A DNA stretch of 57,830 nt from Opitutaceae bacterium (GTDB taxonomy: Bacteria; Verrucomicrobiota; Verrucomicrobiia; Opitutales; Opitutaceae), in assembly GCA_026125215.1 (NCBI GenBank), contig JAHCLN010000004.1:1-57830 (forward strand), written 5' to 3'. A program made the position numbers and the translations under genes. Below, piece by piece: positions 1-57,830 of the stretch; the first letter of the stretch is position 1, and each line of letters starts with the position of its first letter. Under the pieces are notes generated by a model that searched no databases, had not been told where the DNA came from, and saw only the letters and a list, made by a program, of their open reading frames with translations.

Positions 1-437
1 GCCACGGCCAGCAGGCGCACCAGCTCGATGCGCCGCCGCTCGGAGATCTCCTCCGCCTCGGCCAGCGCCTGAAACGCTCGCGTCAGCAGGGCGTCCCCGG
101 CCAGGACCGCCATCGCCTCGCCGAACACCTTGTGGCAGGTCGGGACGCCGCGCCGAAAGTCATCGTTGTCGAGCGCGGGCAGGTCGTCGTGGATGAGCGA
201 GTAGGTGTGCAGGCATTCGATGGCCACGGCGGCGGGCAGGGCGGTGTCGTCCCTGACGCCGAAGAGCTCCGCGGCCCCCGCGAGCAGCACGGGCCGGAGC
301 CGCTTGCCGCCGGCCTGCAGGCTGTAACGCATGGCGGTGTGCAGCCGGGCGGGCCGGGTGTTGGCGGTGGGCAGGTGGCGGTCCAGAGCGGCCTCGACCC
401 GGGCGAGCTGGCGTTGAAGCGTGGCGGCAAAGTCCAT
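1..437 (-). CDS. ispA: Polyprenyl diphosphate synthase (FPP/GGPP type), N-terminal part only
   Basis: This is the start of a trans-isoprenyl diphosphate synthase, which condenses IPP with allylic diphosphates to make farnesyl or geranylgeranyl diphosphate in the cytosol. The frame opens at an ATG whose complement is at 435-437, begins [10 protein letters not shown] and runs off the left edge, so only about 145 of roughly 300 residues are visible. The substrate-binding first aspartate-rich region reads [11 protein letters not shown] at residues 83-93, followed by FRRG and a CHKVFGEA segment, as in IspA proteins. The second Asp-rich motif lies outside the window. It is divergent from the next gene. 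Chain length of the product cannot be judged from this part. Confidence 0.88.
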
Positions 438-542
438 CGCCCCTTGCGTGCGCGAAAAGCCGCCCCGGCGCAATCCCCGGTCAGAAGAATCTCGCCTTCG
501 GGCGCGGCATGCGTCTGATTGGCTGCAACCCATCGCAACCCC

Positions 543-1211
543 ATGCCTTCGAAAATTGACCGCGCGCTTTATGGCCCGAGCTGGACCGAGGTGATTCTGG
601 GAGCAGCTCTGAGCATCGTCCTCGGGGCCTTGCTCGCGGCCGTCTACCTGGTGACCAAACCCGTGCAAACCGTGCGCGAACTGCCCAAGGAGCCGGATCC
701 CAAGGCCGTGTATTACATCGAGGGCAGCAAGGATTCCAACCGCGGCCGCTTCTGGAACGTCAAGCAGCAGCAGCTGGTCTCCGGCCGCGAGGTTTCGCTG
801 ACCGAGGAGGAACTGAACGCCGCGGCCGTGGGTTTGAAACCGCCGCCGGCGAAGAAGGACGAAGAGGCGGCCGCGCCGAAGCCCCCGATGTTGAGCGCGA
901 GCGCACCGAACTTCCGCGTGCGGGACGGCCAGATGCAGGTCGGCGCGGTGCTGACCCTGAACACCTTTGACCTTGGCCTTTCGGCCGTCGTTCAGGCCCG
1001 CGGCAATTTTGAAAAGCGCGGCGACCGCCATGTCTTCGTGCCGGACACCCTGCTTGTCGGCTCGTGCCGGGTGGAAAAACTGCCGTTCGTTTCCTCCTAT
1101 GTCCTCGGCCGGTTGCATTCGGCCTTCACCGTGCCGGAGGACCTGGCGGCCGCATGGGACAAGCTCAGCGCGGTTGCGCTGGAGGGCACGCAGCTCCGGC
1201 TGACGCCCTGA
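543..1211 (+). CDS. Membrane-anchored protein of unknown function
   Basis: I do not recognise this family. I chose the ATG at 543 over an in-frame TTG at 519 because it gives a compact N-terminus before the membrane segment. The protein of about 222 residues has one hydrophobic segment near residues 18-37 ([20 protein letters not shown]) and then a long soluble part, so it is probably anchored with the bulk outside the cytoplasm. A Pro/Lys/Ala-rich linker sits near residue 110. It ends 43 bases before the murJ start and probably shares its transcript, which may hint at an envelope role (inference only). Confidence 0.7.
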
Positions 1212-1254
1212 GTGACGCTTGCCAGCGGCCGGCCGCGCCGCGAACATCCCGCGC

Positions 1255-2841
1255 GTGTCCAGGAGCCTGAAAAACATCAGCATCGTGGCGACCGCCACGG
1301 TGGCCTCGCGGGTGCTCGGTCTGGTGCGGGAGATTTTTACGGCGGCGGTCTTCGGCACCGGTGCGCTGGCCTCGGCCTTTGTCACCGCCTTCACGCTGCC
1401 CAATCTGTTCCGGCGCCTGCTGGGTGAGGGTGCGCTCACGGCGGCTTTCGTGCCGACGCTGACCGAGGAATTGGAGCGGCGGCAACGCGCGGGCGCTTTT
1501 GCCCTGGTCAGCCAGGTGGCCACGTGGCTGCTGTTGGTCACGGTTGCCGTGGTGGGTCTGGCAATGCTGGTGCTGGCGCAGGCGGACCGGTTTATGGCCC
1601 TGGCCGGGATGGATGTGGCTGCGCCGACCGCGCAACGGCTGTTGCTCGCCGCCCAGCTGGCGATCGTCCTGTTCCCTTACATGATTTTGGTCTGCCTGGC
1701 GGCGGCTTTCAGTGCGGCCTGCCAGGTGCTGGGCCGTTTCACCGAGCCCGCGCTCTCCCCGGTGTGGCTCAATCTCTGCATCCTCGGGGCGCTCGCGCTC
1801 GGCGGCTGGTGGGCCTGGGACCAGCCGCAGCGCATGCATCTCCTCTGCCTGGGGGTGCTGGCCGGCGGATTCCTGCAGATGGCGGTGCCGGCGGCCGTGC
1901 TCTGGCGCGAGGGCTGGCGGCCGGCCTTCGATCCCGGCCGCAATGAGCGCGTGCGCACCATCGTGCGGCTGATGGGACCGATGGTGATCGGTTCGGCCAT
2001 TTATCTCGTGAACATGGCCGTCTCGCGCTTGCTCGGCCTCTCGCTCAACGAGCAGGCGGCGGCGGTCATCAACCTGGCGACCCGCGTGATGGAGCTGCCC
2101 ATCGGGGTGTTTACCGCGGCGGTGGCGACCGTGATTTTCCCGCTCATCGCCCGGCATGCGGCGCAAGGGCAGTGGGAGCGGCTCGGGGCGGATTACCACA
2201 AGGGCCTGCGCCTCGTGCTCGTGCTGAACATCCCCGCCGCCATCGGGCTGGCCGTGCTGAGCGAGCCGATCACGCGGCTGCTGTTCCAGCGCGGGGCCTT
2301 CGGGGCGGACGACACGGCCCACATGACACCGGTGCTGGCCATGTGCGCCCTCGGCCTCCCGCTGCTGTCGTTCGTCACGGTGGCGCTGCGGGGATTTTAT
2401 GCGCTGCGCGACACGGCCACGCCCGTGCGGGCGGCGGCCTGGAGTTTTGCGGTCAACCTGGGGTTCAGCCTCCTCCTGATGCGCTGGTTCTCGACCGTGG
2501 GATTGGCCGCGGCGGGCACGATCGCGGTCGCGGTGCAGGCCTGGTATCTGCAGACGCACCTGCAACGGCGGCTGCCCGCATTGGGCTTCGGGCCGCTGTG
2601 CTCCAGTCTCGGCAAGATTGCCCTGGCCGGTGCCCTGATGGGCGGGGCCGTCTGGGCCGGCTGGCGGTTTCTGGGCGGGCTGCCCATGACGGAAAAGACC
2701 GCCGACCTGCTGGCCGTGGCCGGACTGGTGCCCTTGGGCGCGGCGCTTTACGCCGGCCTGCTCTGGGCGTTGAAAATCGAGGGCCGGGCGGAATTGGAAC
2801 TGATCCTGCAAAAAATCCGCGGCCGCACAAACCGCCCCTGA
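1255..2841 (+). CDS. murJ: Lipid II flippase MurJ
   Basis: MurJ flips lipid II across the inner membrane for peptidoglycan synthesis (MOP superfamily). The GTG at 1255 is chosen because the family N-terminus, [20 protein letters not shown], starts directly there; an upstream TTG at 1219 would add 12 unrelated residues. The 528-residue length and about 14 hydrophobic segments fit the family. The first helix region continues with [14 protein letters not shown] and the conserved [11 protein letters not shown] segment follows near residue 55. It ends 6 bases before the next gene, so the two are probably cotranscribed. Confidence 0.95.
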
Positions 2842-2847
2842 GCATCC

Positions 2848-3843
2848 ATGACCGCAAAGCGCAAACGCGATTGGTTCACCCCTGCCATGTTGCTGGCCGT
2901 GGCGCTGGCCTGGGTCTTTCCCCGGCTGGGCGCGGGCGACGGACCGCTGCCCGTGGCGCTGTTGGTCAAGCTCGGGGTGGCGCTGATATTCTTTCTCTAC
3001 GGCTTGACGCTCTCCTTTGCCGCGCTGCGGGCGGGCGCGCTGCACTGGCGGCTGCACCTGCTGGTCCAGGGCATGACCTTCCTGGTGCTGCCGCTCCTGG
3101 GGCTGGCGATCGCGGCGGTGACCGCCGGCCGCATTCCGGCGGATTTGCGCCTGGGCATCGTGTTTCTCAGCGTGCTGCCCTCGACGGTTTCCTCCGCCGT
3201 GGCCCTGACGGCGGCGGCGGGCGGGAACGTGGCCGGGGCGGTCTTCAACGCCACGGCCTCCAGTCTCCTCGGCATCGTGCTGACCCCGCTGTGGCTGGGG
3301 TTTTATCTGGAGACCGGCGGGGACGCCGGCCCGATCCTGCCGGTGATCCTCAACCTGGTCTGCTGGCTGCTGCTGCCGATGGCGGCGGGTCAGTTGTGCC
3401 GGCTCCGGCTGGCGGATTGGGCGGCACGCCACAAGCCGCGCCTGCAGGTGGCGGACCGGCTGGTCATCCTGATGATCATCTACACTTCCTTCTGCGACTC
3501 CGTGCAGCAGGGCATCTGGCAGGGGCGGGGTGCCGGCGAATTGCTGCTCGTGCTGGGGCTGACCGCGCTGCTGCTGGTCCTGGCGCTCGGGTTGGTTGAT
3601 CGCGGCGGCCGCTGGCTCGGCTTTGCCCCGGGCGACCGGGCGGCGGCGTTGTTCTGCGGCTCGCAAAAAAGCCTCGCGGTGGGCGCACCGATGGCGGGCC
3701 TGCTCTTCGCCGGGCAGCCGGTGCTGGGCAGTGTGCTGCTGCCGGTCATGATCTACCACATGCTGCAACTGCTGGTGGCCGGGTGTCTGGCGGCGCGGTG
3801 GAAATACGCAGGAAGCGAAGGTAATGAAAACAGCCGATGCTAA
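2848..3843 (+). CDS. Bile acid:sodium symporter-like (SBF-like) transporter
   Basis: A 331-residue protein with about nine or ten hydrophobic segments. It resembles the SBF_like/YfeH branch of the bile acid:sodium symporter superfamily: a conserved run around LSVLPSTVSSAVALT near residue 110 and, towards the end, FCGSQKSLAVGAPMAGLLF, which is characteristic of that branch. It should be a secondary transporter in the inner membrane; the substrate cannot be told from sequence. It follows murJ by 6 bases and its last bases overlap the next start by 7 bases. Confidence 0.85.
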   Translation: MTAKRKRDWFTPAMLLAVALAWVFPRLGAGDGPLPVALLVKLGVALIFFLYGLTLSFAALRAGALHWRLHLLVQGMTFLVLPLLGLAIAAVTAGRIPADLRLGIVFLSVLPSTVSSAVALTAAAGGNVAGAVFNATASSLLGIVLTPLWLGFYLETGGDAGPILPVILNLVCWLLLPMAAGQLCRLRLADWAARHKPRLQVADRLVILMIIYTSFCDSVQQGIWQGRGAGELLLVLGLTALLLVLALGLVDRGGRWLGFAPGDRAAALFCGSQKSLAVGAPMAGLLFAGQPVLGSVLLPVMIYHMLQLLVAGCLAARWKYAGSEGNENSRC

Positions 3844-4889
3844 CCCGCAAAATAGTATCCGGCTTTTGGCTCTTGGGGGTGTCATGCCTCAGCTGTGAGG
3901 TGGATTGTCGTGCCACCGGTGCTGCTGCGTTTGTTGATGCCGGTGAATCGGCGCTCAAAGAGCCGCCGATAAGGATGCCCGATGTCGAAGTTGTGGCATC
4001 GGCGCCGCTGATCAAAGTGGCCGAATGGCGGTTGCTTCAGCCCCGGTTTGCCCCGGCCGCCGTGGTGGAAGGCGATTATCTATACGTGATCGGAGGAGCA
4101 AACGGATCAGCCCCCTCGTTGGATACGGTGGAGAGAGTCGATATTCGGACGGGAAAGTCGGAGGTTTTCGCCCGCTTGAAGATCCCGCGGCTTTGGCATC
4201 AGGCCGTGGTTTGGGGAGGAGAACTCCATGTGCTTGGGGGTGACAGCAAGTTTGCCAATGTTCGCAGGGTGGAAAGGTCGGTGGAGGTTATCGACTTGAA
4301 GACAGGAAAGGTGCGTGCAGGTCCTCGAATGCCACTTAGCAGAAGGGAATTCGGCTGTGTCGTGCTGGACGGGAAGCTCTACGTAATAGGCGGTCAATAT
4401 GAACGGAATGGGGCGCTTTATACAACCAACCGGGTTGCGGTCTTGGACCTTCAAAGCGAGAAATGGGTGGATGGTCCGCCCATGCCTACGCCGCGTTCTT
4501 CGAGCGCCGTGCTTGTGGCTGGAAATTTCATAATCGTGCCGGGCGGGTTTGGCAGAGGACAGAAACAGGCTGTGGTTGAGGTGCTAAATCCTGAAGTAGG
4601 GAAGTGGAGTCAATTACCGTCATTGTCCGAACCACGCAGCGCGCATACCAGTGTTTTCATCGGCAACCACATCGTCATGTTCGGCGATTACGACCATCCT
4701 GACCAGATCATGGCCTATGATTTGCGCAGCAAAGAGTCCGCGATCTATTGGCTAAGTTACAAGACAGCGAGACATGCGGCAGCCGTCGCCGCTGGTCATC
4801 GAGTGTATGCAGTGGGAGGGATTGAAGAAAAGGGTGGGGCCGCGTTGGATACTATCCAGGTGTTTGAGCGGCCTTCTGCGAGACGGTGA
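3837..4889 (+). CDS. Exported Kelch-repeat protein
   Basis: The 350-residue protein starts with a short basic and hydrophobic leader (residues 1-20, LTRKIVSGFWLLGVSCLSC), so it is probably secreted or a lipoprotein, although the lipobox is imperfect. The rest is a series of Kelch blades with repeated YVIGG, LHVLGG and YAVGG strands, predicting one beta-propeller. The start overlaps the transporter gene by 7 bases, suggesting translational coupling. Base composition looks less GC-rich than its neighbours. Kelch propellers of this size include the NanM mutarotases, but I see nothing that proves a sialic acid role. Confidence 0.75.
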   Translation: MLTRKIVSGFWLLGVSCLSCEVDCRATGAAAFVDAGESALKEPPIRMPDVEVVASAPLIKVAEWRLLQPRFAPAAVVEGDYLYVIGGANGSAPSLDTVERVDIRTGKSEVFARLKIPRLWHQAVVWGGELHVLGGDSKFANVRRVERSVEVIDLKTGKVRAGPRMPLSRREFGCVVLDGKLYVIGGQYERNGALYTTNRVAVLDLQSEKWVDGPPMPTPRSSSAVLVAGNFIIVPGGFGRGQKQAVVEVLNPEVGKWSQLPSLSEPRSAHTSVFIGNHIVMFGDYDHPDQIMAYDLRSKESAIYWLSYKTARHAAAVAAGHRVYAVGGIEEKGGAALDTIQVFERPSARR

Positions 4890-4918
4890 CCGGAAGGCAG
4901 CGCAGCGTTGCGGGGCTT

Positions 4919-4946
4919 GTCACGCAGCAGGGTGCTGCCTGGTGAC
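4919..4946. repeat. Imperfect stem-loop between convergent genes
   Basis: Arms GTCAC-GCAGCA and TGCTGC-CTG-GTGAC surround a GGG loop, with a 3-base bulge. There is no T-run on either side, so it is not a standard terminator, but it lies in the 91-base gap between the convergent Kelch and permease genes. Confidence 0.4.
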
Positions 4947-4980
4947 TTGCGAGAGCTGAGGCCGCGCGGCCACTAATGCC

Positions 4981-5826
4981 TCAGCCCTTGATCGCGCCGG
5001 CGGAGAGGCCGCGGACGAAGAGGCGCATCGTGAACAGGAAGATGATGATCAGCGGGATCGAGGCGAGGAAGTAGGAGGCCATGATCTGGCCCCATTGTTT
5101 CACGTATTCGCCGTCGAGGTAGATCAGGCCGACGCCGAGGGTGAAGAGTTCCTTGTCGCGCAGGATGATGAGCGGCAGGAGGAAGTCGTTCCACTTGTTC
5201 AGGAAGGCGAGGATGGCGAGCGTGCCGATGATCGGGCTGGCCATCGGGATCACGATGTTGATGACCTGCTGGAAGTGCGAGGCGCCGTCCATCTCGGCCG
5301 CCTCGAAGAGATCCTTGGGCAGGTCCTCGATGAAGTGGCGCAGCACGAAAATGTTGAAAACCTGTGCGCCGGCGACGCCGACGAGGATGAGGGCGAGCAG
5401 CGTGTTGAGCAGGCTCATGTTCTTCAGCAGCATGAACAGCGGCACGATGTTGGCCACGCCGGGCAGCAGCATCAGGACAAGAAAGGCCGACCAGAGAAAA
5501 CCGCTGAAGGGCAGCTTGTGCCGGGCGAAGAAATACGCGGCGAGGATGGCGAGGAACAGCGAGGCCACCGTGCCGGTGACGGCGACGAAGACGGTGTTGG
5601 CCAGGTAGGGGCCGATGAGCTTGAAGGCGAAGACCCAGTTGTCCCACTGCCACTCGGTGGGCCAGAGCGGGAGCCACGGCTGGCGGATGAACGAGGCGTT
5701 GTCCTTGAACGACACCTGGAACATCATGTAGAGCGGGAACAGCTCGATCAGGATGAAGAACCAGATGATCGAGTGCTTCGGCCAGTCGCGCTTGCGGCGC
5801 AGCGGGGAGATGACGGCGCCGCTCAT
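4981..5826 (-). CDS. Carbohydrate ABC transporter permease, MalG type
   Basis: An inner-membrane permease of 281 residues with six hydrophobic segments. The cytoplasmic EAA loop that docks the ATPase is visible as EAAEMDGASHFQQVINIVIP near residue 185, followed by the NKWNDFLLPL region typical of MalG/AraQ-like subunits of sugar importers. Its ATG overlaps the stop of the upstream permease by 4 bases (ATGA), so the two are translationally coupled and should form a heterodimer. No substrate-binding protein or ATPase gene lies beside them; these must be encoded elsewhere. Confidence 0.92.
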   Translation of the reverse strand: MSGAVISPLRRKRDWPKHSIIWFFILIELFPLYMMFQVSFKDNASFIRQPWLPLWPTEWQWDNWVFAFKLIGPYLANTVFVAVTGTVASLFLAILAAYFFARHKLPFSGFLWSAFLVLMLLPGVANIVPLFMLLKNMSLLNTLLALILVGVAGAQVFNIFVLRHFIEDLPKDLFEAAEMDGASHFQQVINIVIPMASPIIGTLAILAFLNKWNDFLLPLIILRDKELFTLGVGLIYLDGEYVKQWGQIMASYFLASIPLIIIFLFTMRLFVRGLSAGAIKG

Positions 5827-6770
5827 TTTTCGACCCGCACGTAGCGGTTGTTGATGACCGTGAGGGCCAGGATCACGACGAAGAGGATCATGCCGATGGC
5901 GCAGGCATAGCCGAATTCGCCGGCCACGAAGCCGCGGTTATACATCCAGAGGCCGGGCACCATGCCGCGGCCGCCGGGGCCGCCGTATTCGTTGAGCAGC
6001 AGCAGCTGCAGGCCGTAGCCGCCGAGCGTGCCGATGATCAGCAGCACGAGGCTCAGCCGCACCTGGGTGAGGATGAGCGGCAGCTCGATGTAGATGAATT
6101 TCTTGAAGGGCCCGATGCCGTCCAGCTCCGCCGCCTCGTAGATCTCGGTGCCGATGGATTGCAGGCCGGCGAGGTAGATCAGCACGCCGACGGTGCCGAT
6201 CCACGGGAAGCCCCAGATGAAGAGCGCGGGCAGGATGAGCTCGGGCTGCGAGAGCCAGCCGATGGGCACGCCCTCGAAGAAGACGCTCCAGCCGAAGAAG
6301 TCGTTGATGGCAACCAGCACCGACTTCAGGCCGGTGGCCTCGATCACGCGGTTGAGCGCGCCGAGGTTGGGGTCGAGGATGAACTTCCAGATGAAGAGCG
6401 TGACGAGCTGGGGCACGATCATCGGCACGACCAGCAGGGCGCGGTAGGCGTATTGCCAGCGGTCGCTGAACAGCCGGTGGATGAGCACCGCCAGCAGGAT
6501 GGACGGGATCATCTTGAAGAGGTTGAAAATCATCAGCGCCCCGACCGTGACGAAGGAATTGAGCAGGGTGGAGTCGCTGAAGGCCCGCTTGAAGTTGTCC
6601 AATCCGATATACTGCTTGGCCTCGCCGCCGGACCAGTCGAAGAAGCTGTGATACACGGCGCTGGCGGCCGGAAAATACGCGAAGGTCAGCACCATCACCA
6701 GCGACGGCACCACAAAAAAATACAGCCGCCATTCGCGCAGGAGTTTTTGCCGGGAAAGGGAGAAAGCCAT
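5823..6770 (-). CDS. Carbohydrate ABC transporter permease, MalF type
   Basis: The partner permease, 315 residues from the ATG whose complement is at 6768-6770; a longer frame to 6920 would add 50 unlikely residues and cross the divergent gene. It begins MAFSLSRQKLLREWRLYFFV, typical of MalF/UgpA-like subunits, and has six hydrophobic segments. The EAA loop reads EAAELDGIGPFKKFIYIELP. It is divergent from the nitroreductase gene. Together with the following gene it forms only the membrane channel of a sugar importer. Confidence 0.9.
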   Translation of the reverse strand: MAFSLSRQKLLREWRLYFFVVPSLVMVLTFAYFPAASAVYHSFFDWSGGEAKQYIGLDNFKRAFSDSTLLNSFVTVGALMIFNLFKMIPSILLAVLIHRLFSDRWQYAYRALLVVPMIVPQLVTLFIWKFILDPNLGALNRVIEATGLKSVLVAINDFFGWSVFFEGVPIGWLSQPELILPALFIWGFPWIGTVGVLIYLAGLQSIGTEIYEAAELDGIGPFKKFIYIELPLILTQVRLSLVLLIIGTLGGYGLQLLLLNEYGGPGGRGMVPGLWMYNRGFVAGEFGYACAIGMILFVVILALTVINNRYVRVEK

Positions 6771-6909
6771 GTGGGGAAAACAGCACGCCGGCGGCGGCGT
6801 TTTTCCAGTGAGGCACGGCGACCGGCCTTGCCAAGCCGTAATTTGTCCCAAGACACGGAAAGCCCCGGCTTGCGCTTTGGCCGCGACGGGATGCCCTGTT
6901 GTTTTGCGC

Positions 6910-7560
6910 ATGACGCCCATCGCCCCCGCCCAACTGACCGCCGCCCTGCACTGGCGCTACGCCGTCAAAAAGTTCGACCCGGCCAAACGGATTCCCGCGG
7001 AAATCTGGTCCGCGCTCGAGGAGACCCTTGTGCTGACGCCGTCCTCCATCGGCCTGCAGCCGTGGCGCTTCATCGTGGTGACCGATCCGGCGGTGAAGGC
7101 GCGGCTGGCGCCGGCGGCGTGGAACCAGCCGCAGGTGGCGGACTGTTCGCACTTCGTGGTTTTTGCGGTGCACCGCGATCTGGGGGGCGCCCATGTGCAG
7201 CGGCACATCGACCGGATGGTGCAGGTCCGGGGCGTCGCGCCCGAGACCTTGGTCAAATTCCGCGCGATGGTGATGCGCAACCTCGACGAGGCCCGGGCGC
7301 AGGGCCGGCTGGATACCTGGCAGAGCCACCAGATTTACATCGCGCTGGGCAACTTCATGACCGCCGCCGCGCTGCTCGGCGTGGACACCTGCCCGATGGA
7401 AGGCATCGAGCCCGCGAAATTCGACGAGATCCTCGGACTGGGTGGCACCCCCTATGCGACCGTGGTCGCCTGTGCGGCCGGTTACCGGCTGCCTGACGAC
7501 AAATACGCCGCGGCGAAAAAAGTGCGCTTCCCGGCGGAGGAAGTGATCGTGCGGATCTAA
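6910..7560 (+). CDS. Nitroreductase family protein (NfsB-like)
   Basis: A 216-residue FMN-dependent oxidoreductase of the nitroreductase family. The start at 6910 gives MTPIAPAQLTAALHWRYAVK, where RYAVKKFDP is the usual FMN-binding N-terminus; an earlier in-frame ATG at 6769 is less likely. The segment TPSSIGLQPWRFIVV near residue 38 and GVDTCPMEGIEP in the C-terminal third match NfsB/YfkO-type enzymes. It is convergent with rluE. Physiological substrate unknown: candidates are quinones, nitro compounds or flavins. Confidence 0.9.
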   Translation: MTPIAPAQLTAALHWRYAVKKFDPAKRIPAEIWSALEETLVLTPSSIGLQPWRFIVVTDPAVKARLAPAAWNQPQVADCSHFVVFAVHRDLGGAHVQRHIDRMVQVRGVAPETLVKFRAMVMRNLDEARAQGRLDTWQSHQIYIALGNFMTAAALLGVDTCPMEGIEPAKFDEILGLGGTPYATVVACAAGYRLPDDKYAAAKKVRFPAEEVIVRI

Positions 7561-7660
7561 ACGGAATGAACCAGAAGGTTTCCCGCGAATATCAGGAAAT
7601 GGGTTTTAAGGCTTTTGGTTCGCGTAAATTTGCGTGATTAGCGGGCGATGCATTGGCTGG

Positions 7661-8227
7661 CTAAGCCAACACCAGTGCGCGCTCGCCGGGAGTGAGTTCA
7701 CGCCACCGGCCCGCGGGCAAATTGCCCAGGGGCAGACCGCCGATGCGCACGCGGATGAGCCGCAGGGTGGGGTGGCCGACGGCGGCTGTCATGCGACGGA
7801 CCTGCCGGTTCTTCCCCTCGGTCAGCTCCAGCGCGAGCCAGCTGTCGGGCACGGATTTGCGGAAGCGCACGGGCGGCACACGGGGCGGGAGTTCCGGTGC
7901 GGGTTCAAGCCGGCGCACGCGGCAGGGCCGGGTTTGATGATCGCCGATCCGCACGCCGGCGGCGAGGCGGTCCACCGCGGCGGCGTCCGGGATGCGTTCG
8001 ACCTGCACCCAATATTCCCGCGCATGTCCCTGCGCCGGGTCGAGCAACCGGGAGTTGAGGCCGGGCTCGTCGGTGAGCAGCAGCAGGCCCTCGGAGTCCG
8101 CATCCAGCCGCCCGACCGGGTAAACGGCCTTGGGCAGGCCGAATTCCGCTAAGGTTCGCCACTGCGATCCGGGCTCGGGCGTGAACTGCGAGAGCACGCC
8201 GTAGGGTTTGTGCAGGGCAAGGAGCAT
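7661..8227 (-). CDS. rluE: Ribosomal large subunit pseudouridine synthase, RluE/RsuA family
   Basis: A 188-residue enzyme that isomerises a specific uridine in rRNA. It starts directly with the catalytic domain (LLALHKPYGVLSQF), lacking the S4 domain, as in RluE. The catalytic motif GRLDADSEGLLLLT with the nucleophilic Asp is near residue 40, and EGKNRQVRRMTAAVGHPTLR near residue 138 is the conserved RNA-binding stretch. Length and architecture favour RluE over RluB or RluF. It is convergent with the nitroreductase; the 100-base gap has no clear terminator. Confidence 0.9.
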   Translation of the reverse strand: MLLALHKPYGVLSQFTPEPGSQWRTLAEFGLPKAVYPVGRLDADSEGLLLLTDEPGLNSRLLDPAQGHAREYWVQVERIPDAAAVDRLAAGVRIGDHQTRPCRVRRLEPAPELPPRVPPVRFRKSVPDSWLALELTEGKNRQVRRMTAAVGHPTLRLIRVRIGGLPLGNLPAGRWRELTPGERALVLA

Positions 8228-8277
8228 CCGCGTTTGCCAATGAAGCCGGCCCGGCCTATCGCTTAAAGCACGAAACC

Positions 8278-9264
8278 ATGCGTGCCGTCCGACTCACCGC
8301 CATCAATCAGCTCGAAGTTTCCGCCGTCCCCGCGCCTGTGCCGGCGGCCGGAGAGGTGGTCGTCAACCTCCGGGCCGCGGCGCTCAACCACCGCGATGTC
8401 TGGATCAAGGCCGGGCAGTATGCCGGGTTGAAGTGGCCCTGCATCCCGGGTTCGGACGGTGCGGGCGTGGTGACGGCCGGCGACCGCGCGTGGATTGGGC
8501 GCGAGGTGATCATCAACCCGAGTTTTCTCTGGGGTGACCGCGAGGCGGCGCAGGGAAAGAATTTTGAAATCCTCGGCCTGCCGCGCGACGGCACGCTGGC
8601 GGAGCAGATCGCGGTGCCCGCCGTCCAGCTCGCGGTGAAGCCGGCGCATCTTTCATGGACGGAGGCGGCCGCGCTGCCGCTCGCGGGACTTACCGCTTAC
8701 CGTGCGCTCTTCAGCCGAGCGCAACTGCGCGCCGGCGAGCGAGTGCTGATCACGGGCATCGGCGGCGGCGTGGCGTTGTTTGCACTCCAATTCGCCGTGG
8801 CGCACGGCGCGGAAGTTTGGGTGACTTCCAGCTCCGCGGAAAAAATCACCCGCGCCGTCACGCTTGGGGCGAAAGGCGGATTTGACTATACTGCGGCCGA
8901 CTGGGCGAAGGGTGCGGCGGCCCGGTCCGGACTCTTCGACGTCATCGTGGACAGCGCGGGCGGAGAAGGTTTCGAGTCTTTGATCGATCTGGCCGCGCCG
9001 GGCGGCCGCATCGTGTTTTTCGGGGCCACCCGCGGCAACCCGCCCGGCTTCACGATGCGCAAGGCTTTCTTCCGGCAGTTGTCGCTCCTCGGCACGACGA
9101 TGGGCAGCCCGGCGGACTGGGCCGCGATGGTGGAGTTTGCCACGCGGCACCGGCTCAAGCCGGTCGTGAGCGACGTGTTTCCGCTGGAGCGCGCGGCCGA
9201 GGCCTTCGCGTTGATGGAGCGCGGCGGGCAGTTTGGAAAAATCGTGCTGCAGTCCGGGGCGTGA
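8278..9264 (+). CDS. Zinc-type alcohol dehydrogenase / quinone oxidoreductase-like protein (MDR)
   Basis: A 328-residue medium-chain dehydrogenase/reductase. The N-terminal GroES-like part contains LNHRDVWIKAGQYAGLKWPC and a PGSDGAGVV segment; the Rossmann part has VLITGIGGGVALFALQFA near residue 155. The cysteines of the structural zinc lobe are absent, as in the zinc-free quinone oxidoreductase branch. Substrate unknown. It is convergent with the YdcF-like gene, only 6 bases apart, and probably monocistronic. Confidence 0.85.
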   Translation: MRAVRLTAINQLEVSAVPAPVPAAGEVVVNLRAAALNHRDVWIKAGQYAGLKWPCIPGSDGAGVVTAGDRAWIGREVIINPSFLWGDREAAQGKNFEILGLPRDGTLAEQIAVPAVQLAVKPAHLSWTEAAALPLAGLTAYRALFSRAQLRAGERVLITGIGGGVALFALQFAVAHGAEVWVTSSSAEKITRAVTLGAKGGFDYTAADWAKGAAARSGLFDVIVDSAGGEGFESLIDLAAPGGRIVFFGATRGNPPGFTMRKAFFRQLSLLGTTMGSPADWAAMVEFATRHRLKPVVSDVFPLERAAEAFALMERGGQFGKIVLQSGA

Positions 9265-9270
9265 AGCCGG

Positions 9271-10062
9271 TCAGACCCGCCCGCGCAGGCGGGCCCAGAG
9301 CAGGCCGAGCCGCTCGTAGATTCCCTTGGTGCTGCGCTCGAGGCCCGTGAGATCGCAGGTCCAGTCACTCCAGCGAAAGTCGGCATTGGCCCGGGCGGTG
9401 AAGTCCGCCGGACAGGGCACGGCGTTCAGTCCGGCCTTGCGGGCATAGGCCATCGTGCGCGGCATGTGCCACGCGGAGGTTACCACCGCGACCGGCGTGT
9501 CGCCAAACCGCTCGCGCAGGGCGTTGATTTCTTCCTCGGTGTCGCGCGCGGCGGTCAGCAGCACCATCCGGCCGGCGGGCACGCCGAGGGCTTGGGCGGC
9601 CTGGGCGAGCACCATGCCGTGGGTTTCGGAATCGGCCGCGCTGAGGCCGGGGCCGGTCAGGATCAATTCCGCCTCGGGCTGCATCCGGGCGAGACGCACG
9701 CTTTCCATCATCCTGTATGCGGCGGAGGTGCTGAGCCGGTGGACTGCCGGCAGGCCGGGCGTGCTGGAATGGCCGCCGCCCAGAACGACGATGGCCCGGC
9801 ACGCGGCCAGATTTGCCGGCGGCGGACTGCCGGGCGTGAGCTCGACGATGGCCGGATATTGCGCTTCCAAGGGTCGCAGGAGGGCGAGGCCGACCTGCTT
9901 GTGGCTGAACAAGAGCAGCAAAAGCACCCCGGCCGTCAGCAGCGCGCGGCCCCAGCGCACCCACCGGCCGCCCCACAGCAGCACCAAGCCGGCCACCATC
10001 AGCAGGAGGCTGAATTGCAGCGGCATCAGCAGATAGGTGAGCGCTTTTTTGAGCTCAAACAT
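9271..10062 (-). CDS. YdcF/ElyC family (DUF218) envelope protein
   Basis: 263 residues with two N-terminal membrane segments (about residues 10-30 and 37-53) followed by a DUF218 domain containing AIVVLGGGHSS near residue 90 and VVTSAWHMPRTMAYARKAG near residue 195. ElyC and SanA relatives act in envelope integrity, probably on lipid carrier or peptidoglycan metabolism. The two-helix architecture is closest to ElyC. It lies just downstream, on the same strand, of the tRNA-His gene. Confidence 0.85.
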   Translation of the reverse strand: MFELKKALTYLLMPLQFSLLLMVAGLVLLWGGRWVRWGRALLTAGVLLLLLFSHKQVGLALLRPLEAQYPAIVELTPGSPPPANLAACRAIVVLGGGHSSTPGLPAVHRLSTSAAYRMMESVRLARMQPEAELILTGPGLSAADSETHGMVLAQAAQALGVPAGRMVLLTAARDTEEEINALRERFGDTPVAVVTSAWHMPRTMAYARKAGLNAVPCPADFTARANADFRWSDWTCDLTGLERSTKGIYERLGLLWARLRGRV

Positions 10063-10130
10063 GGCGCTTCACCATGGGTGTCCGGGGCTTGCGCTGTCGA
10101 GCCGAAGGCGCGGCCGGAGCCGGGATAAAA

Positions 10131-10207
10131 TGGGGCGGCCAACGGGACTCGAACCCGCGACCCCCTGAATCACAATCAGGTGCTCTAACCAACTGAGCTA
10201 TGGCCGC
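10131..10207 (-). tRNA. tRNA-His (anticodon GTG)
   Basis: Read on the minus strand, the cloverleaf has acceptor arms GCGGCCA/TGGCCGC, a D arm GCTCAGTTGGTTAGAGC, an anticodon arm CCTGA-TTGTGAT-TCAGG with anticodon GTG (His), and a T arm GCGGG-TTCGAGT-CCCGT. The 3' CCA is encoded at 10131-10133. The base before the acceptor (10208) is a G that can pair with discriminator C73, the hallmark G-1 of tRNA-His. Confidence 0.97.
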
Positions 10208-10374
10208 CGCAAAGAGCCGGAAAACGTCGCGGGCGGGGTCCCGGCTGTCAACTCCTAGTTCAGCCCGGGGCGAGGCACGGCGCCGGCCTGACAATTTCCT
10301 GACAAAACCCTGACGCCACGGTGACAACCCGGCGGCGGTTTTCTGGTTCAATGGCGGCGTCATCCCGACATCCC

Positions 10375-11730
10375 ATGAAAAAAATCCACAGTCTCATCCT
10401 GATTCTCGCGGCTGCGCTCACCGGCGCAGTGACGCTGTTTGCCAAGCCCGCCGCCAGCCCGGTTCGCCTTGAAGTCGATGTTGACCGGCACGTCCTGCCC
10501 GCCGGGGCGATCGAACGCGCCATCGTCAAGGTTTCGCTGCACTGCCTCCCGCCGCCGCGCGCCCAGACCCGCCCGCCGGTCAACCTCGCGCTCGTCATCG
10601 ACCGTTCAGGTTCGATGCAGGGCGACCGCATCGAGCAGGCCCGCGAGGCCGCGCTGGAACTGGTGCGGCGCCTCGGTCCCGACGACATCATCTCGCTCGT
10701 GGCCTATGACAGCGAGGTCGAGGTGCTGGTGCCCGCGCAGCGGGTCCGGCAGGCCCGGGGTCTGGAAGCGGCCATCCGCGGACTCACGCCCCGCGGCATG
10801 ACGGCCCTGCACGGCGGCGTCGCGCGCGGCGCCGAGGAAGTGCGCAAGCACATCGAGCACTCCGGCTACGTGCACCGGGTGATCCTGCTTTCCGACGGTC
10901 AGGCCAATGTCGGCCCGCGTTCGCCCGAGGAGCTCGGCCGGCTCGGGGCGGCCCTGCTGCGCGAAGGCGTTTCGGTGACGACGGTCGGGCTGGGGTTGGG
11001 CTTCAATGAGGATCTCATGACCCGGCTCGCCCAGCGCAGCGACGGCAACACCTACTTCGTCGAACACAGCGCCGACCTGCCGCGTATTTTCACCGCCGAG
11101 CTGGGCGATGTGCTCAACGTCGTGGCGCGCCGGGTGGTGATCGAGGTGGACTTTCCCGCCGGCGTGCGTCCGCTCCGGCTGGTGGGCCGGGAAGGCGTGA
11201 TCAACGAACGCCGGGCCGAGCTCACGCTCAACCAGATCTACGGCGGCCAGGAACGGTTCGCGCTCATCGAGGTGGAGGTGGACCCCGCCAAGGCCGGCGC
11301 GACCCGCGAGATCGCCCAGGCCCGCGTGCGCTACGAGGATGTCGCCGGCCAGCGCCCGGCCACGCTCACGGCCTCGCGCAGCGTGAAGTTCAGCGCGGAC
11401 CGCGCCAAGGTCGTGGCGTCGGCCGACCACAAGGTGCAGGCCGACTATGCGGCCAACCTGATCGCGGTGGCGAAAGACGAGGCCATCGCGCTGGTGGATG
11501 CCGGCCGCCGCGAGGATGCCGGCCGGCTGATGAGCGCGCGGGTGGCGGAGGTCAACGCCATGGCCGACACCTACCGCAACGCCGGCCTGGCCAAGGTCGC
11601 CGCGCCCGCCGCCGCCGAGGCGGAGCGCATCGCCCGCGAGGGTTTGGACAACGCCCAGCGCAAGCTCTACCGCACCGAGAGCTCGCAGGTGCGCAACCAG
11701 CAGGCCACGGCCGGGGAGGACCGGCGCTGA
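10375..11730 (+). CDS. Exported von Willebrand factor type A domain protein
   Basis: 451 residues starting at the ATG at 10375, where MKKIHSLILILAAALTGAVT forms a signal peptide; an upstream GTG at 10321 would bury it. The VWA domain follows: the MIDAS motif DRSGSM begins at residue 76, with RGMTALHGG and LLSDGQANVG supplying the further metal-site regions. The C-terminal part is beta-rich, then helical and alanine-rich. Proteins of this layout act outside the cytoplasm in binding. It precedes a sensor kinase by 43 bases and may be its partner (inference). Confidence 0.88.
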   Translation: MKKIHSLILILAAALTGAVTLFAKPAASPVRLEVDVDRHVLPAGAIERAIVKVSLHCLPPPRAQTRPPVNLALVIDRSGSMQGDRIEQAREAALELVRRLGPDDIISLVAYDSEVEVLVPAQRVRQARGLEAAIRGLTPRGMTALHGGVARGAEEVRKHIEHSGYVHRVILLSDGQANVGPRSPEELGRLGAALLREGVSVTTVGLGLGFNEDLMTRLAQRSDGNTYFVEHSADLPRIFTAELGDVLNVVARRVVIEVDFPAGVRPLRLVGREGVINERRAELTLNQIYGGQERFALIEVEVDPAKAGATREIAQARVRYEDVAGQRPATLTASRSVKFSADRAKVVASADHKVQADYAANLIAVAKDEAIALVDAGRREDAGRLMSARVAEVNAMADTYRNAGLAKVAAPAAAEAERIAREGLDNAQRKLYRTESSQVRNQQATAGEDRR

Positions 11731-11773
11731 AGCCGGCGTTTCGCGGCTTTCCAAACGCGCCCGCCCGCCTAGC

Positions 11774-13546
11774 GTGAATCCCGTGTCCTCCTCCCGCCGT
11801 CTGCTTGCCTATGGCCTGCTCCTGCTCGTGCCGACATTGCTGGCCGGCCTGGGCGCCGTGCAGCTGCTGCGGCGGGAGCAGGCCCGGCTGGCCGAGCGGG
11901 AAACCTACGCCGGCGAGGCGCGGCTGGCGGCGGTCACGGCCCGGGCCGGGCTGATCACCGAGGGGGTCGAGCTTCTCGTCACCGATGTGCAGTCGGCCCT
12001 GCTCGACACGCTGGCCGGCCTGCCGGCCGCGGATCTCGCCGGCGAGCTGGCGCTTTGGCAGGAGGAAAATCCGCTCGTGCGTTCCGCCTTCGCGCTTTCC
12101 CCGGCAGGCGCCGTCCGGCAACTGAGCCCGGCGGGCGAGGCGGGCCAGGCGGTGCGTCGCCGGCTCGCGGCGCTGGTGGCGGCCGGGTTGCCGTGGGAAC
12201 CGACAAGCGCACCCGCGGCGCAGCCGCCGGCCGCTGCGCGCGAAGAAAGCGTGGTGCGCGGCCTGGCCAGCGCCAACGTGGCCAAGATGCAGGCGGCCCG
12301 GCAGGATGCCCGCAATCTCGCCCAATCCCGCGAATACCGCCGCGCGGAGCAGGAAGTTTCCGCCCGCCTGGCCGCTCCGGCGGCGGCCGAGGCCTCCGGC
12401 CACGGGGTGGCCGACGAATTTGCCCTGCCCACGCCGGCGGATTCCCGTGGCTGGACCGAGGTCAACCATGAGGGCCGGCGGTCGCTGATCGGCTGGGTGG
12501 CCCGGCCGGCGGCCGGCGAGGTCCGGGGGCTTGAGCTCGAACCGGCGGAGTTGATCGCGCGGCTCGCGGGCGTGCTGCCCGCCGAGACCGGCGCGGGCGA
12601 GGGCTATGCGCTGCGCGACGAACGCGGCCGCATCGTGTATCAGGCCGGCTGGGTGCCACGCGCGGACACCCCGGCGCTGCAGGTGCCGCTGGCCGGGCCG
12701 GTGTTCGCCGGCTGGGAGGTCGTCGCCTTTCTGGAAGCGCCCGCCGCGCGCGGCTCCGGCGCGGGTTTTTATGCGGTCGGCCTGCTCCTCGTCGGGCTCT
12801 TCACGGCGACCATCCTCGGTGGCGGCGCGCTGCTGCTGCTGCAGGCCCGGCGCAGCGAACGCGAGGCGGCGCAAAAAACCTCCTTCGTCGCCAACGTCTC
12901 CCACGAATTCAAGACGCCGCTCACCACCATCCGGCTCTACGCCGAACTGCTCGCGCAAGGCCGCGTGCCGGATCCGCGGCGCCGGGACGACTACCTCGGC
13001 ACCATCGGCCGCGAGACCGAGCGGCTCGCCCGGCTCGTGGGCAATGTGCTCGACTTCAGCCGGCTGGAGCAGGGGCGGAAGAAATACGCCCGCGAGGAAT
13101 TCGACCTCGGCGGATTTCTGGCCGGCCTGCTCGACACCCATGAACCGCGGCTGCAGGAGGTGGGGCTGGCGCTCCGGCGCGAGCTGCCCGCGGCGCCGGT
13201 GCCGGTCGTGGCCGACCGGGATGCGGTCGGCCAGATCGTGCTCAACCTGCTGGACAATGCCGCGAAGTATGCGGCGACCGGCGGCGAAGTCACCGTGACG
13301 CTCGCCGGGCGGCCCGGCGGCGGCCGGGAGATCCGCGTGGCCGACCGCGGGCCGGGGGTGCCGGCGGCGCATCACACGCGCATTTTCGAGAAATTCCACC
13401 GGGTGGACGATTCCCTGACCGCGGAGAAATCGGGCACCGGACTCGGCCTGAGCATCGCGGGGCAGCTGGCGCGCGGCCTGGGCGGTTCGCTGCGCTGCGC
13501 CGACAATCCCGGCGGCGGCGCCGTCTTCATCCTGCATCTTCCATGA
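11774..13546 (+). CDS. Membrane sensor histidine kinase
   Basis: 590 residues from a GTG start. A first membrane helix (about 9-28) and a second (about 335-358) enclose a long, Ala/Glu-rich sensor region of about 300 residues. No HAMP is obvious: the second helix runs almost directly into the H box, VSHEFKTPLTTIRLYAELL, with the phosphorylated His at residue 377. The catalytic domain has NLLDNAAKYA, DRGPGVP and GTGLGLSI. The stop overlaps the regulator start by 4 bases, so the two form a coupled two-component pair. The ligand is unknown. Confidence 0.92.
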   Translation: MNPVSSSRRLLAYGLLLLVPTLLAGLGAVQLLRREQARLAERETYAGEARLAAVTARAGLITEGVELLVTDVQSALLDTLAGLPAADLAGELALWQEENPLVRSAFALSPAGAVRQLSPAGEAGQAVRRRLAALVAAGLPWEPTSAPAAQPPAAAREESVVRGLASANVAKMQAARQDARNLAQSREYRRAEQEVSARLAAPAAAEASGHGVADEFALPTPADSRGWTEVNHEGRRSLIGWVARPAAGEVRGLELEPAELIARLAGVLPAETGAGEGYALRDERGRIVYQAGWVPRADTPALQVPLAGPVFAGWEVVAFLEAPAARGSGAGFYAVGLLLVGLFTATILGGGALLLLQARRSEREAAQKTSFVANVSHEFKTPLTTIRLYAELLAQGRVPDPRRRDDYLGTIGRETERLARLVGNVLDFSRLEQGRKKYAREEFDLGGFLAGLLDTHEPRLQEVGLALRRELPAAPVPVVADRDAVGQIVLNLLDNAAKYAATGGEVTVTLAGRPGGGREIRVADRGPGVPAAHHTRIFEKFHRVDDSLTAEKSGTGLGLSIAGQLARGLGGSLRCADNPGGGAVFILHLP

Positions 13547-14250
13547 AAGCCCGCATCCTGATCGCCGAGGACGACCCCAACATCCGCCTGTGCCTGATCG
13601 CCACGCTGGAGAGCGAGGGCTACGCCGTCACGCCCGCCGCCGACGGGGCGCAGGCGCTGCGGCTGTTTGCCCAGGAAAAGTGTGACCTGGTGATCCTCGA
13701 CGTGATGATGCCGCAGCGCAGCGGCTACGACGTGTGCCGCGAGCTGCGTGCGCAGGGCAGCCGGACCCCGGTCATTCTGCTCACGGCCAAGGGCGAGGAG
13801 ATCGACAAGGTCGTCGGCCTCAAGCTCGGCGCGGACGACTACGTGGTAAAACCCTTCGGCGTGCACGAGCTGCTGGCGCGGGTGGAGGCGGTGCTGCGCC
13901 GATCGCGGGCCGCCGCGACGCCGGCGGATGCCGCGCCGGCGCCGGCCCGCTTCCGGCTGGGGGCGGCCGAGATCGACCGGCGGCAGTTCACGGCCAAGGT
14001 CGGCGGCCGCACCGTCACCCTCACGGCCCGGGAACTGAAGCTGGCCGAGATCTTCGCGGCGCATCCCGGCGAGGTGCTATCGCGCGACCGGCTGCTCAAT
14101 GCCGCCTGGGGCGTGGACTATTTCGGGACCACGCGGACCCTCGACCAGCACGTGGCGCAACTGCGGAAAAAGGTGGAGCCCGATCCCGCGAATCCGCGGG
14201 CGATCGTCACCGTGCACGGCGTGGGCTACCGCCACGACCGCGCGGGCTGA
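13543..14250 (+). CDS. OmpR/PhoB-family response regulator
   Basis: 235 residues. The receiver has the acidic pocket EDD at residues 9-11, the phosphoacceptor Asp53 in LVILDVMMP, the Thr in LLTAKG and the Lys in YVVKPF. A winged-helix DNA-binding domain follows an Ala/Pro-rich linker, with VTLTARELKLAEIFAAHPG and a C-terminal VHGVGYRHD hairpin. It is the output partner of the overlapping kinase gene. Its regulon is unknown; the preceding VWA gene is the obvious candidate. Confidence 0.94.
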   Translation: MKARILIAEDDPNIRLCLIATLESEGYAVTPAADGAQALRLFAQEKCDLVILDVMMPQRSGYDVCRELRAQGSRTPVILLTAKGEEIDKVVGLKLGADDYVVKPFGVHELLARVEAVLRRSRAAATPADAAPAPARFRLGAAEIDRRQFTAKVGGRTVTLTARELKLAEIFAAHPGEVLSRDRLLNAAWGVDYFGTTRTLDQHVAQLRKKVEPDPANPRAIVTVHGVGYRHDRAG

Positions 14251-14307
14251 ATTGCCGGGAGCAGCTTTGCCGTTGCCTCGGCGGGCGGTGATTTCACGCT
14301 CGGCCGG

Positions 14308-15084
14308 ATGCCCAGGCTGAAGATTCTCACCTTCAACATCGCCCACGGCCGCGGGCTGACGCCCATCCAGGGCTTCACCCTCGCGCGGAAGCTGCGGGCG
14401 AACCTGAGCAAGATCGCGCGGCTCATCCAGCGCACCGACCCGGACATCGTGGCGTTGCAGGAGGTGGACCAGGATTCGCGCTGGGCGGGCAATTTCGACC
14501 ATCTGGAATACCTGCGGCTGCACACGGGTTACCGGTATTCGGTGTTTGGCATCAACAACCGGCGCGGCGGCCTCCTCAATCTCAGCTACGGCAACGCCAT
14601 CCTCTCCAAGCACCCGATTTTGGAATCGGAGAACGTCGTCTTCGGCGAGAGCACGGTGGGGGAGAAGGGCTTTCTTTACACGGAGATCGACGTGGCCGGC
14701 CGCCGGCTCCCGGTGATGAACCTGCACCTGCACTACCGTTCGCGGCTGCACCGCTTCAACCAGGTGGAAAAAATCCTCGATTACGTCTCGCGCAAGCACG
14801 TGCACCGCCGCGACCACTGGCACATGCCGCCCATCGTGTGCGGGGACCTCAACAATTCCCACAAGCGGCCCGATGCCACGGCCGAGCTGATGCGCTACTT
14901 CCGGCTGCACGGCCACTACACGCTGCACCCGGAGACCGGGCACACCTTCCCTTCGCCGCTGCCCAGCCAGGCGCTGGACTTCATCTTCCTGCCCCCGGCC
15001 TGCCGGGAGGCGCGCAGCGAGGTGATCCGCAGCTATCTTTCGGACCACCGGCCCGTGCTGGCGGAGTTCAGCCTGCAGGAATGA
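14308..15084 (+). CDS. Endonuclease/exonuclease/phosphatase-family hydrolase
   Basis: A 258-residue metal-dependent phosphoesterase of the EEP fold (DNase I-like). Family marks are LKILTFNIAHGRG at the start, DIVALQEVDQDSRW near residue 50, VCGDLNNSHKRPDA in the second half and the terminal SDHRPVLAEFSL. There is no signal peptide or membrane segment, so it acts in the cytoplasm. Substrates in this family range from nucleic acids to phospholipids and cannot be fixed here. It may be a separate unit, 57 bases after the regulator. Confidence 0.88.
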   Translation: MPRLKILTFNIAHGRGLTPIQGFTLARKLRANLSKIARLIQRTDPDIVALQEVDQDSRWAGNFDHLEYLRLHTGYRYSVFGINNRRGGLLNLSYGNAILSKHPILESENVVFGESTVGEKGFLYTEIDVAGRRLPVMNLHLHYRSRLHRFNQVEKILDYVSRKHVHRRDHWHMPPIVCGDLNNSHKRPDATAELMRYFRLHGHYTLHPETGHTFPSPLPSQALDFIFLPPACREARSEVIRSYLSDHRPVLAEFSLQE

Positions 15085-15123
15085 CACGAAACTTCGTTTG
15101 CACCCGGGAACCTTTCTGGTTGC

Positions 15124-15963
15124 ATGCCCGACTCACCGCCGATGTCCCGCCTAGCCCAAGCCTTTGCCCGCGCCCGCGCCGAAAACCGCGCGGCGTTTGT
15201 CGCCTATCTCTGCGCGGGCGATCCCGATTTTGACACCTCGCTGGCCGCCTGCCGCACGCTGCTGGACCATGGCGTGGATGTGCTTGAGCTCGGCGTGCCG
15301 TTTTCCGATCCGCTGGCCGACGGGCTTACCAACCAGCTCGCGGCCCAGCGCGCGCTCGAGTCCGGCATGACGGCCGCCCGGGTGTTGGAGTTGGTGCGGC
15401 GCATCCGGGAGTTCAGCGAGGTGCCGGTCGTGTTCTACACCTACTACAACCTCGTTTTCACCAACGGGGTCGAATCCTACGTCCGTGCGGCCAAGGCCGC
15501 CGGGGTGGACGGGTTGCTCACCCTCGATCTTCCGCCGGAAGAGGCGGACGAGCTGGTGACGGCCTGCCGCCGGCACGCGGTGGACACGGTGTTCATTGTG
15601 GCGCCGACGACGCCGGAGGCCCGGATCGCCCGGATCGCCCGCGCGGCCACGGGTTTCATCTACTACGTTTCCCGCGAAGGCGTGACCGGCGTCCGCAACC
15701 AGGTGGCGGCCAACATCCCCGAGGCGGTCGCCCGCATCCGCCGGCACACGGACCTGCCGGTCGCGGTGGGTTTTGGCATCTCGACCCGCGCCCAGGTGGC
15801 CCAGGTGGCGGCGCAGGCCGACGGCGTCGTGGTAGGCAGTGCCTTGGTCAACTGCATCAGCGGCCACCTCGGTCAGCCCGGGAAAATCACCCAGGCGCTG
15901 TCCGCGGTGTGCTCGGACCTTGCCATTGGCGTGAAACGGCTAAGCTCGAACGGACATGGCTGA
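15124..15963 (+). CDS. trpA: Tryptophan synthase alpha subunit
   Basis: A TIM-barrel enzyme that cleaves indole-glycerol phosphate to indole and glyceraldehyde 3-phosphate, working with TrpB. The signature LELGVPFSDPLADG near residue 57 contains the catalytic Glu and Asp, and FIYYVSREGVTGVR and GFGISTRAQV form the phosphate-binding regions. Length is 279 residues from ATG 15124, or 273 from ATG 15142, the more usual start. No other trp gene is in the window. The end overlaps the next gene by 8 bases. Confidence 0.95.
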   Translation: MPDSPPMSRLAQAFARARAENRAAFVAYLCAGDPDFDTSLAACRTLLDHGVDVLELGVPFSDPLADGLTNQLAAQRALESGMTAARVLELVRRIREFSEVPVVFYTYYNLVFTNGVESYVRAAKAAGVDGLLTLDLPPEEADELVTACRRHAVDTVFIVAPTTPEARIARIARAATGFIYYVSREGVTGVRNQVAANIPEAVARIRRHTDLPVAVGFGISTRAQVAQVAAQADGVVVGSALVNCISGHLGQPGKITQALSAVCSDLAIGVKRLSSNGHG

Positions 15964-16873
15964 ACAGTCCCAGACCCGAAAAATCCTGCTGATTGACGAC
16001 GACCGGATGCAATTCCGCGTCACCCAGCAGCTTTTTAAAACCTTTCGCGGCGAGCAATACGACCTCGACTGGGCCTCGACCTACGAGGAGGGCATCGAAA
16101 AGCTCATGGGCGGCGGCTACGTGGCCTGCCTGCTGGACTACCAGCTCGGCCCGCGCGACGGCCTCGTGCTGATCCGCGAGGCCATCGGCCGCGGCTGCCG
16201 GGTGCCGATCATCTTCCTCACGGCGGAATCCGGGGAGAAGGTGGACATCGAGGCGATGAACGCCGGGGCGCTCGATTATCTCGTCAAGGGCGAGATCAAC
16301 GCCCGCATGCTGGAGCGCTCGCTGCGGTATGCGCTCAAGCTCGGCGACACCCTGCAGGAGCTGCGCCGGCTCGCCACGCGCGACCAGCTCACCGGCCTCT
16401 TCAACCGCCGCGAATTCGAACGCATCCTCCAGGAGCAGAAGACGCAGGCGGCCGACGCCCGCACCGAGTTTTCCCTCGTGCTGGTGGACATCGACCATTT
16501 CAAGCGCGTCAACGACCAGCACGGCCATCCCGCCGGCGACGAGGTCCTGCGCGAGCTCGCGCGGCGGCTGCTCGGCGCGGTGCGGGGCAACGACCAGGTC
16601 GCCCGCATCGGCGGCGAGGAGTTTGCGATCACGATGCCCGGCACGCCGAAAACGGCCGCCCTGGCCGTCGCGCGCCGGCTGGCCGAGGCCGTGCGCAGCC
16701 GCCCGGTTCGCGTCGCGGAGGGGCTCGAGCTGCCCGTCACCCTGAGCGTCGGCGTGGCCAGCCACCCCGTGGATGTCACCGCCAAGACCGACATCGTGAT
16801 GGCGGCCGACAAGGCCCTCTACGCCGCCAAGACCGGCGGACGCGACCGCGTCGTCGCTGCGGGCGAGGCCTGA
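15956..16873 (+). CDS. Response regulator diguanylate cyclase (REC-GGDEF)
   Basis: 305 residues. The receiver begins KILLIDDDRMQF, with phosphoacceptor Asp61 in CLLDYQLGPRDG. A short coiled linker leads to a GGDEF domain with TRDQLTGLFNRREFE, an intact active-site GGEEF at residues 219-223, and an inhibitory-site RGND at 210-213, exactly five residues before it. It should make cyclic di-GMP when phosphorylated, with product inhibition. No sensor kinase is adjacent. Its overlap with trpA is unusual but probably only reflects compact packing. Confidence 0.94.
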   Translation: MAEQSQTRKILLIDDDRMQFRVTQQLFKTFRGEQYDLDWASTYEEGIEKLMGGGYVACLLDYQLGPRDGLVLIREAIGRGCRVPIIFLTAESGEKVDIEAMNAGALDYLVKGEINARMLERSLRYALKLGDTLQELRRLATRDQLTGLFNRREFERILQEQKTQAADARTEFSLVLVDIDHFKRVNDQHGHPAGDEVLRELARRLLGAVRGNDQVARIGGEEFAITMPGTPKTAALAVARRLAEAVRSRPVRVAEGLELPVTLSVGVASHPVDVTAKTDIVMAADKALYAAKTGGRDRVVAAGEA

Positions 16874-17000
16874 GTCCAACGTCGCTCGCGAACCGGAGTT
16901 TGGCTTGGTCAGTGTCCGGCCGCGGGCCGCTGGGAGATCGGCCCCTGCCGGCGCGGCCATGCCGCCGTGCAACGGCCCCATGGGTGCGTTTCAAACAAGA

Positions 17001-17075
17001 GGCAGGGGCGGTTATCCTTAACCGCCCGCTGCGATGTTCGCCATCCACGGGCCGTCAAGGATAACGGCCCCTACC
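17001..17075 (+). repeat. 75-base double-hairpin repeat, copy 1
   Basis: Two palindromes in tandem: GGCGGTTATCCTTAACCGCC and a second with core GGGCCGTCAAGGATAACGGCCC spelled over 17049-17070, joined by a spacer of about 20 bases. A second copy of identical length lies at 35646-35720 in the opposite orientation, differing at about 7 positions by eye. The form is that of a REP/BIME-like intergenic element. Confidence 0.85.
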
Positions 17076-17251
17076 ACCCGGGAACAGGGGTGGGGAAGGT
17101 GGGCCGGCACGTCCCTGGGTCGGCCTTCTGACGCGCAGAGGGTGGCAGCCCGCGTGCGGGCGTTTTCCCGGAGCGCGCGCCAGCGCGCTGACCTATATCT
17201 GATGGGATAATACCACGAGTCCCTCCCTTTTGGACCATAGACCGGCTGGCG

Positions 17252-17333
17252 CTGTAGGGCGGGGTCTCCGAACCCCGCCTCGAATGCGGCATCACAATCG
17301 AAGAAGGCGGGGTTCGGAGACCCAGCCCTACAG
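17252..17333. repeat. Long inverted repeat with 29-base arms
   Basis: Arms at 17252-17280 and 17305-17333 are almost perfectly complementary (about 2 mismatches), each beginning CTGTAGGGC and containing GGGTCTCCGAACCCCGCC. The loop is 24 bases. The inner part of each arm, GGGG-TCTCCGA-ACCCC, is itself palindromic. It resembles the GTAGGG-bounded element at 50467-50520 in design. Confidence 0.85.
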
Positions 17334-17361
17334 TCAAGAAGCTGGGGGAGCTTGGTATGAA

Positions 17362-18243
17362 TCAGGTTTTTGCCGGCACCAGCACCTGCAGGCTGCCCGG
17401 GCGCACGGCCACCTCCACCGTGGCGTCGGTCGCACGGGGCTCGCCGTCGGTGTGGATGAGTCCGGCGGCCGGACGTTCGAGCGCAAAGGTGCGCGCCTGC
17501 AGCCGCTGCACGGCCGGGCTGCCGTCAATCCGGCCGGCGAACAGCCGCACCGCCAGCGGCAGGGCGCGCGCCAGGCCCACCGGCCGGATCACGGTCAGGT
17601 CGAGCAGGCCGTCGTCCACCCGGGCGCCCGGGGCGATGTAGCAGTCGTTGCCGTATTGGTCGGAGTTGGCGACCGCCGCGATGAAGGCCGTGGTCGCCAG
17701 CCTTGTGCCCGGGGCGCGCACGGTCAGCGGCACGGGCCGGAAAGTGCGCCACGCGGCGAACGTGGTGCGCACATAGGCCGGCAGGCCGCGGCGGGTCACA
17801 CGGGTGAAGCGGTCGCTGATCTCCGCGTCGAAACCCAGCCCCATGGCGTTGATGAAGACGTGGCCGTTGGCCGTGCCCGTGTCGATGCGGCGGGGTTGGC
17901 CGCCGAGCAGGGTGCGGAACGCGCCGCGGCCCGGCCCGGGGATGCCGAGGTGCCGGCCGAGGCCGTTGCCGGAGCCGCAGGGGATGAGTCCGAGCACGGC
18001 GGGGGTGCCGACCAGCGCGGTGCCGACCTCGTTCATCGTGCCGTCGCCGCCGATGGCCACGACGACGTCGCAGCCCTCGTCCACCGCGCGCCGCGCCAGC
18101 TCCGTCGCGTGCCGCGGGCGCTCGGTGGCGATCACGGTCGCGTCGAGCCGGTGCTCCCGGATGAAGGCGTGGGCGCGGTGCAGCAGGTGCGGGTTGCGCG
18201 CGTTGTGACCCGAGCGGGGGTTGAAGATGAAGCGGAGTTTCAC
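17362..18243 (-). CDS. Diacylglycerol kinase-like lipid kinase (YegS/DgkB family)
   Basis: About 293 residues from the GTG complementary to 18241-18243, placed because the family N-terminus KLRFIFNPRSGHN begins there; a TTG at 18291 would add 16 residues. The nucleotide-binding motif VVAIGGDGTMNEVGTAL is near residue 62 and IPCGSGNGLGRHLGIPG near 88, both diagnostic of DAGK_cat proteins. These enzymes phosphorylate diacylglycerol or related lipids at the inner membrane. Substrate is not decidable from sequence. It is divergent from miaA. Confidence 0.87.
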   Translation of the reverse strand: MKLRFIFNPRSGHNARNPHLLHRAHAFIREHRLDATVIATERPRHATELARRAVDEGCDVVVAIGGDGTMNEVGTALVGTPAVLGLIPCGSGNGLGRHLGIPGPGRGAFRTLLGGQPRRIDTGTANGHVFINAMGLGFDAEISDRFTRVTRRGLPAYVRTTFAAWRTFRPVPLTVRAPGTRLATTAFIAAVANSDQYGNDCYIAPGARVDDGLLDLTVIRPVGLARALPLAVRLFAGRIDGSPAVQRLQARTFALERPAAGLIHTDGEPRATDATVEVAVRPGSLQVLVPAKT

Positions 18244-18374
18244 GGGGAAGGCCGGCGGGGTTACGGAGAGGCAAAATCCGCGGGCTGACAAAGGCGGGAT
18301 TGTTACGATTCGGCGGCGGGGCGGGATTTTCAGGCTGGCCCGGCCTGCCGGACCGGCAATGGTGGCGCGGAAAC

Positions 18375-19271
18375 ATGGCGCGCATCCTCCACGTTCTCAC
18401 CGGTTGCACGGCGGTCGGCAAGACCGAGGCCGCCCTGCGCTGGGCGGAGGCGCACGGGGCGGAGATCGTGTCGTGCGACGCGCTGCTGTTCTACCGCGGC
18501 ATGGATCTCGGCACGGCCAAGCCCACGGCGGCGGAGCGCGCGCGCGTGCCGCACCACCTGATTGATGTCTGCGGCCTGCGCGAGCCGATGGATGTCGCGC
18601 GCTACGTGACCCGCGCGCAGGCGGCGGTGGCGGACATCGCCGCCCGCGGCCGTCCGGTGCTGGTGACCGGCGGCAGCGGGTTTTACCTGAAGGCGTTTTT
18701 CGCGCCGGTGGCCGACGACGTGGCCGTGCCGGCGGCGGTGCGGGAGCGCGTGCGGGCGCTGGACCCGGCCGTGGCGCTGGCGGAACTGCGCGCGCTCAAC
18801 CCTGGCGGCCTCGGGGCGCTCGACACCGCGAATCCGCGGCGGGTGACCCGGGCGCTGGAGCGCTGCCTCGCCAGCGGAAGAACCTTGGCGGACCTTGCGG
18901 CGGATTTTGCGCGTCAGCCGCCGCCCTTCGCCGGGTGGGAGGTGAAGCTCGTGCAGCTCGACCGCCCGCCCGCCGAACTGGCGCAGCGGATCGAACAACG
19001 CGTGGCGGCGATGCTCGCGGCCGGACTGGTGGAGGAGGTGAGGGGACTGCTCGCACAGGGCCTCCGGGAAAATCCCAGCGCGGCGCAGGCCATCGGCTAC
19101 CGGGAAGTCATCGCGATGCTGGCCGGCCGGCTGCCCGCGTCCCAACTCGCGGCGGAGATAGCCAAGAACACCCGGGCCTTGGTGAAGAAGCAGCGCACCT
19201 GGTTCCGGACCCAGTTGCCCGAGCACCGGGTGGTTCCCGCCGCCACCGCGGATGCGGCGGCATTGTTTTAG
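18375..19271 (+). CDS. miaA: tRNA dimethylallyltransferase MiaA
   Basis: Transfers a dimethylallyl group to N6 of A37 in tRNAs reading UNN codons. The 298-residue protein begins MARILHVLTGCTAVGKTE, with the P-loop GCTAVGKT at residues 10-17, followed by the substrate region SCDALLFYRGMDLGTAKP and HHLIDV. VTGGSGFYLKAF near residue 98 and AAQAIGYREV near 235 are also conserved. The ATG at 18375 is used; a longer frame from 18300 lacks family sequence. It is the last core gene before the accessory island. Confidence 0.95.
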   Translation: MARILHVLTGCTAVGKTEAALRWAEAHGAEIVSCDALLFYRGMDLGTAKPTAAERARVPHHLIDVCGLREPMDVARYVTRAQAAVADIAARGRPVLVTGGSGFYLKAFFAPVADDVAVPAAVRERVRALDPAVALAELRALNPGGLGALDTANPRRVTRALERCLASGRTLADLAADFARQPPPFAGWEVKLVQLDRPPAELAQRIEQRVAAMLAAGLVEEVRGLLAQGLRENPSAAQAIGYREVIAMLAGRLPASQLAAEIAKNTRALVKKQRTWFRTQLPEHRVVPAATADAAALF

Positions 19272-19304
19272 CTGCCCGACTGCGGGAGATGTTAGACTCT
19301 AAAA

Positions 19305-19322
19305 TCTAAGACCTAACGGCCT
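19305..19322 (-). repeat. Island-end repeat, left copy (18 bases)
   Basis: The sequence TCTAAGACCTAACGGCCT is the inverted counterpart, with one mismatch in 18, of a stretch at 23195-23212. It lies 33 bases after the miaA stop and marks the probable left limit of the IS110/RHS island. Confidence 0.6.
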
Positions 19323-19553
19323 TCTCTGAGTGGCCCTGTGCAAGCATGATTTTTGGGCTGTTTTCGGATGATTTCCGGATGGGGACGCGAAGGGCCGGGC
19401 GACATTCCGGCGGCCTGTCACCAGGGTGGGAAGAGGAGATTCCGCGATCACACTTCTCTAAGCGGCGGACCGTTCACGGTGGTCCCCTGCATGGTAAAAT
19501 CAGATCCCCGGCCCTCTATCCTGACCCAAGACGCACCTGCGCGGGGCAGGTCG

Positions 19554-20615
19554 TCAGTCCGTAATGAGAGCGGCCGGGGAAAGTGGTTTGGTGGTGAGCG
19601 GCACCTTGGAGTAGTTGCGCTGTTCTGTCAGCATTTTCCAAGCGATCTTGGCCAGGCGGCGGGCGGTGATGGTGATGGCCTCGTTGGCGCCTTTGCCGCG
19701 GGCGCGGTGGCGCTTGTAGAACGTGCCAAGGTAGCCGTCGCAGCCGACGGCCACCCAGGCGGCCTCAATGAAGGCCCATTTGAGCCAGCGGTTGCAGAAC
19801 GGCAGCATGCGGCCGTGGGAGGTCTTGCCGCCGGAGGAGTAGGTGGTGGGCACCAGACCGGCGTAGGCGCACAGCTTGTCGGGGGTCCGGAAACGCGCGA
19901 TCCCGTCGATCTCCAGGGCAATGACCGGGCCAAGCACCTTGCCGACTCCCGGCAGGGTGCGCAGGCGCCGGGCCTCGGCGTTCGCCGCGTTGTCCGCCTC
20001 GATGCGGTCTTCAAGCGCGTGGATGTGGCGCTCGATCAGCTCGTGCAACTCCAGGTCCTCGGTGAGCAGCTGGCGGTCGGGCGCGGGCAGGACCACGCGC
20101 TTCATCCAGGCTTTACCCCGTTGGCTGAAAGGGTCTTTGACCGCGGGGCGTTCGAGGCGGGGATGGCGGTCGAGCACCGTGTGGATGCGGTTGCGCACCA
20201 TGGTGCGCACACGGGCCAGCCAGAGGCGCTGGCGCACGGTGTTCTTCTTCTGCCGCACCGGCTTGTCCGGCACGTGGACGGCGGCGACGAAGTTGCCGCG
20301 CAACAGCGTGGCGAGCGCCCGGGCGTCCACCCGGTCGTTTTTGATCTGCGCGTCGGCGATGATGCGGTTCTTCGCGGGATTGGAGAGCACCACCTGCGCG
20401 ACGCCCGGCGTGGCTTCGAGCAGGTCGTAGAGCGCAGCCCAGTTCCAGCACGCTTCGATCACCACCGCGCTCGGCTCGGCCAGGGCCGCAAAGTAGGCGG
20501 CGAAGGCTTCCGGCGCGTTGTGGTCGATGCGGCGTTCCAGCAGCCGGCGGCCTTGCGCGTCCAGCGTGCAGGCCACCGAGTAGCGTTTGTGATGGTCGAT
20601 TCCGGTATAGTTCAT
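19554..20615 (-). mobile_element. IS110-family transposase gene, apparently intact
   Basis: A 353-residue transposase with the RuvC-like DEDD domain of IS110 in front and the Transposase_20 domain behind. Acidic residues fit the DEDD set: Asp7 in TGIDHHK, Glu54 in VIEACWNW, and Asp93 and Asp96 in KNDRVDARAL. The C-terminal region has TLPGVGKVLGPVIALEI and LCAYAGLVPTTYSSGGKTSH with the conserved Ser. The frame is uninterrupted from ATG to stop. IS110 elements lack terminal inverted repeats and encode a guide RNA beside the gene, so I cannot set the element ends; the flanks 19323-19553 and 20616-20799 are where they would lie. Confidence 0.93.
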
Positions 20616-20799
20616 GGCACCGCCAAGGATACCACCGTCCGACCTTCGGCTCGGCTCCTTTCCTTAGCTGCCTCTCATGTTACCTAACCCCATCGACTGA
20701 GGGCGGTGCCTCACTACGATTTCATGGCTCCACGCGACGTGCTGGACCGTTACAGCGAAAAGCCGAGTCCGGCGGGTCTGGCCGGGTTTGTCGTAAACG

Positions 20800-21028
20800 G
20801 GGTCAGGCCGTAAATTGTAAATTAAGGGTCGGGTTTTGGGTGGGGTCCGTGATCCGATGGCTAGTGGACCGAGTATGGCCGCTTTCAGAAGAGAGGTCTC
20901 GAATAAAATTTCCCAAATATATATCCAAAAAATAGTTTAATAAATACCTGGAGCGCTGAGTCCGTTCCAAGCGATGAACGTTCGCTGGGTTGGATGCCAC
21001 TTTAATTTACAATTTACGGCCTGACCCC
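20800..21028. repeat. 229-base segment with 26-base perfect inverted ends
   Basis: The left end (20800-20825) starts GGGGTCAGGCCGT and the right end (21003-21028) is its exact reverse complement over 26 bases. The interior is clearly AT-richer than the chromosome and holds no convincing gene. The form is that of a miniature non-autonomous element. Confidence 0.75.
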
Positions 21029-21040
21029 ATTGATTGGGCC

Positions 21041-21197
21041 GCCACGGTGCTGCCGAGGGCATCGGGGTGGTGATACTGCCAGCCGCCGTGCGCGGCGTCG
21101 TGCCGCGCAATGACCTCATCGGGCCGCGGCCCCCAGACGGTCCAGTCAATCTGCGCACCGCCGGCATCGAGCCGCAGGAAGCACTGCGCGCCGTCGT
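21041..21197 (-). pseudogene. Orphan RHS core fragment
   Basis: On the minus strand this reads DGAQCFLRLDAGGAQIDWTV and continues through GPRPDEVIARHDAAHGGW to HHPDALGSTVA, matching the RHS gene at 22782-22939 almost word for word. Both ends stop abruptly. It is a displaced second copy of a short piece of RHS core, as left by recombination between toxin-tip cassettes. Confidence 0.8.
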
Positions 21198-21244
21198 GTC
21201 AAAGAACGTCTATCTATCGCCATCCCATCGCCTCGGCCCAGACC

Positions 21245-21265
21245 TAGCACCTAACGGCCGGACCC
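21245..21265 (-). repeat. Island-end repeat, internal copy
   Basis: TAGCACCTAACGGCCGGACCC is a variant of the reverse complement of the repeat at 23189-23212 (GGGGTCAGGCCGTTAGGTG...). It sits between the orphan RHS fragment and the immunity-like gene. Confidence 0.55.
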
Positions 21266-21325
21266 TATAGGATTGCGGACCCCGTCGGATTGCGGCTGTT
21301 TAGGACAGGTATGTTGCGACGTTAA

Positions 21326-21928
21326 TTATTTATGTCGGCCCGTTCGCACTTCGATTTTAGTTCCATCAGGTAGATTTTTGATCTGCTCGAACACGCTATG
21401 GCGAAGTTTAATATTTTTCTCCCAATTAAGAGGATACACGTTATCAAGGGAATACTCACCACCAGCTATAAAAGGCAGTCTAGGACACAATTGCTGACCC
21501 ATTTTCAACGGGGCATGTGTGTGTGTCCACTCCCGCAACAGGGATTCACCGGTGTAGAAATTTGGCTTGCCCAATACGGCAATCAGGAACGCATCAAAGC
21601 TTTTCGCAATTGTAGACCACGTGCCGTCCTCAAGATCAAACATACCATACTCGGTCCCACAGCAGCCAAATTGATTTCCAAATATTTCTTCGGCAAAAAG
21701 AAGCCATTTGCCGGTGCTCTCCGGATACAGTGTTTTCAGTGAAGCGTTTCTACTTTCAAGATTGTCATATTCCGCCGGAGCACCGGGCGCATAAAAGTGC
21801 AATGCGCCAGAAAAGGCCACGCCGGCACCACACGACTCGATAAAAAATTGATGTGCAGAGTCATTGAAGCCTGAATTAGTGCCACGTGGGGGAGCATAGG
21901 TAGGTATAAAATCATGTAGTCTGCGCAT
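21326..21928 (-). CDS. Probable immunity protein, SMI1/KNR4 (SUKH)-like
   Basis: 200 residues, no signal peptide, base composition lower in GC than the chromosome. The stretch GKWLLFAEEIFGNQFGC near residue 73, then YGMFDLEDGTWSTIAKSFDAFL, has the SUKH pattern (Trp/Leu strand, acidic Phe-Gly-Asn/Asp turn, later Phe-x-x-Phe/Leu helix). It starts 7 bases after the RHS-NucB stop in the same direction, the usual place of the gene that neutralises an RHS toxin tip. Family assignment is by pattern only and tentative; immunity is inferred from position. Confidence 0.6.
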   Translation of the reverse strand: MRRLHDFIPTYAPPRGTNSGFNDSAHQFFIESCGAGVAFSGALHFYAPGAPAEYDNLESRNASLKTLYPESTGKWLLFAEEIFGNQFGCCGTEYGMFDLEDGTWSTIAKSFDAFLIAVLGKPNFYTGESLLREWTHTHAPLKMGQQLCPRLPFIAGGEYSLDNVYPLNWEKNIKLRHSVFEQIKNLPDGTKIEVRTGRHK

Positions 21929-21935
21929 GGCTGGA

Positions 21936-23188
21936 TTATTTTTTTGGGGGATTTGGCTTCGGTTGAGGAGGACGCGGCACCACTACTACTTTAGTGCCAT
22001 CAGGCAAAGTTTTGATTTGTTGGCCAACTGAACCTCCCGCTCCGCGATTATCGCTGGGCGAAATCGGACGAACAGACGTTTTCCCATCCGGCTTTATCAC
22101 CGCCGGTGGAAACTCGTCTCGGTCTTTACCCTCTACGGTATCTACGTCCTTGAGGTTCTCCTTCCGCCGTGCTTCTTTGCCACTTCGATCAATCACACCT
22201 GTAGGTTTAACGCCATCAGCAATGGCATCTTCACCGTGCTGTGCAGCCTCTGGATGGTCTATGTAGATAGGCACAGGTGCTTCTTCTCCAGTATTTCCAA
22301 CTGCGGGTGCCTCAGGGTTGGCGGCTTCGGCTGCCTGACGCGCCACATTGGCCACGGCAATGGCAGCGATTGTCGCCTCCATCGCTATTTGCGTTGCGCG
22401 GTAGGCGCGGTGGGCTTGGTAAGCACCCCATCCTAGACGGGCGGCGGTGCCGATGGTCCACACACTGCGGGCGACATGTGCAACTTCACCACTCGGATCG
22501 ACATGATTGATCGGGTTGTTGAAGCAATACCGATACAGGTTCAGGTCGCCCGCATCGAACCGCACGGGGTCGTTCTGCAGGAACCTTCCCAAGGTCGACT
22601 GATACCACCGGGCCTTGTAGTTCGCGAGCACGATGTCCCCGCGCCATTCCTGCCCCGTGAATAACCACAGGTTGCCAATGGCGGTTGCGGTGCGCGCATT
22701 CCCGTTCGCATCCCGAATATCCGGCAGCCCGAAGGGATCGTAGAGATACCGCTCGATCACGCTCCCGGCGGCATTGGTCACGGCCACCGTGCTGCCGAGG
22801 GCATCGGGATGGTGATACTGCCAGCCGCCGTGCGCGGCGTCGTGCCGCGCGATGACCTCGTCGGGCCGCGGCCCCCACACCGTCCAGTCGATCTGCCCGC
22901 CGCCGGCACCGAGCCGCAGGAAGCACTGCGCGCCGTCGTAATAGCGGAACTCGGCCACGCCGTTCTTCGTCACCTTCACGAGCCGCCCCTCGGGGTCGTG
23001 AGCCAGCGTGAGCGTGAGGCCGGACTGCGTGACGGACGTCAGCCGGTTTTCCGCGTCGTAGCCGAGCGTCTGCCCGCCCCAGGTGGTGACATTGCCCCGG
23101 GCGTCGTGGGCGATGGCGCCACCGCTTTGGCCGGTGACGGCCGAGTATTGGTTGAGCGCGTCGGCGGTAAAACCAATGGAAAACCAAT
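21936..23188 (-). pseudogene. RHS-repeat protein, 5'-truncated, with NucA/NucB-like DNase tip
   Basis: Coding similarity runs from about 23188, where RHS sequence (FTADALNQYSAVTGQSGG) abuts a repeat and an in-frame TGA, to the stop at 21936. The first in-frame ATG is at 22979. The RHS core ends with GRFLQNDPVRFDAGDLNLYR and NNPINHVDPSGE. The C-terminal tip, roughly 21975-22277, has the NucA/NucB DNase pattern: HPEAAQHGEDAI, VIDRSGKEARRKENL, the catalytic KDRDEFPPA (residues 285-293 from that ATG) and SPSDNRGAGGSVGQQI with LPDGTKV. The delivery-side N-terminus, signal and most RHS repeats are missing, so it is a remnant or silent tip donor. Confidence 0.82.
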
Positions 23189-23212
23189 GGGGTCAGGCCG
23201 TTAGGTGTTAGA
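23189..23212 (+). repeat. Island-end repeat, right copy
   Basis: Starts GGGGTCAGGCCGTTAGGTG at the exact point where RHS coding similarity stops. Its last 18 bases (23195-23212) are the inverted counterpart of 19305-19322. A short direct duplication (CCAATGG twice, 23174-23190) sits beside it. Confidence 0.6.
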
Positions 23213-23445
23213 TGGCAAGCGGCAAACTTGTCTGACGAGGCGAATTTAAATCTCTGCAAGTGACGTGCGCCTTCTGTCAGGTGGAGAGTGTGACGGACCA
23301 CACCGGGTGCGGGACTTGGATATGATGGGGCGCGGCCGTGGCGGCTGACAGCCGAGCCGCTGCACAATGGCATGATTCCTCTGAGCAGACTGGCGACTGG
23401 CCTCTTGTCAGGGACGGTGCCCTGACCCAGCTTATCAGTCCAGCC

Positions 23446-23937
23446 ATGCCAGTTTATTTTCACGTCCAACGCAGCGGGGTGAGCGGATTCCGGGTGGGCC
23501 GCAGCTATTCCTTCGGATCGGAGCAGAATTTTTTCGCCCGCGATCTGATGGGCGTCGAGGTGATCGTCCCCGTGGCTGGCACGAGCGGACTGCCCGTGGA
23601 CCAATTGCTCTGCGACTACTTTGATCCGACGGGCCTGGGGCACTACAAGCAGATCCGCAGCAAGATCGTCACTCCCGATGAAAAGGGGCTGCTCAAGTCC
23701 GCGCTGTCGGTGCTCAACCATCAGGCGATGGTCCTGCGTGAATTTGTTTTCGAGCAGGTGCGGCAGGAGGCGTTTCCGGACAAGCCCTCGCGCCTGAAAG
23801 GTATCTGGCTGATTCCGCATGAGGAAGCGTTGCTAGAGCAGTGGGGTGCCGGGCTCAGGTCGCGGACGAATTGCGACGCAGGAGGAGCAGGTGCAGCGCG
23901 AGGCAGAGCGGGGCGAGCAAGGTGGGCACGAGGCTGA
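23446..23937 (+). CDS. DUF2441-like protein, C-terminally disrupted
   Basis: From the ATG at 23446 the protein begins MPVYFHVQRSGVSGFRVG and continues with YFDPTGLGHYKQIRS, VLREFVFEQVRQEAFPDKPS and RLKGIWLIPHEEALLEQW, which resembles DUF2441-type proteins. After that point, near 23845, the frame enters sequence antisense to the next gene and the tail is a Gly/Ala/Arg-rich run with no family character, so the native end is probably lost. It lies on the right edge of the accessory island. Function unknown. Confidence 0.55.
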   Translation: MPVYFHVQRSGVSGFRVGRSYSFGSEQNFFARDLMGVEVIVPVAGTSGLPVDQLLCDYFDPTGLGHYKQIRSKIVTPDEKGLLKSALSVLNHQAMVLREFVFEQVRQEAFPDKPSRLKGIWLIPHEEALLEQWGAGLRSRTNCDAGGAGAARGRAGRARWARG

Positions 23938-24436
23938 GCGGCAGGGTGTTGAAGGGGGCGAGGGCGGCGGGCTGGGTCAGGCTCAGCCGCAGGCCGGCGA
24001 GGAAGAGCAGGGCGAGGTCCATCAGGCCGATGACATTCCAGATGGTGAGCGCGCTGCGGCGGCGCTCCGGGGCGAGCGGCAGGAAGCAGACGGCGAGTGC
24101 GAGCAGGCCGGTGACGAGCGATCCGAGCCCGGCCTGGTAATAGGCCCGGGGCAGCACGCCTTCGGAGGCCAGCACCGCGAAATAAAATCCGGCGAGGCGC
24201 AGCGCCTGCGGCAGCACGAGCGCGCGCGGGTCGAGCCGGTCCACCCACGCGGCCACGGGGGCGAGCCCGCGGACGAGGGCGAAGAGCGCGAAGCCGAGCC
24301 CGGGGATGAGCAGCTGCACCAGCACCGGCGGCCAGGCGGCGGGCAGCTGCAATTTGCCCACGGCGAGGGCGAGGAAGACCCAGAGCAGGCCGATCGCGCG
24401 GAGCGCGACGGGAAGGCGGGAGGGCATGCCGCTCAC
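23855..24436 (-). CDS. Polytopic membrane protein of unknown function
   Basis: 193 residues, dominated by about six hydrophobic segments, with no soluble domain. I do not recognise a family. The GTG start at 24436 overlaps the TolC-like stop by 4 bases; an ATG at 24427 is the alternative. The tight overlap shows cotranscription with the TolC-like gene. Its 3' end marks the return from the accessory island to core sequence. Confidence 0.7.
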   Translation of the reverse strand: MSGMPSRLPVALRAIGLLWVFLALAVGKLQLPAAWPPVLVQLLIPGLGFALFALVRGLAPVAAWVDRLDPRALVLPQALRLAGFYFAVLASEGVLPRAYYQAGLGSLVTGLLALAVCFLPLAPERRRSALTIWNVIGLMDLALLFLAGLRLSLTQPAALAPFNTLPLSLVPTLLAPLCLALHLLLLRRNSSAT

Positions 24437-25905
24437 TCGTCCGTCCGGATGTTGTAGCGGGCGAGCGAGCTGCCTTCGAGGCGCCGGAGGTCGGCGACGG
24501 CGGTGCGCAGGTTGACAAGGGCCTGGAGCTCGGAGACGCGGGCGCGCTCCAGGGCATCCTGCGCCTCGAGCACGAGGCGGCTGGTCGAGAGGCCGGCATC
24601 GAAGCGGGCTTTTTCCAGCTCGTATTGGCGCACGCTGAGCTCGGTGGCCTTGGCGGAGATGTCGGCGCTTTCGAGGTTGGTCTCCACGGCGCGCACGGCG
24701 GCGCGGACCTGGGCGAGGAGGTTTTGCTCGATCTGCTGGAGGCGCGCCTGCTCGCGCTCGAGGTTGTTCTGCGCGATCCGGAGGCGGGCCTTGTCGCCGC
24801 GCATGCCCCAGGGCATGCTGAGGGAGAGGTCAACCTGCCAGTTGTAGCCGTCGCCGTCGGGCAGGCGGTTGAGCGCGCGGCCCGTGGAACGGTCGCGGGT
24901 GTTGTGGCCGACGGCGCCGCCGAGGTCGAGGGACGGGCGGTGGGCGTTGCGGGCGGTGATGAGGTCGAGCTCGAGCTGGCCGATGGCGGCCTGCGCGGAC
25001 CGGTATTCCGGCTGGTTCTCGCGGGCGAGCCCGTAGGAAGCGGCGAAATCCGGCACGGCGGGGCGGTCGGACGGGAGGCTCACTTCGCCGAGGACGGTGT
25101 CGAATTCAAAGCGGCCGATCAGGGCGAGGAGGTCGTCCTGCCGGTCGCGCACGACCTTTTCGGCCTCGAGGACGCTGCGGCGGGCGTTGGCGACGCCGAC
25201 CTCGGCCTGGAGGACGTCGAGATCGGTGGCGACGCCGGTGTTCTTGCGGGTTTTGTTTTCCTCGAAGAGGCGCTCGGCGAGGGCGAGGCTCATGCGGCGG
25301 ACCTTCAGCTGTTCGCGGGCGAAGACGAGGTTGTAGTAGGCGGCCTCGGTGTTGCGCACGACCGTGAGGACCTGGGCGCGGAAATCGTGCCCGGCGCGGG
25401 TGACGCCGAGTTCGGCGCGGTTGATGGCGGCCTTGTTGGCGGCGGGGCCGGCGTTGCGGAGCAGGGGCTGGCTGATGGAGAGACTGACGTCGGCGTTGTA
25501 GGCGGGGTTCAGCGTGCTGAAGGTGTTGTTGGTCTCGTTGCGGTTGAGGCTGCCGCTGAGGCTGACGGTGGCGCCGGTGGTGAGGCGCTGGGAAACGCCA
25601 AGGCGGGTGTCGCTGAGCTCGCTGCGGGTGCCGGTGAGCGTGGTGGCGGCGACGTCGGCCTGGCTGAACGAGCGGCTGGTGCGCAGGGTGAGGGTGGGGT
25701 CGAAGCCGGCCTCGGACGCGGTGAGCGTCTCACGGGCGTTGGCGGCGTCGAAGGACTGGATGCGCAGCGTGAAATTCTGGTCGAGCGCCCGGGCGATGCA
25801 TTCCTCCAGGGTCAGGGCCGGGGCGGCCGGCGCGGCGCTGGCGGAACCAATGGCGGCGAGGGCCGCGACGAGCAGGAGCGGAAGGCGGAACACTTGGGAG
25901 GACAT
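24433..25905 (-). CDS. TolC-family outer membrane efflux protein
   Basis: 490 residues from the ATG complementary to 25903-25905, which opens a clear signal peptide (MSSQVFRLPLLLVAALAAIG, cleaved after SASA). The mature part begins with the family motif LTLEECIARALDQNFTLRI and shows the duplicated helix/strand pattern of outer membrane efflux proteins, with ISQPLLRNAGPAANKAAINR in the first half and a matching half after it. It should form a trimeric periplasm-spanning channel. No adaptor or inner membrane pump is adjacent, only the small membrane protein downstream. Confidence 0.9.
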   Translation of the reverse strand: MSSQVFRLPLLLVAALAAIGSASAAPAAPALTLEECIARALDQNFTLRIQSFDAANARETLTASEAGFDPTLTLRTSRSFSQADVAATTLTGTRSELSDTRLGVSQRLTTGATVSLSGSLNRNETNNTFSTLNPAYNADVSLSISQPLLRNAGPAANKAAINRAELGVTRAGHDFRAQVLTVVRNTEAAYYNLVFAREQLKVRRMSLALAERLFEENKTRKNTGVATDLDVLQAEVGVANARRSVLEAEKVVRDRQDDLLALIGRFEFDTVLGEVSLPSDRPAVPDFAASYGLARENQPEYRSAQAAIGQLELDLITARNAHRPSLDLGGAVGHNTRDRSTGRALNRLPDGDGYNWQVDLSLSMPWGMRGDKARLRIAQNNLEREQARLQQIEQNLLAQVRAAVRAVETNLESADISAKATELSVRQYELEKARFDAGLSTSRLVLEAQDALERARVSELQALVNLRTAVADLRRLEGSSLARYNIRTDE

Positions 25906-26139
25906 GTGGAAAAGGGCGGGCTGCCGGGATGGAGGAAGAACACGGGCCGAAGGCCGGAAGTTACGGAAATAATCGCAGGGCACCGCGGTTAAGACGAGTC
26001 CGCGCGGACGAGGTTGCAGCGATTTTGGTCATGCCGGAAAATGCACCGCCGGGGCGCGGGGTTGCCGAGCCAAAAAAGGCCGAACGGTCCGGGGCGCGGA
26101 TGAGTGGTTGCCCTCCGGCCGCTCCGGCATGGCGGGCGC

Positions 26140-27801
26140 TCAGTTGAGCGCGGGCTCGGTGCGCTTGAGCTCGGCGGCGACCAGGTCGTTGATCACCGAA
26201 TTGGCGGCGAGGCGCGAGGTCAGCAGGGCCAGCTGGGCGCGGGCCGCGGCGTAGGTCGGGTTGGCCTCGCTGAGATCGGGCAGCTGCTTTTCCGCGGCAA
26301 ACACGAGGAGGCCTTGGTCGGCCGTGAGCACCATGTCGGAGACCTGGCCCTTTTCCAGCCGCTCGAGGGTGCTGAGCACGGCGGGGTTGAGGTCGGCGGC
26401 GGGTTCGCGGCGGGTGAAGGCGGCGGTCTGGGAGGTGGTCACGCTCACGCCGGCGCCGCGCGCGGCGGCGGTAGCGGCCTCGGCGAAGGCCGTGCCGGCG
26501 GCGAGGCGTTGGGTGACGTCGGTCTTGAGCGTGCGGCCAAGCTCGACAAAACGGCGGCGCTTCTCGCTCTCGATGTAGTCGGCGGTGACCCGGTCGAGGA
26601 CTTCGGTGAGCAGCGGCGTGCGGGCGGGCTGGGTTTCCTGCCAGACGAGGATCACCGCGCCCTGCCGGTGGGTGACCGCATCGGACACGAGCCGGGACTC
26701 GCCCAGGCGGAAGGCTGCGGCGGCGATTTCCGGGGACTGGCCGAACTCGGCTGGGCCGGCCTCGCGGGTGAAGGGGGCGAGGGGCTGGAGGGTGAGTTGC
26801 CGGCTGCCGAGGTAGGCCAGGAGGCCGTCGGCGGTCTTGGTGTTGGGATTTTCAAAGATGGCGAGCGCGAGGTCGGCGGCGGCCTTGCTGGCGAGATTGC
26901 GGGCGCGGGCGAGCTTCAGCTCGGCCTCGACCTGGTCGCGGACCAGCGGGTAGTCGGCGGCGGTGGCGGGCTGCGGCGCGGCGTCATCCGGGCCGGGCTT
27001 GGCAAAGGCGCCGGGGAAACGGTCGAAGGCGCCGCGCACTTCCTCCTCGGTAACCTGCACGGCCGCCAGGTGGTCGGCGGCCGGGAAGTTCAGGGCGCCG
27101 ACGACGATGCGCGGGCCGATTTCGTAGCGGAAGGTGTTGTCGCCGAAAAATTTTGCCAGGTCGGCGGGCGCGGGGGTGACGGCGGGGGCGTAAGCCGTGT
27201 AGTCGAGGGCGGCGATGCCGAGGGTCCAGCGCGTGTCGCTGCGGGCGAGGGCGGTGCGCACGTCTTCGTCCAGCACGTAGCCGGGGCCGCCGACGAGCTT
27301 CTGGAGCTTGTTGATGCGCACATCGTCGCCCATGACGCGGGCCACATCGGCCTCGGTGACGCCGCCGCCGGTCTTCAGGGAATCGCGGAAGGCGGCGTAG
27401 CTCGCGGCGTCGAAGGCGCCGTCCTCGCCGGCGAAGGCGCGCAGGGTGCGGATGTGGTCGGCGATCTCCTCCTTGGAGGTGGTGGGGAGGCCGAGCCGGT
27501 CGGCCAGGTGCAGCGAGGCGACACGCTGGAAAGCGTAGCTCTGCAACTGCTCGCCGCCGAAGCCGCTGTAGCCCAGCTGCAGGGTGGCGCTGAGGTTGGC
27601 ATCGCCGTAGAGGCGGGCCTGGTCCTCGTCCGAGCCGAGGTTGTAGCCGAAAAATTCGCGCTTCAGCACCTCGCGGTCCTTCCAGCCGAGGCCGGAGGAG
27701 GCGTTCGTGACGAACACAAAGGCGACGATGACGACGAAGAGCAGCGATCCGAAAAGGATTTTGTGGTGCCGCTGCATGTTGCGCTGAATCCAGGAGATCA
27801 T
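26140..27801 (-). CDS. SurA/PpiD-like periplasmic folding factor
   Basis: 553 residues with an N-terminal membrane anchor (HHKILFGSLLFVVIVAFVFV, about residues 12-31) followed by a SurA_N-type helical region, matching PpiD layout. PpiD proteins help outer membrane proteins leave the translocon. The middle (about 300-400) is where a parvulin isomerase domain would be; I can see only weak traces such as ESRLVSDAVTHRQGAVILVW, so catalysis is doubtful. The end is a long helical segment. It lies 66 bases downstream of the YihY-like gene on the same strand, possibly in one transcript. Confidence 0.8.
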   Translation of the reverse strand: MISWIQRNMQRHHKILFGSLLFVVIVAFVFVTNASSGLGWKDREVLKREFFGYNLGSDEDQARLYGDANLSATLQLGYSGFGGEQLQSYAFQRVASLHLADRLGLPTTSKEEIADHIRTLRAFAGEDGAFDAASYAAFRDSLKTGGGVTEADVARVMGDDVRINKLQKLVGGPGYVLDEDVRTALARSDTRWTLGIAALDYTAYAPAVTPAPADLAKFFGDNTFRYEIGPRIVVGALNFPAADHLAAVQVTEEEVRGAFDRFPGAFAKPGPDDAAPQPATAADYPLVRDQVEAELKLARARNLASKAAADLALAIFENPNTKTADGLLAYLGSRQLTLQPLAPFTREAGPAEFGQSPEIAAAAFRLGESRLVSDAVTHRQGAVILVWQETQPARTPLLTEVLDRVTADYIESEKRRRFVELGRTLKTDVTQRLAAGTAFAEAATAAARGAGVSVTTSQTAAFTRREPAADLNPAVLSTLERLEKGQVSDMVLTADQGLLVFAAEKQLPDLSEANPTYAAARAQLALLTSRLAANSVINDLVAAELKRTEPALN

Positions 27802-27867
27802 GGCTGAAAACCGGCGAACGTAGGTTCCCGGCGCGGTGAGGCAAGGGCGAATTGCCCGGCCCGGGGC

Positions 27868-29409
27868 TCAGGCCTTGGCCGGCGGCCGGGGGGCGCCGAA
27901 GGTGAAGGGCGGGCGCGACTCGTCGAACTGGTGCTCGCGGAAGAGGGTCTCGAAGTCCTGCTGGAAAAACGCCGACCGCGCGATGCTGTCCGTCTCCTCC
28001 AGGTAGCGGTTGAGCACGGGGTCGAAATCCGTGAAGACCGGGCCCTGGGGGTCGGTCCCGAGGTTGTCGTCGAGGTGCTTGAACTCGCCGAGGGTGATGC
28101 GGTTGAGCGGCCGGGCCGGCTGGTAACGGTAGTCGGTGGCGTTTTCCCCGGGCTGGGGCGGGATGCTGGTGACGAGCCCCATGCGCTTGAGCCGGTTGAT
28201 GGACTCGTTGAGGAGCTGGGTGGGCACCTTGAGCATGTCGCCCAGCTGGGCCGCGGTGCAGGGGGGCAGGCAGTCGTTGAAGCGGCGGCAGATGGTGAGC
28301 AACACGACTAGTGAGAGCTGCTCGCGGGTGCTTTCCGCCAGGCTGTTCCAGGCGGCCTGGGAGTTGCGGAAGCGGGCGTTCTGCACGGCGTAGCTCACCT
28401 GCCCGCCAAGCAGCACGAAGAACCAGAACACGTAGAGCCCGATCATCAAGATCGGGAGGATGCCGAGGGAGCCGTAGAGGCTGCGGGCGAGGATGACGCG
28501 GCGGAAATAGAGGAAGGCCAGGAAGTTGTTCAGGACCAGCAGCAGGGCGACCACCACCGCGCCGATGAAGGCCGCCCGCCAGTAAACATGGGTGTTGGGG
28601 ATGTAGCGGTAGAAGAGCGTGAGGATCGCCACGAGCATCACGACCGAGAGGGAGGGCACGAGGTAGCGGAGAAACTCCAGCAGCTCGGTGCCGAGCGGGA
28701 TCTTGGCCGCAAAGGTGTTGAAAAACGCGCCCGCCGAGAGGCCGGTGACGGCCGCAAAGAACAGCACCGCCCCGAGCGTCAGGATCGTCCAGTAGAACGC
28801 GATCCGCGCAAACCACGAGCGGCCGCGCCGCACGCCCCAGATCTCGTTGAAGGCGCTCTCGATGGAGGTGAAGAGCTGGAGGACGATGAAGATGAGGGTG
28901 AGGGCCCCGATGGCGCCGACCGCGCTGTTGCGCGAGCCGTCGATGAATCCGTCGATCAGCGACACGATTTCCGGGTCCAGCTCCACCGGCGCGCCCGGTT
29001 CGGTGGCTTCGGCGGGCTGCGTGTGCAGGGTGGCCGCGGTGACGATGTCGCTCTTCGGCGGTCCGCCGGGCGGCGCCTCCTCGTGCAGCGCGATGGTGGG
29101 CGCGACGAAACGCAGGAGCTTGTTGAGCGAATTGGCCGCGAGGTGCGGGTCGTTTTGGTCGAGGACGAAACCGGCGACCAGCACGGCGATGGCCACCAAG
29201 GGGCCGAGGCCGAGCAGCGAGCTGAACGTGAGCGCGGCGGCGCGGCTGAAGGCGTTGTTTTCCTCCAGCCCGTTGCCGGTGATGGAGACGACGCGGAGGA
29301 AGGCGAAGAGCCGGCCGCGGGGCGAGCGGTCCTTCAGGTGCGGGCTGGCCCAGATCTCGCGCCGGAACAGGTGCTCCAGCCGCCGGTAACGCTCCGCCAG
29401 GCTTGCCAT
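27868..29409 (-). CDS. YihY/BrkB-family membrane protein with C-terminal winged-helix region
   Basis: 513 residues. Six hydrophobic segments spread over about residues 45-350 carry family marks AFSRAAALTFSSLLGLGPLV, AFNEIWGVRRGRSW and FLYFRRVILARSLYGSLG. The segment between the first two helices is unusually long (about residues 85-150) and acidic. After the membrane part, about 130 residues contain a winged-helix-like stretch, as in longer YihY homologues. Function of the family is not settled; it is an inner-membrane protein, once misnamed RNase BN. Confidence 0.87.
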   Translation of the reverse strand: MASLAERYRRLEHLFRREIWASPHLKDRSPRGRLFAFLRVVSITGNGLEENNAFSRAAALTFSSLLGLGPLVAIAVLVAGFVLDQNDPHLAANSLNKLLRFVAPTIALHEEAPPGGPPKSDIVTAATLHTQPAEATEPGAPVELDPEIVSLIDGFIDGSRNSAVGAIGALTLIFIVLQLFTSIESAFNEIWGVRRGRSWFARIAFYWTILTLGAVLFFAAVTGLSAGAFFNTFAAKIPLGTELLEFLRYLVPSLSVVMLVAILTLFYRYIPNTHVYWRAAFIGAVVVALLLVLNNFLAFLYFRRVILARSLYGSLGILPILMIGLYVFWFFVLLGGQVSYAVQNARFRNSQAAWNSLAESTREQLSLVVLLTICRRFNDCLPPCTAAQLGDMLKVPTQLLNESINRLKRMGLVTSIPPQPGENATDYRYQPARPLNRITLGEFKHLDDNLGTDPQGPVFTDFDPVLNRYLEETDSIARSAFFQQDFETLFREHQFDESRPPFTFGAPRPPAKA

Positions 29410-29428
29410 GATGCGGCGACCGGCCGGC

Positions 29429-30181
29429 TCAGCTGGTGAGCTGGTGGTGGGTGACGGCCAGCATGCCCAGCAAACCGATGGCCGCGGCGAGAATGACGGG
29501 CAGCAGGCTGACGGAGACCGTGCTCAGGTAGAGGCCGGCCGAACCGGCCAGCACCGCGAGCAGGGGCAAACCCTGGCCCTGCGTGAAAAAGATGAAGCCC
29601 AGGAAACCGAAGCCGAGGGCGGCGCGGAAACGCACGAAGGGGTAGATGTTGACCATGCCGAGGCCGAGCAGGAGGGCGAGGGCGAGGTCCAGCACGCCGA
29701 GCAGCACGAGCGGATGGGCGGGCAGCTGCTCCAGATTGAAGGCCATCAGGAAATCAATCGATGGCAGCAGTTCGCCGGCCGCGGCGATGAAGAGCATGGT
29801 CATCGCGCCATACATGCCGATGGCGGCGGCGCGGGCCATGGCGATGGCGGGATCCTTGCGGTCCTTGGTGTCGTCGGTGTGGCCTTCCGCGGCGGCCAGC
29901 ATCTCGTCCACGGTGATGGGCGGGCGGCTGTCGGTGGCGGTGTTGAGGGTGGTGAGATTTTCCTTCGCCTTGACCTTGAGCTTTTTCTTCTCGGGGAAGA
30001 GCACGGCCTTGATCTCCGCGTTGCTCTCGATGGTCGCCCACTGCTCGGTGGCGGCGTCGTAGAAGAGCGTGGCGGTGGTGATCTGGCCCGAATCGAGCAG
30101 CGAGCTGAGCTGCTCCAGGTTGAAAGGCCCGCGGGCCTCGGTTTCTGACTCGTTGGGGAGGTGGAATTCCTGCGTGGCCAT
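29429..30181 (-). CDS. GYF_2 (DUF4339) domain membrane protein
   Basis: 250 residues from the ATG complementary to 30179-30181. Residues 1-55 form a GYF_2-like domain (RGPFNLEQLSSLLDSGQI, then ATEQWATIES), usually a protein-interaction module. A charged linker follows, then about four to six hydrophobic segments from residue 120 to the end. It lies between argS and the YihY-like gene, all on the minus strand with short gaps. I cannot assign a role. Confidence 0.78.
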   Translation of the reverse strand: MATQEFHLPNESETEARGPFNLEQLSSLLDSGQITTATLFYDAATEQWATIESNAEIKAVLFPEKKKLKVKAKENLTTLNTATDSRPPITVDEMLAAAEGHTDDTKDRKDPAIAMARAAAIGMYGAMTMLFIAAAGELLPSIDFLMAFNLEQLPAHPLVLLGVLDLALALLLGLGMVNIYPFVRFRAALGFGFLGFIFFTQGQGLPLLAVLAGSAGLYLSTVSVSLLPVILAAAIGLLGMLAVTHHQLTS

Positions 30182-30237
30182 GGGGGATGCCGGAGGGTGG
30201 CCGGGCGGTCCCGGGCGGGCAAGTGTATTGTCGCGGC

Positions 30238-31992
30238 CTACATGCGGGCCAGCGGGCGCAGGCCGAGCAGATGCAGGCCGTTTTCCAGCACCAGGAGCGT
30301 GCGGGCGCAGAGCAGCAGCCGGCGCGCGCGCACGGCCGGCTCGTCCACGATCACCTTGTCGGCCGCGTAGAACGCGCTGAACTCGCCGGCCAGCTCGAAG
30401 AGGTAGGTGCACAGGAAGTGCGGGCGCAGCTGGGCCGTGGTGAGGTTCAGCACGGTGGCAAAGCCGACAAGTTTCCGCGCGAGGGCGAGCTCGCCGGGGG
30501 TTTCCGGCGGGGTGGCGCCGGCGGTGGCCGCGGCGTCCGTTGGCTCCAGCCCGGCCTTGCGGAAGATGGAGCGGATGCGGCTGACGGCGTAGAGCAGGTA
30601 GGGCGCGGTGTTGCCGTCGAAGGAGAGGATTTTCTCCCACGCGAACACGTAGTCGCTGCTGCGGTTCTGCGCGAGGTCGGCGTAGCGCACGGCGCCGATG
30701 CCGACGGCCCGCGCGATGTCGCGGCGCTCCGGCTCCGGCAGGTCGGGCGATTTCTCGGTGACGAGCGCGAAGGCGCGTTCCTCGGCCTCGTCGAGCAGGT
30801 CCTGCAGCTTGATGGGATCGCCGGACCGGGTCTTGATGGCCTTGCCGTCCTCGCCGAGGATGGTGCCGAAGGTGACGTGCTGGAACTCCGGCAGCCGCCG
30901 GCCCGTGGCGGCAAACCACTTTTGCGTGGTGAGCCACAGTTGTTCGAAGTGGTCGTTTTGCCGGGTGTCGGTGACGACGATGACGCCGTCGGCCCGGAAG
31001 TGCTCCACGCGGTAGGCCATGGTGGCGAGGTCGGTGGAGGCGTAGTTGCTGGCGCCGTCGCTCTTGCGGATGATGAACGGCTGCGTGGCAAAGCGCGGGT
31101 GTCCGGGATGGAACACGACGAGCGCGCCCTGGCTCTCGACCGCCAGGCCGGCCGCGGTGAGCTCGCGGTAGATGGCGTCCACCTTGTCGCGGTAGAAGCT
31201 CTCGCCGAGGAAGTGGTCGTAGTTGACGTCGAGCCGGCGGTAGATGGCGGTGAGCGATTCGAGGCTCAGCCGGTTGACCTGCTCCCAGAGCGCGACGGCG
31301 GCCGGCTCGCCCTGCTGCAGGCGCACGAGCTCCTGCCGCGCCTGCTCCAGCGCCGCGGGGTCGGCCTTGCAGGCGGCGTTGGCGACCTTGTAGAGGCGCT
31401 CGAATTCCTCCAGCGGATCCCGGGCGAGGGCGGCCTCGTCGAGGAAATGGCGGTAGCCGTAAAGAATCATGCCGAACTGCGTGCCCCAGTCGCCGAGATG
31501 GTTGTCGCGGATGACCTCGGCGCCGCAGAACGCCAGCAGCCGGCAGATGGCCTCGCCGATGATGATCGAGCGGATATGGCCGACATGCATCTGCTTCGCG
31601 GTGTTGGGCGAGCCGTAGTCCACGACATAGCGCCGGCCCCGGTAGAGCGCGGCGGCGCCGGCCTTGAGGTGCGCCACATCGTCGTGCTGCCGCAGCCAGT
31701 CCAGCAACCCGGCGGGCCGGAGGGTCAGGTTGATGAAGCCCGGACCGGCGATCGCGATGTCGAAATCCTCCCGCACCGCCGGGGGCAGGGCGGCGACCAG
31801 CTGCCCGGCCACCTCGCGGGGATTGAGCTTGCGGGCCTTGGCGTAGCCCAGTGCGCCGTTGGCCTGAAAATCGCCATGCCGGGGGTCGGCGGGCCGCAGC
31901 TCCGGCGCAAAACCGGGCTCCAAGCCGGCGGCTTGCGCGGCGCTTTGCAGGGCCGATTCCAGGTCGGCGGCGAGGTGAAACGAGACTGGCAT
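30238..31992 (-). CDS. argS: Arginyl-tRNA synthetase
   Basis: 584 residues, class I synthetase charging tRNA-Arg. The ATG complementary to 31990-31992 gives MPVSFHLAADLESALQSAAQ, the normal start of the N-terminal additional domain; a longer frame to 32205 has no family sequence. The HIGH motif appears as YGSPNTAKQMHVGHIRS near residue 125, with GDWGTQFGMILYGY soon after. In place of KMSK there is GKAIKTRSGD, normal for many ArgS. The C-terminal DALR anticodon-binding domain ends LHLLGLRPLARM. Confidence 0.95.
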   Translation of the reverse strand: MPVSFHLAADLESALQSAAQAAGLEPGFAPELRPADPRHGDFQANGALGYAKARKLNPREVAGQLVAALPPAVREDFDIAIAGPGFINLTLRPAGLLDWLRQHDDVAHLKAGAAALYRGRRYVVDYGSPNTAKQMHVGHIRSIIIGEAICRLLAFCGAEVIRDNHLGDWGTQFGMILYGYRHFLDEAALARDPLEEFERLYKVANAACKADPAALEQARQELVRLQQGEPAAVALWEQVNRLSLESLTAIYRRLDVNYDHFLGESFYRDKVDAIYRELTAAGLAVESQGALVVFHPGHPRFATQPFIIRKSDGASNYASTDLATMAYRVEHFRADGVIVVTDTRQNDHFEQLWLTTQKWFAATGRRLPEFQHVTFGTILGEDGKAIKTRSGDPIKLQDLLDEAEERAFALVTEKSPDLPEPERRDIARAVGIGAVRYADLAQNRSSDYVFAWEKILSFDGNTAPYLLYAVSRIRSIFRKAGLEPTDAAATAGATPPETPGELALARKLVGFATVLNLTTAQLRPHFLCTYLFELAGEFSAFYAADKVIVDEPAVRARRLLLCARTLLVLENGLHLLGLRPLARM

Positions 31993-32210
31993 CCCCTCAC
32001 TCAACGGTCCGTCGCCGCAGGCGCGCAAGCGTGGAGTTTGCCGCGCAGGCGCGGAGAGCGGGCGGTTTGGCGGGGTGCCGCAAAGCCGCCGGCCGCACCG
32101 GGTTGCAGGGTGCGCATTGGGCAATTTTGGCTCGACAATTCCGCTGGGGCTGGTTTGCTCGCAAACTTTTCCGCTCTGCGGCAGCGCGCAGATATTCACA
32201 AACATTCCAC

Positions 32211-33554
32211 ATGAGCAGCAAACGCACGATTCCGGCCCGCCGTTTCATCAAACCCTCGTTCACCCAGCTGATTGAAAAGAAGCGGGATGGACATGAATTC
32301 ACCCAGGAGGAAATTCGCTATATCATTGATAGCACGCTTGATGGAGAGATGCCCCAGCACCAGCTGGCGGCGCTCGCGATGGCCATTTACTTCTCCAACA
32401 TGTCGGCCCAGGAAACGGCCGACCTGACCGAGGAAATGATGCTTTCCGGCGAGGTGATCGACCTTTCCCACATCGCCAAGCCGAAGATCGACAAGTATTC
32501 CACCGGCGGCGTGGGCGACAAGACCTCGCTCGTGCTCGTGCCGCTGGCCATGGCCTCCGGCGTGGTGGTGCCGATGATGTGCGGCGTGGAGCACGACTAC
32601 ATCATCAGCCCGCTCGACAAGCTGGGCTCGTTCCCGGGCTTCAAGAGCCATATGTCGATCGACGCCTTCGTCTCGCAGCTCGGCCGCGTGGGCGGCGCGA
32701 TTGTCGCGCAGGACGAGAAACTCGCCCCCGCGGACGCCAAGTTCTACGACCTCCGCAAGGAGACCGGCACGATTCCCAGCCTCCCGCTCATCACCGGCTC
32801 GGTCCTCTCGCGCAAGCTGGCCGAGGGCTCCGAGGGTCTCGTGATCGACGTCAAATGGGGCAACGGCTCCTTCATCAAGGACCTCGAGCAGGCCAAGCAG
32901 CTCGCGCGCTCCATGACCCGCGTCGGCCGCTCCATGAAGCGCCGCTGCGTCGCCCTGGTGACCGACATGAACCAGCCGCTCGGCGACACGGTCGGCACCT
33001 CGCTGGAGATCAAGGAAGCCATCCAGCTCCTGAAGGGTGAGGGCCCCGAGGACATGAAGGAACTCGTGCTCAAGCTCGGCATGGAGATCGTGCGGCTCGC
33101 CGGCGTCGCCGGTTCCACACTCTCGGCCAAGCAGACCGTGCAGCGCCACCTCACCGACGGCTCCGCCCTCCAGAAGTTCAAGGACCTCATCAAGGCGCAG
33201 GGCGGCGACACGAGCCTGGTGGACCACCCGGAAAAATTCCCGGCGGCCCGCCACATCCGCAAGCTGCCGGCGCCGAAGCGCGGCTACGTGCACACCATCA
33301 ACGCCGCGTTCATCGCGCAGGGCGTCGCCATCCTCGGCGCCGGCCGCGACAGCCATGGCAAGATCGACCACGCCGTGGGCGTGTCGGAGATCAAGAAGGT
33401 CGGCACGCAGGTGAAGCAGGGCGAGCCGCTCATGATGATCCATTACAACGACGAGGCGAAGCTCGAGCAGGCGCTCAACCTGTTCAAGGACGCCTACCGC
33501 CTCGCGCCGAAGCGGCCCACGCCGCCGCCGCTCATCGTCGAGCGCGTGGCCTGA
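32211..33554 (+). CDS. Pyrimidine-nucleoside (thymidine) phosphorylase
   Basis: 447 residues. The phosphate-binding signature KYSTGGVGDKTSLVLVPLAM near residue 97 is diagnostic of the DeoA/Pdp family, which splits thymidine and uridine with phosphate into base and (deoxy)ribose 1-phosphate. FTQEEIRYIIDSTLDGEMPQ at the N-terminus and KAYRLAPKRP-like C-terminal sequence also fit. The ATG at 32211 follows the AT-rich argS upstream region and faces away from argS. Whether it prefers thymidine only or both pyrimidines cannot be read off. A strong terminator follows. Confidence 0.93.
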   Translation: MSSKRTIPARRFIKPSFTQLIEKKRDGHEFTQEEIRYIIDSTLDGEMPQHQLAALAMAIYFSNMSAQETADLTEEMMLSGEVIDLSHIAKPKIDKYSTGGVGDKTSLVLVPLAMASGVVVPMMCGVEHDYIISPLDKLGSFPGFKSHMSIDAFVSQLGRVGGAIVAQDEKLAPADAKFYDLRKETGTIPSLPLITGSVLSRKLAEGSEGLVIDVKWGNGSFIKDLEQAKQLARSMTRVGRSMKRRCVALVTDMNQPLGDTVGTSLEIKEAIQLLKGEGPEDMKELVLKLGMEIVRLAGVAGSTLSAKQTVQRHLTDGSALQKFKDLIKAQGGDTSLVDHPEKFPAARHIRKLPAPKRGYVHTINAAFIAQGVAILGAGRDSHGKIDHAVGVSEIKKVGTQVKQGEPLMMIHYNDEAKLEQALNLFKDAYRLAPKRPTPPPLIVERVA

Positions 33555-33567
33555 GCCCGCCAATTTC

Positions 33568-33597
33568 AGCCCCGGTGCGAAACGCCGGGGCTTTTTT
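33568..33597 (+). terminator. Rho-independent terminator after the nucleoside phosphorylase
   Basis: Arms AGCCCCGG and CCGGGGCT close a short loop and are followed by CTTTTTTG, 13 bases past the stop codon. Confidence 0.92.
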
Positions 33598-33651
33598 GCG
33601 CCGCGGTTGACGCCGCGGACAACCCGGTTCCCTTGCGCGACCCGACCCTTC

Positions 33652-34683
33652 ATGGATTCCCTCACCCAAGCCACGCTCGGAGCCGCGGTTGCCGCTGCCG
33701 GTTGGCATCGTCCGCTCGGGCGCAAGGCCCTGCCCTGGGGCGTGGCGCTCGGCACGCTGCCCGACCTCGACATCGTGGTGTTCCCGTGGCTCGACACCGT
33801 GCAGCGGCTCTACTGGCACCGCGGCGAGTCGCATTCGCTCCTGCTCATTTTCCCGCTGGCGCTGGCGGCCGGCTGGCTGGTGCACCGCGTGCATCGCGGG
33901 GCGGGCCTGACCTTTGCCCGGGCGGCCGGCGTGGCGTGGCTGGTGTTTCTCACGCATGTGCTGATCGATTTTTTCACGGTTTACGGCACGCAGTTGCTGG
34001 CACCGTTCACGCGGCATGGTTTCGGCAGCAACAATCTCTTCATCATCGATCCGCTCTACACGGTGCCGCTGCTGCTGGGGTGTTTGCTGTTTGCGGTGTG
34101 GCCGGCCGGGGCGGGCCGGCGGGCCAATGCGGCCGGGCTCGCGTTGAGCACGCTCTACGTTTTTTGGTCCTTCGGCGCGCAGGCCGTGGCGGAGCGCGGG
34201 TTTCAACGCGAGCTGGCGCGGCAGGGGATCGTGGCGACGGGACCGGCCCTGACTACCGCCACGCCGCTCAACACCGTGCTCTGGCGGCATCTCGCGCCGG
34301 TGGAGGGCGGTTTTGTGATCGGCTACCGTTCGTTGCTCGATGCGGGCGGGGAGGTGCGGTTTGATTTTGTGCCGCAACGCGCGGAGCTGGCCGCCCCCTG
34401 GCGCGGGTCGCGCGAATTTGCGGTGCTGGAGTGGTTCTCCCAGGGCTTTTGGATTGCACAGCCCGGGACCGAAGGAACCCGGATCATCGATCTGCGTTTC
34501 GGCGAGATCCGGACGCGTCCGGGGATGTCACCGGACGAATGGGGTCATGTGTTCGCCTGGGAGCTGAACCATTCCGGGGACGGCGGTGTGCAACTGCGGC
34601 AATTGCCGCAGGTTTTCGACGACCGGCGCGCCGCCTTCGGGGCGGTCTGGCGCCGGCTGCGCGGCGACCGCGGGGCGTGGTGA
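33652..34683 (+). CDS. YdjM/LexA-regulated-type metal-dependent membrane hydrolase
   Basis: 343 residues from ATG 33652. The N-terminal MDSLTQATLGAAVAAAGW and the histidine motif WHRGESHSLLLIFP, then THVLIDFFTVYG, match the YdjM-like family of membrane-embedded metal-dependent hydrolases. Five or so hydrophobic segments occupy residues 1-180. The C-terminal 160 residues are soluble and beta-rich. The substrate is unknown; relatives have been linked to phospholipid or envelope metabolism. It precedes the PHP gene by 49 bases. Confidence 0.85.
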   Translation: MDSLTQATLGAAVAAAGWHRPLGRKALPWGVALGTLPDLDIVVFPWLDTVQRLYWHRGESHSLLLIFPLALAAGWLVHRVHRGAGLTFARAAGVAWLVFLTHVLIDFFTVYGTQLLAPFTRHGFGSNNLFIIDPLYTVPLLLGCLLFAVWPAGAGRRANAAGLALSTLYVFWSFGAQAVAERGFQRELARQGIVATGPALTTATPLNTVLWRHLAPVEGGFVIGYRSLLDAGGEVRFDFVPQRAELAAPWRGSREFAVLEWFSQGFWIAQPGTEGTRIIDLRFGEIRTRPGMSPDEWGHVFAWELNHSGDGGVQLRQLPQVFDDRRAAFGAVWRRLRGDRGAW

Positions 34684-34732
34684 GTTTGAGGTTCCGCTTG
34701 TCCTTCCGCGGCGACGCCAAAGGATGACGGCG

Positions 34733-35608
34733 ATGAAACTGCTCAACCCCTACGCCGGCACGGAGAATCTGCCGTGGCTGCGCGGCAACCTGCATGCGCA
34801 CACGACGGTCAGCGACGGCCGGCGCTCACCCCAGGCCGTCGTCAACGACTACGTCCGCCGGGGCTACGACTTCCTGATGATCAGCGACCACGATGTGCTG
34901 ACGGATGCGGCGGCCTACGCCAAGCTGCGCTCGCGCGGGCTCGTGCTGATCCCCGGGAACGAAATCTCGGCGCGCGGTCCGCACCTGCTGCACGTGGATG
35001 CGGACGTTTTCGTGCCGCCGCTGGCGGACCGGCAGAAGGTGATCGAGGCCATCAACCGCGGACGGGGCTTCGCGGTGATCAACCACCCGAACTGGCTGCA
35101 GGATTTTAATCACTGTCCGTTTGAGAAACTCGCCGCGTGGCAGGGCTATGCGGGGATAGAAATCTACAACGGCACGATCGGCCGGCTGCACGGCAGCCCG
35201 TATGCGACCGACAAGTGGGACCGGCTGCTGGCGGCCGGCCGCCGGGTCTGGGGTTTCGCCCACGACGACAGCCATCTGGCCAAGGATGATGTCGGCCTGG
35301 GCTGGCTGATGGTCGCGGCGGAGGAGCGCAGTGTCGCGGGAATCATGGCGGCGCTCCGCAAGGGTGCTTTCTACGCTTCCACCGGCGTGACCATCCGCAG
35401 CATCCGCGTGCAGGGCCGGCGCGTCACGGTGCATGCGCCGGATGCCGGGCGCATCGTCGCCCTGCGGGAAGTGGGCCGGCGGATCGCGCAGGTGGACGGC
35501 ACGAAGATCACCGTGACCATGCCGGCCGATGCGGCTTATCTGCGCTTCGAATGTTACGGGCGCGGCGAGGCCCGGGCCTGGACGCAGCCGTTTTTTCCGG
35601 CGGGTTAG
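34733..35608 (+). CDS. PHP-domain metal-dependent phosphoesterase
   Basis: 291 residues. The metal-binding PHP motifs are complete: GNLHAHTTVSDG near residue 18, FLMISDHDVLT near 46, PGNEIS, INHPNW and FAHDDSH near 180. The ATG at 34733 is preferred to the one at 34724 because AAAGGA lies about 8 bases upstream of it. The C-terminal 90 residues form a beta-rich region after the PHP barrel. Such proteins hydrolyse phosphoesters such as nucleotides or sugar phosphates. Possible operon with the preceding hydrolase. Confidence 0.88.
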   Translation: MKLLNPYAGTENLPWLRGNLHAHTTVSDGRRSPQAVVNDYVRRGYDFLMISDHDVLTDAAAYAKLRSRGLVLIPGNEISARGPHLLHVDADVFVPPLADRQKVIEAINRGRGFAVINHPNWLQDFNHCPFEKLAAWQGYAGIEIYNGTIGRLHGSPYATDKWDRLLAAGRRVWGFAHDDSHLAKDDVGLGWLMVAAEERSVAGIMAALRKGAFYASTGVTIRSIRVQGRRVTVHAPDAGRIVALREVGRRIAQVDGTKITVTMPADAAYLRFECYGRGEARAWTQPFFPAG

Positions 35609-35645
35609 GAGAAATGTGACCGTTACACTGAGGCGCGGTAGCGCC

Positions 35646-35720
35646 GGTAGGGGCCGTTATCCTTAACGGCCCGTGGATGGCATGCGTCGCACCGGGCGGT
35701 TAAGGATAACCGCCCCTACC
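35646..35720 (-). repeat. 75-base double-hairpin repeat, copy 2 (inverted)
   Basis: The same two-palindrome element as at 17001-17075 but in the opposite orientation, bounded by GGTAGGGG and CCCCTACC. Here both palindromes are perfect (GGCCGTTATCCTTAACGGCC and GGCGGTTAAGGATAACCGCC). It fills the gap between the convergent PHP and heparinase-like genes. Confidence 0.87.
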
Positions 35721-35758
35721 TTTTGGCCACGACTTCATTTGAAACGCGCCAACCTGCT

Positions 35759-38086
35759 CTAGGCTTTGGTGCGGAGGCGAACTTGCACGGACAACGTCCC
35801 GCTGGCACCGCGCTGGCGGATGGTCAGGCGCGGCTGGGTCTCGGCGTGGTTGAGGCCGAAACGGACCATCTCGCGGCGGAGCGCATCGATGGCGCGCCGC
35901 TCGGGCGTGACCAACGGCAGCTGTTCGATGACGGCTTCCGTGCCGGCGGGCACGGTGATTTCCGCCCGGCCGCGGCGGCCTTCGATGATCACCGTGTTGC
36001 CCTCCTGCCGCATGGGCAGCGGGGTGGTCCAGTGAAAGACGACGCCTTCGCCGCGCTCCACCGCCCAGTCGTCGGTGATGGTCAAGGTGTCGGGCGTGGG
36101 CGAGTCCCAGGTGCGGTGCCAGCGTTTGAACCAGCCCTTCCAGCCGGCGGTGGCGTCCATCGTGGCGTGAAAAGCGGTCTCGTCGCCGCGGCCGGCGGCG
36201 CGGATGTCGGCGTTGACCGGCCGCTCGGGCTGCGGCCGGGTGTCGGCGGACCACGGCGTGAGCATGTTGTGCCGCTGCGCGGTTTTCAGTTCCTCGACGA
36301 TCGGGTTGCTGTAATCCGTCACGCCGAAGTCGGCGGCGAAGGTGTCGCCGGCGAACTCGAGGACGAAGCTGCCCTTGTCCTCGTGCGTGTGGCCGGCACC
36401 GGCCTTGTTGCCCATGAGGAAGAGTTTCACGGTTTCGGCGCCGTGGCGGCGCACGGAGCACATCATGCCGGTGGCGGGCATGTCCACGAAGGGCCGCAGG
36501 GCCGGCCCGGCCGCGGGGATCCGCGGTTCGAGGGCCATGGCGAGGAGCGACGGCGAGGCGCCGGCGCGGCGGAGCTGCTTGCGGTAAATCGTCACCCAGT
36601 GGCTGTCGGGCATGAAGGCGGCGAGATGCGCCAGCGCCTCGGGGAAGGCGAACATCGCATCGCAGACGGGAATCACGTCCTGCTGGTCGTCGGTGGAGAA
36701 CAGCACCTCGGCCATGAGCGCCGTGGCCCGCATGGCGGGCGGCATCAGCTCGGCGAGGGCTTTGCCACGGGCGCGGCTGTAGAGATGCAGCGCGACGAAG
36801 GCCTGCCGGGCGACCCAGGTGAAATAGGTCGGGCCCTCGACGTAGCCGCCGTCGGGCAGGAGGCAGCGGTTGAGACTCTCGACGAGGTCCTGCACGGCGA
36901 GCTCGGTGTAGGCGGCGACACGGGAGGGCGTGGGCACGGGGTAGCCTTCGCCGCGCACCGGCATGGTGCGCTCGAGCAGCAGATAGCCGAGGATGCGGCC
37001 GGGGGCGAACCACGCGAGCTGGTTGCAGTGGAAGATGTATTCCCACCACCAGCCGCAGAAATTCAGGTTGCCGATGCCTTCCTCGGCGATGCGCCGGAGG
37101 ATGAGCTGGCGGCCGAGCGGGGTGAACCATTCGCCGCAGAGATCGAGGATCAGCGCGCATTCGAACACGCAGATCGACTGGACGAAGCTGCGCTGCTCCC
37201 AGGTGCTGCCCGGCATGAAGCACACGAAGGAATCGTCCCAGCGCTCGCAGTGCGCGATGCTCAGCGCGAAACGCGCGGCCAGCCGGCACAGGGCCTTGTC
37301 CTTGAACAGCAGGCCGGCCTGCGCGGCGTTGGCGCCGTGGATGGTGATGACCTTGCCGTGGTCGCGCTCGCGCCGGAGCTGGTTGGAATTCCAGAAATTG
37401 ACGTATTGGCCGATCAGCCTTTCGGGCGGCACGCGGCGGGCGTCCTCGGCGGCTTCGCGGAGGGAGTCCGCCATGCCGGAACCGGCGAAGGTCGCGCGCA
37501 CTTTCTCCAATTCGGCCGCGTCGAGCAGCAGGCCGTGGGCGGGCTCGAACTTGGGGTCAAAGTTCTCCGGCTGGAGGTAATTTTCCCAGCGTTCATCGTA
37601 GCCCGACCACTGGGCGAGGTGCGCGGGCAGGCGGGCGGTGCTTTGCAACGCCATCCAGTAGATCCAGCCGTGGCCGGCGCGGGCGGCGGGCACGCGGGCT
37701 TCGATGGTCAGGGCCGTGAGGCGGCGCGCGCCGTCGAGCGGGAGCCATTCCTCGCGTTTGGTTGCGCCAAAGGGTTCGCCGCGCCGCTCGCGTGGGCCCG
37801 CATCGGTCTCTGCGCGCAGGGTGTAGGTGCCGCCCTCGGGGATGGCGGCGTTGACGATGAGGCGGTCATAGGCCGAGCAGTCGAGGTCGAGGGTGCGGTG
37901 AAACCGCACGACGAGCCCGTCCGCGGCGGGCCGCTGCCACTCCCACTGGACCCACACCCAGTTTTGCCAGACCTTGAAGCCGGTCACGCCTTCGGCGGTG
38001 ACGGTCCACTGTTTGAGTTCGCTGAGCTGGGGATCGTGGAAGGCCTCGAAGACGGCTTCCGCGCTGTTGATCGGGGTGAGACGCAT
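35759..38086 (-). CDS. Heparinase II/III-like protein, paralogue A
   Basis: 775 residues with an alpha-helical toroid-like middle (about 200-480, with FCGWWWEYIFHCNQLAWFAP) and a beta-sandwich C-terminal part containing GHTHEDKGSFVLEFAGDTFA, the Heparinase_II/III C-terminal pattern with its conserved His. The N-terminal 150 residues form a beta domain that begins MRLTPINSAEAVFEAFHDP. There is no signal peptide, so if it is a lyase of uronic-acid polysaccharides it would act on imported oligosaccharides. It is a close paralogue of the gene at 38839-41169, with a PhyH-type gene between, all on one strand with tiny gaps. Confidence 0.85.
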   Translation of the reverse strand: MRLTPINSAEAVFEAFHDPQLSELKQWTVTAEGVTGFKVWQNWVWVQWEWQRPAADGLVVRFHRTLDLDCSAYDRLIVNAAIPEGGTYTLRAETDAGPRERRGEPFGATKREEWLPLDGARRLTALTIEARVPAARAGHGWIYWMALQSTARLPAHLAQWSGYDERWENYLQPENFDPKFEPAHGLLLDAAELEKVRATFAGSGMADSLREAAEDARRVPPERLIGQYVNFWNSNQLRRERDHGKVITIHGANAAQAGLLFKDKALCRLAARFALSIAHCERWDDSFVCFMPGSTWEQRSFVQSICVFECALILDLCGEWFTPLGRQLILRRIAEEGIGNLNFCGWWWEYIFHCNQLAWFAPGRILGYLLLERTMPVRGEGYPVPTPSRVAAYTELAVQDLVESLNRCLLPDGGYVEGPTYFTWVARQAFVALHLYSRARGKALAELMPPAMRATALMAEVLFSTDDQQDVIPVCDAMFAFPEALAHLAAFMPDSHWVTIYRKQLRRAGASPSLLAMALEPRIPAAGPALRPFVDMPATGMMCSVRRHGAETVKLFLMGNKAGAGHTHEDKGSFVLEFAGDTFAADFGVTDYSNPIVEELKTAQRHNMLTPWSADTRPQPERPVNADIRAAGRGDETAFHATMDATAGWKGWFKRWHRTWDSPTPDTLTITDDWAVERGEGVVFHWTTPLPMRQEGNTVIIEGRRGRAEITVPAGTEAVIEQLPLVTPERRAIDALRREMVRFGLNHAETQPRLTIRQRGASGTLSVQVRLRTKA

Positions 38087-38097
38087 GGGCGGGCGGC

Positions 38098-38832
38098 TCA
38101 GGCCGTGTGCAGATCAAGGCTGACCCCGGGGCGCAGTTGCACGCCAAGGAGCTGGCGGCGGAGCGGGGAGGCGGACTTGAGCAGCTTCTCGCAGGTCCGG
38201 CCGGTGTAGTAGTCGGGCTGCTTCATCCACCACGGGACGTAGGTGAGAAAGATCACCGGCCGGTTGGGGCGGTTGGGCGAATGGAAACCGGCGCGGTGGA
38301 GCGTGGCGGCGCCGAAGGCCAGCACGTCGCCGGGGCCGGCGGTGAAGTCGATCTTGTGGTGGTAGAACTCCTCGCCCTTGTAGATGTCGAGATGGCTTTC
38401 GGGAATGACGCCGGTGGGGCCGCCGTCCACCGCGACATGGTCGAGGAAGATGGCCAGCTTGAGGAACTGGTTCGGGCAATGGCGGCCGATGCTCATCTTG
38501 TCGCGGTGCCAGGCCATTGTGCCTTGGTTGGGCTTCGAGACGAGGATCTCGTTGGAGTAAATCTGCGCTTCCTGGCCGACGACCTGGAACACGCCTTCCA
38601 GGATGCCGGGGTGGTCGATGAGGTCGGCGAAGGCGTCGTCGAACTCGATCACATTGGGGTAGTAGGTTTGGAAGGGTTTGTCCCATTCCGGTTTCACGTC
38701 GCGCTGCAGCCGGGCGAAGGCCTCCCGGATGCGGGCGAGATGCTCCGCGGATATGAGGCCGCGCTGGACATAATAGCCATAGCGGTCGGCGTGTTCGAGG
38801 TGCGTGAGGCGGGGTTGTCCGATCGTGGTCAT
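38098..38832 (-). CDS. Phytanoyl-CoA dioxygenase (PhyH) family protein
   Basis: 244 residues, an Fe(II)/2-oxoglutarate-dependent oxygenase by family. The iron ligands are visible as the HxD in TMAWHRDKMSIGR near residue 110 and a distal His in ATLHRAGFHSPNRPNRPVIF, where an Arg further on would bind 2-oxoglutarate. It stands 11 bases upstream of paralogue A and 6 bases downstream of paralogue B, so it is probably one operon with both heparinase-like genes. It may hydroxylate a sugar or sugar-acid released by them (inference). Confidence 0.88.
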   Translation of the reverse strand: MTTIGQPRLTHLEHADRYGYYVQRGLISAEHLARIREAFARLQRDVKPEWDKPFQTYYPNVIEFDDAFADLIDHPGILEGVFQVVGQEAQIYSNEILVSKPNQGTMAWHRDKMSIGRHCPNQFLKLAIFLDHVAVDGGPTGVIPESHLDIYKGEEFYHHKIDFTAGPGDVLAFGAATLHRAGFHSPNRPNRPVIFLTYVPWWMKQPDYYTGRTCEKLLKSASPLRRQLLGVQLRPGVSLDLHTA

Positions 38833-38838
38833 GGGAAA

Positions 38839-41169
38839 TCAGGGCTTAAGGTGCAATTTTACGGCGATGCGCAAGCTGCCGCTGCCGCCGCGCTGGCGGA
38901 CGGTGAGCCGCGGCTGGGTTTCGGCATGGTCCCAGCCGTATTGCTGCATTTCGCGGCGCTGCAGGTCGATGGCGCGGCGGCGCGGATCCATCAGGGGCAG
39001 CTGCTCCAGCCTGGCCTCGACGCCGGCGGGCAGGGTGAGGGTGGCGGTGGCGCGCCGGCCGTGGATGCGGACTTGGTTGCCGTCGAGTTCCATCGGCAGC
39101 CGCGTGGTCCAGTGGAAGATGGCGCCGTCACCTTTTTCGAGCACCCAGTCGTCGGTGATGACGAGTTGGTCCGGCGCGGGTGAGTCCCAGGTGCGGCGCC
39201 AGTGTTTGAACCAGCCTTCCCAACCGGGCGTGCAGTCCATGGTGGCGTGAAAGCGCGTGGCGTCGCCTTGGCCCTGCGGCTTCACGTCGAGCATGATGGG
39301 ATTCCGGGGCTTGGGGCGCTCGGTCTCGCACCAGGGCGTCAGCATGTTGTGGCGCTGGCACTGTTTGAGCAGGTCGCAGACGGGGTTGGCATAGTCCACC
39401 ACGCCGAAGTCGAAGGCAAAACTGTCGCCGGCGCATTCGAGGACGAAGCTGCCCTTGTCCTCGTGCTGGTGGTCGCCGCCGGCCTTGTTGCCGAGGATGA
39501 AGAGCTTCACCCATTCGTCGCCGAGCTTCCGCATCGAGGCCATGTAGCCGAGGTCGGGCATGTGCAGGAAGGGCTGCAGCGGCGGACCCTCGGCGGGGAT
39601 TTCGCGGTCGAGCCGCAGCGGCAGGAGCATGGCGGCGGCCCCCGCCCGCCGCATGGATTTGCGGTAAATCGTGACCCAATGGGTGTCGGGCATCAGCCAG
39701 GCGAGAAAGGCCAGGCCCTCGCCGACGGCAAACATGGCGTCGCCGGTCAGGATCATGTCCTGGCCATCGTCAGTGGAATGGAGCATCTCGGCCAGCGGCG
39801 CGGTCTTGAAGATGGGCGCGGGCACCAGCTCGCGGGCGTCGCGTCCCCGGCCGCGGCCGTAGAGCAGCGCGGAAAAAGCGACCTGCCGCGCGACCCAGGT
39901 GAAATAGCCCGGACCCTCGACGTAGCCGCCGTCGGGCAGCAGGGCCTTGGCGAGGTTGTCCTGCAGGTTGTCCCAGACGATCTCGGTGTGCGGGGCGACG
40001 CGGGACTTTTCCGGGCGGGGAAAATTCTGGTGCCGCGCCGGCATGGTTTTTTCCAGGATGAGCAGGCCGTAGAGCCGGGCCGGGGTGATCCACACCATCT
40101 GGTTGGTGTGATACATGTATTCCCACCACCACGAGGCGTGGCACATCGCGCCGTGGCCCTCGGTGGCGATGCGGCGGAGAATGAGGTCGCGGCCGAGCGG
40201 GGTGAACCATTCGCCGCACAGGTCGAGGATGATGGCGCAGTCGAGCACGCCGAGCGATTGGAGGAACCCGCGCTGGTCCCAGTTGCTCCCGCGCATCCAG
40301 GCGAAGAACACGTCCTCCCAATGGTCGCAGTGCACGAGGCTCAGCGCGAAGCGGGCGGCGAGGCGGCAGAGCGCCTTGTCCTTGAACAGCACGCCGGCCT
40401 GCGCGGCGAAGGGGCCGTTCATCGTCAGCATGCGGCCCATGTCGCGCTCGCGGCGAAAGCCGTTGAAATTCCAGAAATTGATGTTCTCGCCGATCTGGCT
40501 CTCCGGGTGCATGGGCCGGACATCCTCGCCGACGGCGCGCAGCGCCCGGGTGGCGGTGGAGTCGGCGAAATCGCGCCGGACGGCGTCGAGTTCATCGGCA
40601 TCGAGCATCAGCCCGTAGGTCGGTTGGAAAGTCGGCTCAAAGTCCGGCGGCTGGAGATACTTGTCCCAGCGTTCGTCGTAACCGGACCATTGCGCGAGGT
40701 GGGCCGGCAGGCGCTCCGTGCTTTGCAGGCCGAACCAGAGCAACCAGCCGGAGCCGGCGACACGGTGTGCGCTGCGGATCTCGACGGTGAGCTCGTGGAT
40801 GCGGCGCGCGCCGGCGAGCGGCAGCCATTCTTCGTGTCGCGTTGCTCCGGAAGGGGTGCCGGTGCGTTGGCGGGGACCGGCGTCGGTTTCGGCGGCGAGC
40901 GTGATGGTGCTGTCCTCGGGCAGGTTGATCGCGACGATCAGCCGGTCGTAGGCGGAGCAGTCGAGGTCGTCGTAGCGGCGGTGCAGCCGGAGCACGAGGC
41001 CGTCGGCCGCGGGTTGTTCCCAGTTGATGATGACGAAGGCCCAGCTCTGCGTGAGCTTCACGCCCACAGCCCCCGGAGTGGCGGCATCCCAGAGGGGCAG
41101 CTCGCTGATCCGTTCGTCAAAGAAAGGTTCGAACAACGCCTCGGCGCTGTTGATGGGGGTGAGCCGCAT
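38839..41169 (-). CDS. Heparinase II/III-like protein, paralogue B
   Basis: 776 residues, same architecture and start (MRLTPINSAEALFEPFFDE) as paralogue A, and clearly similar along its whole length (for example ASWWWEYMYHTNQMVWITP and HQHEDKGSFVLECAGDSFAF). No signal peptide. It is the first gene of the three-gene cluster; the upstream 200 bases before the TonB receptor contain stem-loops. Divergence from paralogue A is enough for a different substrate preference, but activity is not shown by sequence alone. Confidence 0.85.
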   Translation of the reverse strand: MRLTPINSAEALFEPFFDERISELPLWDAATPGAVGVKLTQSWAFVIINWEQPAADGLVLRLHRRYDDLDCSAYDRLIVAINLPEDSTITLAAETDAGPRQRTGTPSGATRHEEWLPLAGARRIHELTVEIRSAHRVAGSGWLLWFGLQSTERLPAHLAQWSGYDERWDKYLQPPDFEPTFQPTYGLMLDADELDAVRRDFADSTATRALRAVGEDVRPMHPESQIGENINFWNFNGFRRERDMGRMLTMNGPFAAQAGVLFKDKALCRLAARFALSLVHCDHWEDVFFAWMRGSNWDQRGFLQSLGVLDCAIILDLCGEWFTPLGRDLILRRIATEGHGAMCHASWWWEYMYHTNQMVWITPARLYGLLILEKTMPARHQNFPRPEKSRVAPHTEIVWDNLQDNLAKALLPDGGYVEGPGYFTWVARQVAFSALLYGRGRGRDARELVPAPIFKTAPLAEMLHSTDDGQDMILTGDAMFAVGEGLAFLAWLMPDTHWVTIYRKSMRRAGAAAMLLPLRLDREIPAEGPPLQPFLHMPDLGYMASMRKLGDEWVKLFILGNKAGGDHQHEDKGSFVLECAGDSFAFDFGVVDYANPVCDLLKQCQRHNMLTPWCETERPKPRNPIMLDVKPQGQGDATRFHATMDCTPGWEGWFKHWRRTWDSPAPDQLVITDDWVLEKGDGAIFHWTTRLPMELDGNQVRIHGRRATATLTLPAGVEARLEQLPLMDPRRRAIDLQRREMQQYGWDHAETQPRLTVRQRGGSGSLRIAVKLHLKP

Positions 41170-41287
41170 GACGGGAAATCAGGGATGGCTGAAGCTTTCG
41201 GCAGGTTTTGCAACCGACAAATGAGGGCATGCGTGAAGCGCGTGGTTGCCGGAGGGTTCGGCGCGGGTGGCAGAAAGCGGATGTGCG

Positions 41288-41315
41288 GCCGGCCGGGCAC
41301 CGGAGCCCGGCCGGC
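41288..41315. repeat. Perfect 11-base-pair stem-loop
   Basis: GCCGGCCGGGC, loop ACCGGA, GCCCGGCCGGC. No T-run follows on either strand. It lies between the receptor stop and the heparinase-like gene start and may shape transcript ends or folding. Confidence 0.6.
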
Positions 41316-41326
41316 AACACCAAAAC

Positions 41327-41358
41327 GGCGTCGGCACGTTTGGATGCGCCGACGTCGT
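41327..41358 (-). terminator. Weak terminator-like hairpin after the TonB receptor
   Basis: On the minus strand, ACGTCGGCGC and GTGCCGACGCC form a stem of at least 7 base pairs followed by GTTTTGG, 14 bases after the receptor stop. The T-run is short, so termination may be partial, allowing read-through into the heparinase-like genes. Confidence 0.4.
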
Positions 41359-41372
41359 GGAGGGACGCAGGA

Positions 41373-44153
41373 TTAGAACGTGAAATCGACCGACAGGGTC
41401 GCTTCCGTGCCCTGCCCGCGGGTGATGTCGTTGATCTCGTTGGTGAGATTTTGGATGCCCAAGCGCAGGTTGGTGGGGGTGCCGAACCAGCGGGTGCGGT
41501 AGCTGGCGAACACGTCGAAGAGCGTCTCGGAAGGCACGATGGCGTTGTAATAGATGTAGTCGGTGGCGATGTAGTCGCTGGAGTAGCGCACGGCGCCGCC
41601 GATGCTCAGACCTTCGAGCGGGCCGTTGGCAAACGTGTAGCGGCCCACGACGTTGACCTGCCACTCCGGGGTCTTTTGCAGGCGGTCTTCGAAGTTCTTG
41701 ATGTATTCGAGGCGGCCGCGCTTGGTCGTGTCGATCGAGGGATCGCTGATGGTCTGGGCTTCCCACATGTAGTTCCAGTTGAGGATGCCCTGGAAGCGGT
41801 TGTTGGGGGTCCAGGTGAGATCGGCTTCGATGCCCTGCACGCGGTCAAGACCGCCGTTGATGTAAAACTGCACGTCGTTGGCGGTGGTGTTGTCCTGGTT
41901 GCGGGGATCGGCCAGGATGCGGGCGGTGTCGGCCTTGGCGATGCCGTCGCGTTCGGCCTTGTAGTAGGCGATGGTGCCCGAGAGGGTGTTGTCGCGCCAG
42001 TTGGTCTTCAGGCCGATTTCGAAGCCCTTGTCCCTTTCGTTGGGCAGCGGGCGGGGATCGTCGGCGGGCGTCAGGGCGAGACCGACCGCGCTGAGCGTGT
42101 TGGTGAAGACGACCGTCTGGCTGTAGGAAACAAAGGCGTGGAAGCCGGGGATGAACTCATAGATGACGCCCATCGTGGGGTTGGTCTCGCTGTTGCCGGT
42201 CATTTTCTCCGTGGTGCGGCGGGCGCCGAGCAGCAGGTTCAGGCGGTCCTCGAAGGCAGATCCGCGGTAGCTCAGATAGGCGGCCTCGGTCGAGGGAATG
42301 TAGCGGCCCGAGAAGGGCGCGCCGTCCATGATGTCGTAGATGTTGGGCTCCGGGTTGCCGGCAAACGGATCATGGTAACGGAAAATGTCCGAACCGGTCA
42401 GCACGTTGCCAAAGCTGTCGGTCACCGGGCTGAGGCCGCTGTAATCGACGTTGACGGCGCCATATTGCATGACCATCCGGGTCCATTCCGCGCCGCCGAT
42501 GAACTTGTGCTTCATGCCGAAGGCTTCGGTTTCATAGACGATGTCGACCTGCTGGGTGTCGGAGATGCCCTGGCGCAGGTCATCCGGGTTGAGGTCGAGG
42601 GCAAAGCCGAGGTCGAGGTTTTTGAAGCGGCCGTCCGGACGCAGCCCGCCGTTGGGCGAGGCCAGCGCGCGCATGAAGGTTTGCTTCACGTCGTTGCGCA
42701 GCCACCGGTAGCGGATGGAGAGGTTGTCGGTCGGAGTGAACGTGAGACCGACGTCCGACAGGCTGGAGGTGCCGTTGCGGCCGGACTGGTCCGTCGGGGG
42801 CGTGAATTTGTCGCCGAGCGGGGAAATGCGCCACCAGTCGATCTTGCTCCCCGTGATGGGGTAGGGTTGGCGGCCGGTCATGCCGTAAATGTCCTCGGAC
42901 CAGTTGATGAGGAAGCCGCGCGGATGGCCGCTGCCCCAGCGCTGCTGGATGAGGGCCTGGGCGGCCGCGTCATCGGCGAGGTTGTAGGCCGTCTTCATGT
43001 AGTCGAGGATCTGCCGGCTCGGGTTGCTGACGTCCCGGTAGTAGTCCTGATTGATCGCGAGATCCCAGGCAAAGACCGGATAGGAGGCCCGGGACTTGGT
43101 GAAATTGAACTCCGCGCTGAACTCGAACTTGCTGTTGGGGCGGAACACCACCGAGGGCGCGACAAAGATGTATTCGCTGTGATCCACGTCGTAGCGCCCG
43201 TCCTTGGACTGGTAGGAGGTGATGAGGCGGAAAGCCGTGCTGCGGTTGATGGTGTTTTGCAGGTCCACCGAGGCGCGGGTGAGATTGTGGGTGCCATACG
43301 CGAGCTCCATGCTGGTGGCCTGCTTGAACTGCGGCTTCTTGGTGATGTAGTTCGCCACGCCGTTGGGCAGGGCCGTGCCGTAAAACAGGCCCACCGCGCC
43401 CTTGGCGATCTCCACGCGGTCGATGTTGTCGGTCAGCAGGATGGGGGTGATCGAAAAGGAGTCGGCGAGGGGCACACCGTTGAAATACCGATACATGTGA
43501 AAACCGCGCATCGTGAAGATGCCGGCCTGGCCGACTTCGGATTCGCCGGTGACGACGCCGGAACTGTAACGGAACACCTTGTCGAAATCGGTGACCGCGA
43601 AATCCTTCAGCAGCTCGGACGAGATGATTTCAATGGAGGCCGGCTCACGGATGATGGGGACGCCAATGCGTGAGGTCGTGATACTGTTGGTCTTCAGATA
43701 TCCCTGCTCCTGCGCACCGGCCACTTCGAAAGGGGAGAGCCTCACGATCTGTTCGTCCTCATCCTGGACCGCGGGGCTGTTGCGGCGGTTGGCGGGACGC
43801 CGCGCGTTGTCGGGCTCCGGGTTGGTGCGGCGGACCGTGAGCGCGCCCGATTGCTCGTCCTGCATCACCGTCAGGCCGGAGTCTTTGACCATGATCTCCA
43901 GGGCGGCGCGGGCGGTCATGTTGCCGCGCACGGCGCTGGTGCGCATACCGCTGACGCTGTCTGCCGCGAAGAAGAACTGGGTGTCGCGGGCCTGGGTGGC
44001 GAATTCGCGCAAGGTCTGCTCGGCCGGACCGGCGGCGATGTCGAACTGACGGGTCGTGGTCTCCGCCGCCGATAGCGGGGTGCTGAAGCCCAGGCACAAG
44101 GCCAAAGCTGCCAGGGTTCGGAACAAGGATGACGGTAGGGTTGTTTTTGTCAT
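41373..44153 (-). CDS. STN-type TonB-dependent outer membrane receptor
   Basis: 926 residues. ATG complementary to 44151-44153 opens a signal peptide (TLAALALCLGFSTPLSAA). An STN signalling domain follows (FDIAAGPAEQTLREFATQAR to about residue 105), then a linker with the Opitutaceae-type LSPFEVAGAQEQGY motif, the plug (EPASIEIISSELLKDFAVTD, FTMRGF, GLFYGTALPNGVANYITKKP) and a 22-strand barrel ending ATLSVDFTF with the terminal Phe needed for assembly. The STN domain talks to a FecR protein, encoded just upstream. Imported ligand unknown: ferrisiderophore, or more likely saccharide given the neighbours. Confidence 0.93.
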   Translation of the reverse strand: MTKTTLPSSLFRTLAALALCLGFSTPLSAAETTTRQFDIAAGPAEQTLREFATQARDTQFFFAADSVSGMRTSAVRGNMTARAALEIMVKDSGLTVMQDEQSGALTVRRTNPEPDNARRPANRRNSPAVQDEDEQIVRLSPFEVAGAQEQGYLKTNSITTSRIGVPIIREPASIEIISSELLKDFAVTDFDKVFRYSSGVVTGESEVGQAGIFTMRGFHMYRYFNGVPLADSFSITPILLTDNIDRVEIAKGAVGLFYGTALPNGVANYITKKPQFKQATSMELAYGTHNLTRASVDLQNTINRSTAFRLITSYQSKDGRYDVDHSEYIFVAPSVVFRPNSKFEFSAEFNFTKSRASYPVFAWDLAINQDYYRDVSNPSRQILDYMKTAYNLADDAAAQALIQQRWGSGHPRGFLINWSEDIYGMTGRQPYPITGSKIDWWRISPLGDKFTPPTDQSGRNGTSSLSDVGLTFTPTDNLSIRYRWLRNDVKQTFMRALASPNGGLRPDGRFKNLDLGFALDLNPDDLRQGISDTQQVDIVYETEAFGMKHKFIGGAEWTRMVMQYGAVNVDYSGLSPVTDSFGNVLTGSDIFRYHDPFAGNPEPNIYDIMDGAPFSGRYIPSTEAAYLSYRGSAFEDRLNLLLGARRTTEKMTGNSETNPTMGVIYEFIPGFHAFVSYSQTVVFTNTLSAVGLALTPADDPRPLPNERDKGFEIGLKTNWRDNTLSGTIAYYKAERDGIAKADTARILADPRNQDNTTANDVQFYINGGLDRVQGIEADLTWTPNNRFQGILNWNYMWEAQTISDPSIDTTKRGRLEYIKNFEDRLQKTPEWQVNVVGRYTFANGPLEGLSIGGAVRYSSDYIATDYIYYNAIVPSETLFDVFASYRTRWFGTPTNLRLGIQNLTNEINDITRGQGTEATLSVDFTF

Positions 44154-44222
44154 GGGGTTGCTTTTGAGGGGGGACGAAACGGCATGACCTGCCGGTTCAT
44201 GGGCCAAGACTCGGTCCCCGCT

Positions 44223-44249
44223 GATTTCCGTTACGCCTTTTTAAAGGCG
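44223..44249 (-). promoter_or_regulatory. Candidate control site upstream of the TonB receptor
   Basis: The minus strand carries CGTAACGGAAATC (44223-44235), repeated exactly at 45968-45980 before the sigma gene, and overlapping the palindrome CGCCTTTTTAAAGGCG (44234-44249). The GGAAAT core resembles the -35 of FecI-type promoters. Function is inferred from position and duplication. Confidence 0.45.
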
Positions 44250-44277
44250 AAACCACGGACCCGTTGTCCGGTGCGTC

Positions 44278-45345
44278 TCAGCGCGCCGGCATCAACACCG
44301 TGCTCGCCGCCGGCCCGGGAAAGGTCTGCACCACCTGGCCGGCCTGCATGAGGCGCAGAAATCCGTCCAGGTTTTCGGCCTTGAACACGCCGGTGATGGT
44401 GCGCTGCCCGAGTTCCCGGTCGCCGATGCGCAGCTGCATCGCGTTGTAGCGGTTGAAGGCCGCAACCACCTCGTTGAGCGGGGTATCGTTGAAAACCAGC
44501 CGCGTGCTTTGCCAGGAAAGCGCCAGGTCGATGTCCCCGGGCGCCACGTCTTGGTATTGCACGGCGGGAGTCGACTCCGGTCCGGCCGGTGCACTTACGA
44601 TCAGTTTCTGCCCCGCCTGGAGCGCGGTGGTGCTGGGGTCGAGCAGGGAGTCGCCCCGCATGGCATCGTCAACCCGGACGAGTCCCTCCGTGACGAGAAT
44701 TTCAACGCCGGCCGGGGCCATTTTCACATTGAAAGCGGTGCCGACCGCACGCACCGCGACATGGCCGACCTGCACGATGAACGGTCGGCCGGTGTCTTTC
44801 TTCACCGAGAAGTGCGCTTCGCCGTCCAGCAGGTGGACGCGGCGCTCATTGGCCGAATAGGCCGTCGCGATGCGGCTGGAGCCGTTCAGTTGCGTGACCG
44901 AACCGTCGGGCAGCACCTGCTGGCTGGCCGTGCTGGCCAGCACCTGGTAACTCACGGGCGATTTGGCCGGATCGGTTTTCTGCCCCGATTGATCGGTGGC
45001 GCCGGGTCTGAGCGTGATCAGCAGAACCAGTGCCGCGGCCATGCCCAAGGAGACGGTGACGGGCAGCCAGGAACGCCGGTGCCGGCGCCGGGTGGCCCGG
45101 TGCATCACGGCGTCGGCTTGGGCGGCCAGGTCCGGCACCAGCCCGGCCGTGTCCAGACCCCGCCAGGTCGCGGCAATTTCCGCATAGGCATCTTGATGCC
45201 GCGGATCGGCTTCCGCCCAGGCGGTAAACTCATGCACTTCCTCGGCGGAGAGTCCCCGGTCCCGCCGAATCACCCAAGCGGCGGCGGCCTGCTCGATGGC
45301 GGCAGAATCCCTGGCGGTTTGAGGACGGGAGCGGTGCGTGGACAT
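44278..45345 (-). CDS. FecR-family anti-sigma/signal transducer
   Basis: 355 residues from the ATG complementary to 45343-45345. The cytoplasmic N-terminus has the DUF4880 pattern AAAAWVIRRDRGLSAEEVHE and FTAWAEADPRHQDAYAEIAA; a single membrane helix lies near residues 98-115 (LPVTVSLGMAAALVLLITL); the periplasmic FecR domain has VLPDGSVTQLNGSSRI, VHLLDGEAHFSV and AVGTAFNVKM. The C-terminal region is STN-like (NDTPLNEVVAAFNRYNAMQL). It should control the sigma factor whose gene ends 7 bases upstream, under receptor signals. Confidence 0.93.
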   Translation of the reverse strand: MSTHRSRPQTARDSAAIEQAAAAWVIRRDRGLSAEEVHEFTAWAEADPRHQDAYAEIAATWRGLDTAGLVPDLAAQADAVMHRATRRRHRRSWLPVTVSLGMAAALVLLITLRPGATDQSGQKTDPAKSPVSYQVLASTASQQVLPDGSVTQLNGSSRIATAYSANERRVHLLDGEAHFSVKKDTGRPFIVQVGHVAVRAVGTAFNVKMAPAGVEILVTEGLVRVDDAMRGDSLLDPSTTALQAGQKLIVSAPAGPESTPAVQYQDVAPGDIDLALSWQSTRLVFNDTPLNEVVAAFNRYNAMQLRIGDRELGQRTITGVFKAENLDGFLRLMQAGQVVQTFPGPAASTVLMPAR

Positions 45346-45352
45346 GGTGCGG

Positions 45353-45910
45353 TCAGGCGGTAAACACGCCGCGGCGGCGCAGGTAGGCGGAGCAACGTCG
45401 CGCACCCTTGGTGGCCAGCGCTTCAACGGTGTGTTCCGAGATGCCCAGGGTTTGGGCGATTTCTTTTTGGGAAAGTCCTTTGATTTTGCGCAACAACACC
45501 ACCTCGCGGCAGCGCGTGGGCAGGCTGTCGATGGCCTGGGCCAGCAGGCTCAATTCCTGCCGTCGGCAGATGGACTCCAGCAGCCCGGGACCGTGGTCGA
45601 GCACGGGCAGGGCGGAAAGTTCGCTCATGGGCACCATTTCCACCCGGCTGCGCTGGTGAAAGAAATCCCGCACCGCGTTCCTCGCGATCGTGAACAGCAA
45701 CGGGCGGGGGGAGCGAACCTGTCCTTTCTCCTGGGCCCGCAAAATGCGGGAAAAGCAGTCCTGCACGATGTCATCCACATCATAGAGGGATGGCAGCGTT
45801 CTTTGCAGGTATGAACGCAGGGATCGCTCATGGGGCTGGATCTCCTCGGTAAACCAGCGGGTCTGCTCAAGATTCTGGGGCGGCATTATGGGGTGAATGC
45901 TGGCACCCAT
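45353..45910 (-). CDS. ECF sigma factor (FecI-like)
   Basis: 185 residues. Region 2 includes LYDVDDIVQDCFSRIL and FTIARNAVRDFFHQRSR; region 4 has LPTRCREVVLLRKIKGLSQK and EIAQTLGISEHTVEALATKG. The start could be the ATG at 45910 or the one at 45886; the first is listed. It forms an operon with fecR and should direct transcription of the receptor gene. It is divergent from rlmI, and the shared gap holds the 13-base motif seen again before the receptor. Confidence 0.93.
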   Translation of the reverse strand: MGASIHPIMPPQNLEQTRWFTEEIQPHERSLRSYLQRTLPSLYDVDDIVQDCFSRILRAQEKGQVRSPRPLLFTIARNAVRDFFHQRSRVEMVPMSELSALPVLDHGPGLLESICRRQELSLLAQAIDSLPTRCREVVLLRKIKGLSQKEIAQTLGISEHTVEALATKGARRCSAYLRRRGVFTA

Positions 45911-45967
45911 TAGCGGGTGGGCGTGTCGGCTTGTCCATCGGTTTAATCTCAGGGGGGTGAAAATATC

Positions 45968-45980
45968 CGTAACGGAAATC
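45968..45980 (+). promoter_or_regulatory. Second copy of the 13-base CGTAACGGAAATC motif
   Basis: Exact match to 44223-44235, in the opposite orientation relative to its gene, 57 bases upstream of the sigma gene start. The CCGTAACGG part is nearly palindromic, so orientation may not matter for a protein that binds it. Confidence 0.45.
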
Positions 45981-46077
45981 GCGGCGTTGGCAGTCTTGCA
46001 TAGCTAAACCCGCAAATCCGGGCTCCCGGGCGTGACCCATCCTTGCCAGTCTTCGGCCGGTGCGCCTAGCTCGGGGG

Positions 46078-47310
46078 ATGGACCTGCCTGTTCGGGAAAA
46101 ATCCGCCGTTTCGGTTGACCGCTCCGCTTGGGCGCGGCCTTGGGCGCAGCTCAAGTTTGTCAGTTTCCAGCCGGCCATTTTTCCGCGCATGCTCGGTGAG
46201 GTGTCCTCCGATGCCCGGCCGGGTGACTTGGTGAGTGTTTACGACAAGTTTGGGCAGCGGGTTGGCATCGGACTCTACAACCCGCGCGCCAAGATGCCGC
46301 TGCGTGTCGTCGTGCACACCGACCAGCCGCTGGGGGAGGAGTATTTTGAAGCGGCCATCCGCCGCGCCGTGGCGCTGCGCAGGGACCTGTTCAAGCTCGA
46401 CGGCGTGACCGATGCCTGGCGCGTGATCAATTCCGACGGCGACGGCCTCAGCGGCCTCACGATCGACCGCTACGCGGACACGCTGTATTGCGATGTTTAC
46501 TCGCTCGGCATCTTCCAGCGGTTGCCGAAATGGCTGCCGCTGCTGCACGAACTCTGCGGCACCAAGCACGTGCGCATCCACGTGGACCACGACCTCGGCA
46601 GCCTCGAAGGCATCAAACCTTCGCAGGTGAAGGAACTCACCGCCTCGGCCCCGGCCAAGGTGCGCATCCGCGAGCACGGCGTGAAATACGAGGTGGACTT
46701 CGCCGAGGGTCACAAGACGGGTTTTTTCTGCGACCAACGCGACAACCGGAAACGCTTCGGCGAACTCGTAAAGGGGATGCGCGTGCTCGATCTCTGCAGC
46801 TATACGGGCGGATTTGCCATCAACGCCGCGCTCGGCGGGGCCGCGGAGGTCACGGCCGTCGATCTCGACGAGAAGGTCATCGCGCAGGGCCGGCGCAACG
46901 CGAACCTCAACCAGATTTCGCCCAACAAGCTCAAGTGGGTGCACACCGACGCGTTTGCCTACGCGCGGCAGATGAAGACCAACGGCGAGCAGTTCGATGC
47001 CGTGCTCTGTGATCCGCCGAAGTTCGTGATGACGCGCGATCCGGAGTTCGCCGCCGAGGGCATGCGCAAATACGCCGATTTGAACACCATCGCCGCCAGC
47101 CTCGTGAAGCCCGGCGGCCTGTTGGTCACCTGCTCCTGCTCGGGTCTCGTCTCGCTGGAAGACTTCGAGGGCTGCGTGATCAAGGGCGTCCACCGGCTCA
47201 ACCGCCGCCTGCAGCTCTTCGACCGCACCGGCCCCGGCGTGGACCACCCGGTTTATTCCAACTGCCTTGAAAGCCGCTACCTCAAGGTGCTGTGGGCGCG
47301 GGTGGTGTAG
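46078..47310 (+). CDS. rlmI: 23S rRNA (cytosine) methyltransferase RlmI-like
   Basis: 410 residues. A PUA-like N-terminal domain (GDLVSVYDKFGQRVGIGLYN) is followed by a Rossmann methyltransferase: GHKTGFFCDQRDNRKRFGEL, then SAM-binding VLDLCSYTGGFAINAALGGA, AVDLDEKVIAQGRRNANLN, and the motif CDPPKFVM. CSCSGLVS carries the cysteine region. Such enzymes make m5C in 23S rRNA. The ATG at 46078, after CTCGGGGG, is preferred over a GTG at 46060. A degraded copy of its last 30 codons is found 560 bases downstream. Confidence 0.93.
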   Translation: MDLPVREKSAVSVDRSAWARPWAQLKFVSFQPAIFPRMLGEVSSDARPGDLVSVYDKFGQRVGIGLYNPRAKMPLRVVVHTDQPLGEEYFEAAIRRAVALRRDLFKLDGVTDAWRVINSDGDGLSGLTIDRYADTLYCDVYSLGIFQRLPKWLPLLHELCGTKHVRIHVDHDLGSLEGIKPSQVKELTASAPAKVRIREHGVKYEVDFAEGHKTGFFCDQRDNRKRFGELVKGMRVLDLCSYTGGFAINAALGGAAEVTAVDLDEKVIAQGRRNANLNQISPNKLKWVHTDAFAYARQMKTNGEQFDAVLCDPPKFVMTRDPEFAAEGMRKYADLNTIAASLVKPGGLLVTCSCSGLVSLEDFEGCVIKGVHRLNRRLQLFDRTGPGVDHPVYSNCLESRYLKVLWARVV

Positions 47311-47325
47311 GATGGCTTGACGCTT

Positions 47326-47345
47326 AGCCATACCTTCGTATGGCT
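47326..47345. promoter_or_regulatory. Perfect 8-bp inverted repeat before brnT
   Basis: AGCCATAC-CTTC-GTATGGCT, ending 7 bases before the brnT start. Ribbon-helix-helix antitoxins of the BrnA type bind palindromes at their own promoter, so this is the best operator candidate; a simple RNA hairpin at the rlmI 3' end is the alternative. Confidence 0.5.
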
Positions 47346-47352
47346 GCAATGC

Positions 47353-47622
47353 GTGCAGTTCACTTGGGACAAGGCCAAGGAGCAGAACAACCGGCGCAAG
47401 CACGGGGTTGGCTTCGAGACGGTGCCCCGGGTGTTCGCCGACCCCGGCCGCGTTTTGCTGGCAGACCGCAAACACAGTCTGAATGAAGGACGCTTCTGGT
47501 GTGTCGGGCACGACGGCTTCGGCATCCTGACCGTGCGCTTTGTGCTCAGGGCGGGTGTCATCAGGGTGATTGGCGCCGGCTACTGGCGAAAAGGAGAACG
47601 TATCTATGAAGAAAAAAGTTAA
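47353..47622 (+). CDS. brnT: BrnT-family ribonuclease toxin
   Basis: 89 residues from the GTG at 47353, chosen because VQFTWDKAKEQNNRRKHGVG is the standard BrnT N-terminus; upstream codons read through the inverted repeat. The rest, FETVPRVFADPG, EGRFWCVGHDGFGILTVRFV and VIGAGYWRKGERIYE, matches the RelE-like fold of BrnT toxins. It is a type II toxin gene, followed in the same operon by its antitoxin with a 17-base overlap. Toxin activity is inferred from family. Confidence 0.92.
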   Translation: MQFTWDKAKEQNNRRKHGVGFETVPRVFADPGRVLLADRKHSLNEGRFWCVGHDGFGILTVRFVLRAGVIRVIGAGYWRKGERIYEEKS

Positions 47623-47848
47623 CTACACCGATGATCGGGGCGAGATGCCCGAGAAGCTCTTTGTCGTCTCCGAGGACATCCTGCCGTCGCCGGCGGAGTT
47701 TGCCCGCGCCTTGGAACGCGAGAAGGTGACGATCAACCTCAGTGCCGGCAGCCTGAACAAATTCCGCCGCGTGGCAAAGAAGCACCGGATGCCCTACCAG
47801 GCCCTCATCCGCGAAGTGCTCGACCGCGTGGCCACCCGGATCGAATGA
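47606..47848 (+). CDS. brnA: BrnA-family antitoxin
   Basis: 80 residues from the ATG at 47606, preceded by AAGGAGAA at good spacing. The C-terminal part VTINLSAGSLNKFRRVAKKH and RMPYQALIREVLDRVA is a ribbon-helix-helix domain of the CopG/BrnA type; the N-terminal part binds the toxin. It should neutralise BrnT and repress the operon, perhaps through the inverted repeat at 47326-47345. Confidence 0.9.
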   Translation: MKKKVNYTDDRGEMPEKLFVVSEDILPSPAEFARALEREKVTINLSAGSLNKFRRVAKKHRMPYQALIREVLDRVATRIE

Positions 47849-47856
47849 ATCACTGG

Positions 47857-47945
47857 TCATTTTTCGGTCGGATTGCCTGTGGGGTGGAACACCCGGCCTA
47901 TTCCCAACGTGGTCACAACCACGACCTCAAAGCAGTGTGTATATC
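47857..47945 (+). pseudogene. Degraded duplicate of the rlmI 3' end
   Basis: Reading from TCA at 47857, this gives SFFGRIACGVEHPAYSQRG and then DLKAVC, aligning with the rlmI tail LFDRTGPGVDHPVYSN and YLKVLW. The DNA match is also clear around GGTGGAACACCCGGCCTATTC. There is no start codon or upstream coding sequence. It lies immediately after brnA. Confidence 0.75.
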
Positions 47946-47954
47946 ACTTTCCTG

Positions 47955-48413
47955 ATGAAAGGTGTATTAAGTTTTATGATCTTAGGGTGCGTGGTTGCCC
48001 TCTTAACATGGCATTTTTTTCGAGAATACGAGTTGAGTGCAAACTTGGCGAAGGAGGGGGTTGAGGGACAATTGGTCCCTGTGGAGCTCCGGTCGAAGCA
48101 GACATTGGCCAAGGGTGCGCCTATTTACCATTATGTCGCTCATATCGATGGGGTTCCTTGCTACATTGGGGTAAAGGGCAAACTTGAGATCGGTTACACT
48201 TATCCCATTGTCTACATCTCAGCTGAATTGGAAGAAATCCGGAGGAGCGAATACATCAGAGAATTTGCTGGGTTTCGGTTTGGTAATCGAAAATTTAGTT
48301 TATGGCAGTTTTTAGCAGGGGAAGATTTCGGCGTCCGGCGTCTGACATACGCAGCGGTTTTTATCCTGATTATATGCATTATCGGGTGTTACCTTATTCG
48401 CTTAAAGCGCTGA
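47955..48413 (+). CDS. Two-helix membrane protein of unknown function, low GC
   Basis: 152 residues from ATG 47955 (a GTG at 47937 would add six). An N-terminal hydrophobic helix (residues 3-18), a soluble middle of about 105 residues and a C-terminal helix (FILIICIIGCYLI) give a layout like DUF3592 proteins, without a sequence match I can defend. Base composition is much more AT-rich than the neighbours, so it is probably a recent acquisition linked to brnTA. Confidence 0.65.
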   Translation: MKGVLSFMILGCVVALLTWHFFREYELSANLAKEGVEGQLVPVELRSKQTLAKGAPIYHYVAHIDGVPCYIGVKGKLEIGYTYPIVYISAELEEIRRSEYIREFAGFRFGNRKFSLWQFLAGEDFGVRRLTYAAVFILIICIIGCYLIRLKR

Positions 48414-48497
48414 CAGGGCTTTTGTAGTCAGACTGGATGTATGCCTCGCGCATTATCTCGGTTGAGGCGCGGGCGGATCGGGCCCAGCATGTGACCG

Positions 48498-50471
48498 ATG
48501 TCCGCAACACCCATGCCGCCGTCGGTTGATTATGCCGAAGTCGCGCGGCGTGAGGCCTGGTTACGGCATCCGGTGTTGGGCGATCCTTCGTTCGATGCGT
48601 TTGTGCGGCGCCCGGGGAATCCGATCTATCGGGGGACGCCGCCACGGGAATGGACGGTGAACGGCTTCCTGTTCGACGATCCGCAGGGCGGCGGGCTGTT
48701 CGCCTACGTGGGGCGATATCCGCGCGATTACCAGTTTGGGCCCGGCCACGCTCCGTCGGACTGCGTGGTGCTCCGTTGTCGCGATGATGGCCGAAGCTGG
48801 GAGGAGATCGGGCCGGTGTTTGCCCCGGGCGAGTTTCACTTCACGGGTGATGCCGTGGCGACGAGCACGGCCCCGGATGTCACGGTGATCTACGCGGACG
48901 GACGTTACCACCTCGCCTATGATTGGGGTCATGCCAGCATGACGTGGGACAATGTCTTTACGCCGGATGCGGCGCATGACAGCGGGGTGGGCTATGCTTG
49001 GGCCGAGCGGCCGGAGGGACCTTATCACCGGCACCCGGAGCCGATCCTGCGCAACCATCGCCATGTCAGCCCGGTGCCGGACAAATACCGGCGGCTCTAT
49101 GCCTCGACTCTCCTGCGCCGGGAGGACGACTGGCTGCTGCTCACGCTGGCGGACTCGGCGCAGCGGTTTGCCTGGGGTTTGTATGCCTTGACCGCCGCGG
49201 ACCCGCGCGGGCCTTGGTCGGAGCCGCAACTCGTGCTTTCGCTGGAAGGAGACACGTTTCATCCCGCGCTGATGGAGTTTTTTCCGCAGTTTGTGCATGC
49301 GGGCATGGTCTATGCCCCGGCCACTTCGGTCGCTTTGAACCGCAATTTTCAATGTCTGTGGTGCGCGCCGCTCGGGACGGCCCACGAACCGGCGTCGTGG
49401 CAGTTGTATCAACATGGCTCGCTCTGGCACGCGGAGAACCGGCCGGAGGAGCACGACGGCATTTGGGGACAGACCTTCAGCGGCACGGTGGACCCGGCGG
49501 GCCGGTTGCGCGTGCTCTTTCCCGGCCGCGATGCGGCGGGGCGCGGGACGATCAACCTGGCGGAGCGCCCTTGGGCGGCGCCGCTGCGGGAACGCGGTTT
49601 TGTGCTCAACGGCTGTGCGGGGCCGGGCCTGACTTTGCTGCGCCAAACCTACGGATCATTTTCGCTGCGCATTACCTGTGCATGCGAAGGCACGACCCGC
49701 CTGCTGTGGGGTTGGCGCGGAGTCCTGGGGCCGGACCGGCATGGCTCGGAGGCGACGCTCCATGCCTTCGCCAACGCGGACTGTTTTGCGTGGGAGTGGC
49801 GAGGCGAGGGCTGGCGGTTGTTGCAGATTGATGCCGGCGGCCGCGATGAAGAATTAGCGCGTGGTGTGTGGCCGGCGGCGGCGTGGGAGCTGGAAATACA
49901 GATTGCCGAAAGTGGGGCGACGCGGTTGCTGGCTGCGGGCGCCGAACTTTGGGCCGGGGTGACCACCGTGCGAGCCGGACACATTGGTCTCTGGGTGCAG
50001 CCGAGGTCGCGGCTCGAGGTCACCACCTTTGCGTTGTCGGGCGCCGGACTCCCGGGGGTGACGCGCTGGCACTGGCGGGATGCGTTTCTGGCCACGGGCG
50101 TGCTGATGACGGAGTGGGCAGCCCAGTCCGACCCGATGTCGCCCGGCGGCGAGGTCGCGGTCCGCCATGAACCCGGCGGCCGCTTGAAGTGGAATTTTTA
50201 TGGCACCGGGGTGCGGTGGTGGGCGCCGCGCGGTCCCGGGCTGGGCCGGGTGCGGCTCAAACTGGATGGCCGCGCTTGCGCGGAAGTGGATTTGCATGCG
50301 CCCACAGAGGCGCCGGCTTCGGCGGTGTTTGCCTGCGATGGCCTGCCTGACGGCGGCCATGCCCTCGTGATCGAGGCGCTTACCGGCCGCCTGGCCACGG
50401 GCGGGCTGGAAGTATCGGATTTCTCCCAGGGAGGATTACCAAAAGGTGAGACAGCGGCGGGAGGGGGGTAG
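48498..50471 (+). CDS. Five-bladed-propeller glycosidase-like protein
   Basis: 657 residues without a signal peptide. The N-terminal 400 residues read like a GH43/GH32-type propeller: GNPIYRGTPPREWTVNGFLF, CRDDGRSWEEIGPVF, FTGDAVATSTAPDVTVIYAD, YHLAYDWG and GPWSEPQLVLS. A beta-sandwich, carbohydrate-binding-like C-terminal region follows from about residue 420. I cannot assign the catalytic acids or substrate, and it may be non-catalytic. ATG 48498 is used; a second ATG at 48513 is possible. Confidence 0.75.
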   Translation: MSATPMPPSVDYAEVARREAWLRHPVLGDPSFDAFVRRPGNPIYRGTPPREWTVNGFLFDDPQGGGLFAYVGRYPRDYQFGPGHAPSDCVVLRCRDDGRSWEEIGPVFAPGEFHFTGDAVATSTAPDVTVIYADGRYHLAYDWGHASMTWDNVFTPDAAHDSGVGYAWAERPEGPYHRHPEPILRNHRHVSPVPDKYRRLYASTLLRREDDWLLLTLADSAQRFAWGLYALTAADPRGPWSEPQLVLSLEGDTFHPALMEFFPQFVHAGMVYAPATSVALNRNFQCLWCAPLGTAHEPASWQLYQHGSLWHAENRPEEHDGIWGQTFSGTVDPAGRLRVLFPGRDAAGRGTINLAERPWAAPLRERGFVLNGCAGPGLTLLRQTYGSFSLRITCACEGTTRLLWGWRGVLGPDRHGSEATLHAFANADCFAWEWRGEGWRLLQIDAGGRDEELARGVWPAAAWELEIQIAESGATRLLAAGAELWAGVTTVRAGHIGLWVQPRSRLEVTTFALSGAGLPGVTRWHWRDAFLATGVLMTEWAAQSDPMSPGGEVAVRHEPGGRLKWNFYGTGVRWWAPRGPGLGRVRLKLDGRACAEVDLHAPTEAPASAVFACDGLPDGGHALVIEALTGRLATGGLEVSDFSQGGLPKGETAAGGG

Positions 50472-50520
50472 GGTCCGCTCTCCGAGCGGACCGCCGCTGG
50501 TCCAGCGGTCCGGCCCTACC
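50467..50520. repeat. GTAGGG-bounded palindromic element
   Basis: Terminal arms GGTAGGG and CCCTACC enclose two palindromes, TCCGCTC-TCC-GAGCGGA and CCGCTGGTCCAGCGG. It lies between the convergent glycosidase-like and PDZ genes. Design and ends resemble the elements at 17252-17333 and 17001-17075. Confidence 0.8.
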
Positions 50521-50576
50521 TTGAGGCTGCGATTTTTTAAAACCGGAAGCCGGTTGGGCCGCACGGATTCGAAATC

Positions 50577-51308
50577 CTATCGTCCGGCGGTGACCACGAG
50601 TTTTCGCGGGCGAGGAGAGATGACTTCCAAGTCAATCACGGCACCGTCGTGCTGCGCGACGATCAACCGGCCCAGTTCGCTCTCCGGGCCGACCTCGGCG
50701 GACATGCCGGCGAGGGCGCGGCCGTTGATCTTCACGACCTCGTCCTTTGGCTGCAGTCCCGAACGGTGGGCCGGGGAACCTTCGATGATATCGTCGCAGA
50801 AGGCGCGGACGATTTTCTTGTCGTCGCGATCAACCGCAATCTTGAGCTGAAAACCCAGGCCGTTGGCCGGTTTTTCCTCCGCGGTGACCGGTTCCAGGTC
50901 GGCCGGCTTTTCTCCGGCGGTGATCACGATTTTTTGTGCGCGGGGGGAGATGACTTCCAAGTCAATCATCGTGCCGGCGCGTTGCGCGATGAGCAACCGG
51001 CCCAGTTCGCTGCCCGGGCCGATCTGGGCGGCCATGCCGGCGAGGGTGCGGCCGTTGATCTTCACGACCTCGTCGTTGGGTTGCAGCCCCGAGCGGTGGG
51101 CCGAGGAACCTTCGATGACCTCCCCGCAATAGGCGCGGACGATCGTTCGGGTGCCGCGGTCGATCATGAGCTTGAGCTGGAAGCCAAAGCTGTTGATGGG
51201 GTCCTCCTTGATGCGCATCGGTTCCAGCTGAACCGGTTCTTCCGTGGCGACCGCCGGAGTGAACGGCAGCAGCAACATGAAGGCGAGCCAGGCGCGGGAT
51301 GTTTTCAT
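50577..51308 (-). CDS. Exported protein with two tandem PDZ domains
   Basis: 243 residues. Signal peptide (RAWLAFMLLLPFTPAVA), then two PDZ domains that are near copies of each other: the first about residues 36-130 and the second about 140-240. Both contain GFQLK, SGLQP and DEVVKINGR, with SAHRSGLQPNDEVV in one and PAHRSGLQPKDEVV in the other. No protease domain is present, so it is probably a periplasmic adaptor or scaffold. DNA of the two halves is also very alike, indicating a recent internal duplication. Confidence 0.88.
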   Translation of the reverse strand: MKTSRAWLAFMLLLPFTPAVATEEPVQLEPMRIKEDPINSFGFQLKLMIDRGTRTIVRAYCGEVIEGSSAHRSGLQPNDEVVKINGRTLAGMAAQIGPGSELGRLLIAQRAGTMIDLEVISPRAQKIVITAGEKPADLEPVTAEEKPANGLGFQLKIAVDRDDKKIVRAFCDDIIEGSPAHRSGLQPKDEVVKINGRALAGMSAEVGPESELGRLIVAQHDGAVIDLEVISPRPRKLVVTAGR

Positions 51309-51335
51309 GGGTCGGGTAACAGGGGGCGGCTTTGA

Positions 51336-51572
51336 TCAGAGCTTCTTGTGCGTGCCGTCGCAAAAGCAGCCGTTGGCGCTGTGCTTGCAGGCGCACCAGG
51401 CGACGGTCTTTTCCTCGGTGAGCTCGACCTTCGCCGGGGCGAAGCCGGAACCCTTGTGGGAGCCGTCACAGAACGGCTGGCCCTTGGAGAGTCCGCAGGT
51501 GCACCACCAGTAGGTGCCGGCGGGCATTTTCTGCACGATGGGGGATTTTTGGGCGATGTTGGGGGTGGGCAT
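51336..51572 (-). CDS. Small protein with two CDGSH iron-sulfur motifs
   Basis: 78 residues from the ATG complementary to 51570-51572. Two CDGSH-type sites are complete: Cys24, Cys26, Cys35, His39 (CTCGLSKGQPFCDGSH) and Cys60, Cys62, Cys71, His75 (CACKHSANGCFCDGTH). Each should bind a 2Fe-2S cluster through three Cys and one His, as in type 3 (Miner2-like) proteins. The likely role is redox or cluster transfer. It lies 27 bases before the PDZ gene on the same strand. Confidence 0.93.
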   Translation of the reverse strand: MPTPNIAQKSPIVQKMPAGTYWWCTCGLSKGQPFCDGSHKGSGFAPAKVELTEEKTVAWCACKHSANGCFCDGTHKKL

Positions 51573-51587
51573 GGGGTGGGATTTTTG

Positions 51588-51664
51588 ACCGCGGATTACA
51601 CGGAAAGGCACAGATAAAAAACCACTATGAGACTGTATCCGTGCAAAGCAGTGTAATCCGTGGT
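51588..51664. repeat. Imperfect inverted repeat of CCGCGGATTACACGG type
   Basis: Arms at about 51588-51615 and 51637-51664, both near ACCRCGGATTACAC, are complementary with several mismatches around a 21-base loop. It lies between two minus-strand genes, yebC and the CDGSH gene. Confidence 0.55.
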
Positions 51665-51698
51665 GGCGGTTTGGGGTATGATGGAATGACCGGAGTGT

Positions 51699-52430
51699 TC
51701 ACTTCACGGCGGCCCAGACGCGCTGGACATCGTCGTGTTCCTCGAGGGCCTGCAGGAATTCGCCGACCTCGGTGCGGGCGGTGTCGTCGAGTTCGGGGAA
51801 GGTCTTGGCCACGTAGCCGATTTCACTGGTGATGACGGACCAGCCGTGGTCCTTGAGCCAGGTGGAGACGGCATGGACCGCGGTGCGCTCGGTGACGAAG
51901 CGCGCGCCGGCATGGTCCTCCGGGATGTCGTCGTTCTGGAGATGCGTGAGCTTTTCGAAGTCGTTCGCGCCGGCCTCGATCGCCGCGGCCTCAAGGTCGC
52001 TGGCGGCATCGGGGTGGTGGGCCTCGACGAGGCCGACGTGCTCGAAAAGAAACTTGTTGCTGCCGGCGTTGCCGAGGACGCCCTTCTTGAAGAGCACGCG
52101 CATCTCGGGCGCGGTGCGCTGGTGGTTGTCGGTATAAACTTCCACGATGACCGGCACCTTGTGCGGGGCGTAGCCCTCGAAAACCACGTGCTCGAGCGCG
52201 CTCTTGTCCCCGCCGGTGCCGGCGCCCTTGGCGATGGCGCGTTCGATGACATCGCGGGTGACGCTGGCCTTCTTGGCCTTTTCGACCGCGGCGAAGAGCC
52301 TTGCATTGGCGTTGAGGTCCGGTCCGCCGAGCTTGGCGGCGACGGTGATCTCCTTGGTCATTTTCCCGGCGACCTTGCTCTTCTTCTCGTTAACGATCGC
52401 GCGTTTTGCGTGCAGCCATTGGCGTCCCAT
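51699..52430 (-). CDS. yebC: YebC/PmpR (TACO1) family protein
   Basis: 243 residues. The family start GRQWLHAKRAIVNEKKSKVA is a variant of the usual GHSKWANIK-type segment, followed by KEITVAAKLGGPDLNANARL, AKKASVTRDVIERAIAKGAG and EGYAPHKVPVIVEVYTDN, all characteristic. The family was long called transcriptional regulators; recent work links it to relief of ribosome stalling at polyproline stretches. A gene for EF-P, which has the same kind of task, lies 800 bases away. It is divergent from the carbonic anhydrase gene. Confidence 0.93.
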   Translation of the reverse strand: MGRQWLHAKRAIVNEKKSKVAGKMTKEITVAAKLGGPDLNANARLFAAVEKAKKASVTRDVIERAIAKGAGTGGDKSALEHVVFEGYAPHKVPVIVEVYTDNHQRTAPEMRVLFKKGVLGNAGSNKFLFEHVGLVEAHHPDAASDLEAAAIEAGANDFEKLTHLQNDDIPEDHAGARFVTERTAVHAVSTWLKDHGWSVITSEIGYVAKTFPELDDTARTEVGEFLQALEEHDDVQRVWAAVK

Positions 52431-52528
52431 GGCGGCGAGTGTGGGGAAGCGGGCGGGGCAGGCAATGCGGAAGGAAACCGATAAAACGGTTCGACATCCG
52501 CGCCCCGCCGCGAACCATCCCGTTTTGC

Positions 52529-53173
52529 ATGAAGGAGCTCAGCCATCTCTTTGCCCAGAACCAAGCCTGGGCGGATGCCATCCGGGCGCGTGATCCGGAA
52601 TTTTTCACGAAACTCTCCCGCCAGCAGTCGCCCGAATACCTCTGGATCGGCTGTTCCGACAGCCGCGTCCCGGCCAACGAGATCATCGGTCTGCTGCCCG
52701 GCGAGGTTTTCGTGCACCGCAACATCGCCAACGTGGTCGTGCATACCGACCTCAACTGCCTCTCGGTCATCCAATACGCCGTGGATGTCCTGAAAATTAA
52801 GCACATCATGGTCGTGGGTCACTATGGCTGCGGCGGTGTGCGCGCCGCCTTGCGTTGCGACCGCGTGGGGCTGGCCGACAACTGGCTGCGCCATGTGCAG
52901 GACGTGCGGGAAAAGCACGATGCCTGCCTGTGCCGGCTGCCCGACGAGATGGCGCGCAGTTCCCGGCTCTGCGAATTCAACGTGGTCGAGCAGGTGGCCA
53001 ATGTCTGCCAGACCTCCATCGTGCGCGATGCTTGGCACCGCGGCCAGAACCTCAGCGTGCACGGCTGGATCTACGGTTTGACCGACGGCCGGCTGCGAAA
53101 CCTGAATGTGACCGCCGCCAGTCCGGAGGAGGCCAGGACCGCCTACGCCGCCGCGGTGGCAGCCCTGCAGTAG
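52529..53173 (+). CDS. Beta-class carbonic anhydrase
   Basis: 214 residues from ATG 52529. Interconverts CO2 and bicarbonate in the cytosol. The zinc site is complete: Cys42, Asp44 and Arg46 in GCSDSR, with His98 and Cys101 in VVGHYGCGG. EVFVHRNIANVV and DLNCLSVIQYAVDVL are conserved, and the C-terminal half has SVHGWIYGLTDG. Length and motifs are those of the Can/CynT branch. Its stop is close to a hairpin that serves the convergent efp gene. Confidence 0.95.
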   Translation: MKELSHLFAQNQAWADAIRARDPEFFTKLSRQQSPEYLWIGCSDSRVPANEIIGLLPGEVFVHRNIANVVVHTDLNCLSVIQYAVDVLKIKHIMVVGHYGCGGVRAALRCDRVGLADNWLRHVQDVREKHDACLCRLPDEMARSSRLCEFNVVEQVANVCQTSIVRDAWHRGQNLSVHGWIYGLTDGRLRNLNVTAASPEEARTAYAAAVAALQ

Positions 53174-53176
53174 CGC

Positions 53177-53206
53177 AAAAAAGCCCGCGGCTGGGATGCC
53201 GCGGGC
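53177..53206 (-). terminator. Rho-independent terminator for efp
   Basis: On the minus strand, GCCCGCGGC and GCCGCGGGC surround a 6-base loop and are followed by TTTTTT (the A-run at 53177-53182 on the plus strand). It begins 22 bases after the efp stop. Confidence 0.92.
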
Positions 53207-53227
53207 CGGATTGAAGGGGAGGGGCGC

Positions 53228-53785
53228 TCAGGCGCGGCCGAGATAGGTGCCGTCGATCGTACTCACCTTGATGATCTCGCCTTCCTTGATGAAGAGCGGG
53301 ACCTGCACGACCAGGCCGGTTTCCAGCTTGGCGGGTTTTTGGACGTTGCTGGCCGTGTCGCCTTTCACGCCTTCGGCCGACTCGATCACCTTCAGCGAGA
53401 CCGTCGAGGGCAGGTCCACGGAAAGCGGGCGCTCGTCCACGAAGAGCACGTCCACTTTCCCGCCCGGGGTCAGGTAGTTCTTCACGTCGCCCAAGGTCTG
53501 CTCGGAGAGTTCGATCTGCTCGAAGGTCTCCGGGTCCATGAACGCGTAGGTCTCGCGGTCGGCATAGCTGAACTCCAGCGTCTTGCGCTCGGTCGGCAGC
53601 ACCTCGATCGAGTCGGTCGAGGCGAAACGCTGGTCGAGCGCCTTGCCGTAGCGGAGGTTGCGCATCTTGATCTGCACGAATGCCCGGAGGTTGCCGGGCG
53701 TGCGGTGCTGGGTTTCCATGACGAGGTGCGGCTCACCGTTGAACTTGATGACCTGACCTCTGCGGATGTCGTTGGCTGCGGGCAT
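53228..53785 (-). CDS. efp: Elongation factor P with an Asn at the tip position
   Basis: 185 residues with all three EF-P beta domains: the KOW-like first domain (GQVIKFNGEPHLVMETQH), the second (FMDPETFEQIELSE) and the third (VPLFIKEGEIIKVSTIDGTY). EF-P enters the ribosome E site to help proline peptide bond formation. The tip loop is RTPGNLRAF, so Asn32 aligns with the Lys34 of E. coli (in KPGKGQAF), the residue that is beta-lysylated there. It is divergent from lpxC/fabZ, 128 bases away, and ends in a clear terminator. Confidence 0.95.
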   Translation of the reverse strand: MPAANDIRRGQVIKFNGEPHLVMETQHRTPGNLRAFVQIKMRNLRYGKALDQRFASTDSIEVLPTERKTLEFSYADRETYAFMDPETFEQIELSEQTLGDVKNYLTPGGKVDVLFVDERPLSVDLPSTVSLKVIESAEGVKGDTASNVQKPAKLETGLVVQVPLFIKEGEIIKVSTIDGTYLGRA

Positions 53786-53913
53786 GATGATGGATGGCGG
53801 TTTTGTGTGTTAAAAGGGTGATGGAGTAAGGGTCCCGCTCCGCCCCTGTCAAGGCCCGCGCCATCTCGGGGCTTGCGCTGGACCCCGCGCGTTACCGAAA
53901 CTCTCCCAACCCT

Positions 53914-55248
53914 ATGAAACAACGCACTCTGGCCCGCGCCGTCTCCCTCACCGGGAGCGCGCTGCACACCGGCGAAGCGGTCACCCTGACCCTGAAGCCC
54001 GCCCCGGCGGACCACGGCATCGTCTTCAAGCGCATCGATCTCAACGGCGCCCCGGAACTGCGCCCGCGGGTGGACCAGGTCACCGACCTCGTCCGCGCCA
54101 CCACCATCCAGAGCGGCCATGCCAAGATCCACACGGTCGAGCACGTCCTCAGCGCGCTCCATGGCTGCGGGGTGGACAACGTGCTCATCGAGATGAACGC
54201 CTCCGAGCCCCCGATCATGGACGGCTCGGCCCGGCCCTTCGTGAACATGATCCTTGAGGGCGAGCCGGTGGAACAGGACAAGGAGCGCGAGTATTTCACC
54301 CTCGAGGCGCCGGTATCGGTCACGCGCGGCGATTCCTCGATCATCGCGCTGCCCTGCGACGAGTTCAAAATCTCCTGCACCTCGGCCGACAACCGTGGCA
54401 TCCACACCCAGCACCTCTCGCTGACGATCGATCCCGAGGTTTACATGACCCAGATCGCCGCTGCCCGCACCTTCACGATTTACGAGGACATCGAGGAGCT
54501 GCTGAAGCTCGGCAAGATCAAGGGCGGCTCGCTCGACTGCGCGGTCGTCATCAAGGGCGACAAGATCATCTCCAAGGAGCCCCTGCGCTTCAAGGACGAG
54601 TTCGTGCGGCACAAGATGCTCGACATCATCGGCGACGTGCTGCTGCTCGGCCTGCCGCTAAGGGCGCACATCATCGCCACCCGGCCGGGCCACGCCATCA
54701 ACGCCGAGCTCACGAAAATCCTTTTCGACCGGCTGCAGGAGCGGAAGAAGGGGCCGAAAAAGAAGGCCACCCCCGCCGCCAAGACCCCGCAGCCCGGCGA
54801 AACCTCCCTCGACATCAAGCGCGTGCTCGAGATGCTGCCGCACCGCTATCCGTTCCTGATGATCGACCGCGTGCTCGAGTTCATCGGCGACACCGAGCTG
54901 GTCGCGATCAAGAACGTCACCATCAACGAGCCGTATTTCCAGGGCCACTATCCGGGCGAACCCGTGATGCCCGGCGTGCTCCAGATCGAGGCCATGGCCC
55001 AGGCCTCCGGCATCCTGCTGCTCCGCAACGCCGTCACCGAGGGCAAGACCGCCCTCTTCATGAGCGCCGACAAGGTGAAGTTCCGCCGCGCCGTGCGTCC
55101 TGGCGACCAGCTCGTGATCAACGCCAAGCTCACCAAAAGCCGCGGCAACAAGATCGGCGTGGCCGAGGCCACCTGCACGGTTGGCGGCAACGTGGTGTCC
55201 TCCGCCGAGCTGATGTTCGGCTTCGTGGACATCGACGCGGCGTCCTGA
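53914..55248 (+). CDS. lpxC/fabZ: Fused UDP-3-O-acyl-GlcNAc deacetylase / 3-hydroxyacyl-ACP dehydratase (LpxC-FabZ)
   Basis: 444 residues. The first 280 are LpxC, the committed step of lipid A synthesis: [17 protein letters not shown] with catalytic Glu76 and zinc ligand His77, then [17 protein letters not shown] with the other ligands. After a Lys/Pro/Ala linker (about 282-298) comes FabZ, the fatty acid dehydratase: [15 protein letters not shown] and [20 protein letters not shown] with the catalytic His and Glu. The fusion is known from Bacteroidetes and Verrucomicrobia. Cytosolic. lpxA follows after 2 bases. Confidence 0.96.
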
Positions 55249-55250
55249 TC

Positions 55251-56039
55251 ATGGCGGCCCGCATCCATCCTTCCGCCGTTGTGGAACCGGGCGCCCGGCT
55301 CGGCGACGACGTCGAGATCGGCCCCTTTGCCTATGTCGGCGCGGAGGTCACGCTCGGGGCGGGCACGCGGCTGCACCACCACGCCTCGGTCGAGGGCTTC
55401 ACCGTGCTCGGGGAGGGGTGCGAGATTTTCCCCTACGCCTGTATCGGTGGCAAGACCCAGGACCTGAAGTTCAAGGGCGGCCGGCCGGGCCTGCGCGCCG
55501 GCGACCGCAATGTGTTTCGCGAATACGTCACCGTGCATGCCGCCACCTTCGACGGCGACTTTACCGTGCTGGGCTCGCACAACACCGTGCTCGCCTACAG
55601 CCACATCGCGCACGACTGCGTGCTCGGCAGCCACATCGTGATGAGCAACGCCGTCTCGATGGCCGGCCACGTCACGGTCGAGGACCACGTCGTGATCGGC
55701 GGCGCCGCAGGCATCCACCAGTTCTGCCGCATCGGCGCGCACGCGATGCTCTCGGCCATGGCCAAGCTCGTGCAGGACCTGCCGCCGTATTTCATCGCCG
55801 ACGGCACGCCGGCGGAGGTGCGCGCTTTCAACAAGGTCGGCCTCGAGCGCAGCGGCCACACCGCGGAACAGCTGGAACGGGTGAAGCAAATTTTCCGCAT
55901 CCTCTACCGCGACGGCCTCAACCGCACCCAGGCGCTGGAAAAACTCTCCGCGCATCCTGCCGCCGATACGCCCGAGTTCCGGCGGGTCATCGGCTTTGCC
56001 CGGGCCAGCGAGCGGGGCCTCGCGCCGGGCGCCGCCTGA
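55251..56039 (+). CDS. lpxA: UDP-N-acetylglucosamine acyltransferase LpxA
   Basis: 262 residues. The first enzyme of lipid A synthesis, adding a 3-hydroxyacyl chain from ACP to UDP-GlcNAc. A left-handed beta helix of hexapeptide repeats (IHPSAVVEPGARLGDDVEIG) contains the conserved VMSNAVSMAGHVTVEDHVVI with the catalytic His, and GGKTQDLKFKGG. A helical C-terminal part starts near residue 200. Two bases separate it from lpxC/fabZ, and its stop overlaps the next start (TGATG). Confidence 0.96.
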   Translation: MAARIHPSAVVEPGARLGDDVEIGPFAYVGAEVTLGAGTRLHHHASVEGFTVLGEGCEIFPYACIGGKTQDLKFKGGRPGLRAGDRNVFREYVTVHAATFDGDFTVLGSHNTVLAYSHIAHDCVLGSHIVMSNAVSMAGHVTVEDHVVIGGAAGIHQFCRIGAHAMLSAMAKLVQDLPPYFIADGTPAEVRAFNKVGLERSGHTAEQLERVKQIFRILYRDGLNRTQALEKLSAHPAADTPEFRRVIGFARASERGLAPGAA

Positions 56040-57307
56040 TGGAATCGGACGCCTTCCTGCTTTCCGCCACCGGCAGCGGCCGGGCGACGGCCTACCTGGA
56101 GTCGGGCAAGATCATCACCTTTCGCGGCCGCACGCACGTCACCTGGCTCGACACGCCGCCGGAGGGCTTCCGGATAAAAATCCGCACGCTGGACCATGCC
56201 ACGGGCCGCTGGGGACCGGCGGTCACGGTCGGTGAGGCGGTGGACAACCACGGCGGCCCCGCGCTCACCGTGGATGCCGACGGGTTCCTGCACATCGTCT
56301 ATTACTCGCACCACCACCCCTTCCGTTATCACCGCTCGGTGCGGCCCAACGATGCAACCGAATGGGGGACGATGGAGCAGTTCGGCCAAGACCTGACCTA
56401 TCCGACCCTGCTCTGCGCACCGGACGGCGCGCTGGTGCTGTCCGCGCGCCGCAGTTTTGAAAACCGGCCGTGGGAACTGGAACTGTGGACCAAGGCACCC
56501 GGCCGGGCCTGGACCCGCCGCGGGGCGGTCCTGTGTTCGCGGCAGCTGAATTACAGCCAGTTTGCGGCTTCGATGGTTTGGGCGTCCGATCACCGCCGGT
56601 TGTTTCTCTCCTTCCGCATCTATGAGATGCCGGACTACGAAAAGAAGGATGCGGTCACGGCCGTGGGCTGCATCACGAGCCCCGACGGCGGCGAAAGCTG
56701 GACGCGGCTCGACGGCACCCCGCTGGCCTTGCCGGCTTCCGCCGACGAGGTGGATCCGTTGGTCGTCTGCGATTCCCGCGCAGGCCGCATTGCCGACAGC
56801 GGCTCGATGGCGCTGAGCCCCGATGGCCGGCCGCACTTCGCCTACAGCATCAAGACGCCGCAGGGTGCGGAAACCTTTCTCGCGGCCGGCCGCGCCGACG
56901 GCGGCTGGCGGCAGGTGCGCCTCAATGATTTTCTGCCGGCCGCCTTCCGCGGTTGGGCGATGGTGCACCAGGGCGGAGTGGTCTTCATGCCCGACGGGCG
57001 CTTGATCGTCGTCGGCACCGTGCAAAACTTGCGGCCCGGCGAGGAGGCCTGGGGCCATCCCGGCACGGAGATCATGCAGTTCACCTCGCGCGACGGCGGC
57101 GTTACCTTCAGCGCAACCTTGCTCAGCGAGCCGGACCCCCGGGTGCCGCACTGGCTGCCCAACGTGGAAAAGCCGTCCGGCTGCAACCTCCTGCCCGCCC
57201 GTCCGGGTGTGGTTTTCACCGCGGGCGGCGCGGGCGCGGGCCTGGGCGACGTGCTGAACAACGGCGTTTGGTGGCGCCCGTTGGATCCGGGCGCGACGGT
57301 TACGTGA
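56039..57307 (+). CDS. BNR-repeat (sialidase-like propeller) protein
   Basis: 422 residues, no signal peptide. Repeated strand/turn motifs such as SPDGGESWTRLDG, TSRDGGVTFSATLL and VDADGFLHIVYYSHHHPFRY are of the BNR_4/Asp-box type and predict a six-bladed propeller. Its ATG overlaps the lpxA stop by one base, so it is translated with the lipid A genes. Catalytic residues of true sialidases are not evident. Related proteins in verrucomicrobia sit with glycan enzymes; here a link to lipopolysaccharide sugars is only suggested by position. Confidence 0.78.
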   Translation: MESDAFLLSATGSGRATAYLESGKIITFRGRTHVTWLDTPPEGFRIKIRTLDHATGRWGPAVTVGEAVDNHGGPALTVDADGFLHIVYYSHHHPFRYHRSVRPNDATEWGTMEQFGQDLTYPTLLCAPDGALVLSARRSFENRPWELELWTKAPGRAWTRRGAVLCSRQLNYSQFAASMVWASDHRRLFLSFRIYEMPDYEKKDAVTAVGCITSPDGGESWTRLDGTPLALPASADEVDPLVVCDSRAGRIADSGSMALSPDGRPHFAYSIKTPQGAETFLAAGRADGGWRQVRLNDFLPAAFRGWAMVHQGGVVFMPDGRLIVVGTVQNLRPGEEAWGHPGTEIMQFTSRDGGVTFSATLLSEPDPRVPHWLPNVEKPSGCNLLPARPGVVFTAGGAGAGLGDVLNNGVWWRPLDPGATVT

Positions 57308-57397
57308 ATGTGACAATTGCGCCGGCCCGGCCGCAGGCCGCTTGACCCCGGGGGCGCTTGTGGCCCATTGGAGGGACCGTCCCGCGGGACGCGCCCC

Positions 57398-57830
57398 ATG
57401 CCCACCAAATCTTCCGCCAACCCCGACAACACGCCCCCGGCCCCGGGCGGCGAATCTCCCCGCACCGCCGCGCAGGAGGCCCAGTTCATGCGCCGCGTGC
57501 ACCGCGAGCTCATCGACGACTACGACGAGGAGCTCGAAATGGAGCGCGAGGACTGGGAGCGCGACGTGCCCGGCTTCGACGGGCGCACGCTCGACCAAAA
57601 TGCCGACAAGGCCGACCGCGCCCGCTATTTCAAGGAGCTTTTCCGCCTGCAGGGCGAACTGGTGAAGATGCACGACTGGATCGTCGCCACGGGTCACCGG
57701 CTGGTGATCGTCTTCGAGGGCCGCGACGCCGCGGGCAAGGGCGGCGTGATCAAGCGCATCACCCAGCGGCTCAACCCGCGCGTGGCCCGCGCCGCCGCGC
57801 TGCCCGCGCCGACCGACCGCGAGACGACCC
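57398..57830 (+). CDS. ppk2: Polyphosphate kinase 2 family protein, N-terminal part
   Basis: The frame opens at ATG 57398 and runs off the right edge; 144 residues are visible. After a Pro/Ser-rich N-terminus and an acidic helix (DDYDEELEMEREDWERD) comes the PPK2 core: YFKELFRLQGELVKMHDWIV and the Walker A segment VIVFEGRDAAGKGGVIKRIT, followed by RVARAAALPAPTDRE. These enzymes exchange phosphate between polyphosphate and nucleotides. The Asp-rich N-terminal motif points to the class that usually makes ATP or GTP, but the rest is missing. Confidence 0.93.
   Translation, partial: MPTKSSANPDNTPPAPGGESPRTAAQEAQFMRRVHRELIDDYDEELEMEREDWERDVPGFDGRTLDQNADKADRARYFKELFRLQGELVKMHDWIVATGHRLVIVFEGRDAAGKGGVIKRITQRLNPRVARAAALPAPTDRETT

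Follow-up and report, generated by a model that had tools for sequence, protein, structure and literature searches.

A probable orphan RHS toxin/immunity module with a NucA/NucB-type DNase tip and a SUKH/Tdi1-like immunity gene at a variable site of an Opitutaceae genome

Background

Toxin/antidote pairs of the RHS, Tox-NucA and Imm-SUKH type are already known and were catalogued in 2012, when Zhang et al. listed Tox-NucA with Imm-SUKH, RHS repeats and Verrucomicrobia in their Tables 2 and 3 (PMC3482391). In the nuclease BlNucB, residues H53, D93, E94 and N117 are each essential (PMC5758888). Orphan CDI modules without translation signals have been described whose toxin still works and whose immunity protein is produced (PMC3150448). 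The immunity protein Tdi1 is a fold-disrupting inhibitor, which splits the fold of its toxin, Ntox15 (PMC10470768).

The window analysed here is a stretch of 57,830 nucleotides from an Opitutaceae bacterium, in which a sequence-only reading had noticed a broken RHS gene and a neighbouring immunity-like gene. The sequence features singled out by that reading proved real and correctly placed, including the motifs KDRDEFPPA and SPSDNRGAGG, which were both found in the frame described below.

Results

On the minus strand, an open frame of 418 codons runs from 23192 to the stop codon at 21938-21936; its product consists of the end of an RHS core, then a linker, and finally a NucA/NucB tip. The core remnant, the C-terminal end of the shell/core (22485..23192, minus strand), was delimited by the open frame and by a match to Rhs_assc_core (TIGR03696, 69 bits, cut-off 32.5) at about 22703-22488, and this last RHS motif ends in DPSGE, with the tip lying beyond it. 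The linker that joins the core to the toxin domain after DPSGE (22278..22484, minus strand) gave no match in the domain search. The first usable in-frame start of the tip-bearing frame is GTG 22979, and the frame is closed upstream by an in-frame TGA (23195-23193) within the repeat AATGGGGTCAGGCCGTTAGG. Both the proposal that the core had been cut at a repeat with an in-frame TGA, which indeed lies inside the GGGGTCAGGCC repeat, and the proposal that the broken core is not exportable in its present state were supported. As in orphan modules, a core fragment is accompanied by intact tip and immunity frames, and the N-terminal part is absent.

The tip (21936..22277, minus strand) was assigned to the NucA/NucB-type DNases by a match to the PDB NucB sequence, an AlphaFold2 model and Foldseek. 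A phmmer search of the PDB gave a full-length match to the solved Bacillus NucB, with an E value of 2.6e-18 over 93 residues, and its identity to NucA/NucB domains encoded on plasmids was 42-56%. The AlphaFold2 model (pLDDT 92) resembled 5omt, 6ejs and 9fj7 with a TM score of about 0.8 by Foldseek, and was superimposed on solved NucB structures with Z scores of 15.4-16.1 and an rmsd of 1.5-1.7 A over 99-101 residues. The DRDE and DNRG motifs are retained together with all four NucB-essential residues H, D, E and N, the expected catalytic positions on the minus strand being the His at 22238-22236, the Asp and Glu of DRDE at 22118-22116 and 22115-22113, and the Asn of SDNRG at 22049-22047 (roles from PMC5758888). 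The tip is without the cysteines seen in many relatives, and its Gly-rich loop carries a one-residue deletion. No relative was found when the tip was used as a query against viral contigs.

The two checks that had been proposed for the tip differed in outcome. The search with the family model PF14040 did give a match, but with 12.6 bits (E 0.2) it stayed below the gathering cut-off of 23.8, which governs detection and does not define the family; the model scores this divergent tip low, and the HMM check alone would therefore leave the NucB identity undecided. Structure prediction, by which the assignment might have been overturned, returned a NucB fold. The NucB pattern read after the last RHS motif is thus borne out by the sequence match, the predicted fold and the essential residues. 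Judged by this fold and these catalytic residues, the tip appears to be a functional, metal-dependent DNase, whose activity we infer from them.

The adjacent gene (21326..21928, minus strand), which begins 7 nt past the toxin stop, encodes a protein of 200 aa whose assignment draws on its relatives and on a predicted model, as the protein itself matched neither a Pfam nor an NCBIfam family. Relatives encoded on plasmids are annotated SMI1/KNR4. The SUKH-1 family PF09346 was matched by 35 of 40 aligned relatives, with a best E value of 1.4e-6, and five relatives scanned singly scored just below the cut-off for it; PF08906 was matched weakly by 14 of the 40. The model (pLDDT 86) matched Tdi1 (8g0k_B) with a Z score of 16.9 over 172 residues, and Tdi1 and Tdi2, the immunity proteins of Ntox15 DNases, with Z scores of 16-17, while its residues 1-135 matched SUKH proteins (3d5p, Z 9.3; 2pag and 2prv, about 8.6; Knr4, about 7). 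From these model matches and the SMI1/KNR4 relatives, the immunity protein is predicted to combine a SUKH domain and a Tdi1-like C-terminal region, in agreement with the SUKH-like character first ascribed to the downstream gene. Because its partner is NucB and not Ntox15, it was filed as Tdi1-like in fold only.

Residues 124-184 of the immunity model also gave weak matches to HNH/His-Me finger structures, namely Cas8-HNH (Z 3.1-3.8), the Gme HNH nicking enzyme (Z 2.8), and colicin E9 and McrA (both Z 2.0). The idea that this C-terminal stretch represents an inactive His-Me finger domain was rejected, as the HNH matches reached only Z 2-4, and is kept as a lead.

Relatives of the immunity protein were searched for in other genomes with a query built from four closer sequences, the first alignment having been too diverse. 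Of the 44 relatives, which come from many phyla, 25 are encoded immediately 3' of a NucB tip, most of them at a distance of about 20 bases or less, and the other 19 are without a NucB neighbour. Relatives also lie directly 3' of NucB-tipped RHS genes on Leptospira plasmids, of a NucA/NucB gene in Photobacterium and of a VENN-type CDI orphan fragment in Rahnella. The predicted NucB fold and its residues, the SUKH-like neighbour and the adjacency in 25 of 44 cases together make the toxin/immunity reading well supported at the level of sequence and model. The polymorphic toxin/immunity pair envisaged by the sequence-only reading is accordingly supported by a conserved pairing in these genomes and in plasmid records, and the question whether the downstream protein has relatives beside other toxins is answered by those that adjoin NucB toxins.

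The tip and the immunity protein have a common C-terminal tail, QIxxLPDGTxVxI, which is stronger than chance. Aligned tail to tail, the tip and its own immunity protein (SVGQQIKTLPDGTKVVV / SVFEQIKNLPDGTKIEV) gave a BLASTP E value of 4e-6, and a profile comparison gave a probability score (Prob) of 94 and an E value of 1.5e-7. The best local alignment took in both tails in 22 of 22 pairs, with a mean score of 44 compared with 27 +- 4.4 for shuffled sequences, and cognate pairs scored higher than randomly paired proteins (p = 0.005). Among 3994 ORFs, a toxin-tail profile ranked immunity proteins above background, as did the reverse search, both with small profiles that were built for this purpose and trained on this very family. 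A search of the PDB with the immunity-tail profile gave no NucB match.

The shared tail may reflect mimicry or convergence. As Tdi1 is known to split the fold of its toxin, and is the closest match of the immunity model, a mechanism of this kind deserves consideration: the C-terminal helix and LPDG tail of the immunity protein would imitate NucB's catalytic helix and final strand, replace that segment and break the fold. All of the tail comparisons above, from the BLASTP and profile matches to the excess of cognate over random pairing and the ranking among 3994 ORFs, are consistent with such copying. In control Tdi1_C proteins without a NucB neighbour, however, a fainter tail, Q-V/I-x-x-L-P-x-G-x-x-I, was found, with scores of 28-33 versus 41 (40 for one at a contig edge, 27 for shuffled sequences). 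This weakens the tail as a trait confined to NucB partners, as much of it may be ancestral. Furthermore, LPDG is a common turn, the tail is an uncertain coil in the predicted immunity monomer, and the solved Tdi1 targets a different nuclease fold. It is improbable, on balance, that NucB-paired SUKH/Tdi1-like proteins use their helix and QIxxLPDGxxIxI tail to inactivate the DNase by self-mimicry, splitting its fold.

The toxin/immunity module lies within an insertion block (19322..23846) between miaA and a membrane-protein/TolC operon, as indicated by alignments with a locus of a sister genome (L091), which break at 19321 and 23847. The block is absent or replaced at the miaA/TolC site in three same-genus genomes, and the site after miaA is a variable insertion site. 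At this same site, the sister genome carries different cargo (G388:C39, L091 3653-4912), which encodes a likely membrane protein of 149 aa and a protein of 246 aa that contains CVYCGDYFQCRDHVIPVSY and looks HNH-like by eye. The G+C content is 52% in the tip, 46% in the immunity gene, 66% in the core and 70-73% in the flanking genes, a contrast in keeping with polymorphic toxins, where a mosaic with a foreign tip is expected.

The repeat at which the RHS core is cut and which holds the in-frame TGA (AATGGGGTCAGGCCGTTAGGTGTTAG, 23181..23213) has a 33-bp match, 91% identical, beside miaA in the sister genome G388, and a degenerate inverted copy of it was found downstream of the immunity gene (21244..21274, 84% complementary to 23181-23211). 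The repeat is related to the ends of a MITE-like element (20796..21031), whose 30-bp inverted ends AACGGGGTCAGGCCGTAAATTGTAAATTAA are 97% complementary and which terminates a second RHS-core scrap. This scrap (21031..21201, minus strand), which has one in-frame TGA, lies 1.7 kb from the first core in the same locus and shares 94% DNA identity with 22783-22939 (88% at the amino acid level); it is the sole near-identical core DNA and points to a former tandem RHS array. The block also contains an IS110-family transposase gene (19554..20615, minus strand; NF033542, 225.7 bits; PF02371/PF01548) and, at its right edge, a truncated DUF2441 gene fragment (23338-23937, plus strand; PF10386, 33 bits). 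The IS110 transposase further showed weak similarity to a TIGR-Tas endonuclease model (28 bits).

Members of a family of short elements bounded by AACGGGGTCAGGCCGTAAATTGTAAATTAA as inverted ends lie in the window (20796-21031) and at C222:4161-4300, C222:6821-7832, C79:22416-22601 and C165:19775-20015, and an 11-mer of this element family occurs 15 times in the genome compared with once for the reversed control. At C222:6821-7832, the ends flank a REP-associated tyrosine transposase gene.

Plain decay, in which both genes would be untranslated leftovers with no present function, is suggested by the truncated core, the stop-bearing scrap, the IS110 and MITE-like elements and the variable site, and also by a promoter scan near the immunity gene, which found nothing above chance (1 found, 1.2 expected). 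Against this, the tip and immunity frames are intact and all catalytic residues are kept, whereas the adjacent scrap and the DUF2441 gene are broken, so that we regard decay of the whole module as rather unlikely, though of appreciable weight.

Three other RHS-core loci were detected in the 91%-complete assembly (C26, C86 and C165), with core identities of at most 41% at the amino acid level. Of the four RHS-core loci, three have a GGGGTCAGGCC site beside them or at a distance of up to about 2 kb (the window contig C159, C165:19775-20015 and C26:10323). The suggestion that GGGGTCAGGCC elements target RHS genes was discarded, since none was present on the contigs of the two RHS loci found in the other same-genus genomes.

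It had also been proposed that the module may be a silent tip donor, maintained as a store of tip sequence for recombination with a full-length RHS gene at another genomic location. Switching of this kind has been proposed for orphan modules (PMC3150448), and the 0.7 kb of core retained 5' of the tip, together with the second core scrap, indicates that DNA suitable for such recombination existed at one time. A full-length RHS gene that shares the core of an orphan module is usual, though not obligatory, nearby or in the same genome; the check for one in this fragmented, 91%-complete assembly, where the missing 9% of the genome limits the search for a donor gene, found none, the best core reaching 41% amino acid identity. 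C26, C86 and C165, the only other RHS loci, are too diverged for homologous core recombination, which makes transfer of the tip onto them unlikely. The proposal is therefore unsupported; judged by core identity, the module is a tip donor for no RHS gene visible in the assembly, and a donor role elsewhere in the genome appears very improbable.

Discussion

The locus is very probably an orphan RHS C-terminal toxin/immunity module that has lost its shell, a single judgement on both what the pair is and its orphan condition; as it does not extend to present use, it overlaps with the lesser probability given to plain decay. The module would derive from an RHS gene that ended in a NucA/NucB DNase and was followed, 7 nt downstream, by its cognate SUKH/Tdi1-like immunity gene. 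Mobile elements would have removed the N-terminal delivery shell, leaving the module stranded at the variable miaA/TolC site. In the complete RHS protein, the tip would presumably have been released into neighbouring cells and have cleaved the DNA there, with the immunity protein binding the tip in the producer's own cytoplasm. The present-day toxin probably lacks both a route out and a normal translation start. By analogy with the orphan module of E. coli EC93, any remaining usefulness most likely resides in the immunity gene, which might protect against kin or neighbours with NucB-tipped RHS proteins.

These results add to the known orphan RHS modules one of Verrucomicrobia type, in which the NucB toxin and the immunity gene are apparently intact, and connect the immunity proteins of NucB with the Tdi1 fold, for which a fold-splitting mechanism has been solved with another nuclease. 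If tail mimicry were true, it would provide a simple, testable rule for toxin recognition by this NucB-paired immunity subfamily.

Among described systems, the RHS/Tox-NucA/Imm-SUKH type of Zhang et al. (PMC3482391) has the same tip family, immunity superfamily, repeat type and order of core, tip and immunity gene, and differs in that the RHS gene of the window is without its N-terminal part. The orphan cdiA-CT/cdiI and rhs-CT/rhsI modules (PMC3150448) likewise consist of a core fragment, tip and immunity gene with no normal start and with transposon debris, whereas the module described here is not downstream of a complete system in the assembly and is known from sequence. Tdi1 and Tdi2 (8G0K, 8FZZ; PMC10470768) and Atu4351 (6ITW) are the best matches of the immunity model, covering nearly all of it with Z scores of 14-17, but their toxin is Ntox15 rather than NucB, the sequence identity is 12%, and the solved Bacteroides Tdi chains stop near immunity-model residue 184, short of the LPDG tail. 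Bacillus NucB (5OMT; PMC5758888) is a small, secreted, stand-alone enzyme, whereas the tip is fused to an RHS core and has none of the cysteines common in the NucA/NucB family; the two nonetheless share the same predicted fold (Z 16, rmsd 1.6 A) and the same essential H, D, E and N residues.
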